Program-made: the position numbers and the translations under genes
Virus record (IMG/VR): IMGVR_UViG_3300032240_000453
Span: 1 to 32,532 of that record
Source: a virus
DNA length: 32,532 nucleotides
Direction: 5' to 3' (one strand)
The notes under the pieces: model-generated
Told to the model about the DNA's origin: nothing
The model's input: only the letters and a program-made list of their open reading frames with translations
Database searches by the model: none
In this document: piece by piece, positions 1 to 32,532 of the stretch
Numbering within the stretch: the stretch's first letter is position 1
Layout: the number at the start of each line of letters is the position of its first letter

Positions 1-123
1 AAATGATGCTTCAAGAAAGCCAATCATTGAGGATTTAGGCGCAAGTGATATAACTAAAGAAGATTTCAGCAATGTTGATAAAATTATTCAACAAAACTTA
101 TATGCTGGTCATCAGATTACTGC
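1..123. repeat. Left copy of 123-bp terminal direct repeat (circular overlap)
   Basis: These bases are identical to 32410-32532. The repeat lies inside the portal gene, and joining the two ends at this overlap keeps that gene open in one frame. An exact overlap of this size inside a coding sequence is what a closed circular assembly gives. It is unlikely to be a true terminal repeat of the virion, because a repeat of that kind would not normally cut the portal gene. Confidence 0.95.
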
Positions 124-1219
124 ACCAGATTTATTTGGAATTTCCACTCCAGGTCAATTAGGTTCTCGCCAACAAATGCGTGATTCTTATGAGATTTTTA
201 AAAATACTTATGTCAATGATAAGCAGATATTTATTGAACAAATATTCAATGTACTTGCCAAATTACGAGGTGCTACATCTGAAATTAAAATAGCACCAGT
301 TGAACCAATCGGTATTGAATTTAGTGAGCAAACTATTGCGAATAATTTAACTAAAGATGAAATTCGTGAGAAACTTGGTTTACCAAAATTAGAAGCAAAG
401 ACAACTTCAACAAGTCAAGATGTAGTTGATGCAATTAATAGCTTATCTCCTATTGTAGCAACTAAGGTATTAAACTCGATGACTGCAAATGAGATTCGTG
501 GACTTGCAGGTTTAGTAAGCACACAAGAAGGCAATCAAATTATTCCCGATTCTGGAGTAGTTGGAATGTCATCACATCTTCAATTTTCAGAAGATGAAGT
601 GATTAGTTTATTTGCTCAATTTGGTGAATCTGCCGATGAATATGTTTCACTTCAAAAGCGACAAGTATTTGGAATGAATCCAAGCGATGAAGAGGAGGCG
701 ATGAATCTTGAGTTTGCAGTTAATGAACTAACTTCAATGGATGCTTCAATTTTAGATTTGATTCAAAAGGATAAACGAATTACTCCAGAGGTTATTGCAT
801 CAACTTTAAAAACTGATATTTCGGTAATTAATAGAAGATTAAATAGCTTGGAATCTAATGGATATATCAAATCTACTTATGTAAAAGGAACTACGAATAG
901 AGTTTTGCCTAAGCCTTTGAGCGAATTGAATGCACCAAAGGCAGAAACTAAATCGGTAATGATTAAGTATTCGTATGAATGGAAGCCATCTGTGCCATCA
1001 AATCAAAGAGATACAAGCGCACATCCATCAAGATACTTTTGTCATCGTATGATGCAATTAAATAGGGTTTATTCAAGAGCAGAGATTGAAACAATCAGCG
1101 CAAGATTAGGATATTCAGTATTTGATAGAAGAGGTGGATGGTGGACACAACCTAATGGAGATCATTCACCAAGTTGCCGCCATATTTGGATGTCTAATGT
1201 AATTATTAAAAAGGATTAA
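1..1219 (+). CDS. Portal protein, C-terminal part (continues from 31652-32532)
   Basis: This is the end of the gene that starts at 31652. Joining across the 123-bp overlap gives about 658 residues; window base 2 is codon 254. The portal is the dodecameric channel at one capsid vertex through which DNA enters and leaves, and it binds terminase and the connector. The portal-like body ends near residue 500. A winged-helix-like segment follows at about 498-551, with two helices and an ISVINRRLNSLESNGYI recognition pattern. The last 85 residues form a Cys/His-rich domain (C600, H601, H641, C645, H647; PSCRHIW near the end) that resembles the terminal domain of MuF/gp7-type minor head proteins. Both extensions are unusual for a portal. 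Portal identity is inferred from fold-like sequence and from its position next to capsid and connector genes. The tail domains are read from pattern only. Confidence 0.8.
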   Translation, partial: NDASRKPIIEDLGASDITKEDFSNVDKIIQQNLYAGHQITAPDLFGISTPGQLGSRQQMRDSYEIFKNTYVNDKQIFIEQIFNVLAKLRGATSEIKIAPVEPIGIEFSEQTIANNLTKDEIREKLGLPKLEAKTTSTSQDVVDAINSLSPIVATKVLNSMTANEIRGLAGLVSTQEGNQIIPDSGVVGMSSHLQFSEDEVISLFAQFGESADEYVSLQKRQVFGMNPSDEEEAMNLEFAVNELTSMDASILDLIQKDKRITPEVIASTLKTDISVINRRLNSLESNGYIKSTYVKGTTNRVLPKPLSELNAPKAETKSVMIKYSYEWKPSVPSNQRDTSAHPSRYFCHRMMQLNRVYSRAEIETISARLGYSVFDRRGGWWTQPNGDHSPSCRHIWMSNVIIKKD

Positions 1220-1222
1220 GAG

Positions 1223-1819
1223 ATGAAGAATACTTTATTTATTTCGGTTAATACAATCAAGGAGCGCACAGGACTTCACGCAAATATTGATGATAAGTTA
1301 ATAATGCCGGAGATTGCAACTGCTCAAGATATGTATATCTTACCTTTGCTTGGAACAAATCTTTACGAAAGACTTCAAGCTGGTATTGTTGCTAATGATT
1401 TAAACGCAGATGAGATTACTTTATTAGATGATTTCATAACTACTACTTTGGTTTATTTTGTATTATCTGAGTTACCGGTAGGTTTAAGCTTTCAGTTTTA
1501 TAATAAAGGATTAGTACGCAAGTCAAGTGATAATACGATTAATCCCGATATGCAAGAATTGATTGATGTGGCTAATCGTTATCGTTCAAGAGCGGAATTT
1601 TATCGCCAAAGAACGATTAAATACTTGCGTCAAAACGCTGCTCAAGGTAAATATCCACAATACCTAAACTTTGGTATTGGAGTAGATAAGATTCGACCAG
1701 ATAGAGATTCTTATTCAGCTTCAATGTGGCTCGGTGGCGATTATACTTACAATCCAGATAGACCTTTAAGTTTTGAAGAAAAATATCAAGGAGCATTTGG
1801 TATCTGTTTAACTTGTTAA
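1223..1819 (+). CDS. Head-tail connector (DUF6712-like)
   Basis: This 198-residue protein probably forms the ring that docks under the portal and receives the tail. The N-terminal pattern is typical of this Bacteroidetes phage family: a V-N-T-IKERTGLH segment, then DDKLI, then YILPLLGTNLYERL near residue 40. Two long helical stretches follow (about 60-90 and 105-140). It starts 3 bp after the portal stop and is followed by a tail-terminator-like gene, which is the usual portal-connector-terminator order. The family assignment rests on remembered sequence patterns. The ring role is inferred from position. Confidence 0.6.
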   Translation: MKNTLFISVNTIKERTGLHANIDDKLIMPEIATAQDMYILPLLGTNLYERLQAGIVANDLNADEITLLDDFITTTLVYFVLSELPVGLSFQFYNKGLVRKSSDNTINPDMQELIDVANRYRSRAEFYRQRTIKYLRQNAAQGKYPQYLNFGIGVDKIRPDRDSYSASMWLGGDYTYNPDRPLSFEEKYQGAFGICLTC

Positions 1820-1823
1820 TAAT

Positions 1824-1952
1824 ATGCCTAAAGCATACTCAATTAAAAACATTAATAAACTAAAAGTTTATTTAGCGCAACAAAATGGCAGTACAACAAC
1901 TAACATTAAACCAAACGGTCAAGTTAATTCGGGACATAGCACAAAGTCATAA
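1824..1952 (+). CDS. Possible 42-residue overlapping ORF
   Basis: An ATG lies 4 bp after the stop of the connector gene and opens a 42-codon frame that ends inside the next gene, overlapping it by 68 bp. The product is basic and rich in Asn, Lys and Thr, begins MPKAYSIKNINKLKVYLAQQ, and has no recognisable domain. It fills an otherwise non-coding 65-bp gap in a genome with very tight gene packing. It may be a real small protein, a leader that couples translation to the next gene, or chance. I cannot separate these from sequence alone. Confidence 0.3.
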   Translation: MPKAYSIKNINKLKVYLAQQNGSTTTNIKPNGQVNSGHSTKS

Positions 1953-2343
1953 CCAAATTAATACGGTTTATTTTGGGGATGTATGGGAGTTTCTTGCTCA
2001 AGCTGATAATGTTTATCCAGCAATGTTTTATTCATTAACTGGAAGTTCAATATCTACTCGAACTTTGAGTTTAGATTTTTCTTTGTTCTTTCTTGATAGA
2101 CAATTACAAGATGAATCAAATGAAACTGAGGTATTATCTGACCAATTATTAATTGCTCAAGATATTTATTCAATGCTTCGTCATCCAAATTTTAATTGGA
2201 AATTAGATGAAAGTGCTTCCATTGAATTTTTTACTGAAAATGAAAAGGATTATTTAGCTGGTGTACGATTGGATATAACAATGAATTACCCTATGCTTAC
2301 TGATAGATGTCAAGTTCCTACAAATTTTAATTATCCAAGTTAA
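1885..2343 (+). CDS. Tail terminator / neck-like protein
   Basis: This is a 152-residue protein of the kind found after the connector in Bacteroidetes siphoviruses. Features of the type are an N-terminal helix with QINTVYFGDVWEF, a central beta segment around residues 45-70 (YPAMFYSLTG, then SLDFSLFFLDRQ), then a DESNETEVLSD loop followed by a helix that starts LLIAQDIYSMLR. Tail terminators form a hexameric ring that stops tail-tube growth and joins the tail to the head. The start at 1885 begins the conserved-looking N-terminal helix. No Shine-Dalgarno is seen. Function is inferred from pattern and neighbours; a tail-completion protein is the main alternative. Confidence 0.5.
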   Translation: MAVQQLTLNQTVKLIRDIAQSHNQINTVYFGDVWEFLAQADNVYPAMFYSLTGSSISTRTLSLDFSLFFLDRQLQDESNETEVLSDQLLIAQDIYSMLRHPNFNWKLDESASIEFFTENEKDYLAGVRLDITMNYPMLTDRCQVPTNFNYPS

Positions 2344-2345
2344 TA

Positions 2346-4109
2346 ATGGCAAATAAAAAAATAACGCAACTTGCGAGTAAAACTGCGGTATTATCAACAG
2401 ATTTATTTCCGATAGGAGATGCTGCTACTGGTACGCTTTACAAGAAAACTATTGCAGAACTTCAAGCTGCTATTGGTGGTGCAGTTGTTTCAGTAAATGG
2501 AAAAGTTGGTGTAGTAGTATTAACAACAGATGATGTTATTGAAGCAGTTAGTCCTACAAACTTATACTTTACTAATACAAGAGCAAGAGGTGCAATAAGC
2601 TTAACAACCACAGGATCAAGTGGAGCATCAACTTATTCTTCTTCAACAGGAGTATTAAATGTTCCTACTTATACACTTGCTGGACTTGGCGGAATTACTG
2701 CAACATTTTTAAGTGGTGGTACAGGTATTTCGTATAATAGTGGCACAGGAGTTATTTCTTATTCTGGTACGATTTACACAGATTCAAGCGTAAGAGGATT
2801 ATTTTCCGCTGAAACAGGATTAAGTTATAATTCAGCAACTGGAGCATTTTCTTATTCCGGAACGATTTATACGGATGCTTCTATTAAAGCTTTATTTAGT
2901 GGAGGCACAGGAATTACTTATAATTCTACTACTGGTGCAATTAGCTATTCGGGAACGATTTATACGGATGCTTCTATTAAGGCTTTATTTAGTGGGACTT
3001 CTCCAATTACTTATAATTCGACAACAGGAGCAATAGGAATTACTGGTGCAAACTTAACAGAATCAACAAGTTCAGTTCTAACTATTACAGGAGGTACTGG
3101 TGCTTTGATATCAGCAGCATCTATTCAAGTTAAGCAAGCAAGCGGAAGTCAAAGCGGATTCTTATCTTCAACTGATTGGACAACTTTTAACGGAAAACAG
3201 AACGCTTTAACTAATCCAGTAACTGGAACTTCAACAAGCGGATATGTTGCTTTTTTTAATGGAAGTACAACAATTACTGGGGATTCTGGTCATTTTTGGG
3301 ATAATACTAATAAGCGTTTAGGAATTGGTACGACTTCGCCAAGTTATCCTTTACATATTTATTCTACAACTAATTTAAGATTAAATATTGAAGGAACAAC
3401 AAATTATGTAGCTACTCAATATAATAATACTGGAGGTGCATTTTATATGGGTATTGATGATTCAGCTGGTACTAATTTTACTGGATCTGGATATGCTAGA
3501 TTTTTATATTCTGGAGGTTCATATCCAATGATATTTACTACTAATGGTTCTGAAAGAGTTAGAATTACTTCTGATGGTTTATTAGGAATTGGAACATCAT
3601 CTCCAACAAGAAGTTTTCAAATAACAAGAACTTCAACTGCTTTTATAAATGCTGAAGGTAGTTCTGTTGCTATTGGTAGCAGTAATGCAGCAGTTGCTTT
3701 TTTTGCAAATAATAATAATTCTATAAATCTAACAACAGGTGGAAATATTCTTATGGGAACTTCTACCGACAACGGAGAACGCTTATATGTATCTGGTGCA
3801 ATTAGAGCAACAGGAACAATCACGGCAAATTCAGATATTACCTTAAAAAAGAATCTATTAAAGATTGAGAATGCGCTTCAAAAGGTAGGGCAGATTAACG
3901 GATATACATACGAATTCAAAGAAGATGATTCTAAGCGACATGCTGGGGTTATTGCTCAAGAGATTCAAGAGGTATTACCAGAAATCGTAAATAAAGGAAA
4001 CGATGGTATTCTTGGAGTTGAATATGGTAATATATCAGCTTTGTTAATTGAGGCAATTAAAGAGCAACAAACACAAATTAATGAGTTAAAAGCATTATTG
4101 AATAAATAA
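2346..4109 (+). CDS. Tail fibre with C-terminal peptidase S74 chaperone
   Basis: This 587-residue trimeric-type fibre protein probably makes receptor contact. The N-terminal 110 residues are a likely virion-anchoring region (KKITQLASKTA, then NLYFTNTRARGAISLTT). Residues 124-216 are three 31-residue repeats with the core YSGTIYTDASIKALFS, followed by a degenerate fourth unit. A long Gly/Thr/Ser-rich beta region follows. Residues 496-587 match the S74 intramolecular chaperone, starting SDITLKKN and containing HAGVIAQEIQEVLPE; S496 and K501 have the Ser-Lys spacing of characterised self-cleaving S74 domains. That domain trimerises the fibre and is then released. The gene starts 2 bp after the previous stop. 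The receptor is unknown. Confidence 0.85.
   Translation: MANKKITQLASKTAVLSTDLFPIGDAATGTLYKKTIAELQAAIGGAVVSVNGKVGVVVLTTDDVIEAVSPTNLYFTNTRARGAISLTTTGSSGASTYSSSTGVLNVPTYTLAGLGGITATFLSGGTGISYNSGTGVISYSGTIYTDSSVRGLFSAETGLSYNSATGAFSYSGTIYTDASIKALFSGGTGITYNSTTGAISYSGTIYTDASIKALFSGTSPITYNSTTGAIGITGANLTESTSSVLTITGGTGALISAASIQVKQASGSQSGFLSSTDWTTFNGKQNALTNPVTGTSTSGYVAFFNGSTTITGDSGHFWDNTNKRLGIGTTSPSYPLHIYSTTNLRLNIEGTTNYVATQYNNTGGAFYMGIDDSAGTNFTGSGYARFLYSGGSYPMIFTTNGSERVRITSDGLLGIGTSSPTRSFQITRTSTAFINAEGSSVAIGSSNAAVAFFANNNNSINLTTGGNILMGTSTDNGERLYVSGAIRATGTITANSDITLKKNLLKIENALQKVGQINGYTYEFKEDDSKRHAGVIAQEIQEVLPEIVNKGNDGILGVEYGNISALLIEAIKEQQTQINELKALLNK
2715..2993 (+). repeat. Three 93-bp in-frame repeats in the fibre gene
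   Basis: The units are 2715-2807, 2808-2900 and 2901-2993, each coding 31 residues. Units two and three share a nearly exact block ending TATACGGATGCTTCTATTAA, and a degraded fourth copy follows to about 3050. In-frame repeats of this kind lengthen or shorten fibre shafts by recombination. Confidence 0.85.
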
Positions 4110-6224
4110 ATGGCTTTACAAGCTTCGGGGCAAATGTCCTTTGCAGATGTTTACAATGAAATAACGGGGGAATCATTAACGAATCCCCCTATTTCTATTA
4201 CGGCTGCTGAACTTGGTCAATTACAAAATGCTCAAGGTCAAACAATTCCATTAAACCAATTCTCGGAGTTTAAACCAGACGGTACTTTACCAACGGTATT
4301 TCCAACAGAATGGTATAAGTATTGCCAAATATGCAATGTTTCAAAGCCATTCTTGACAATCAGTAAATCAGCGCCATCACAAGCATATAATAACCAAAAT
4401 TTTAACTTTACCATTACCATAACTAACAATGGTCAAGCTTCAACAAGTGGAACTATTTATATTACAGATAATTTACAAACTAATTTAGTTTACCAATCGG
4501 TAAGTGGAAGTAATTGGAGTGGTAGCGTAGCGAATAATGTTGTTGCTTTACAGTTTAATGGTACTTTAGGAATTGGACAATCTACTCAAGTAACGATTGT
4601 AGTTAAAACCGTATACAATTCGACATATAATAATTATGCTTCCGTAACTGGTGGTGGCGATTCAGTAGTTCGATACTCAAATACTACTACAACATCGGTA
4701 ATAACTCAAACTTGGACATCCACACAAACGGTTCGATTAGATAGAACTTATCAAAAGAATAATTGTGGAGGTTATGGTACTGGTACCTATGAACAAATAT
4801 ATTCGCCATATTATACTAATACTTATACAAGTTATATAAGTCAAGCAGATGCCGATTCTAATGCTTATCAAATGAGTTATTCTCAAGCTTCAACTTGGCT
4901 CGATTATAATGGGCAGAATCAAGCAAACGCTCAAGGTTCTTGTGTTTACCAATATCCAATTGTTCAGCTTACTTTATTTGAATCACCAAGCGTAATAAAT
5001 AAAGGATCAACAGGAACGGTAACGCTTCAAGTAACAAATCAAGTAGTTGCCACAAATGGAAACATTACTTTTCAAATTGCATTGCCAGCTGGAATCAGTT
5101 ATAACGGAGTAATATCAATACCTAATATTTATACAATTAGTGTAAATGGTCAGATTGTATCTTTTACTACAAGCCAATCTTTACCGAATGGATATTCTGC
5201 AACTTTAATATTTAGTATTTATACCAATACGGTTGGAAGTTATTCATTTAAAGCAACAGGAAGCGGAGGCAATATGCAAAACAATTACACAGAATCTAAT
5301 TATGTTTATTTTGATGTAACGGCAGAACCAACATATTCATTTGGAGTTTTATCTGAAAATTATAGCTTCAATTCAAAAGAGAAAAATCCTAATGCTTTAA
5401 TTGTTGCAGTACCAACAGATGATGCTTATTATTCTTCTTTCTTAAATATTACAAATGGTAATAGTGGAGCAGATGGATTATTGATTACCTGTATTATTCC
5501 ATCGTTTTATCCGGGCAATCAAGCACAAGTTTCATTGGATTCGAATTATTTTCAATCTACATGGAATGCGCTTCAAAATAGAATGGAAATTACTAATAAG
5601 GTAAATAATGTACCTGTTGGTCAATACTATTTTCGTATTAAATTACCGATGAATATTGACTATTTTAGAGCAAATAATAGTTCACAAAGTGGTTTAGTAA
5701 TTACTTCATCGAATACGATAATTTCATCATTACAAAATGCTACCTTTTATTTTTATAGAAATAGTTCATATCAATCTCAAGGGACTACTTCAATAACTTG
5801 GTCAAGTAATTATTTAGAATATTATACATTTAATTTTACCAATACTCCAAATACTACTACGAATATGCAACTGCGTTATCGCCATGTATATCTTGGAAGC
5901 CCTACAACTATAAACTTGGTTTCAATAGGAAATTCATTAGGTTCATTTGGTATTTGGTATTTGAATCCAACAAGAAATAATGGTTATGTATCTTTATCAT
6001 ATCCATTAATTTATGATATTGGAGGCGAACAATACTTTGGAATGTACACTTATTTGACTTTGCTATATAACAATACAAGCATTACATTTTCAAATAATAG
6101 AAACGATATTGATTCAACTGCAAATACTGGAATCAAGATAAATTCAAGATACAACGATCCTTTTTTGCGAGATATTAACTTGACAATTTCAGTAGATTCG
6201 GGAGGTAATTTTATAAATTCTTAG
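4110..6224 (+). CDS. Large surface protein with DUF11-like and DUF5977-like domains
   Basis: This 704-residue protein starts directly after the fibre stop. The first 75 residues (LQASGQMSFADVYNEITG, then ITAAELGQL) resemble an N-terminal module common in phage structural proteins. Residues 79-198 look like a DUF11 beta-sandwich repeat (FNFTITITNNGQAS, then GTLGIGQSTQVTIVVK). Residues 208-279 look like DUF5977 (NNCGGYGTGTYEQ, SYISQADADSNAY and a closing AQGSC), a module known from Bacteroidetes secreted surface proteins. A second DUF11-like unit spans about 286-405. The last 300 residues are Asn-, Ser- and Tyr-rich beta sequence with no family I recognise. It probably decorates the tail tip or capsid and binds host surface glycans or proteins. 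The domain calls come from pattern, and the location in the virion is inferred. Confidence 0.7.
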   Translation: MALQASGQMSFADVYNEITGESLTNPPISITAAELGQLQNAQGQTIPLNQFSEFKPDGTLPTVFPTEWYKYCQICNVSKPFLTISKSAPSQAYNNQNFNFTITITNNGQASTSGTIYITDNLQTNLVYQSVSGSNWSGSVANNVVALQFNGTLGIGQSTQVTIVVKTVYNSTYNNYASVTGGGDSVVRYSNTTTTSVITQTWTSTQTVRLDRTYQKNNCGGYGTGTYEQIYSPYYTNTYTSYISQADADSNAYQMSYSQASTWLDYNGQNQANAQGSCVYQYPIVQLTLFESPSVINKGSTGTVTLQVTNQVVATNGNITFQIALPAGISYNGVISIPNIYTISVNGQIVSFTTSQSLPNGYSATLIFSIYTNTVGSYSFKATGSGGNMQNNYTESNYVYFDVTAEPTYSFGVLSENYSFNSKEKNPNALIVAVPTDDAYYSSFLNITNGNSGADGLLITCIIPSFYPGNQAQVSLDSNYFQSTWNALQNRMEITNKVNNVPVGQYYFRIKLPMNIDYFRANNSSQSGLVITSSNTIISSLQNATFYFYRNSSYQSQGTTSITWSSNYLEYYTFNFTNTPNTTTNMQLRYRHVYLGSPTTINLVSIGNSLGSFGIWYLNPTRNNGYVSLSYPLIYDIGGEQYFGMYTYLTLLYNNTSITFSNNRNDIDSTANTGIKINSRYNDPFLRDINLTISVDSGGNFINS

Positions 6225-6230
6225 TGAATA

Positions 6231-6239
6231 GCTATTTAT
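6231..6239 (+). promoter_or_regulatory. Shared GCTATTTAT motif, copy 1
   Basis: This is the 9-mer GCTATTTAT in the 40-bp gap before the small genes and lysis block. The same 9-mer occurs in the gaps at 22035-22043 and 31255-31263. Here it sits 34 bp before the next start, against 13-14 bp at the other two. It could be a phage-specific late promoter or a processing site; the function is not shown. Confidence 0.35.
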
Positions 6240-6264
6240 TATTGTTAAACTTAAATACAACCAA

Positions 6265-6534
6265 ATGAAATTAGATTTTAACTTTAACTTTATCGGGTTA
6301 GATGAAGTAGCGTTCGAAGGTGGAAACGCTGGGAAAACATTAGCAAGTGCATTAGCTGGAGCATCAAAAGGAGATGCGCTAAAGTTCTGGGATTGGGCAA
6401 AGAAATTATTTAAAGGAGAGGTTTTAGATTTAGACAAGTCAGACCAAGAAACTTTAAAGACATTTGTCAAAGAATCAGATAGCTTTACGGTACTTGCAAA
6501 GGCTCAACTTTTAGAAACATTTATTCAAGACTAA
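6265..6534 (+). CDS. Hypothetical protein, 89 residues
   Basis: I do not recognise a domain. The protein is soluble and mostly helical by composition, with a GNAGKTLASALAGASKGD segment around residues 25-42 and an acidic stretch EVLDLDKSDQETLK around 52-65. It begins a compact run of genes that leads to lysozyme, and the next gene starts 1 bp after its stop. The gap before it carries the shared GCTATTTAT motif, so it may be the first gene of a transcript. Confidence 0.6.
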   Translation: MKLDFNFNFIGLDEVAFEGGNAGKTLASALAGASKGDALKFWDWAKKLFKGEVLDLDKSDQETLKTFVKESDSFTVLAKAQLLETFIQD

Positions 6535-6535
6535 A

Positions 6536-6808
6536 ATGATTGTATTCATTGAACCAGTAAAAGGAGTAAGAGAGATAGCGGATCGCATCGAGATTAAAAT
6601 TATTAATTATGTGCTTCAAGGCGCAGAACAAACGCTTTACTTTTGTTTACAATCTCAATTCAACAAAATGATTGAGGAAGGCAATCTAATTATTCCAGAA
6701 CCGGTAGTTGCTCAATGGGGAGTTGATGATTCAATCATTATTGATTGGGCATTAGACACATTAGGCTTAACTAAAAAAGAAGATGTTTTAACTGAAGGTT
6801 CTTTATAA
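6536..6808 (+). CDS. Hypothetical protein, 90 residues
   Basis: No family is recognised. The protein is acidic and soluble, and begins MIVFIEPVKGVREIADRIEI, which is a beta-rich N-terminus, followed by a helix near residues 30-50 and a segment PVVAQWGVDDSIIIDWAL near 56-73. It sits between two small genes with 1-bp gaps, so it is almost surely translated from the same transcript. Position between fibre and lysis genes suggests a minor virion or assembly role, but nothing in the sequence proves it. Confidence 0.6.
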   Translation: MIVFIEPVKGVREIADRIEIKIINYVLQGAEQTLYFCLQSQFNKMIEEGNLIIPEPVVAQWGVDDSIIIDWALDTLGLTKKEDVLTEGSL

Positions 6809-6809
6809 T

Positions 6810-7130
6810 ATGTTTAATTTTTCTGATATATTAGTGCCATCTCTTACAGCCTTTTTTGGAGCATTAGTTACATGGATTTTCGGTAGAAAGAAAGAGAACG
6901 TAGAAGTTCAAGGAACTGAAATAACTAACACACAAGAAGCAATCAAAATTTGGCGAGAGATGGCACAGGATATGTCGGACAAAGTAAAAGAGTTGAGCGA
7001 CAGAGTCGATGCGCTAACGCAAGAAGTACATTCATTACGCACAGAGAATAGCGATTTAAAGCACAAACTCGGATTAGATGAAAATCAACCAATCAAGCGC
7101 AAAAGGACTAAACCTAATCAAGACATTTGA
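6810..7130 (+). CDS. Holin-like small membrane protein with coiled coil
   Basis: This 106-residue protein has one hydrophobic helix at about residues 5-24 (ILVPSLTAFFGALVTWIF), then a basic FGRKK stop-transfer, then a long charged helix from about 48 to 95 with heptad-like spacing (MSDKVKELSDRVDALTQEV). The tail is strongly basic. Its 3' end overlaps the lysozyme gene by 53 bp. One-helix membrane proteins directly before an endolysin are usually holins or holin-like, forming the inner-membrane lesion that lets lysozyme out. A single transmembrane segment and a long coiled coil also fit a pinholin regulator or spanin-like protein, so the call is moderate. Confidence 0.5.
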   Translation: MFNFSDILVPSLTAFFGALVTWIFGRKKENVEVQGTEITNTQEAIKIWREMAQDMSDKVKELSDRVDALTQEVHSLRTENSDLKHKLGLDENQPIKRKRTKPNQDI

Positions 7131-7533
7131 GGGATTAAGTCTTAAACCATATCTTTGCCCAGCTGGCATTCCGACAATCGGATACGGTTCTACATTATAT
7201 TCTGATGGTACTAAAGTTAAAATAACTGACAAGCCAATTTCAGAATTTCAAGCATCTACTTTATTGATGAATACATTAAGGCATTATGAGCAATCAGTTA
7301 ATTCATTTTGCAGAGATGATATTTCACAAACTCAATTCGATGCTTTGGTTTCATTCGCTTATAATTGTGGAGTTGGCAATCTTAAAAGTTCAACACTATT
7401 AAAGAAAGTCAATGCTAATCCTAACGATCCTACAATTCGACAAGAATTTTTAAAATGGAATAAAGGCGGAGGCAAAGTATTAGCTGGATTAACAAAAAGA
7501 AGAACGGCAGAAGCTGATTTATATGAATCTTGA
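7078..7533 (+). CDS. Endolysin, GH24 phage lysozyme
   Basis: This 151-residue muramidase cleaves the MurNAc-GlcNAc bond in peptidoglycan at the end of infection. The catalytic Glu is E18 in KTFEGLSLKPYLCPAG. With C27 and T33 (CPAGIPTIGYG) it makes the E-x8-C-x5-T arrangement of the lambdoid/T4-type family, where the middle residue is Asp or Cys. FDALVSFAYNCGVGNL and KWNKGGGKVLAGLTKRR are further family blocks. No signal peptide is present, so export depends on a holin. The start overlaps the holin-like gene by 53 bp, and the spanin-like gene starts 11 bp before its end. Length is normal for the family. Confidence 0.93.
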   Translation: MKINQSSAKGLNLIKTFEGLSLKPYLCPAGIPTIGYGSTLYSDGTKVKITDKPISEFQASTLLMNTLRHYEQSVNSFCRDDISQTQFDALVSFAYNCGVGNLKSSTLLKKVNANPNDPTIRQEFLKWNKGGGKVLAGLTKRRTAEADLYES

Positions 7534-7759
7534 CCAATATTCAAACCTAATTAAGGCAGTAACAAGTTTACTGCTTTTGTTTTTTGTGGCATATTTTTAC
7601 AATTCTTGTAATAAAAAGCCAAAATCTTTAGTAATTACACAACAAATAACGACAAAGAATGAAATCATTAAAATCGATTCCTTTATTAATCGGATTCCTT
7701 TTACTTATTCAGATAGCCAAAGGACAAATTTCATACAAAATTATCGGACATTCCGGTAA
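7523..7759 (+). CDS. Spanin-like protein 1, possible outer-membrane lipoprotein
   Basis: This 78-residue protein has a hydrophobic N-terminal segment at about 9-26 followed by N-S-C29-N-K-K, which could be a lipobox in the loose form used by Bacteroidetes. The rest is a short, polar, periplasm-type segment. It overlaps lysozyme by 11 bp, and its last 101 bp overlap the next gene in another frame. Spanin pairs join inner and outer membranes after lysozyme has acted, and overlapping spanin genes next to endolysin are common. It could instead be an inner-membrane spanin with an uncleaved anchor. Confidence 0.45.
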   Translation: MNLDQYSNLIKAVTSLLLLFFVAYFYNSCNKKPKSLVITQQITTKNEIIKIDSFINRIPFTYSDSQRTNFIQNYRTFR

Positions 7760-8015
7760 GCAAGTTTGTATTCCAGTAACTTTAATGGATACAATGATTC
7801 GTGATTTGAAAGAGCGAAAGTTATTATTGAGAAAAGATAGCCTTAATACGGCTTATATTTCGATTCTAAGCAACGATAACGCTAATAGACAAACAAAGAT
7901 ATACGAAACAGAAAAATCGTTCATTATAAGCGAAAGTAAACGCAAAAGAAATGGATGGCAAAGAAATTTCTTTATATTGTCTACTACAATTTTAATTATA
8001 CTATGTACGAAATAA
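7659..8015 (+). CDS. Spanin-like protein 2 with signal peptide and C-terminal membrane helix
   Basis: This 118-residue protein starts inside the previous gene. The first 22 residues form a clear signal-like sequence (SLKSIPLLIGFLLLIQIAKG). A charged, helical middle follows (about 45-85, with LKERKLLLRKDSLN). The last 16 or so residues are hydrophobic (NFFILSTTILIILCTK). Export with a membrane anchor at the C-terminus fits a protein that spans the periplasm. Nesting with the upstream small gene and closeness to lysozyme support a spanin role by analogy with Rz/Rz1. No sequence family is recognised. Confidence 0.45.
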   Translation: MKSLKSIPLLIGFLLLIQIAKGQISYKIIGHSGKQVCIPVTLMDTMIRDLKERKLLLRKDSLNTAYISILSNDNANRQTKIYETEKSFIISESKRKRNGWQRNFFILSTTILIILCTK

Positions 8016-8206
8016 GAGTTGAACCAATGGAGAAGCACGAACCATATAGATTAACTACTTCGGTAATGCTTGGAACTATGCTTGATGTCTTAGAATATGT
8101 AAAAGATTCTGATGATTCAACATTTGTTTTAAAAATGAAGCTTAATAATAATATTGAGTTTCTTGTGGATCAATTAATGACTGAATATGAGCAAGGAAGA
8201 AAATAA
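8003..8206 (+). CDS. Hypothetical protein, 67 residues
   Basis: I chose the ATG at 8003 rather than the upstream ATG at 7955, because the extra 16 residues lie wholly within the end of the spanin-like gene. The product begins MYEIRVEPMEKHEPYRLTTS and has an acidic helical C-terminal half (EFLVDQLMTEYEQGRK). No domain is recognised. It overlaps the start of the phosphoesterase gene by 20 bp, which suggests coupled translation. Confidence 0.5.
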   Translation: MYEIRVEPMEKHEPYRLTTSVMLGTMLDVLEYVKDSDDSTFVLKMKLNNNIEFLVDQLMTEYEQGRK

Positions 8207-9413
8207 GACTTCTGAAGAAATAAGCCAAGAGGCTTTAGAGTTATATAAGTCTGGTAAATTTCAAAGTCAAGGGGCTATTGTTAGGCATTTAGTTAGTTTA
8301 TATCCCGATATTGACAAAGAGCGTTTAAGACTTGCTTTGCTTCGTAGAGTTCAAAGGTATAAAAAAACTAATAATCATCCAGCACTTACAACTGAATGTG
8401 AAGCAGTTGGCTTACCGGTAGAGAATGTTTCAAACTATTGGTATAAAGGAAAGCAATATTCAGTTCATGTCAAAGGAGATAAGCAAGAAACCGATTACGC
8501 TAAAGTAATTGAAGAAATAGTTTCATCTTATAATCCCGATAATCTTAGAGTAATTGAATTTGAAAAGCTTGATACTCCAAAAGCCATTAAAGCAACTCTT
8601 TCAGATATGCACATAGGATTAGAGCCTAATCCACAAAACAAATCTTTATTTGCTTATGAATATAATGAGCAAATATTTAAAGATAATTTGGATAAAGTAT
8701 TTAATTCAATCCTAAAAGAATATAAGCAAAACGGAAAGTTTGACTTACTTATAATAGATGACTTGGGAGATGGATTGGATGGATGGAATGGTCAGACAAC
8801 AAGAGGAGGTCATGCGTTAGAGCAAAATATGAATAATGAAGATGCTTTTCGTGTATTTGTAGAAGGCAAACTTAATTTAATTGAGAATTGTATTCAAGCT
8901 GGTATTGCTAATGAAGTTTTAGTTCGCAATGTAGCTAACGATAATCATTCTGGTAGTTTTGCTTCTATTGCTAATATGACTATTAAAATGATATTGGAAA
9001 GAACTTATTCAAATGAATCGGTTAATTTCTATATTCTTAATAAGTTTATGGAGCATTTTACTTACGGAGATCATACCTACATTCTTACACATGGAAAAGA
9101 TACTCAGTATATGTTTAAAGGATTGCCATTTGAATTAAATGATAAGGCAACTTCGTTTATTAACGATTATATTGACCATTACAATATTAATACAAAGCAC
9201 ATCCATTTAGAAAAAGGCGACTTGCATCGCATTGGTTATTCGAGAACAAAGAAATTTGATTATCGAAATTATATGAGTTTTGCTCCTCCATCTGCTTGGG
9301 TTCAGCATAATTTTGGAGATTGTTATTCTGGTTATTCTATTGAAACAATTCCTAAATTTAGTGGAGAAATAAGCCATACTGATTATTATTTTGATTTAAC
9401 AAAAAAGATTTAA
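8187..9413 (+). CDS. Calcineurin-like metallophosphoesterase
   Basis: This 408-residue protein has the metal-binding motifs of the MPE superfamily: SDMHIG at 139-144 (D140, H142), LGDGLD around 193-198 (D195), NDNH at 251-254 and THGKD at 301-305. Together these bind two metal ions and hydrolyse phosphodiesters or phosphomonoesters. The first 110 residues are extra: a helical region (EEISQEALELYKSGKFQSQG, about 9-28) that looks like a small helix-turn-helix, then a linker. Similar proteins occur in many phages, and nuclease or DNA-end roles are suggested for some. It is the last gene before a strong terminator. The substrate is unknown. Confidence 0.75.
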   Translation: MSKEENKTSEEISQEALELYKSGKFQSQGAIVRHLVSLYPDIDKERLRLALLRRVQRYKKTNNHPALTTECEAVGLPVENVSNYWYKGKQYSVHVKGDKQETDYAKVIEEIVSSYNPDNLRVIEFEKLDTPKAIKATLSDMHIGLEPNPQNKSLFAYEYNEQIFKDNLDKVFNSILKEYKQNGKFDLLIIDDLGDGLDGWNGQTTRGGHALEQNMNNEDAFRVFVEGKLNLIENCIQAGIANEVLVRNVANDNHSGSFASIANMTIKMILERTYSNESVNFYILNKFMEHFTYGDHTYILTHGKDTQYMFKGLPFELNDKATSFINDYIDHYNINTKHIHLEKGDLHRIGYSRTKKFDYRNYMSFAPPSAWVQHNFGDCYSGYSIETIPKFSGEISHTDYYFDLTKKI

Positions 9414-9458
9414 TATATTGTAAGAGTTTTCATAGTGATAATAGGTTTAGTTAAAAGG

Positions 9459-9490
9459 AAAGGATGTCGGTTTTACTGATGTCCTTTTTT
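9459..9490 (+). terminator. Rho-independent terminator after the late/lysis block
   Basis: AAAGGATGTCGG (9459-9470) pairs with CTGATGTCCTTT (9476-9487) around the 5-base loop TTTTA. That makes a 12-bp RNA stem with three G-U pairs, followed by more T. Because of the G-U pairs, the hairpin is strong only in RNA read from the + strand. It separates the late block from the early block. Confidence 0.85.
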
Positions 9491-9514
9491 GTTGATTGAT
9501 AAAAAATATTTAAA

Positions 9515-9550
9515 AAAGTTTTTTTATTTAGAATCTTCTTTGTAATATTA
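9515..9550 (+). promoter_or_regulatory. Candidate early promoter
   Basis: Between the terminator and the first early start lies a very AT-rich stretch that includes TTTT (9520-9523), a 19-base spacer, and TAATATTA (9543-9550). This is close to, but not a full match of, the Bacteroidetes TTTG / TAnnTTTG form. The gap 9414-9591 holds only this and the terminator. A promoter is needed here for the early genes, so I infer one; the exact boxes are uncertain. Confidence 0.4.
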
Positions 9551-9591
9551 CACATCGAAAGCAACTAAGCAATCGAATAAACCTTATCAAA

Positions 9592-9717
9592 ATGAAAAAC
9601 TTTATCTCACTAATGTTAGGCGAAGATTTTACAACTGCCGACATAATTCCAGCCATCAAGACTTTTGCTGGATTAATTTTATTATTATCAATCGTTTCTT
9701 TAATCGAAAACCTATGA
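9592..9717 (+). CDS. Small membrane protein, 41 residues
   Basis: This is the first ORF after the candidate early promoter. It begins MKNFISLMLGEDFTTADIIP and has one hydrophobic helix at about 24-38 (TFAGLILLLSIVSLI). Its stop overlaps the next start as ATGA. First-transcribed tiny membrane proteins often act in early host takeover or exclusion, but nothing here proves a role. Confidence 0.5.
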   Translation: MKNFISLMLGEDFTTADIIPAIKTFAGLILLLSIVSLIENL

Positions 9718-9869
9718 AAATCGTAAAAGCACAATTCAAAGATGAAGCTGGTTATTACACAATGACTTGGTCATTCAATCACGAACTCTGGACTATCAAG
9801 GATATTATCCAACACGAATGCGAAAAATCAAAATCAACCTTTATAAAATTTCTTAATCATGAAAAATAA
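9714..9869 (+). CDS. Hypothetical protein, 51 residues
   Basis: It starts in an ATGA overlap with the previous ORF and ends 11 bp inside the next, so it fits a translationally coupled chain. The product begins MKIVKAQFKDEAGYYTMTWS and ends in a lysine-rich helix. It is soluble, with one Cys and no known motif. Confidence 0.5.
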   Translation: MKIVKAQFKDEAGYYTMTWSFNHELWTIKDIIQHECEKSKSTFIKFLNHEK

Positions 9870-10095
9870 TCACCTAGCTTTAGTCAATCTCATAGAAGCA
9901 CATGGAATTGATTTAGAATTATTTTATGCAGTTTCAGTTTACAAAAACAACTGCGTACTTCAAGGATTCTTTTCAAGTGAATCGAGTTTAATAGGATATA
10001 AATTTGCAAGTCCTATTACTGACAAGAATGGATTCTTGAATTTTAATTTTGAATATGAATCAACTAAATTTGTAATCGTTTTAACTAATCTATAA
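9859..10095 (+). CDS. Hypothetical protein, 78 residues
   Basis: This is a small soluble protein with a helical start (NHLALVNLIEAHGIDLELFY) and a beta-rich second half. No family is recognised. It sits 1 bp before the ERF recombinase gene and overlaps the preceding small ORF by 11 bp, so it belongs to the same early transcript. Confidence 0.6.
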   Translation: MKNNHLALVNLIEAHGIDLELFYAVSVYKNNCVLQGFFSSESSLIGYKFASPITDKNGFLNFNFEYESTKFVIVLTNL

Positions 10096-10096
10096 T

Positions 10097-10639
10097 ATGA
10101 AAAACCTAATCAAATCTCTCTCGGACTTTCAGAATGAATGTCCAATTATCCACAAGGATACAAAAGGCCATAATTACACTTATGCCGATTTGCCTCAAAT
10201 CTTTAGCGTTATTAATCCATTGCTTAAGAAACACAAACTTTGCTTTACTCAATTACTGGAGAACGATGGCATTAAGACTATATTATTCCATGTTGAAAGT
10301 GGCGAGCAACTTCAAAGCTTTACTCAAATTCCAAAGGTAAAACTTGGGAACATGAATGATTATCAAGCCTATGGATCGGGAGTAACTTACTTTAGAAGAT
10401 ATGCTTTGAGTTCAATGCTTGGTATCATTACTGACAAAGATACAGATGCAGCTGGTACTCAAGTAAAAGAATCAGTTCAAGCAAAGCCAAAGATTGATGA
10501 TGTTATCATTGCATCAAGCATTAATGCTACATCATCTATTGAGAAGCTAAATGCTTATTATAAGCAAGTAAGTTCTGATTATGAATTAACTCCAGAACAA
10601 ATCAAATTATTTTCAAACCGTAAATCATTTTTGAAATAA
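10097..10639 (+). CDS. erf: ERF-family single-strand annealing recombinase
   Basis: This 180-residue protein matches the ERF superfamily, which anneals complementary single strands during phage recombination and genome circularisation. The N-terminal part has HNYTYADLPQIFSVINPLL (about 25-43). The hallmark block is QAYGSGVTYFRRYALSSMLG at 90-109, followed by TDKDTDAAG. The C-terminal 40 residues are a helical tail ending FSNRKSFLK. It overlaps the next small ORF by one base (TAATG). An SSB-like gene follows shortly, as is usual for annealing proteins. Length is short but normal for the core family. Confidence 0.87.
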   Translation: MKNLIKSLSDFQNECPIIHKDTKGHNYTYADLPQIFSVINPLLKKHKLCFTQLLENDGIKTILFHVESGEQLQSFTQIPKVKLGNMNDYQAYGSGVTYFRRYALSSMLGIITDKDTDAAGTQVKESVQAKPKIDDVIIASSINATSSIEKLNAYYKQVSSDYELTPEQIKLFSNRKSFLK

Positions 10640-10803
10640 TGGAATATAATATAAATCCAGTTTTTAATTGGCAAGAAAAGATTGATGAATGCAATACGCT
10701 TTCAAATCTTAATGATTTCTTTTTTGCTCATGAAACCGAAATAGCAGAAAAACCAGAAGTATTAAACTTAATCAATAACCGTAAACAACAATTTAAAAAG
10801 TAA
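10639..10803 (+). CDS. Small protein resembling the ERF C-terminal tail, 54 residues
   Basis: It starts in a TAATG overlap with ERF and ends in another with the SSB-like gene, so it is firmly placed between them. The product begins MEYNINPVFNWQEKIDECNT and ends LINNRKQQFKK. That end and the spacing of T, LN and aromatic pairs resemble the ERF tail just upstream (T-S-I-E-K-LN-A-YY, then FSNRKSFLK). It may be a duplicated tail, for example an interaction module for SSB. The resemblance is judged by eye. Confidence 0.6.
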   Translation: MEYNINPVFNWQEKIDECNTLSNLNDFFFAHETEIAEKPEVLNLINNRKQQFKK

Positions 10804-11096
10804 TGGAAAAGAAAGAAAAAGTATTCGCAGATGGTTTCATCTTCAAGCGTTCAGATAACGCACCAGATTTTGTAATCGGAAACATCTCAATCAAATCAGA
10901 AGATGCAATTGCATTTATTCAAAAGCATTCTAAAAAAGGATGGGTAAATTTAAAAGTAAATAAATCACAAAATGGCAAAGCCTATATCGAGTTAGATACT
11001 TGGGAAGCTACCGGTACCAAGCCAACTTATACTAAAACTCCAGCGTTAAACGGAGATATGGCTAATGAGTTTAACAATTCAGATTTACCTTTCTAA
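10803..11096 (+). CDS. Single-stranded DNA-binding-like protein
   Basis: This 97-residue protein has a beta-rich body (ADGFIFKRSDNAPDFVIGNI, about 9-28, and WVNLKVNKSQNGKAYIELD, about 47-65) and a disordered linker. It ends in NNSDLPF (91-97), like the acidic DDDIPF tip by which SSB recruits partners. The body is too short and divergent for me to show an OB fold directly. Position right after ERF supports an SSB role that protects ssDNA during replication and recombination. Its start overlaps the previous stop (TAATG). Confidence 0.6.
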   Translation: MEKKEKVFADGFIFKRSDNAPDFVIGNISIKSEDAIAFIQKHSKKGWVNLKVNKSQNGKAYIELDTWEATGTKPTYTKTPALNGDMANEFNNSDLPF

Positions 11097-11356
11097 TGAT
11101 TTGGAATTTAGATAATTACTACGAATTTAGATGGGAGGATCACTTTGTAGGAGATGACAAATGGTTTGCAAGAAGTTTCTATCAAATGAAGAAGTTTAAT
11201 TCGCAAGAGCAAGCTAATGAGTATGTTGCTAATATGTTAGCTGGTAATAGATGCTTGGGAGTTTTAGAATTAACTCCAGAATATGATAAGATTTTAGAAT
11301 CTTGTGATGGCGATAAAATTGAAGAATTTAGAGAGTTAAAAGAATTTACATTATGA
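11096..11356 (+). CDS. Hypothetical protein, 86 residues
   Basis: This is an acidic protein rich in aromatics near its N-terminus (NLDNYYEFRWEDHF), with a helix in the middle that starts SQEQANEYVANMLAG. No family is recognised. Its first base is the last base of the SSB-like gene, and its end overlaps the next gene by 4 bp, so it is part of the early operon. Confidence 0.6.
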   Translation: MIWNLDNYYEFRWEDHFVGDDKWFARSFYQMKKFNSQEQANEYVANMLAGNRCLGVLELTPEYDKILESCDGDKIEEFRELKEFTL

Positions 11357-11544
11357 AAATCAGAAAGTTAGATTTATACCAAGAAGTGGCTAATCGATTA
11401 AACTCAAAAGGAGTAAAGCCATTCAGCGCAAGGGAGTTCAATATGCCATTAGTTCAACAAGTGGTATATGGCAAGGTTAAGAACGAAGATGTTATGCAAG
11501 AAATCAAAGAGTTAATGCTAGAGAAACTACATGGCTCAAGGTAA
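11353..11544 (+). CDS. Small helical protein, 63 residues
   Basis: This is a basic, helical product. The central FSAREFNMPLVQQVVYGKVK (about 24-43) and the following helix resemble small phage proteins with a helix-turn-helix-like layout, so a DNA-binding role is possible but unproven. It overlaps the gene before it (ATGA) and the small membrane ORF after it (14 bp). Confidence 0.5.
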   Translation: MKIRKLDLYQEVANRLNSKGVKPFSAREFNMPLVQQVVYGKVKNEDVMQEIKELMLEKLHGSR

Positions 11545-11650
11545 GAATAAACAACACGAGAAGGCAAGCGAGGTTCTGGCTTTCTTTGGAGTATGTGGAA
11601 TGATTTCCATGTGGATCATTTATTTAATCGTTTATCTAATTAACCTATGA
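11531..11650 (+). CDS. Small membrane protein, 39 residues
   Basis: It begins MAQGKNKQHEKASEVLAFFG, with a charged N-terminus followed by a hydrophobic helix at about 16-38. It overlaps the previous gene by 14 bp and the next by ATGA. A single-pass membrane microprotein fits; the role is unknown. Confidence 0.5.
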   Translation: MAQGKNKQHEKASEVLAFFGVCGMISMWIIYLIVYLINL

Positions 11651-11787
11651 AAGAACTAACCTTTAACCAATGGCAAGAGCATCTTGCTAAAGAATTACAG
11701 AAAAACTATCGTAAACTAAAACTTATCAAAGATGAGAAGCTTCAAAAAGTATCACGAAGAAAATCCACAAATTTACACAGAGTTTAA
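11647..11787 (+). CDS. Small basic protein, 46 residues
   Basis: It starts at the ATGA overlap with the membrane ORF and runs 56 bp into the next gene. The product is very basic and helical (WQEHLAKELQKNYRKLKLIK). The first 85 bp are the only coding use of that stretch, which supports it as real. No domain is recognised. Confidence 0.45.
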   Translation: MKELTFNQWQEHLAKELQKNYRKLKLIKDEKLQKVSRRKSTNLHRV

Positions 11788-12001
11788 AAGACTTGCTTAC
11801 CAGCTTATTAATCGTGGATATAAGCACATTGGGGCAAAGCAAATATTTGAAGTAATACGTTGGAATACTATGATTACCGGTAACGATGGATTCAAAGTAA
11901 ACAATACTTATACTTCTGATTATGCAAGGCTATTTGAGAAAGATCATCCGATTTATGCTGGAATATTTCGCAAAAGACTTTGCAAATTAAAAGTAGATTA
12001 G
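11732..12001 (+). CDS. Conserved phage-type protein of unknown function, 89 residues
   Basis: The block VIRWNTMITGNDGFKVNN, then YARLFEKDHPIYAGIFRKR, is a pattern I know from many small phage proteins without assigned function. The first half is helical and basic, and the second half has the conserved aromatic and Arg residues. A nucleic-acid-binding role is plausible from charge only. It is the last gene before the leader and terminator at 12002-12114, so it closes the early operon. Confidence 0.65.
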   Translation: MRSFKKYHEENPQIYTEFKRLAYQLINRGYKHIGAKQIFEVIRWNTMITGNDGFKVNNTYTSDYARLFEKDHPIYAGIFRKRLCKLKVD

Positions 12002-12009
12002 TATATTGC
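11979..12009 (+). promoter_or_regulatory. Bacteroidetes-type promoter before the leader RNA
   Basis: TTTG (11979-11982) is followed by a 19-base spacer and TATATTGC (12002-12009), close to the -33 TTTG / -7 TAnnTTTG form of Bacteroidetes promoters. It overlaps the end of the previous gene. A start near 12014 would give a leader of about 100 bases before the next ATG. The last two bases of the -7 box deviate from the consensus. Confidence 0.5.
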
Positions 12010-12013
12010 AAAA

Positions 12014-12104
12014 CGATAAGCGAAGTCTGTGAGAGGGTTTCGGTTATTTAAGGGGTTAAAAAACCACAAAGCCAGTTCCAATCTCTCACTTGGGCTGGCT
12101 TTTT
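12014..12104 (+). ncRNA. Candidate leader or small RNA ending at a terminator
   Basis: The 12002-12114 gap has no ATG and no ORF. Between the promoter-like boxes and the terminator lie GTGAGAG (12029-12035), a small GGTT/AACC hairpin at 12054-12064, and the terminator. The terminator loop contains CTCTCAC (12082-12088), an exact complement of the upstream GTGAGAG. The RNA could fold either as terminator or as a long-range pairing, or form both as a pseudoknot. It may be an attenuator for the replication genes or a free small RNA. Confidence 0.4.
12067..12104 (+). terminator. Rho-independent terminator before the replication gene
   Basis: AAAGCCAG (12067-12074) pairs with CTGGCTTT (12094-12101). 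CCAA (12077-12080) pairs with TTGG (12089-12092) inside it, and a T run follows. It ends transcripts from the early operon or from the leader promoter 11 bp before the next gene, so expression of that gene needs read-through or antitermination. Confidence 0.85.
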
Positions 12105-12114
12105 TATTTGACTA

Positions 12115-12780
12115 ATGAAATATTTCCTACATGATTCAAATTCATTTAACGATGAAAAAATAACGGAACTCTATCTTGAGTTTGGTTATGAAGGGCTTGG
12201 ATTATTTTATACGATCCTTGAAAAACTTGCATTGCAAGAAAAACCGATAAAGACTAATGTAATAAAACATCAGTTAAATGTTGGTAAAAAGTTAGATAAA
12301 TGCTGGAAGTTTATGGAAGAAATTGACTTAATATCATCAAATAATGGTGAAACTTTCAACAAACAATTGCTAAACTTTAGTGAAAAGTATCAAGTTAAAA
12401 AAGAAAAAAATGCAAAACGAATTGCAGAATGGCGTGAAAATCAATTAGTTAGCGAAAGTGTAACGCATTACAAAAGTGTTAGTAATACTCCTAAAGTAAA
12501 GGAAAGTAAAGTAAAGGAAAGTAAAGTAAATATATCTTTAAGCGTTCAACTTTTGCAATATGTTGTTGAATTAGGAGATGAATATGATAACTTTTATTCT
12601 TATTGGACTGAAAAAGATAAAAAAGGAAAAGAGAGATGGGAAAACGAAAAGTATTTTGATATTAGCAGAAGAATAAAAACTTGGATTACTAACTCAACTA
12701 AATTTAAAACTAATGGAACTAACAACGAATCGAAACTCGGAACATCAGCTGCAAGAATGGAAGCCCTCCGTAACTGGTAA
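12115..12780 (+). CDS. Replication protein with DUF4373 (Lin1244/Lin1753-type) N-terminal domain
   Basis: This 221-residue protein has an N-terminal DUF4373-type block: YFLHDSNSFNDEKITELYLE at 3-22, then YEGLGLFYTILEKL, a winged-helix replication-initiator-like fold. A linker KVKESKVKESKV (about 127-138) follows, coded by iteron-like DNA repeats. The C-terminal domain has FYSYWTEKDKKGKERWENEK and an ISRRIKTWI helix, as in phage replication proteins with DnaD-like tails. It probably binds the origin and recruits the host helicase. It overlaps the next gene by 68 bp. Replication identity comes from family memory and context. Confidence 0.75.
   Translation: MKYFLHDSNSFNDEKITELYLEFGYEGLGLFYTILEKLALQEKPIKTNVIKHQLNVGKKLDKCWKFMEEIDLISSNNGETFNKQLLNFSEKYQVKKEKNAKRIAEWRENQLVSESVTHYKSVSNTPKVKESKVKESKVNISLSVQLLQYVVELGDEYDNFYSYWTEKDKKGKERWENEKYFDISRRIKTWITNSTKFKTNGTNNESKLGTSAARMEALRNW
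12493..12530 (+). repeat. Iteron-like direct repeats inside the replication gene
   Basis: The 15-base unit AAAGTAAAGGAAAGT occurs at 12493-12507 and 12508-12522, with a third partial copy to 12530. The unit is 15 bases and so keeps frame. Repeats inside a replication initiator gene, as in phage lambda O, often form the origin. A neutral linker repeat is the alternative. Confidence 0.6.
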
Positions 12781-13474
12781 TCCTTTAGCAAAGCAGTTAA
12801 TGCTTGCAAGCAAAGGTCAGACTTTGCGTTTAAGCGATGATAATGATTTAAAGCAAGTGTTACGCTACTCGATGCTTTTAGTTGGCTTACGAGCAAACAA
12901 TATGCCAACAGAAGAAGAAAAGTTTGTACTGATTAATTTTATTAAAACCAATTTTGGAAATATTACGATTGCACAAATCAAACTTGCATTTGATATGGCA
13001 GTAGCTGGAAAGCTTCAAGTAGATGCTAAATGCTATGAGAACTTTTCTTGTGAGTTCTTTGGCAGAATAATGGCAAAGTATTTAGAGTTTTCAGCACAAG
13101 AAACAAGGATCATAAGCCAACGAGTAGTTGAAGATGAGCCATTACCAAAGCCAAGCGATGAAATATTAAAACTTCAAGCAATTGAAATTATTAATGATTT
13201 TGCTGATAAGGTAAAGAAAAGCAAAGATACCGGTAAAACATTTAATTGGATGACTGGAGGATTAAGCGAACTTTATAAAATGCTTGTCAAATTTGGTATT
13301 CAGACAATATCAAAGGAAGAAATGCTTGAAATTTGGCGGAAAAATGCTAACATTGAAAATGAAGAAGAACGCAAAAATCATTGTCGGATGCAGTCATATA
13401 TTTTGCTTGCTAATCAGTTGGCTGATTTTGATGCAAGAATTGATAGTGATGGAAAAATTAAACCTATTGAATAA
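12713..13474 (+). CDS. Probable replication partner (helicase-loader-like)
   Basis: This 253-residue helical protein overlaps the replication protein by 68 bp and ends one base into the C5 methyltransferase start. The middle block (EKFVLINFIKTNFGNITIA about 68-86, then IAQIKLAFDMAVAGKL and NFSCEFFGRIMAKY) is a pattern seen in the gene after DUF4373 proteins in Bacteroidetes phages. No Walker motifs are visible, so it is not a helicase. A loader or primosome adaptor role is inferred from its fixed position only. The first in-frame ATG is used; the next Met is residue 30. Confidence 0.5.
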   Translation: MELTTNRNSEHQLQEWKPSVTGNPLAKQLMLASKGQTLRLSDDNDLKQVLRYSMLLVGLRANNMPTEEEKFVLINFIKTNFGNITIAQIKLAFDMAVAGKLQVDAKCYENFSCEFFGRIMAKYLEFSAQETRIISQRVVEDEPLPKPSDEILKLQAIEIINDFADKVKKSKDTGKTFNWMTGGLSELYKMLVKFGIQTISKEEMLEIWRKNANIENEEERKNHCRMQSYILLANQLADFDARIDSDGKIKPIE

Positions 13475-14544
13475 TGAATGTACTAAGCCTATTTGATGGA
13501 ATGTCGTGCGGTCAACAAGCATTAGAAAGAGCAGGATTTAAAGTTGATAAATACTTTGCATCTGAAATTGACAAGTATGCTATTCGAGTAACGATGGCAA
13601 ACTATCCAAATACGATTCAGTTAGGATCGGTAGTAAATGTTAAAGGAATTGATTTGCCTAAAATTGATGTGTTAATTGGAGGTAGTCCTTGTCAATCGTT
13701 CAGCTTTGCCGGTAAGCGAAAAGGAATGAGTACCAAAGATGAGCAAGAGATATTAACGCTTAATCATTACTTACAATTAAAAGAAGAAGGATTTGAATTT
13801 GAAGGTCAGTCTTACTTATTTTGGGAGTATATGAGATTACTCAAGGAGGTAAAGCCAAAGTATTTTTTACTTGAGAATGTAATGATGGGAGAGAAATGGG
13901 AAAAGATTTTATCTAAAGCTATTGGAGTTAAGCCAATAATGATTAATTCATTGTTAGTTTCTGCTCAGAATAGACAAAGACTTTATTGGACTAATATTGG
14001 ATTAGAGCCACAAGGATTATTTGGAGATTTAGAATCTACAATTCAACAACCAAAAGATAAAGGAATTTTGCTTAAAGATATAATTGAAGATAATGTAGAT
14101 AATAAATTCTATTTGTCAGAAAAATTAATTAAAGGTTTTTTAAATAAACCAGCTGAATGGGCAAAAGGATTTGTTCCCAGAGATTTAAACGGTAAATCAT
14201 ATTGTTTAACTACTGGTCAATTTCAAGTTTCAAACAATTACATTATTACTCATAATTTGCAACCAAGAAGTGCAAATCGACCTTCATTAAAAAATAAGAC
14301 AAGTAGTGGAGGCTCTGGACATTTGCAAAAATATGATGGTAAAACTTATTGTTTAGATACTGGACAAACAAATGCGATTGAATACAACGGAAAAATTAGA
14401 AGATTAACTCCTATTGAATATGAAAGATTGCAGACAGTTAAAGATAATTACACAAATTATGTGAGTGATACACAAAGATTTAGAATGCTTGGAAACGGAT
14501 GGACAGTAGATGTAATTGCTCACATTTTTAACTATATGAAATGA
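13474..14544 (+). CDS. DNA cytosine-5 methyltransferase
   Basis: This 356-residue enzyme transfers methyl from SAM to C5 of cytosine in duplex DNA. Motif I is LFDGMSCGQ (6-14). Motif IV is GGSPCQSFS with the catalytic Cys at 73, motif VI is ENV (134-136), and motif VIII is QNRQRLYWTN (165-174). Motif IX is RRLTPIEYERLQT, and motif X is MLGNGWTVDVIAHI near the end. The target region between VIII and IX holds two like segments, GKSYCLTTGQ (240-249) and GKTYCLDTGQ (289-298). All motifs are intact. No restriction enzyme lies nearby, so it is an orphan enzyme that probably protects phage DNA. The target sequence is unknown. Confidence 0.93.
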   Translation: MNVLSLFDGMSCGQQALERAGFKVDKYFASEIDKYAIRVTMANYPNTIQLGSVVNVKGIDLPKIDVLIGGSPCQSFSFAGKRKGMSTKDEQEILTLNHYLQLKEEGFEFEGQSYLFWEYMRLLKEVKPKYFLLENVMMGEKWEKILSKAIGVKPIMINSLLVSAQNRQRLYWTNIGLEPQGLFGDLESTIQQPKDKGILLKDIIEDNVDNKFYLSEKLIKGFLNKPAEWAKGFVPRDLNGKSYCLTTGQFQVSNNYIITHNLQPRSANRPSLKNKTSSGGSGHLQKYDGKTYCLDTGQTNAIEYNGKIRRLTPIEYERLQTVKDNYTNYVSDTQRFRMLGNGWTVDVIAHIFNYMK

Positions 14545-14747
14545 GAAACTTTATAATTGCTTTGATTACAGGCATTGGCTTATATTATTTTTATACTCTA
14601 ATTAAAAAAGATATAGAGCATCCGCATAAACCTGTATATTTGAAACTGGTAGAAGAAGACTTTCACGATGATTTTGATTCGACCTATTATTACTACGGGT
14701 GCAAGACAGATACATTCAAACTAAATCATAAATGCAATGGCAAATAG
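14541..14747 (+). CDS. Small membrane-anchored protein, 68 residues
   Basis: A hydrophobic N-terminal helix at about 3-21 (NFIIALITGIGLYYFYTLI) is followed by a polar segment rich in acidic and Tyr residues (EEDFHDDFDSTYYYYG) and two Cys. It could be a single-pass protein with an outside tail, or be secreted. No family is recognised. It starts in an ATGA overlap with the methyltransferase stop and overlaps the next gene by 11 bp. Confidence 0.55.
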   Translation: MRNFIIALITGIGLYYFYTLIKKDIEHPHKPVYLKLVEEDFHDDFDSTYYYYGCKTDTFKLNHKCNGK

Positions 14748-15006
14748 GAAAGCATTAATAACTAAAAACCATTTGAATTGTCCAGCTTGCAATGAGGATT
14801 ATTCCAAGACTAATTTGGTAGAACGGTTTGAAAGAACTGGAAATATATCTCATTTGGTTTTTATTTGCGATTGTAAGCAAAAGCTATCGTTAAGATTAAT
14901 GGTGAACGGATGGCTAAAAATTTACGATATTACTGAAATCAATGATAGAAAGAATCGTAGAGATAGAGAACGAAGAAAACAACAACGAGATGCTTCTAAC
15001 AATTAA
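14737..15006 (+). CDS. Small zinc-ribbon-like protein
   Basis: This 89-residue protein has four cysteines arranged C15-P-A-C18 and C44-D-C46, which could hold one zinc ion. It ends in a very basic tail (NDRKNRRDRERRKQQR) that would bind nucleic acid. It sits between a DNA methyltransferase and a RusA resolvase. The role is unknown; a DNA-binding accessory is an inference from charge and the Cys pattern. C44-x-C46 is closer than the usual CxxC, so zinc binding is not certain. Confidence 0.6.
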   Translation: MANRKALITKNHLNCPACNEDYSKTNLVERFERTGNISHLVFICDCKQKLSLRLMVNGWLKIYDITEINDRKNRRDRERRKQQRDASNN

Positions 15007-15328
15007 AGGACAAGTTCCAAGCAAGAGCAATGGCTATCGAATAGCTAACAATCGCTTATTTAAATCGAAAGAGTTAAAGCAATACGAGGAATCATTTGCT
15101 TGGCAATCTGCAAAGGTATTGCAAGAGTTTGATGATAAGTTTGGTATTACAATGACTATTTACTTTCAGTCAAATCGTTCTGACTTGGATAATGCAGCAA
15201 AGGTAATTCTTGATTGTTTGCAGACTTCTGGAATTATTAAGAACGATAGGAATTGCTGGCAGTTGCAAATGACGAAAGAAATAGATAAATTGAATCCAAG
15301 AGTTGAAATCTTTATTTACAAAATTTGA
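14990..15328 (+). CDS. rusA: RusA-family Holliday junction resolvase
   Basis: The 112-residue protein cuts four-way junctions, which clears branched DNA before packaging. D65, D67, K71 and D86 (SDLDNAAKVILD, then IIKND) have the same spacing as D70, D72, K76 and D91 of E. coli RusA. The N-terminal LLTIKGQVPSKSNGYR is the usual RusA start. I use ATG 14990; the upstream ATG at 14942 would add 16 charged residues that lie in the previous gene. Overlap with the zinc-ribbon-like gene is 17 bp from the chosen start. Confidence 0.88.
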   Translation: MLLTIKGQVPSKSNGYRIANNRLFKSKELKQYEESFAWQSAKVLQEFDDKFGITMTIYFQSNRSDLDNAAKVILDCLQTSGIIKNDRNCWQLQMTKEIDKLNPRVEIFIYKI

Positions 15329-15347
15329 ATAATCATTTTTTTTCATT

Positions 15348-15992
15348 ATGAAAACTATAAAATCAGAAGTATTTAATATGGATTGTATTCAAGGAATGAA
15401 ACAATATCCTGATAATTACTTTGAATTAGCGATTGTAGACCCTCCTTATGGAATTGCAAGATTTGGCAATAGAGTTGAAATATCAAATAGAAAATGCAAG
15501 GATGCAAAATTAAATAAATGGGATGTTAAACCAAATCAAGATTATTTTGACGAATTATTTAGGATTTCAAATAATCAAATAATATGGGGAGCAAATAATT
15601 TTATATTGCCTCCAACAGAATATTTTTGCATTTGGGATAAAAAACAAACGGTAGATAATTTTGCTACTGCCGAATATGCTTGGGTATCTATGGGATTAAA
15701 AAAACCTGCTAAAATATTTGAATATTCTATTCATAAAACTATGGCTGATAGAAAAGAAGATGGAGGTAAAATTCATCCAACACAAAAACCAGTAAAGCTA
15801 TATAAATGGTTATTACAAAACTATGCTAAACAAGGAGATAAGATTTTAGACACACATTTAGGAAGCGGAAGTTCAAGAATTGCAGCTTACGATATGGACT
15901 TTGAGTTTACTGGATTTGAACTTGACAAGGATTACTTTGAAGCAAGCGATAAAAGATTTCAACAACATATTCACCAATTAACTTTATTCTAA
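15348..15992 (+). CDS. DNA adenine-N6 or cytosine-N4 methyltransferase (beta-type motif order)
   Basis: This 214-residue enzyme has the catalytic motif DPPY at 31-34 before the SAM-binding motif DTHLGSGSS at 168-176, the order of beta-class amino-methyltransferases. HPTQKP (143-148) is the usual block before motif I. DPPY is shared by N6-adenine and many N4 enzymes, so the base cannot be settled by eye. It is short and lacks a large target domain, as in phage orphan enzymes. A 19-bp gap with a T8 run separates it from RusA, and the next gene starts at its stop. Confidence 0.9.
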   Translation: MKTIKSEVFNMDCIQGMKQYPDNYFELAIVDPPYGIARFGNRVEISNRKCKDAKLNKWDVKPNQDYFDELFRISNNQIIWGANNFILPPTEYFCIWDKKQTVDNFATAEYAWVSMGLKKPAKIFEYSIHKTMADRKEDGGKIHPTQKPVKLYKWLLQNYAKQGDKILDTHLGSGSSRIAAYDMDFEFTGFELDKDYFEASDKRFQQHIHQLTLF

Positions 15993-16243
15993 TGGCAAAA
16001 GCAAGAAAGCATTACTACCGGTCAGCAGATAAGACCATATATGTCGAAATAGATTACGACAAACTATTCCATGACCATTATTCACAAGATGGTAAGAAGC
16101 GATGGCTACTTGGTGCAGATACGGATCGTATCGAAACATTCTTATCTGGTAGAGGATATGTAAAGATTAACAAAGCGCAACATGATAAGTTCAGAGAAAC
16201 TCTTACCATCGAATTACCAACAAGCCCTATCTTGGATAAATGA
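15992..16243 (+). CDS. Hypothetical protein, 83 residues
   Basis: A basic, mixed alpha/beta small protein beginning MAKARKHYYRSADKTIYVEI. It has a basic KKRWLLGADTDRIETFL segment in the middle. No domain is recognised. It starts at the last base of the methyltransferase gene and its end overlaps the next gene by 62 bp. Confidence 0.6.
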   Translation: MAKARKHYYRSADKTIYVEIDYDKLFHDHYSQDGKKRWLLGADTDRIETFLSGRGYVKINKAQHDKFRETLTIELPTSPILDK

Positions 16244-16436
16244 GCAATTAGCAAAGCCAAATCAGTTTAATATCAATCTTGGTGGAGGCATAATAATAAA
16301 TGATTTGCATAAGTGCTTGGAGGTTAAACGAGAAAGATTATTAAACTTAGAAGGATATAATCAAAAAGTTATATTTTTACAAACGAAGATTATTAAAGAT
16401 TATCTGCAAAAGCAGAAGTCCTCCGAAATCCTTTAG
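16182..16436 (+). CDS. Hypothetical protein, 84 residues
   Basis: The first third lies inside the preceding gene in another frame. The rest is unique and helical (NDLHKCLEVKRERLLNLEG about 40-58, then a lysine-rich end). NQFNINLGGGIIIND at about 27-41 is a distinctive Gly turn. The ORF has no internal Met, so ATG 16182 is the only ATG start. No family is recognised. Confidence 0.5.
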   Translation: MISSEKLLPSNYQQALSWINEQLAKPNQFNINLGGGIIINDLHKCLEVKRERLLNLEGYNQKVIFLQTKIIKDYLQKQKSSEIL

Positions 16437-16454
16437 AGATGTACTGGGCTGACG

Positions 16455-16470
16455 GCTCGGAAAGACGAGC
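16455..16470 (+). other. Small hairpin in a 56-bp gap
   Basis: GCTCG (16455-16459) pairs with CGAGC (16466-16470) around a 6-base loop, followed by AAAAATTT. The stem is short and the T run is only three long, so it is a weak terminator at best and may be an RNA-stability or translation-control element before the next gene. Confidence 0.35.
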
Positions 16471-16492
16471 AAAAATTTAAACTAAATCAAAT

Positions 16493-16837
16493 ATGAAACT
16501 AACTGAAAAAGAAACGATTATAATTTACGCTGGATTAACCAATGCGTTAATAGATCACATCGACAATGACTTTCGCAAAACGGTATTTAATCGGCAAAGC
16601 CTAAAGTTTAATAGCAAGGCAGTCCTAAAGGAACTTGAGGATATAACAAACAAACTTTATTCAACTCAAGCAAGTGAAGAAGCAGTTGCTCAGCACATAG
16701 AAGCTGGAGATATAATGCTTAAATTCTTTAAACTTGGAATCAAGATGAGTGAGATGGATGAGGTAAAACATGAAGGATTAAATACTCAATTAAATATTTT
16801 ACTTAAATCATATGCAATAGATGGAATCGAATTTTAG
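16493..16837 (+). CDS. Hypothetical helical protein, 114 residues
   Basis: This is a mostly helical, acidic protein with charged segments throughout (VLKELEDITNKLYSTQASEE around 44-63). No motif is recognised. It overlaps the DUF3310 gene by 17 bp, which suggests coupling. It could be a binding partner or host-directed factor, but there is no direct evidence. Confidence 0.6.
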   Translation: MKLTEKETIIIYAGLTNALIDHIDNDFRKTVFNRQSLKFNSKAVLKELEDITNKLYSTQASEEAVAQHIEAGDIMLKFFKLGIKMSEMDEVKHEGLNTQLNILLKSYAIDGIEF

Positions 16838-17066
16838 AGATTTGAAGCAAGCAATTGAAGAAGCCAAAGAAATGGTACATTCACCGGATCATTATCAAGG
16901 CAAAAAATTTGAAGTGATTGATATAATTAATGATTATTCTCTTAACTTTGAAATGGGTAATGCGATTAAGTACATCTTGCGAGCAGATAAAAAAGGCAAT
17001 AAGAAGCAAGACATTCAGAAAGCAATATGGTATTTGAATCATGAACTCAATAAATTCTATGGATAA
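16821..17066 (+). CDS. DUF3310-like protein
   Basis: This 81-residue protein matches the DUF3310 pattern of many phages: SPDHYQGKKFEVIDIIND at 21-38, then GNAIKYILRADKKGNKKQD at 46-64, and a closing helix KAIWYLNHEL. The family is small and helical and is often found among phage nucleotide-metabolism genes; its biochemical role is not settled. It overlaps the gene before it by 17 bp and the small membrane ORF after it by 26 bp. Confidence 0.8.
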   Translation: MESNFRDLKQAIEEAKEMVHSPDHYQGKKFEVIDIINDYSLNFEMGNAIKYILRADKKGNKKQDIQKAIWYLNHELNKFYG

Positions 17067-17157
17067 ATTAATTTTAGAAGGCATTTTCATTGGAATTATG
17101 GAACTTGCGTTTATTGGTTTTATGGTTTATAAGATATACAAAAAATCAAAGGAATAA
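17041..17157 (+). CDS. Small membrane protein, 38 residues
   Basis: One hydrophobic helix (LILEGIFIGIMELAFIGFMV) is followed by a lysine-rich end (YKIYKKSKE). ATG 17059 in the same frame would give 32 residues and less overlap with DUF3310. Its stop overlaps the next start as TAATG. The role is unknown. Confidence 0.5.
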   Translation: MNSINSMDKLILEGIFIGIMELAFIGFMVYKIYKKSKE

Positions 17158-17675
17158 TGAATCCATTGAATCGAAGCAAAATCATTGCTGAACTTTACGA
17201 AAGTAAGGAGATAGCTTCGGCACTAAGAAAGATGCAACCAGCATCAATCAGAGAAGAATTAAAGCAAGAGATGTTCGTTTCTCTTTGCTCGATCTCAGAT
17301 GATAAATTCTTTGGGATATATAACAACAACGGCTTACCGGGTTTAAAGTATTGGCTTGTTAGATGTATGCTTAACATGATTTACTCTACATCTTTAAACC
17401 AACCATTCTATCGTAACTTTCGAATGAAATGGGAAACGCTTGATGGCTTTGAAAACTTATGCGATACTTCTAATTCTAATCATGACTATAAAGAATTGCT
17501 ATTTAATAAAATAGATGAGAATCGCAAATTGCTATCTTGGTACGAAAATGAAATGCTGAATACCTACATTGATTTAGGATTCAATCAAACTGAAATCTCA
17601 AGACAAACTAAGATTCCTTATCAGTCAATTGTCAAAACGATTCAAATAATCAAAAAGAAAATAAGAGAAGAATGA
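17157..17675 (+). CDS. Sigma-factor-like transcription regulator
   Basis: This 172-residue protein has the layout of a small sigma-70-type factor. An N-terminal helical region (REELKQEMFVSLCSIS about 32-47, then LKYWLVRCMLNMIYS) resembles region 2. The C-terminal helix-turn-helix NQTEISRQTKIPYQSIVKTI (143-162) resembles region 4. It would direct RNA polymerase to phage promoters, most likely late ones. It starts in a TAATG overlap and ends in ATGA with the next gene. Identity as a sigma factor is by pattern and is not certain; a region-4-only regulator is possible. Confidence 0.6.
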   Translation: MNPLNRSKIIAELYESKEIASALRKMQPASIREELKQEMFVSLCSISDDKFFGIYNNNGLPGLKYWLVRCMLNMIYSTSLNQPFYRNFRMKWETLDGFENLCDTSNSNHDYKELLFNKIDENRKLLSWYENEMLNTYIDLGFNQTEISRQTKIPYQSIVKTIQIIKKKIREE

Positions 17676-17896
17676 TAATATTAGCCTCCGCATGCTTTGC
17701 AATCTTTTTTGTGTTGAATGGATTGAACAAAACTTTCTATGTTGATACAAAGCCTTTTAATTGTATTCCTTGCCTATCGGCTTGGACTGCATTTGTTTTA
17801 TTCTTTATGCCCGAATGGATTGTGAACTTTGTTCTCTCGATGTTTGGTGCTGGAGTGCTTGGAATGATTGGATACAGATTAATGATTAAACTATGA
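17672..17896 (+). CDS. Membrane protein, 74 residues, with CxxC loop
   Basis: Hydrophobic segments at about 2-16, 34-46 and 50-68 suggest two or three membrane helices. A conserved-looking loop PFNCIPCLSAWTAF holds a CxxC (C30, C33). The Cys-x-x-Cys before a helix resembles DUF1360-type small membrane proteins. It overlaps the genes on both sides by 4 bp (ATGA). Function is unknown; a superinfection or membrane-state role is speculation. Confidence 0.6.
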   Translation: MIILASACFAIFFVLNGLNKTFYVDTKPFNCIPCLSAWTAFVLFFMPEWIVNFVLSMFGAGVLGMIGYRLMIKL

Positions 17897-18192
17897 ACCA
17901 ACAAGATATAGATTTTATTGAGGAACACATCCTTGAATTTGAAGCAGTCAAATTAGGATATACACGAAACATTCAGTTCAATGTATTGGATGAATTTCAA
18001 AGAATATATCAGCGTAATTTAGATTCAAGATTTGTATTGAATGCTTGGTGTGGCGCATGCGTGTTTGATATGCTCAAGAGATTAGGTGCGCATTACGAAG
18101 GATTCAAGTATATTCAAAATAAGCAATTAGTAGAACAACCAATCCAACAACCAACTCAACTAAAGCGTGGAAGAAAACCAAAGCAAACTTAG
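17893..18192 (+). CDS. Conserved small phage protein with basic AT-hook-like tail
   Basis: This 99-residue protein has a helical body with AWCGACVFDMLKRLG around residues 52-66, a Cys-x-x-Cys helix pattern I know from small phage proteins of unknown role. A Gln/Pro linker follows, and a tail KRGRKPKQT at 91-99 resembles an AT-hook that would bind the AT-rich minor groove. It overlaps the previous gene (ATGA) and the glycosyltransferase by 26 bp. Confidence 0.65.
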   Translation: MNQQDIDFIEEHILEFEAVKLGYTRNIQFNVLDEFQRIYQRNLDSRFVLNAWCGACVFDMLKRLGAHYEGFKYIQNKQLVEQPIQQPTQLKRGRKPKQT

Positions 18193-19195
18193 AATATTAG
18201 CCATTGGCTCACGATATTCTGGAGTTACTTACCATCGTTTAGCAATGCCATTGTCAATTATGGCTAAAGAATATTGCTTAATTACCGATGTATTAACGGA
18301 AGATTTAATCATTGAAAAGAATATTAACCTGGTAATCGTTAATCGGTTCATCGAGAATTATTCGTTATATGATTTGCTTGCATTAAAAACTAAGCACGGT
18401 TTTAAATTAATAGTTGATATTGATGACTACTGGGAACTATTCGACCAGCATTTAAGCGCAGTAGGTTATCGGAAGCATCGAGTAACTTCAGTAATTAAGA
18501 ATTATATCAAGAATGCCGACTTAGTTACCTGTACTCATTCAAGATTATGGGCTGAAATTATCAAGATTAATAAGAATTGCGAGATTCTACCAAATGGATT
18601 GCCATTTGACAAGGATCAATTTACAACGGTTCAAATTCCTCATGAAACAATTAATATAATTCATACCGGTAGTATTACTCACTATCCAGATATTAAGCAA
18701 TTAAAGCATCCAATGCGAGAACTTGCTAAGTCTAAAGCATTTAGAGAATCTACCAAGATGATTCTTTGCGGATGGAATGATTTCAATAAATGGCATTGGC
18801 AACAGATGGCTGATATTTATACGGCTGATAAGAAATTAAATCATGAGATTCTGCATTCGATGAATGTTGAATTGTATATGAATTTCTACAATGAAGCTGA
18901 TATGTTGGTAGTTCCTATGCTTGATAATAAGTTTAATCGAATGAAGTCAAACCTAAAGGCATTAGAAGCTGGAGCAAAGCGCATACCAATCTTGGCTTTT
19001 AATCGTGATCCATACGCTGATATTCCAACCATATTCCAAGTAGATAACTGGGAGCAAGATATTAAACGAATGGCATTCTCAAAGCAAATGCGAGAAGATT
19101 ATGGTCAAAGGAATGGAGATTATGTTCGAGAGCATTATGATATCTTCAAAATTAATGAGGCGAGAAACGCTATTTATAATAGATTAATCCAATAA
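18167..19195 (+). CDS. GT-B glycosyltransferase
   Basis: This 342-residue protein opens with a Rossmann start (LRILAIGSRYSGVTYHRLAM), has VDIDDYWELFD and DLVTCTHSRLW in the first domain, and has ILPNGLPFD at the domain junction. The nucleotide-sugar side has NEADMLVVPMLDN and MKSNLKALEAGAKRIPILA. This is the layout of GT4/GT1-like enzymes that move sugars from nucleotide donors. The start is GTG at 18167; the first ATG lies past the Rossmann strand. It overlaps the previous gene by 26 bp. It could glycosylate virion proteins, host surface glycans or modified DNA; sugar and acceptor are unknown. Confidence 0.8.
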   Translation: MEENQSKLRILAIGSRYSGVTYHRLAMPLSIMAKEYCLITDVLTEDLIIEKNINLVIVNRFIENYSLYDLLALKTKHGFKLIVDIDDYWELFDQHLSAVGYRKHRVTSVIKNYIKNADLVTCTHSRLWAEIIKINKNCEILPNGLPFDKDQFTTVQIPHETINIIHTGSITHYPDIKQLKHPMRELAKSKAFRESTKMILCGWNDFNKWHWQQMADIYTADKKLNHEILHSMNVELYMNFYNEADMLVVPMLDNKFNRMKSNLKALEAGAKRIPILAFNRDPYADIPTIFQVDNWEQDIKRMAFSKQMREDYGQRNGDYVREHYDIFKINEARNAIYNRLIQ

Positions 19196-19196
19196 T

Positions 19197-19946
19197 ATGC
19201 CAGTCATTAAATGCTCAAACGGAAAATATAGAATAGGAAGTGGACAATGTATTTACGATACTGAGGAGAAAGCCATTAGTGTATGGCAAGCTATACTTGC
19301 AAGTGGTGCATATAGCGCAGATAGCAATAAGATTTCTTTTGACTTTGATGACACTTTAACAACCGAGAGAGGGAAAGCATTAGCCAAGCAAAAGATAAGC
19401 GAAGGTAAGGATGTTTATATCATTACTCGAAGGCAACAATCTGCATCTGCTGAGGTTTATAAAGTTGCAGATGAGTTAGGAATTGCACATTCGAAAGTCC
19501 ATTTTACAAATGGCAAGATGAAATGGGAAGAAGTTAAGAGATTAGGCATCGGAACGCATTATGACAATAATCAGCAAGAGATAGATTTAATCAATAAAAA
19601 TACTGATACTAAAGGATTCAAATTTCAATTTATTGAACAAACATATAATGACTATCCACAAGCAGCGGTAAATAATGCTAAAAGTGCTTTAGCTTATGTT
19701 GAAAAACACGGATGGGGAACTTGTGGCACTTTGGTAGGTAAAGCAAGAGCGCATCAATTAGCAAACAAAGAAAATATTACAAGAGATACTATTGCTCGGA
19801 TGGCATCTTTTAAAAGACATCAACAAAATAAAAATGTCTTATATGAAAAAGGATGTGGTGGATTAATGTGGGATGCTTGGGGTGGAACTGAGGGAATAGA
19901 ATGGGCAATAAAAAAATTAGAGCAAATAGATAATGCAAGCAACTGA
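19197..19946 (+). CDS. HAD-like hydrolase fused to phage structural-associated domains
   Basis: This 249-residue protein has three parts. Residues 1-45 (MPVIKCSNGKYRIGSGQCIY, then KAISVWQAILASG) are a short module I know from the N-terminus of phage prohead-protease-type proteins. Residues 46-150 are a HAD-like core with SFDFDDTLT (47-55), ITRR (76-79) and THYDNN (120-125) as nucleophile, substrate and metal motifs. Residues 151-249 (KARAHQLANKENITRDTIAR at 182-201, then GCGGLMWDAWGGTEGIEWA) resemble a domain often attached to phage capsid-maturation or portal proteins. It may dephosphorylate a nucleotide or sugar. The fusion is unusual. It overlaps the methyltransferase by 14 bp. Confidence 0.65.
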   Translation: MPVIKCSNGKYRIGSGQCIYDTEEKAISVWQAILASGAYSADSNKISFDFDDTLTTERGKALAKQKISEGKDVYIITRRQQSASAEVYKVADELGIAHSKVHFTNGKMKWEEVKRLGIGTHYDNNQQEIDLINKNTDTKGFKFQFIEQTYNDYPQAAVNNAKSALAYVEKHGWGTCGTLVGKARAHQLANKENITRDTIARMASFKRHQQNKNVLYEKGCGGLMWDAWGGTEGIEWAIKKLEQIDNASN

Positions 19947-20466
19947 TAAGGAATTTTTTGACCATGAAATAAATAATGGGATCACTCCAGAAAATCCAGA
20001 ATATTATAATTTAATGGATTCTACTGCAAACATCATTGTTAATTATGCTCGAAACATTATTGAAATTGGTGCTGGACTTGGTACACTTGGTGAATGTTTA
20101 AAACTAAAAGGATGCGAATATTATGGTATTGAACCAAATAAATATCATCGAGATTTTGCATTGACCAGAGGAGTTGAATTGCATGACATAAAGAATTATC
20201 TTGACCATTGTCAAATGATTGTAAGCATTGAGGTATTTGAGCATTTAACAGATAAGCAAATTAATGACTATCTTAAAAGCATAAAATCAGATTATTTTTA
20301 TTTTAGTTCTACTCCACATAAGACAACTGAAGAATTTGATACTTGGTGGGGGCATATTAATTTAAAATCTGAAGAAGAATGGATTGATTTTTTTGGTAAA
20401 CACGGATACCATTTATATCAGAAATTAAGTTTACCAACAGAATGGAGTTTACTATTTAAGAAATAA
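19933..20466 (+). CDS. SAM-dependent methyltransferase
   Basis: This 177-residue class I methyltransferase has the SAM loop IIEIGAGLGTLGECL at about 42-56, the acidic loop YGIEPN, and SIEVFEHL as the post-II motif, typical of the Methyltransf_23/11 group that acts on small molecules or sugars. It lacks DPPY and the C5 motifs, so it is not a base methyltransferase of the usual kinds. Position after a glycosyltransferase suggests methylation of a sugar. It ends one base into the terminase small-subunit start. Confidence 0.8.
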   Translation: MQATDKEFFDHEINNGITPENPEYYNLMDSTANIIVNYARNIIEIGAGLGTLGECLKLKGCEYYGIEPNKYHRDFALTRGVELHDIKNYLDHCQMIVSIEVFEHLTDKQINDYLKSIKSDYFYFSSTPHKTTEEFDTWWGHINLKSEEEWIDFFGKHGYHLYQKLSLPTEWSLLFKK

Positions 20467-20894
20467 TGGCAAGACCAAATAAAAATATTGATGTTGAACG
20501 ATTAATGGAATGGGCAAATGCTTACATTGATTATTGTCTTAATAATACGAAAGAAGTGGCAACGGCTTCTGGAGTTAAGGAGATACGAGAAAGGCATTTA
20601 CCGACAATCAATTACTTTATAATGATTTGGCTACCAAGACAGAACTTTGAGTTCTACAACCGCCAAAGTTATTATAACATAATCAACGATTCAAATCATC
20701 CTTGCCATAGTGCAGTAAAAGAAATTGATGATATGTTCAGAGCATTGGCAGCTGATGTTGTTGCTAATGAGGGTAAAGGAATCTTCTATGCTAAGAATTT
20801 ATTAGGCTGGACAGATAGAGCGAAGAATGAAGAAAAACAAGAAGTAATCATAAGCTTTGCAGACGAAAATAACACTTCCCAAGCCACACACTAA
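20466..20894 (+). CDS. terS: Terminase small subunit
   Basis: This 142-residue DNA-recognition subunit has helical N-terminal segments (VERLMEWANAYIDYCLNN) and, near the C-terminus, GKGIFYAKNLLGWTDRAK, a block typical of gp3-type small terminases. It selects phage DNA for packaging and hands it to the large subunit, whose gene overlaps it by 38 bp. A basic N-terminus (MARPNKNIDV) fits DNA contact. Its place immediately before terL is the usual order. Confidence 0.85.
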   Translation: MARPNKNIDVERLMEWANAYIDYCLNNTKEVATASGVKEIRERHLPTINYFIMIWLPRQNFEFYNRQSYYNIINDSNHPCHSAVKEIDDMFRALAADVVANEGKGIFYAKNLLGWTDRAKNEEKQEVIISFADENNTSQATH

Positions 20895-22029
20895 TCAAGC
20901 CAAAGTTCTAAACTCTAAGGCAAGATTTAAGGTATTAATGTCTGGAAGGAGATGGGGCAAATCTCTTATCTGCCAAGTAATCACTTGCATTGAAGCAATG
21001 AAAGGTGGTAGAGTTGCTTACATAACTCCAACCTATCAGCTTGCAAAAGTTTTCTTTGATGAGTTAGCACGATTGCTTCCAAGTAGCGTGGCAACTGCGA
21101 ATAGATCGGACTTGACATTTAAACTAATTAGTGGAGGCACAATTCGATTTTTTACCGGTGAGCGTTTAGATAATCTTCGTGGTTTAAAATTCCATTATGC
21201 TATTATTGATGAAGCTTCATTCATTCCAAACTTGGAGGATGGGTGGCAAAATTCAATTCGACCTACATTAACCGATTATCAAGGTAAAGCAATATTCCTT
21301 TCTACTCCTAAAGGTAAAAATTTCTTTTATTCACTTTACCTTAAAGGTTTAGAAAACGATGCCGAATGGGAAAGTTTTAAGTATACAAGCTATGATAATC
21401 CACATATCTTAGATTCGGAGATTGATGCAGCAAGAGCAGAACTTCCAAATGTAGTATTTGAACAGGAGTACATGGCTAATCCAGCTGAGAACTCAGCCAA
21501 TCCATTTGGAAGCCAAGCAATTACTAAATGCGTTTCAGCAATGACAACTAATCCGGTTAAATGCTATGGTATTGACTTGGCAAAGTATAATGACTGGACT
21601 GTAATAATCGGTTTAGATAACGCTGGAAATGTAGCATACTTTGATAGATTCCAATCTGATTGGGCATCAACTCAGAATAAGATTCGTAACTTGCCTAAAG
21701 CACAAATGATTATTGATGCTACTGGAGTTGGCGATCCTATTGTGGAGCAATTACAACGAGAAGGATTAGACATCGAAGGATTTAAGTTTACAAGCCAAAG
21801 TAAACAAGAGATTATGCTCGGTTTGCAAGTAGCTATTCATCAAGAACGGATTCATTATCCAAATGGAATGATTAAAGAGGAACTTGAAATATTTGAGTAC
21901 CAATATAGTTCTCATGGAGTAAAGTATTCTGCTCCAAGTGGCTTTCACGATGACTGCGTTTGCGCTTTGGCATTAGCTTGGCGCAAGTTTGATTTCAAGT
22001 CTGGTAGTGGCCGATATAGTTTTGCCTAA
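20857..22029 (+). CDS. terL: Terminase large subunit
   Basis: This 390-residue packaging ATPase and nuclease has its Walker A at SGRRWGKS (29-36), Walker B at YAIIDEAS (114-121) and the coupling motif LSTPKG (148-153). The RNase H-like nuclease acids are D240 (YGIDLA), D287 (IIDATG) and D365/D366 (FHDDCV). The first in-frame codon is TTG at 20857, inside terS; the first ATG, at 20938, would remove part of the region just before Walker A, so TTG is preferred. It is short but has all motifs. The packaging strategy cannot be decided from this sequence. Confidence 0.94.
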   Translation: MQTKITLPKPHTNQAKVLNSKARFKVLMSGRRWGKSLICQVITCIEAMKGGRVAYITPTYQLAKVFFDELARLLPSSVATANRSDLTFKLISGGTIRFFTGERLDNLRGLKFHYAIIDEASFIPNLEDGWQNSIRPTLTDYQGKAIFLSTPKGKNFFYSLYLKGLENDAEWESFKYTSYDNPHILDSEIDAARAELPNVVFEQEYMANPAENSANPFGSQAITKCVSAMTTNPVKCYGIDLAKYNDWTVIIGLDNAGNVAYFDRFQSDWASTQNKIRNLPKAQMIIDATGVGDPIVEQLQREGLDIEGFKFTSQSKQEIMLGLQVAIHQERIHYPNGMIKEELEIFEYQYSSHGVKYSAPSGFHDDCVCALALAWRKFDFKSGSGRYSFA

Positions 22030-22034
22030 TTTTA

Positions 22035-22043
22035 GCTATTTAT
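22035..22043 (+). promoter_or_regulatory. Shared GCTATTTAT motif, copy 2
   Basis: This is the same 9-mer as at 6231 and 31255, here in the 18-bp gap between terL and the tail chaperone gene, 13 bp before the ATG. It may mark a late promoter, possibly for the sigma-like factor, or be an RNA processing site. Confidence 0.35.
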
Positions 22044-22047
22044 ATTT

Positions 22048-22740
22048 ATGAAATGGAGTGATGTAACAATTTTTCAGTATCAGCAGATGCAGAATCTATT
22101 CGCAAAAAAAGAAAGCGGAGATACTGAATTAGATATTGCAGTAAAAACATTGGCTATTTTAACTAATAGAACTGAATCACAGATAGATTCTTTGTCTGTT
22201 AAGGAACTAACTACTCAATTAAAAGAGATTGAGTTTGTAACCAATAGCGAACCACAACCTAAGCCAGCTGATTATATTAAAGTTAATGGCAGAAAGTATC
22301 GGTGCATTTATGATATTCGTAATATGCCCTATTCAAGATATATCGAAAGCAAATACTTTGCTGAAGATACATTGAACAACTTGCATAAGATTGGCGCTTC
22401 AATGATTCGGCCAATGAAAAAGACTTGGCGAGGCTGGAAGCTTGCAAAGTACGATGCGAGTAAGCATGAGGAATATGCACAAGATTTATTGTCTGCTCCA
22501 TTTGAAGAAGTTTTTGGTAGCGTGGTTTTTTTTTGTCAAGTATTCACAGACTCGATAAAGAATTTGGCGGATTATTTCAAAGCGGAGATGATAAAGAAGG
22601 GGATGACACAAAAGGAGGCAGAGATACAAGTGGAAATTTTATGCGCAAGTATGGATGGATTTATCAAGCTACCATCATCGCAGAACATGAAAGAATCAGA
22701 CTTGAAGAAGCCTACGAACTTCCAACAATTCAAGCATTAA
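22048..22740 (+). CDS. Tail assembly chaperone (G-type)
   Basis: This 230-residue protein is the unshifted product of a G/GT pair. The body (VTIFQYQQMQNLFAKKESGD at 6-25, then YSRYIESKYFAEDT and WRGWKLAKYD) fits tail chaperones that coat the tape measure before tube assembly. The codons VVFF at residues 159-162 lie on a run of nine T. After it the zero frame continues for 68 more residues with a charged helical tail. A -1 slip here enters the frame of 22533-22814. Position between terL and the tail proteins, before the tape measure, supports the role. Confidence 0.65.
   Translation: MKWSDVTIFQYQQMQNLFAKKESGDTELDIAVKTLAILTNRTESQIDSLSVKELTTQLKEIEFVTNSEPQPKPADYIKVNGRKYRCIYDIRNMPYSRYIESKYFAEDTLNNLHKIGASMIRPMKKTWRGWKLAKYDASKHEEYAQDLLSAPFEEVFGSVVFFCQVFTDSIKNLADYFKAEMIKKGMTQKEAEIQVEILCASMDGFIKLPSSQNMKESDLKKPTNFQQFKH
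22525..22535 (+). promoter_or_regulatory. Probable -1 ribosomal frameshift site (T9 run)
   Basis: The zero frame reads GTT TTT TTT TGT. A slip by one base on the T run gives TTT TTT TTG TCA and enters the downstream frame, which opens just after a TAG at 22518-22520. The T run is 22526-22534. This is the expected slippery-heptamer form for tail chaperone genes. Confidence 0.75.
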
Positions 22741-22814
22741 ACGATTTGAGTTATATTAAATCCAAACAAGCGCATGATAGCGAACAAATGAAACAGATAT
22801 ATGCCAAGCATTAG
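22533..22814 (+). CDS. Tail chaperone T domain (reached by frameshift)
   Basis: This frame has no ATG near its opening at 22521 and overlaps the G gene by about 208 bp. It is best read as the extension made by a -1 shift, adding 93 residues to the first 162 of G for a product of about 255. The domain has a Gly/Asp/Lys linker and then GNFMRKYGWIYQATIIAEHE and YELPTIQALNDLSYIKSKQ, a pattern known for T domains, which bind tail-tube subunits. Its stop overlaps the next start by 14 bp. Free translation from a TTG is less likely. Confidence 0.75.
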   Translation: MSSIHRLDKEFGGLFQSGDDKEGDDTKGGRDTSGNFMRKYGWIYQATIIAEHERIRLEEAYELPTIQALNDLSYIKSKQAHDSEQMKQIYAKH

Positions 22815-23487
22815 TCAAGCACAAGCAAATTTAGGTAGAGATTTTGATTTTGGTGGTAGCGCACGACAAGGCGAAATTGCTTTAGATAATGTAGAGGCAA
22901 TAATGATTAAATATGCAGTTGCATTTATCGAGAAAGCAAAGGCAACTATTACAAAAAAAGGAAAGATTGATACTGGTCATTTATCAGATATTAAAGTTGG
23001 AACATTAGTTCAAGAAGGCACAAAATATTCATTGACTATTGGATATGACAAAAGTAATCCAGCTTCTGAATATTATGATTTTCAAAATAAAGGAGTAAAA
23101 GGAATTAAAAGCAATCAACCTAATTCTCCTTATAAATTTAGAACATTAAGCGTTTCGCCAAAGTTTGTTTCGGCAATTATGGCTTGGTATTTAAGGCATC
23201 CAAATTATATTCGGAACGAGGATCAACGAAAAGGATTAACAGGATTACAAGCCAAAAGAAAATCTTTAGCAAAAGTAGTAAATAAAACCACTAAGATAAA
23301 ATCATTGGCAGAGGCTACGGCTAAAAGCATAAAGAAAAAAGGATTAAAAAGAATTGGTTTCTTTGATGATAATTTAAAGGTATTTGGAACAGAGTTTCAA
23401 CAACAAATGGCTCACGCATTAGGAACAGATGTAGCAATAAGCATAAAGCAACAATTTAAAGGTAATGGCAATAACAATAACAAGTAG
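22801..23487 (+). CDS. Tail-completion / HK97 gp10-like protein
   Basis: This 228-residue protein has a helical N-terminal segment with ALDNVEAIMIKYAVAFIEKA and KIDTGHLSDIKVG, a pattern seen in gp10-like neck or tail proteins (a helix, then G-x-L with a beta strand). A long basic region (KGLTGLQAKRKSLAKVVNKT) and a closing helix follow. It overlaps the T domain by 14 bp and the next tail gene by 23 bp. The role is inferred from pattern and context. Confidence 0.5.
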   Translation: MPSISQAQANLGRDFDFGGSARQGEIALDNVEAIMIKYAVAFIEKAKATITKKGKIDTGHLSDIKVGTLVQEGTKYSLTIGYDKSNPASEYYDFQNKGVKGIKSNQPNSPYKFRTLSVSPKFVSAIMAWYLRHPNYIRNEDQRKGLTGLQAKRKSLAKVVNKTTKIKSLAEATAKSIKKKGLKRIGFFDDNLKVFGTEFQQQMAHALGTDVAISIKQQFKGNGNNNNK

Positions 23488-24601
23488 TCCGGGAGCATAT
23501 TCATCCGCATCAGATTCGATGTGGATTGTATGTAGTTCGACTAACTCAAATCAATCATCTTTCAAATATGTATTTGATGTACAAGTTGGTGGTAGCACCA
23601 TTGCAACAATTAAAATATTCCCAGATTCGGGTGGATATGGGGTATTCGATACCGCGCCAATCATCCGAAACTACTTTAGTAGCACATTTATCCCTTCCGG
23701 AAGTGGATTGCTTCAAGGCGCATCAGATGGCTTACACCTTGACTACACAATTAACTTTGGAGAAGAATATGGTGGAACAACCTACACAAATTTAACATCT
23801 GGTAATTATATTGCATATCAGTATATTCTAAATCCTTATCGTACAAGCTTATCAACATTTGCAAATAAATTCTTGACAACAAGAGATAAGATGCAAGCAA
23901 AAGTAATAAGTGGAGAGAAATTCTTTATTACTTATTTTAATACTGATTTAGCCAATGTAACGGCAACGATTCAAAAATTAAATGAGGATGGAACAAATAG
24001 TGGCTCATCTTCAACAGGTTCTGGAATATCAACAGGTCAATCTTTGCTTTTAGACCTTTCCCCTACTGCGATTAATAGCTATTTAGGTAGTTCTTTTATA
24101 TCAGATAGTACATTTGCCTACTCGGTTACAATCGGAAGCGATACAATCAAACTAACACAGACTTGCGCTCCGAGATTTACTCCAGTTTATTTAGTTTTTC
24201 AAAATGCTTTTGGTGGTTATGATACTTTTGCTTCGAGATTGCTATCAAGAAACATGAAGAAATTCAATCACAAGAATTATGATTCTGTTGATTATGTTCG
24301 AAGTGGTGGATCAATGAGTTATAAAGATTCTTATAATCGGTATTATGGAGGTATGACAAACTTTGCTACAAGCATTGATAATTCATATAAAATAGTTTCT
24401 GATTACTTATCAGTAACCGATTATAATTGGGGTTCTGAATTGCTTGCAAGTAATGAGGTTTACTATTGCATCAATGGCGATTATTATCCAATCACTTTCC
24501 AAACTCAAAACTGGGAAGAAAAGAATTACAATTCAGATAAGATGTTCAATTTTGAATTGACATTTGATTTAGGCAAAACTACTTACGCACAATTTAGATA
24601 G
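23465..24601 (+). CDS. Tail structural protein, 378 residues
   Basis: This is a beta-rich protein with Gly/Ser/Thr/Tyr-rich sequence and few charged helices. It begins with a SITSSPGAYSS-like segment (ITITSSPGAYSSASDSMWIV) of a kind common in Bacteroidetes phage tail proteins. Conserved-looking blocks are GGYDTFASRLLSRNMKKFNH around 256-275 and NWEEKNYNSDKMFNFELTFD near the end. It sits between the gp10-like gene and a larger tail protein, and before the tape measure. A distal tail or tail-tip role is likely; no enzymatic domain is seen. Confidence 0.55.
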   Translation: MAITITSSPGAYSSASDSMWIVCSSTNSNQSSFKYVFDVQVGGSTIATIKIFPDSGGYGVFDTAPIIRNYFSSTFIPSGSGLLQGASDGLHLDYTINFGEEYGGTTYTNLTSGNYIAYQYILNPYRTSLSTFANKFLTTRDKMQAKVISGEKFFITYFNTDLANVTATIQKLNEDGTNSGSSSTGSGISTGQSLLLDLSPTAINSYLGSSFISDSTFAYSVTIGSDTIKLTQTCAPRFTPVYLVFQNAFGGYDTFASRLLSRNMKKFNHKNYDSVDYVRSGGSMSYKDSYNRYYGGMTNFATSIDNSYKIVSDYLSVTDYNWGSELLASNEVYYCINGDYYPITFQTQNWEEKNYNSDKMFNFELTFDLGKTTYAQFR

Positions 24602-26755
24602 ATGATAACTGAAATATATGTTGAAGGTCAAAGGCTTGATTTATTTTCTGACATTGGTGCAGAGTTAAATTATGCTATTGATGACATCAAAGATTTTGCT
24701 TCAAGGAATACTAATTATTCAAAGACTATAACCATACCGGGCAATGCAAATAATAATAAGGTATTTGGTCACATATACGATTTTAGTTCTGGCAATAATT
24801 ATGGTTATCATTCTACTGGTGCAAATGTTGGTTATAATTTCGATCCTACGCGCTCGGCATCTTGCAAGATATATCACAATAAGATACAAATATTCAAAGG
24901 TGTAATCAGATTGATGCAAGTCAATATTGATAAAGGCTTTATTGAATATGAATGTAGTGTATTTGGAGAACTTGGAGGCTTTTCTTCTGCTATTGGAAAC
25001 TCATTATTAGAAGATTTGAAAGTATTTTCTAACTATAATACTGTTTGGACTGCTACAAATGTTATAAATTCTTGGGATGTAAGCGGAGGTAGTGGTATTG
25101 TTTTCCCTTTAATTGACTATGGTCAATGTAGAAGTGGTGACCATGATTATCACATGAACGCATTTCGACCAGCTTTTTTTGTAAAAGAGTTGGTAAATGC
25201 CATTATTACTAAAGCAAAATATACTTATTCATCGGCTTTCTTTGATTCAACATTCTTTAAATCTCTTATTATTCCGAATAATAGTGGAGAAATGAATATT
25301 TTGCGCTCAAATTTATTGAATGCACAATCAGCCAATCAAACTACAACATCAACAGATTATGCAATAGTATTTAACTCAATTAATCAATATCAATTTACAA
25401 ATACGGCTGGCAATGTATTTACATTCACAGGCTCAAATGGATCAATAGGTAAATTTAAAATATTTGGAAGTGGTACTTATTCATCAACTAAGGATATTAC
25501 CATTGCTTTAATTCAAAATTCAACAACAATTTGGTCTGGAATTTTAGCCAAGAATGGAACTGCTACAAGTGCTTTTAATTTAGACCAATTAATTAGCACA
25601 ACTTTAAATAACGGAGATACAATCCAAATTGCAGTAACGGCATCGGCTACCGGTAACTCAAATTATAATTTTCATACTGATAATATTGAATTTGATTTTG
25701 ATTTGGATACCAAGACATTAATCAAAGCAGTATATGGTGATAGTTTAATAATGAATGATTTGCTTCCAAAGAATATTCAGCAAAAGGATTTCTTTATCTC
25801 CATTTGTAGAATGTTCAATCTCTATGTATGGGAGGATGCAAATAAAAGTAATCATTTAAATATTGAGCCTTATATTGATTTCTATAATACAGGTGCTGGA
25901 TTTCTAAAGATTAACGATTTAGGCGAATTATTCTTGCATGGGGAATCGGGAGATTCAACAGGTTTGCTTTTGCTTTCCGATCCTGTAGCAAATTCAATTA
26001 ATTGGAATGAGAAGCTTGATTATGGTCAGCCTATTACAATAAAACCAATGAGCGAATTAAATGCTCGGTATTATGATTTCTTTTATGATGATGATGATGA
26101 CTTCTTAACTGAAGCTTATCAAAAGAAATATAATCTTAATTACGGAGATAGAAAAGAAGATACAAATTATGAATTTGCATCTGATAGATTTGAAACCAAA
26201 TTAATCTTTGCTCCAGGAGTATTAGTCAAGCGTTCAGTTGATCCAAAGTTTGCAGTTAATATTTATAAGTCTAATAACGGTACTGAAGAACGCAAAGACC
26301 ATAAGCTTCGCATAATGCAGTTTGCTAAGATTACAGGATTAAGTCAATCATATCATATTCAAGAACCAAGCGAAGCTGGTAACGGCAACAAATCAAGTTT
26401 AATAACAACTTATGGATATGCTGGTCATATTGATAATCCGATAACTCCAACAAATGATATTAATTTTGGAGTTCCAAATGAAACATTATTTAGTTTATCA
26501 ACAGATTATCCAACTGCCAATTTATTTACGGCATTTTGGGGAGATTACTTGGCAGAGATTACAGGCAAGGATTCAAAACTACTTACTTGCTATTTATATT
26601 TGACTATTCAAGATATTTATTCACTTGATTTTGCTCAATTAATTTATTTGAATGGAGCATTGTGGAGATTAAATAAGATAGTTGATTTCAATCCTAATCT
26701 TTTCCAAACTACAAAGGTTGAATTATTAAAAGTGCTTGAAACCACATACGCATAA
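24602..26755 (+). CDS. Large tail-tip / baseplate-like protein, 717 residues
   Basis: It starts directly after the previous stop. The N-terminal domain (YVEGQRLDLFSDIGAELNYA at 5-24, then DIKDFASRNTNYSKTITIPG) is a recurrent start of large Bacteroidetes phage tail proteins. The middle (about 260-350) is a Ser/Thr/Asn-rich beta domain that may bind ligand. A stretch FYDDDDDF near 500 is strongly acidic and could bind metal. The C-terminal 150 residues are beta-rich with YLYLTIQDIYSLDFAQLIYL. A hub or tip protein at the tail end is likely. No peptidase or glycosidase motif is clear. It overlaps the tape measure gene by 1 bp. Confidence 0.55.
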   Translation: MITEIYVEGQRLDLFSDIGAELNYAIDDIKDFASRNTNYSKTITIPGNANNNKVFGHIYDFSSGNNYGYHSTGANVGYNFDPTRSASCKIYHNKIQIFKGVIRLMQVNIDKGFIEYECSVFGELGGFSSAIGNSLLEDLKVFSNYNTVWTATNVINSWDVSGGSGIVFPLIDYGQCRSGDHDYHMNAFRPAFFVKELVNAIITKAKYTYSSAFFDSTFFKSLIIPNNSGEMNILRSNLLNAQSANQTTTSTDYAIVFNSINQYQFTNTAGNVFTFTGSNGSIGKFKIFGSGTYSSTKDITIALIQNSTTIWSGILAKNGTATSAFNLDQLISTTLNNGDTIQIAVTASATGNSNYNFHTDNIEFDFDLDTKTLIKAVYGDSLIMNDLLPKNIQQKDFFISICRMFNLYVWEDANKSNHLNIEPYIDFYNTGAGFLKINDLGELFLHGESGDSTGLLLLSDPVANSINWNEKLDYGQPITIKPMSELNARYYDFFYDDDDDFLTEAYQKKYNLNYGDRKEDTNYEFASDRFETKLIFAPGVLVKRSVDPKFAVNIYKSNNGTEERKDHKLRIMQFAKITGLSQSYHIQEPSEAGNGNKSSLITTYGYAGHIDNPITPTNDINFGVPNETLFSLSTDYPTANLFTAFWGDYLAEITGKDSKLLTCYLYLTIQDIYSLDFAQLIYLNGALWRLNKIVDFNPNLFQTTKVELLKVLETTYA

Positions 26756-28395
26756 TGGCAGTAAATGAAACGGTAGGGATTAATCTTGTTGCAGATACCA
26801 AAAGTCTGCGCTCCCAATTAAAGGAGGCAGTTGCTGAATTAGCAAATTTACAGAATAAAGCTGGAGCATCTGCGAAAGAGATTGCTACTGCTGCCAAAAG
26901 AGCAGCTGAATTAAAGGATCGTATTGGCGATGCAAAAGCAACTATTGAAGCATTTAATCCAGATGCTAAATTTAAAGCATTCGGTCAATCTATTGCTGGT
27001 GTTGCTGGTGCTTTTTCTGCTGCTCAAGGAGCATTAGCTTTATTTGGTGTTGAATCAGAGAATGTACAAAAGCAATTACTCAAAGTACAAGCTGCATTAG
27101 CTTTATCTGAAGGATTAAACTCAATTATGGGTTCGATTGATGGCTTTAAGAACTTAGCTTTAGTAATCAAAACACAAGTAATATCTGCATTTACTACACT
27201 TAGAGGTGCTATTATTGCTACCGGAATTGGTGCTTTAGCCATTGGATTAGGCTTAGTTATAGCAAATTTTGAGGCAGTAAAGGAAGCTATTTATAAAGCC
27301 ATTCCAGGATTCAAAGGATTAGTAGATACGGTAGGTTCATTAGTAGAAAAGTTTACCGATTTTGTCGGAATAACATCTCAAGCAGAGAGGTCAGTTGATA
27401 AATTAGCAAAGCAAACTAAAAATAGAAATGCTGAACTTGAAAATGAGATTAAATTATTAGAGGCTGGAGGTAGCACATCCGATAAGATTAATAAAAAGAA
27501 GATTGAGCAAATTGAGAATGAGAAAAAGCTAATTAATGAGAAAGCTAAATTAAATGGTAAATATACCGATGAAGAACTTCAGAAACTTCAAGATTTAAAT
27601 ACTAATAAAGCAATTATTATTGCTCAAGATAATGTTGCAAAACAAAAGCAAGAGAAAGCGCATCAAGATGAGTTAAATAAGATTAAGCAACAAGCGGAGC
27701 AAGAGTATGCTTCTTATATGCACGATAAATATCTTGAATATGAAAGAGCAGACAAGCAACTTTATGATGATAGGATTCAAGAAGCACATAATGCTAAATC
27801 TATTTTAGAAAAGATTGCAGAACAGACTTCTAAAAACCAAGAAATCCGTATGGATAAACTTGGTAAAAAGATTGAGAATGCTGGAACTAAAGAAGTAAAA
27901 ATTGCCGAAGCTACTTCAAGACAAAAAATAGCTTTAGCAGGAGATGTATTTGGTATTCTTTCGGGAATGGCAGAGCAAGGAACAGATTTGCAAAAAGGAT
28001 TAGCATTGGCTCAAGTTGCAGTTGATACAGGACTTGCAATATCGGGTTTAACTGCATCAACTTCTGCACCATCTGCCGACAACTTAGCAACAGGTGGTTT
28101 ATCTGGATTTGCTAAATATGCAGTTGGTATAATTAAGATTTTAGCTAACATTGCTCAAGCTAAAAATATTATCCAATCAGCTTCTTCAAGTGGAAGTGGT
28201 GGAGGAGCAAGTGCGCCAAGTATTGATACAACGGCTCCGGTAGTTCCACAAATTGAAATGCCTGTACCTACTCAATTAAATTCTACTTCATTAAATGCAA
28301 TTCAGAATGTAGTAGCGAGAGCGTATGTAGTTGAATCTGATATTTCAAACTCACAAAATAGAATCCAAAGAATCCAAAATGCCGCAAGGTTTTAA
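26755..28395 (+). CDS. Tail tape measure protein
   Basis: This 546-residue protein sets tail length and helps DNA cross the cell envelope. It has an Ala- and Lys-rich helical start (LRSQLKEAVAELANLQNKAG at 18-37) and hydrophobic segments near 80-105 and 150-175 (IIATGIGALAIGLGLVIANF). Long charged coiled-coil helices span about 210-380, and a Gly/Ser-rich region follows near 475-490. This is the typical tape measure layout. At about 0.15 nm per residue it would imply a tail of roughly 80 nm. It lies after the two tail proteins rather than before them, which is unusual. Confidence 0.8.
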   Translation: MAVNETVGINLVADTKSLRSQLKEAVAELANLQNKAGASAKEIATAAKRAAELKDRIGDAKATIEAFNPDAKFKAFGQSIAGVAGAFSAAQGALALFGVESENVQKQLLKVQAALALSEGLNSIMGSIDGFKNLALVIKTQVISAFTTLRGAIIATGIGALAIGLGLVIANFEAVKEAIYKAIPGFKGLVDTVGSLVEKFTDFVGITSQAERSVDKLAKQTKNRNAELENEIKLLEAGGSTSDKINKKKIEQIENEKKLINEKAKLNGKYTDEELQKLQDLNTNKAIIIAQDNVAKQKQEKAHQDELNKIKQQAEQEYASYMHDKYLEYERADKQLYDDRIQEAHNAKSILEKIAEQTSKNQEIRMDKLGKKIENAGTKEVKIAEATSRQKIALAGDVFGILSGMAEQGTDLQKGLALAQVAVDTGLAISGLTASTSAPSADNLATGGLSGFAKYAVGIIKILANIAQAKNIIQSASSSGSGGGASAPSIDTTAPVVPQIEMPVPTQLNSTSLNAIQNVVARAYVVESDISNSQNRIQRIQNAARF

Positions 28396-28398
28396 AAT

Positions 28399-28983
28399 AT
28401 GAATTTACCAATTTACGCTTTAGAAATCTCAACAGATTTAAATGACCAATCAGAAGTTGATTTTGTTGCATTAGTAGATAATCCAGCTATTCAAAGAAAC
28501 TTCCTTGCATTTAATGAAAATAAGGAATTTAAGTTTGAGATTCAATCAGAGGAAAAGCAAATTATCTCCGGGCCATTAATGCTTGCAAATACTCCTATTT
28601 ATCGTAATGATAAGAATGGCGAGTATTATGTAACATTCTCTCCTCAAACTATTGAGCAAATCGTTCAGAAATTCTTTCAGAAGGGATTCCAAAATAATGT
28701 AAACTTGATGCACGATGCAAGCCAACAAGTACAAGGAGTTACAATGTTTGAATCTTTTATCTGCGATCCATCACGAGGCATTATGCCAATGAAAGGATTC
28801 GAAGATGCTCCAGCTGGTAGTTGGTTTGGCTCATTTAAGATTGATAATCCAAGCGTTTGGGCAGATGTTAAAGCTGGCAAATTTAGTGGCTTTAGTGTTG
28901 AAGGATTATTCAATTACAAGAAGCAAGTTGATAGCAATCAAAAGATGTGGGAGCAAATCTGCGAAATCCTTGAGCAAATTTAA
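28399..28983 (+). CDS. Prohead protease, XkdF-type
   Basis: This 194-residue serine protease cleaves scaffold and capsid parts during head maturation. The N-terminal FVALVDNPAIQRNFLAF (22-38) and the block IISGPLMLANTPIYRND (55-71) are typical of the XkdF-like group. The likely catalytic His is H105 in VNLMHDASQQ and the Ser is S166 in FSGFSVEG. Its position just before scaffold and major capsid genes is the standard one. A 56-bp gap with a TATTTATAAA element follows. Confidence 0.82.
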   Translation: MNLPIYALEISTDLNDQSEVDFVALVDNPAIQRNFLAFNENKEFKFEIQSEEKQIISGPLMLANTPIYRNDKNGEYYVTFSPQTIEQIVQKFFQKGFQNNVNLMHDASQQVQGVTMFESFICDPSRGIMPMKGFEDAPAGSWFGSFKIDNPSVWADVKAGKFSGFSVEGLFNYKKQVDSNQKMWEQICEILEQI

Positions 28984-29004
28984 AAGATAAAGAATTACAA
29001 TTAA

Positions 29005-29016
29005 ATTATTTATAAA
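29005..29016 (+). promoter_or_regulatory. Near copy of the shared late motif
   Basis: ATTATTTATAAA in the 56-bp gap before scaffold shares TATTTATAAA with the copy at 31255. It lies 24 bp before the next ATG. If the motif is a late promoter, this copy would drive scaffold and capsid, but it lacks the GC at its start, so the match is partial. Confidence 0.25.
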
Positions 29017-29039
29017 CGAGTACAAACAAAATTTTTAAA

Positions 29040-29630
29040 ATGACAGTAAACGAAGCGATTGACAAAATCAAAGTTCTCCTTAATACACAAGAGGGAACTG
29101 TTGTTGCGCCAGATGTACCTACTGCAATGAACTTTGAAACTTACGACCTAAAAGATGGTAGTAAGATTGATTTAACTTCATTGGAGATTGGTGCTGATGC
29201 GATGTTAGTGGATGCAACTGGAAACTCTGCAGTATGTCCCGATGCGGAATACGAATTAGCAGATGGTACTTCCATTGTTGTAACAGGTGGTAAAATCTCT
29301 GAAATTGCACTTCCAGAATCTGATGCAGTTGAAGGTGAAATGCCACAAGATGAGATGCAACCAGCTACAATGTCCGAAGATAAATTCGAGGCAGTTGAGT
29401 TAGGTATCTCAGAATTGAAAGCTGAAAACGATGCTTTGAAAGTTAAGTTGGAAGAAATGGAAGGCAAGTTCAATTCTGCATTTGAGCAAGTATTGGATTT
29501 AGTAAGTGATTTGGCTAAAGCACCAAGTGCAGAACCTACACAAGTTCCAAAATCTACTTTTGCAAATGTTGAAAAGAAAGCTGATAAAGAAAGCCGTTTT
29601 TTAGACAGAATTAAATCATTAAAATCTTAA
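29040..29630 (+). CDS. Scaffolding protein
   Basis: This 196-residue acidic protein begins MTVNEAIDKIKVLL. It has a beta-rich middle (NFETYDLKDGSKIDLTSLEI at 31-50 and AEYELADGTSIVVTGG) and a coiled-coil stretch at about 110-160 (GISELKAENDALKVKLEEME). The basic C-terminal end (ESRFLDRIKSLKS) would contact capsid. This is the scaffold layout between protease and major capsid genes, and it is probably removed by the protease. It starts after the AT-rich 56-bp gap. Confidence 0.75.
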   Translation: MTVNEAIDKIKVLLNTQEGTVVAPDVPTAMNFETYDLKDGSKIDLTSLEIGADAMLVDATGNSAVCPDAEYELADGTSIVVTGGKISEIALPESDAVEGEMPQDEMQPATMSEDKFEAVELGISELKAENDALKVKLEEMEGKFNSAFEQVLDLVSDLAKAPSAEPTQVPKSTFANVEKKADKESRFLDRIKSLKS

Positions 29631-29641
29631 ATTAAAATAAT

Positions 29642-30604
29642 ATGTCATTCAATGTATCTGCGTTATCGGACTATACTATCCAAAACGCACAAGAATTAGT
29701 AACATCTTCAGTATTGGGAGCAAAGACTGCTTCATTAATCAAGGCTCAAGGTAATGTGATGGTAGGTGTTAAGTCATCTGAAACTATCAACATTATGGAC
29801 ACAGATGCTATCTTCCAAGATGGTTCTTCTTGTGGTTTTACTGCATCGGGTTCAACTACTTTCACTCAGCGTTCAGTAACAGTTGGCCGTATTAAAGTAA
29901 ACGAAGCACTTTGCCCTAAAGATTTAAACGCAAAGTATTTGCAACAAGCATTGCCAGCTGGATCACGCTATGATTCAATCGTATTTGCTGAGCAATTCTC
30001 TCAAAAGAAAGCTGCTACAATCGCAAAGCAATTAGAAGAAACAATCTGGCAAGGAGATACAGGTTCTGCAAATGTGAACTTGAACAAATTTGATGGTTTT
30101 GTTAAATTAGTTAATGCTGCTTCTGCTTCAGTAATTCACGCTAACACTTCTGGATACTATGGTACTCCATTAGCTGCTTCTGCTGGTATCACAACTTCAA
30201 ACGTTATTGCAGTAGTTGATGCAGTTTACAAAGCAATTCCAGCACAAATCGTTTCTTACGATGATGTAGCAATCTTTGTTGGTATGGATACTTTCCGTAC
30301 TTATCAAATTGCATTGAAAAATGCTAACTTATTTGCTTATAACTTCGATGGCAAAGCTGATTCTGAGTTTGTTCTTCCTGGTACTACTATCAAGGTGATT
30401 GCAGTTCAAGGTTTGAATGGTACTTCTAAAATCTACGCAGCACGTTTGAGCAACTTATTCTTGGGTACTGACTTGTTGAACGAAGAAGAGAAATTCGAAT
30501 TGTTCTACGCTAAAGAAGCAGACCAAGTACGTTTTGTATCTGAGTTCAAAATGGGTGTAAACTTCGCATTCCCAGCTGAAATTGTCGATTTCATTTTAGC
30601 ATAA
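29642..30604 (+). CDS. Major capsid protein (HK97 fold expected)
   Basis: This 320-residue protein starts 11 bp after the scaffold and is followed by a terminator. The sequence has an N-arm, then a body with NAKYLQQALPAGSRYDSIVF, SQKKAATIAKQLEETIWQGD and a closing beta strand (VRFVSEFKMGVNFAFPAEIV). That is the pattern of Bacteroidetes phage major capsids, though I did not model the fold. No long N-terminal delta domain is seen, consistent with a separate scaffold gene. Codons use more C-ending forms than neighbours (AAC, TTC), as in highly expressed genes. Confidence 0.82.
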   Translation: MSFNVSALSDYTIQNAQELVTSSVLGAKTASLIKAQGNVMVGVKSSETINIMDTDAIFQDGSSCGFTASGSTTFTQRSVTVGRIKVNEALCPKDLNAKYLQQALPAGSRYDSIVFAEQFSQKKAATIAKQLEETIWQGDTGSANVNLNKFDGFVKLVNAASASVIHANTSGYYGTPLAASAGITTSNVIAVVDAVYKAIPAQIVSYDDVAIFVGMDTFRTYQIALKNANLFAYNFDGKADSEFVLPGTTIKVIAVQGLNGTSKIYAARLSNLFLGTDLLNEEEKFELFYAKEADQVRFVSEFKMGVNFAFPAEIVDFILA

Positions 30605-30611
30605 TTTAATT

Positions 30612-30643
30612 GGGCAGGTTATTAAGTTAATCTGCCCTATTTT
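30612..30643 (+). terminator. Terminator between major capsid and tail tube genes
   Basis: GGGCAGGTTA (30612-30621) pairs with TAATCTGCCC (30628-30637) around a 6-base loop, giving a 10-bp stem with one G-U pair, followed by TATTTT. It would end a share of the transcripts after the capsid gene, keeping capsid messages more abundant than downstream ones. Confidence 0.8.
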
Positions 30644-30664
30644 AACACTTTAAAAGAAAATATT

Positions 30665-31177
30665 ATGGCTTGCGCATTAACACAAGGTTACGCTCTTGAT
30701 TGCCGTGATTCTTTGGGTGGTATTACCGAAGTTTATTTCATTGAATTTAAAAATGTTTCTGCAGTTACGGAAGCATCTGGTGTTGTTTCGGCAATTACTA
30801 AAGGTGCTGGCAAAGTATTCCGTAAATATGAATTAGTACCAGCTACTTCTTCATTAACTGAAAACATCAATGCAAATGTTGCAAATGGAACGGTTTACTA
30901 CGGACAAGAATTGTCAATCATTTTAAATAAGTTACAAGCAAATACTCGAAATGAGATTTTATTACTTGCCAAGAATGTTTTGATGGCAGTAGTAACTGAT
31001 AATAACGGAAAATATTGGTTATTAGGTAAAACTAACGGAATCAATGTTACAGGTGGAAGTGGTTCAACAGGAACGGCTCAAGGTGATCGCTCTGGTTATA
31101 CTCTTACTTTCTCTGCAATGGAAGCTAATATGGCTCCAGAGGTTTCATCAAGTATCATCGCTGGCTTAATAGCTTAA
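30665..31177 (+). CDS. Major tail (tube) protein
   Basis: This 170-residue protein forms the tail tube. The N-terminus (ACALTQGYALDCRDSLGGIT) and the block GKYWLLGKTNGINVTGGSGS, then GYTLTFSAMEANMAPEV, are typical of Bacteroidetes phage tube proteins. It has the beta-rich, Gly/Thr-rich sequence of that fold. It lies between two terminators, downstream of the capsid gene, which suits a protein needed in many copies. Identity is by pattern. Confidence 0.75.
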   Translation: MACALTQGYALDCRDSLGGITEVYFIEFKNVSAVTEASGVVSAITKGAGKVFRKYELVPATSSLTENINANVANGTVYYGQELSIILNKLQANTRNEILLLAKNVLMAVVTDNNGKYWLLGKTNGINVTGGSGSTGTAQGDRSGYTLTFSAMEANMAPEVSSSIIAGLIA

Positions 31178-31205
31178 AGATAGTTTGGTTGATTAGGTTA
31201 GAATT

Positions 31206-31234
31206 GGAGGACAGAGTTCCTCCTTTTCTTTTTT
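31206..31234 (+). terminator. Terminator after the tail tube gene
   Basis: GGAGGA (31206-31211) pairs with TCCTCC (31218-31223) around CAGAGT, followed by TTTTCTTTTTT. It is a compact GC stem with a T tail, just before the shared GCTATTTAT motif and the next gene. Confidence 0.8.
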
Positions 31235-31254
31235 ATAGTAATATTAAATTATTT

Positions 31255-31263
31255 GCTATTTAT
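31255..31263 (+). promoter_or_regulatory. Shared GCTATTTAT motif, copy 3
   Basis: This is the same 9-mer as at 6231 and 22035, here 14 bp before the next ATG and just after a terminator. A promoter is expected here, because the terminator would otherwise cut off the portal and connector genes. Confidence 0.4.
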
Positions 31264-31268
31264 AAAAG

Positions 31269-31655
31269 ATGATACACTTAATTAAAGGTCAAACAAATTC
31301 CGTAGTATTAACATTAAGCGAAAAATGCACTTTAAATTCGCCTAATTATCTATTTGTATGCACATCAAGAAATACAAATGAGAAAGTTTCATTTGTTATT
31401 TTAAATGCTTCAGATTTATCAACTTATAAAACTCGATTTAATAAGTTCAACATCATCACTTCTAATTATTTTGCTTCATCAACTAATGGAGAATGGTCTT
31501 ATATAATTTATGAGCAAACATCAACAAGCAATTTAAATCCAAGTTTAGCAACTGGAATCGTAGAAAAAGGACAATTTACATTAAATGATTCTTCACAATT
31601 TTCGTTTAATAGCTATACTTCAGTAAGTAATACATATAAAGTACGAGATATATGA
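31269..31655 (+). CDS. Hypothetical protein in the structural block, 128 residues
   Basis: This beta-rich protein begins MIHLIKGQTNSVVLTLSEKC and has segments YLFVCTSRNTNEKVSFVILN and a Ser/Thr/Asn-rich second half, like small bacteriophage virion or receptor-binding proteins with an immunoglobulin-type fold. No family is recognised. It precedes the portal with an ATGA overlap, so it is probably co-translated with it. A minor head or neck role is an inference from place. Confidence 0.6.
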   Translation: MIHLIKGQTNSVVLTLSEKCTLNSPNYLFVCTSRNTNEKVSFVILNASDLSTYKTRFNKFNIITSNYFASSTNGEWSYIIYEQTSTSNLNPSLATGIVEKGQFTLNDSSQFSFNSYTSVSNTYKVRDI

Positions 31656-32532
31656 GTAATGAATTAATGGTACTTTCATTCCAAGAGGCCAAACAACCAG
31701 AATATAAGGAGAAAAAAGGCGAAGGAGGAGGCTATATTGAATTTGGTTATCGTAATGATTATCCTAATTACCTTGTTGAACTATACAATAAGTCAGCCAA
31801 GCACAATGCTATTGTAAAAGGTAAGGTAAATTATATTACCGGTAATGGATTTAAATTCGAGAATCCAGATCCTATTGCTGAACAATTTATTAAGCAACCA
31901 AATCAATACGAATCTCTTGATGAAATTACTCGAAAAGTTTCAACAGATATTGAATTATTTGGTGGTGCTTATGTTGAAGTAATTTGGTCATTGTCTGGCG
32001 ATAATATCGCAGAAATTTACCATGTAGATTATACTAAGATTCGTACCAATGAAGATAATACTCAATTCTGGTATTCAGATAATTGGCTTGATAGAAAATA
32101 TAAGCGTGAAGTATATAATGCTTTTAATACACAATTAAGAACAGGCAAACAAATCCTTTATCTAAAGGAATATCGTCCAGACTTAAAGGCTTATGCTTTA
32201 CCGGGTTATTTCGGTGCTTTAAACTACATAGAATCCGATATTGAGGTTTCAAAGCATATTCTTGGTAATGCTCAAACAGGATTTTCTGCAAGCAAGTTAA
32301 TTACATTGCCTAATGGTGAGCCAACGGATGAAGAAAAGCGTCAAGTAGAGCGTAAGTTTACGGATCGTTTCACAGGTTCTGATGGCAAGAAGTTTATTCT
32401 ATCATTTACAAATGATGCTTCAAGAAAGCCAATCATTGAGGATTTAGGCGCAAGTGATATAACTAAAGAAGATTTCAGCAATGTTGATAAAATTATTCAA
32501 CAAAACTTATATGCTGGTCATCAGATTACTGC
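31652..32532 (+). CDS. Portal protein, N-terminal part (continues at 1-1219)
   Basis: This first part of the portal gene, 293 complete codons in the window, starts at an ATGA overlap and runs off the right end. It reads on without a break at base 124 after the 123-bp overlap. The N-terminus (LSFQEAKQPEYKEKKGEGGG) leads to a body with HNAIVKGKVNYITGNGF (51-67), STDIELFGGAYVEVIW and LNGEPTDEEKRQVE-like segments, as in portals of the Bacteroidetes siphovirus type. The special C-terminal domains are described in the left-end entry. Confidence 0.8.
   Translation, partial: MSNELMVLSFQEAKQPEYKEKKGEGGGYIEFGYRNDYPNYLVELYNKSAKHNAIVKGKVNYITGNGFKFENPDPIAEQFIKQPNQYESLDEITRKVSTDIELFGGAYVEVIWSLSGDNIAEIYHVDYTKIRTNEDNTQFWYSDNWLDRKYKREVYNAFNTQLRTGKQILYLKEYRPDLKAYALPGYFGALNYIESDIEVSKHILGNAQTGFSASKLITLPNGEPTDEEKRQVERKFTDRFTGSDGKKFILSFTNDASRKPIIEDLGASDITKEDFSNVDKIIQQNLYAGHQIT
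32410..32532. repeat. Right copy of 123-bp terminal direct repeat (circular overlap)
   Basis: Identical to bases 1-123. Base 32409 is the last unique base, so the closed genome is 32,409 bp. See the left copy for the reading of this overlap. Confidence 0.95.

Follow-up and report, generated by a model that had tools for sequence, protein, structure and literature searches.

Many viruses that apparently infect Flavobacteria and their relatives appear to carry a predicted leader RNA in front of a DNA-replication gene, in which the loop of a 5′ hairpin is complementary to the loop of the intrinsic terminator. Here, the leader is described in the window, which is the whole stretch of DNA that was analysed (IMG/VR virus record IMGVR_UViG_3300032240_000453, positions 1 to 32,532, 32,532 bases), in its relatives and in leaders of unrelated sequence. 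We consider it reasonably probable that the unit is a kissing-loop attenuator, which would set transcription into the initiator operon and leave a stable RNA of about 92 bases.

Anatomy and genomic place of the leader

In the window, the unit stands directly before a replication initiator gene, and its features are as follows.

12014-12105, + strand: promoter-leader-terminator unit, ending 9 bases before the initiator ATG
11979-12009, + strand: promoter form of the Bacteroidota type (TTTG at 11979-11982, 19-base spacer, TATATTGC at 12002-12009)
12015-12048, + strand: P1, the 5′ hairpin, with stems 12015-12019/12044-12048 and 12021-12028/12035-12042 (from folding and covariation)
12029-12035, + strand: seed GTGAGAG in the P1 loop, pairing with 12083-12089
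12054-12065, + strand: P2, a small hairpin (GGTT-AAAA-AACC) located between P1 and P3 (from the alignment)
12068-12105, + strand: P3, the intrinsic terminator, with hairpin 12068-12102 and T-run 12100-12105 (from folding)
12083-12089, + strand: antiseed CTCTCAC in the terminator loop, the exact complement of 12029-12035 and covarying with the seed
12115-12780, + strand: replication initiator gene of the Lin1244/Lin1753 N-terminal family (Pfam PF14297), 221 aa (from Pfam and PHROG)

Transcription would be expected to start near 12014-12016. A TATATTTG-like box lies 8-25 bases upstream of the seed loop in most leader classes, and it is present too in the aligned relatives of the window. P1 folds at -10.2 kcal/mol (z -2.9) and P3 at -16.2 kcal/mol (z -5.2), with no shuffled sequence folding as well as P3, and the whole leader has a folding z of -2.8. 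The middle of the P1 stem holds a purine.G mismatch (12020/12043), which is G.G or A.G in 35 of the 42 aligned leaders. P2 is paired in 92% of the alignment cells, and several other leader classes are without it. No ORF of at least 60 aa starts between 12002 and 12114, and the seed GTGAGAG and its + strand complement occur once each within the window. At the gathering score, no Rfam family matched anywhere in the window; below threshold there were chance-level matches only, the best of them to atoC RNA (RF01733). These results agree with the first-pass annotation, which had described a TTTG-19-TATATTGC promoter form, a leader without an ORF, a strong terminator directly before the replication gene and exact complementarity of the terminator loop to the GTGAGAG upstream.

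The initiator matched Pfam Lin1244_N with E 2.3e-5, just over the gathering score, and a PHROG replication initiation protein family weakly. Since the neighbouring genes include an ERF annealing protein, a C5 DNA methylase, an N6/N4 DNA methylase and RusA, the initiator lies in a replication-recombination module. A DNA-pattern scan that was blind to protein returned 76 places; at nearly all of them an ATG follows about 9-20 bases past the terminator, and the initiator is either the first gene or lies within about 800 bases where a small ORF is inserted. Thus, the unit heads the initiator operon regardless of the first ORF. One record, IMGVR_UViG_3300027969_000114 (59,277 bases; L219 and L281), has two leaders and two different initiators, and is perhaps two phage genomes joined in assembly.

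The surroundings of the leader also bear on an origin-linked RNA, that is, a primer, an R-loop former or a transcriptional activator of the origin, with a role like that of ColE1 RNA II or of transcription at ori lambda. Inside the initiator gene there are iteron-like repeats (TAAAGTAAAGGAAAG, in tandem at 12492-12530, 2.6 copies, 100% identity), which may possibly be the origin of replication, and similar repeats occur in several relatives. In 10 of 16 records, the minimum of the detrended cumulative GC skew falls no more than about 2.3 kb from the RNA, which is a weak test, as the records are akin to one another, are in part fragments with unknown ends, and the counts are uncorrected for phylogeny. 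A point against such a role is that the RNA would stop at an intrinsic terminator, and we consider this role rather improbable. The Danklef initiator has ACAAAGCAC-type repeats.

Pairing and covariation in close relatives

Relatives of the initiator gene were gathered from viral contigs, and 42 leaders were aligned. Over P1, P2, P3 and the loop-loop helix, 89% of the cells pair, compared to 32-48% in slid controls, and none of 500 shuffles reached any of five measures. The kissing helix has compensatory changes in six of its eight pairs, and all ten scored pairs of P1 change on both sides among the relatives. In the 36 closest rows, all 252 of 252 cells of the kissing helix are Watson-Crick, across the loop variants GTGAGAG, GTAGGAG, GTCGGAG, GTGGTAG, GTCGTAG and GTGGAAG; kinship among the sequences inflates such cell counts, not the number of distinct loop pairs. 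All helices of these rows together hold 25 G.U and 0 A.C cells, which argues that selection acts on the + strand RNA rather than on DNA or on the opposite strand. A reading of the loop as under diversifying selection was rejected; the pairs of the P1 stem are equally variable, and no excess is claimed.

The first-pass annotation had offered three readings, an attenuator that times replication, a small RNA of about 90 bases and a pseudoknotted RNA that controls read-through, and had named loss of the pairing in relatives as one refutation test. Compensatory changes keep the pairing in the relatives and support the pseudoknotted RNA in the form of kissing loops. The predicted RNA of about 90 bases is supported anatomically, by its own promoter form and strong terminator. 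A covariance-model search, as that annotation had suggested, found the element in 18 of 31 virus records, with a single copy in each. Taken together, these results demonstrate an RNA structure whose pairing, including that between the loops, is selected on the + strand, and which occurs as one element per record at a fixed place before the initiator operon.

Recurrence in leaders of distinct sequence

Leaders before other initiators have no alignable sequence in common and follow the same plan. Of 227 initiator loci, 179 have a T-run no more than 45 bases from the start, and a simple rule based on shared words sorted these 179 loci into 24 sequence classes. In 19 of the 24 classes, a count that is uncorrected for phylogeny and does not equal the number of independent origins, 7-10 bases of the terminator loop region are complementary to the region upstream. 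As a control, swapped partners gave 6.2% (552 pairs), a rate raised by kinship and similar loops among some of the 24 classes, so that the swap test is conservative. The remaining five classes appear to represent ends of coding regions that lack a terminator, and not leaders. When both strands of 21 virus records were searched whole (mostly metagenomic fragments, picked via initiator or methylase homology), 28 kissing terminators were found compared to 7.0 in shuffles; 18 of them stand before an initiator operon, and the ten elsewhere are near the shuffled number.

Both partners are hairpin loops in most classes, often of exactly 7 bases, with the exception of L323, L106, L451 and partly L453, whose minimum-energy folds do not clearly show the partners as two distinct hairpin loops. 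The seed and the antiseed are 38-55 bases apart in most classes, and in nearly all of them the T-run follows the antiseed after 8-21 bases. The genes downstream encode Lin1244-type initiators, other winged-helix-like initiators and a 775-aa primase-helicase-like protein, the family names of the unscanned proteins being our reading of their sequence. That the plan recurs in many classes of distinct sequence, ahead of replication genes of several unrelated kinds, points to a strong need that these viruses have in common.

Self-complementary terminators of a second kind (ACCGCCAAG / CTTGGCGGT) were seen at L110:7220-7260, L133:7202-7242, L129:5331-5371 and L160:932-972, where they lie right behind a promoter box, downstream of a C5 methylase gene and not before an initiator. 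In addition, L132:5686-5730 and L142:4972-4997 have a hairpin-plus-terminator pair upstream of a C5 methylase gene, with compensated loops (CGGAATC vs CGACGAC).

An alternative is an ordinary promoter with an insulating terminator, and a complementarity that arose by chance; terminators between operons are common, and a lone 7-base match is weak evidence. However, 252 of 252 pairs with compensatory changes, and 19 of 24 classes compared to 6% when swapped, leave that reading hardly credible, and chance pairing is excluded. The classes bear as well on a leader that binds a protein or a ligand, such that the initiator, or a Rom-like reader of the kissing-loop shape, controls termination or translation of its own mRNA. 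Conservation lies in the shape and not in the sequence, the structure directly adjoins the start codon, and most type-A relatives keep the purine.G mismatch of P1, all of which would suit a binding site. Across the classes, however, there is no aptamer-like conserved unpaired core, and the initiator types downstream are unrelated; we regard this alternative as quite improbable.

Distribution and host range

Several cultured phages have the design before the replication module, namely Polaribacter phages Danklef_1 and Freya_1 (GGTGGAA/TTCCACC), Tenacibaculum phage JQ (a 10-base match) and Flavobacterium phage elemoE_10-3D (GTGGAGG/CCTCCAC). No such design was found at the places examined in Bacteroides phages B124-14, VA7 and BF698P1, or at those examined in Vibrio, Staphylococcus and Geobacillus phages with related initiators. 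This distribution points to a design that would belong to phages of Flavobacteriia. We infer the host of the window from two sources only, its promoter form and the cultured relatives. Among prophage-like initiators in bacterial genomes, 0 of 12 loci had the design, one of them (L208) with too little upstream sequence. When 299 genomes from a single host family were searched with a covariance model, under stricter filters and without a positive control, no match was obtained, and DNA searches with the window region or with one leader in a cultured-phage collection gave none either.

RNA control of replication initiators is textbook knowledge for plasmids. In the open-access literature, with subscription papers and preprints outside the coverage, no description of the design was found, and the open-access literature searched held nothing comparable for phages of Bacteroidota. 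In the boldest reading, which we consider possible rather than likely, the self-kissing terminator would be a previously undescribed and repeatedly maintained control of phage DNA replication. The cultured phages Danklef, Freya, JQ and elemo make the design directly testable, and the naturally diversified set of kissing-loop terminators could be useful for RNA circuit design.

Proposed mechanism

Since the design recurs before unrelated replication genes, attenuation of the replication gene would be the best reading of the unit. In the kissing-loop attenuator, a dedicated promoter would drive a leader of about 92 bases, in which P1 offers a loop of 7-8 bases and the intrinsic terminator offers an exactly complementary loop. 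Most transcripts would stop at the T-run and give a compact and stable RNA, read-through would be the regulated step that supplies the initiator mRNA, and the kissing may either tune the termination decision or stabilise the finished RNA. Control of termination, timing and any action in trans are what we infer from this arrangement. The loop-loop helix and the terminator stem can coexist, so that the leader shows no antiterminator of the classical kind, and from the sequence the kissing could either raise or lower termination.

RNA polymerase covers about 14 bases of RNA. The antiseed, 8-21 bases before the T-run, would therefore leave the polymerase at about the time when termination is decided, and P1 could meet it then. 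In the nascent chain, P1 could catch the emerging terminator loop at the polymerase and thereby delay the terminator; the finished RNAs could build up with the phage copies, occupy P1 in trans and favour termination, and the outcome would be that initiator synthesis drops as the copy number rises. This feedback on copy number, through capture by P1 and through accumulated RNA copies, is put forward tentatively. Self-attenuation by RNA copies is attractive because it would couple the initiator supply to the phage copy number. In the finished RNA, however, the loops are hidden, which makes action in trans less plausible, and we consider such self-attenuation possible rather than likely. A self-kissing terminator with a drifting loop might also serve as a private code for each phage, with copy-number-dependent self-attenuation and possibly incompatibility between co-infecting relatives of the same code, an idea that we advance with some doubt.

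The RNA might instead work on its own as a trans-acting small RNA, with host RNAs or co-infecting phages as its targets, or as a decoy for a protein, its adjacency to the initiator being synteny only. Its own promoter form, the strong terminator, the single copy per record and the lack of coding capacity would fit such a role. However, the loop drifts freely provided that the internal pairing stays, unlike a seed for a fixed host target, and unrelated leaders stand before unrelated initiator genes. In addition, seed and antiseed each occur only once in the window and in seven relatives, and a phage-internal trans target was rejected on this ground. We consider this explanation unlikely. Several GTAGGAG phages have extra copies, in numbers like those of foreign seeds and mostly without clear context.

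Comparison with known systems

In ColE1 RNA I/RNA II, seven-base loops are fully paired loop to loop in the control of replication. The kissing-loop attenuator would share with it the full loop-loop pairing of seven-base loops and the control of replication; the ColE1 loops are on separate antisense RNAs, whereas here they are in cis. The Rfam atoC RNA is similar in length, but its match scored 18.7 bits against a gathering score of 50, with E 0.37, which is chance level. As in attenuators in general, the promoter form, P1, P3 and the ATG follow in this order, with narrow spacing over the classes.

In pT181, the repC leader is a terminator switch that kisses with an antisense RNA complementary to its 5′ part, and this separate antisense RNA frees the terminator from the antiterminator (PMC4878617). 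The likeness consists of a leader before a replication initiator gene, an intrinsic terminator (here at 12068-12105) and loop-loop kissing. Here, however, one RNA carries both loops, and it is the terminator loop itself with which the 5′ loop pairs. An upstream match to the 5′ stem arm of the terminator, which would make an antiterminator, is absent from the leader, the match being to the terminator loop.

The CI RNA of satellite phage P4 arises by processing of a transcript; it pairs with flanking sites on either side (seqA and seqC) and stops transcription into the replication genes (PMC4825925). Common to both are a short untranslated RNA upstream of phage replication genes, complementarity to its own leader and premature termination, whereas the RNA described here would end at an intrinsic terminator. 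When sites on both sides, as in P4/C4, were looked for among 29 seeds, the upstream one was always present, and a downstream 7-base seed copy was found only in the L041 class. A P4-like third site as a general rule was thus rejected, as only the L041/L051 class has a copy near the start codon. At L041:3932-4001 and L296:1390-1501, this third seed copy (AACACAC in L041, ACAGCAC in L051/L296) sits in a small hairpin immediately upstream of the initiator ATG, resembling the seqA-CI-seqC arrangement of P4. Taken together, and departing from pT181 and from P4 CI in a tested defining feature of each, the predicted device is like both of them in outline.
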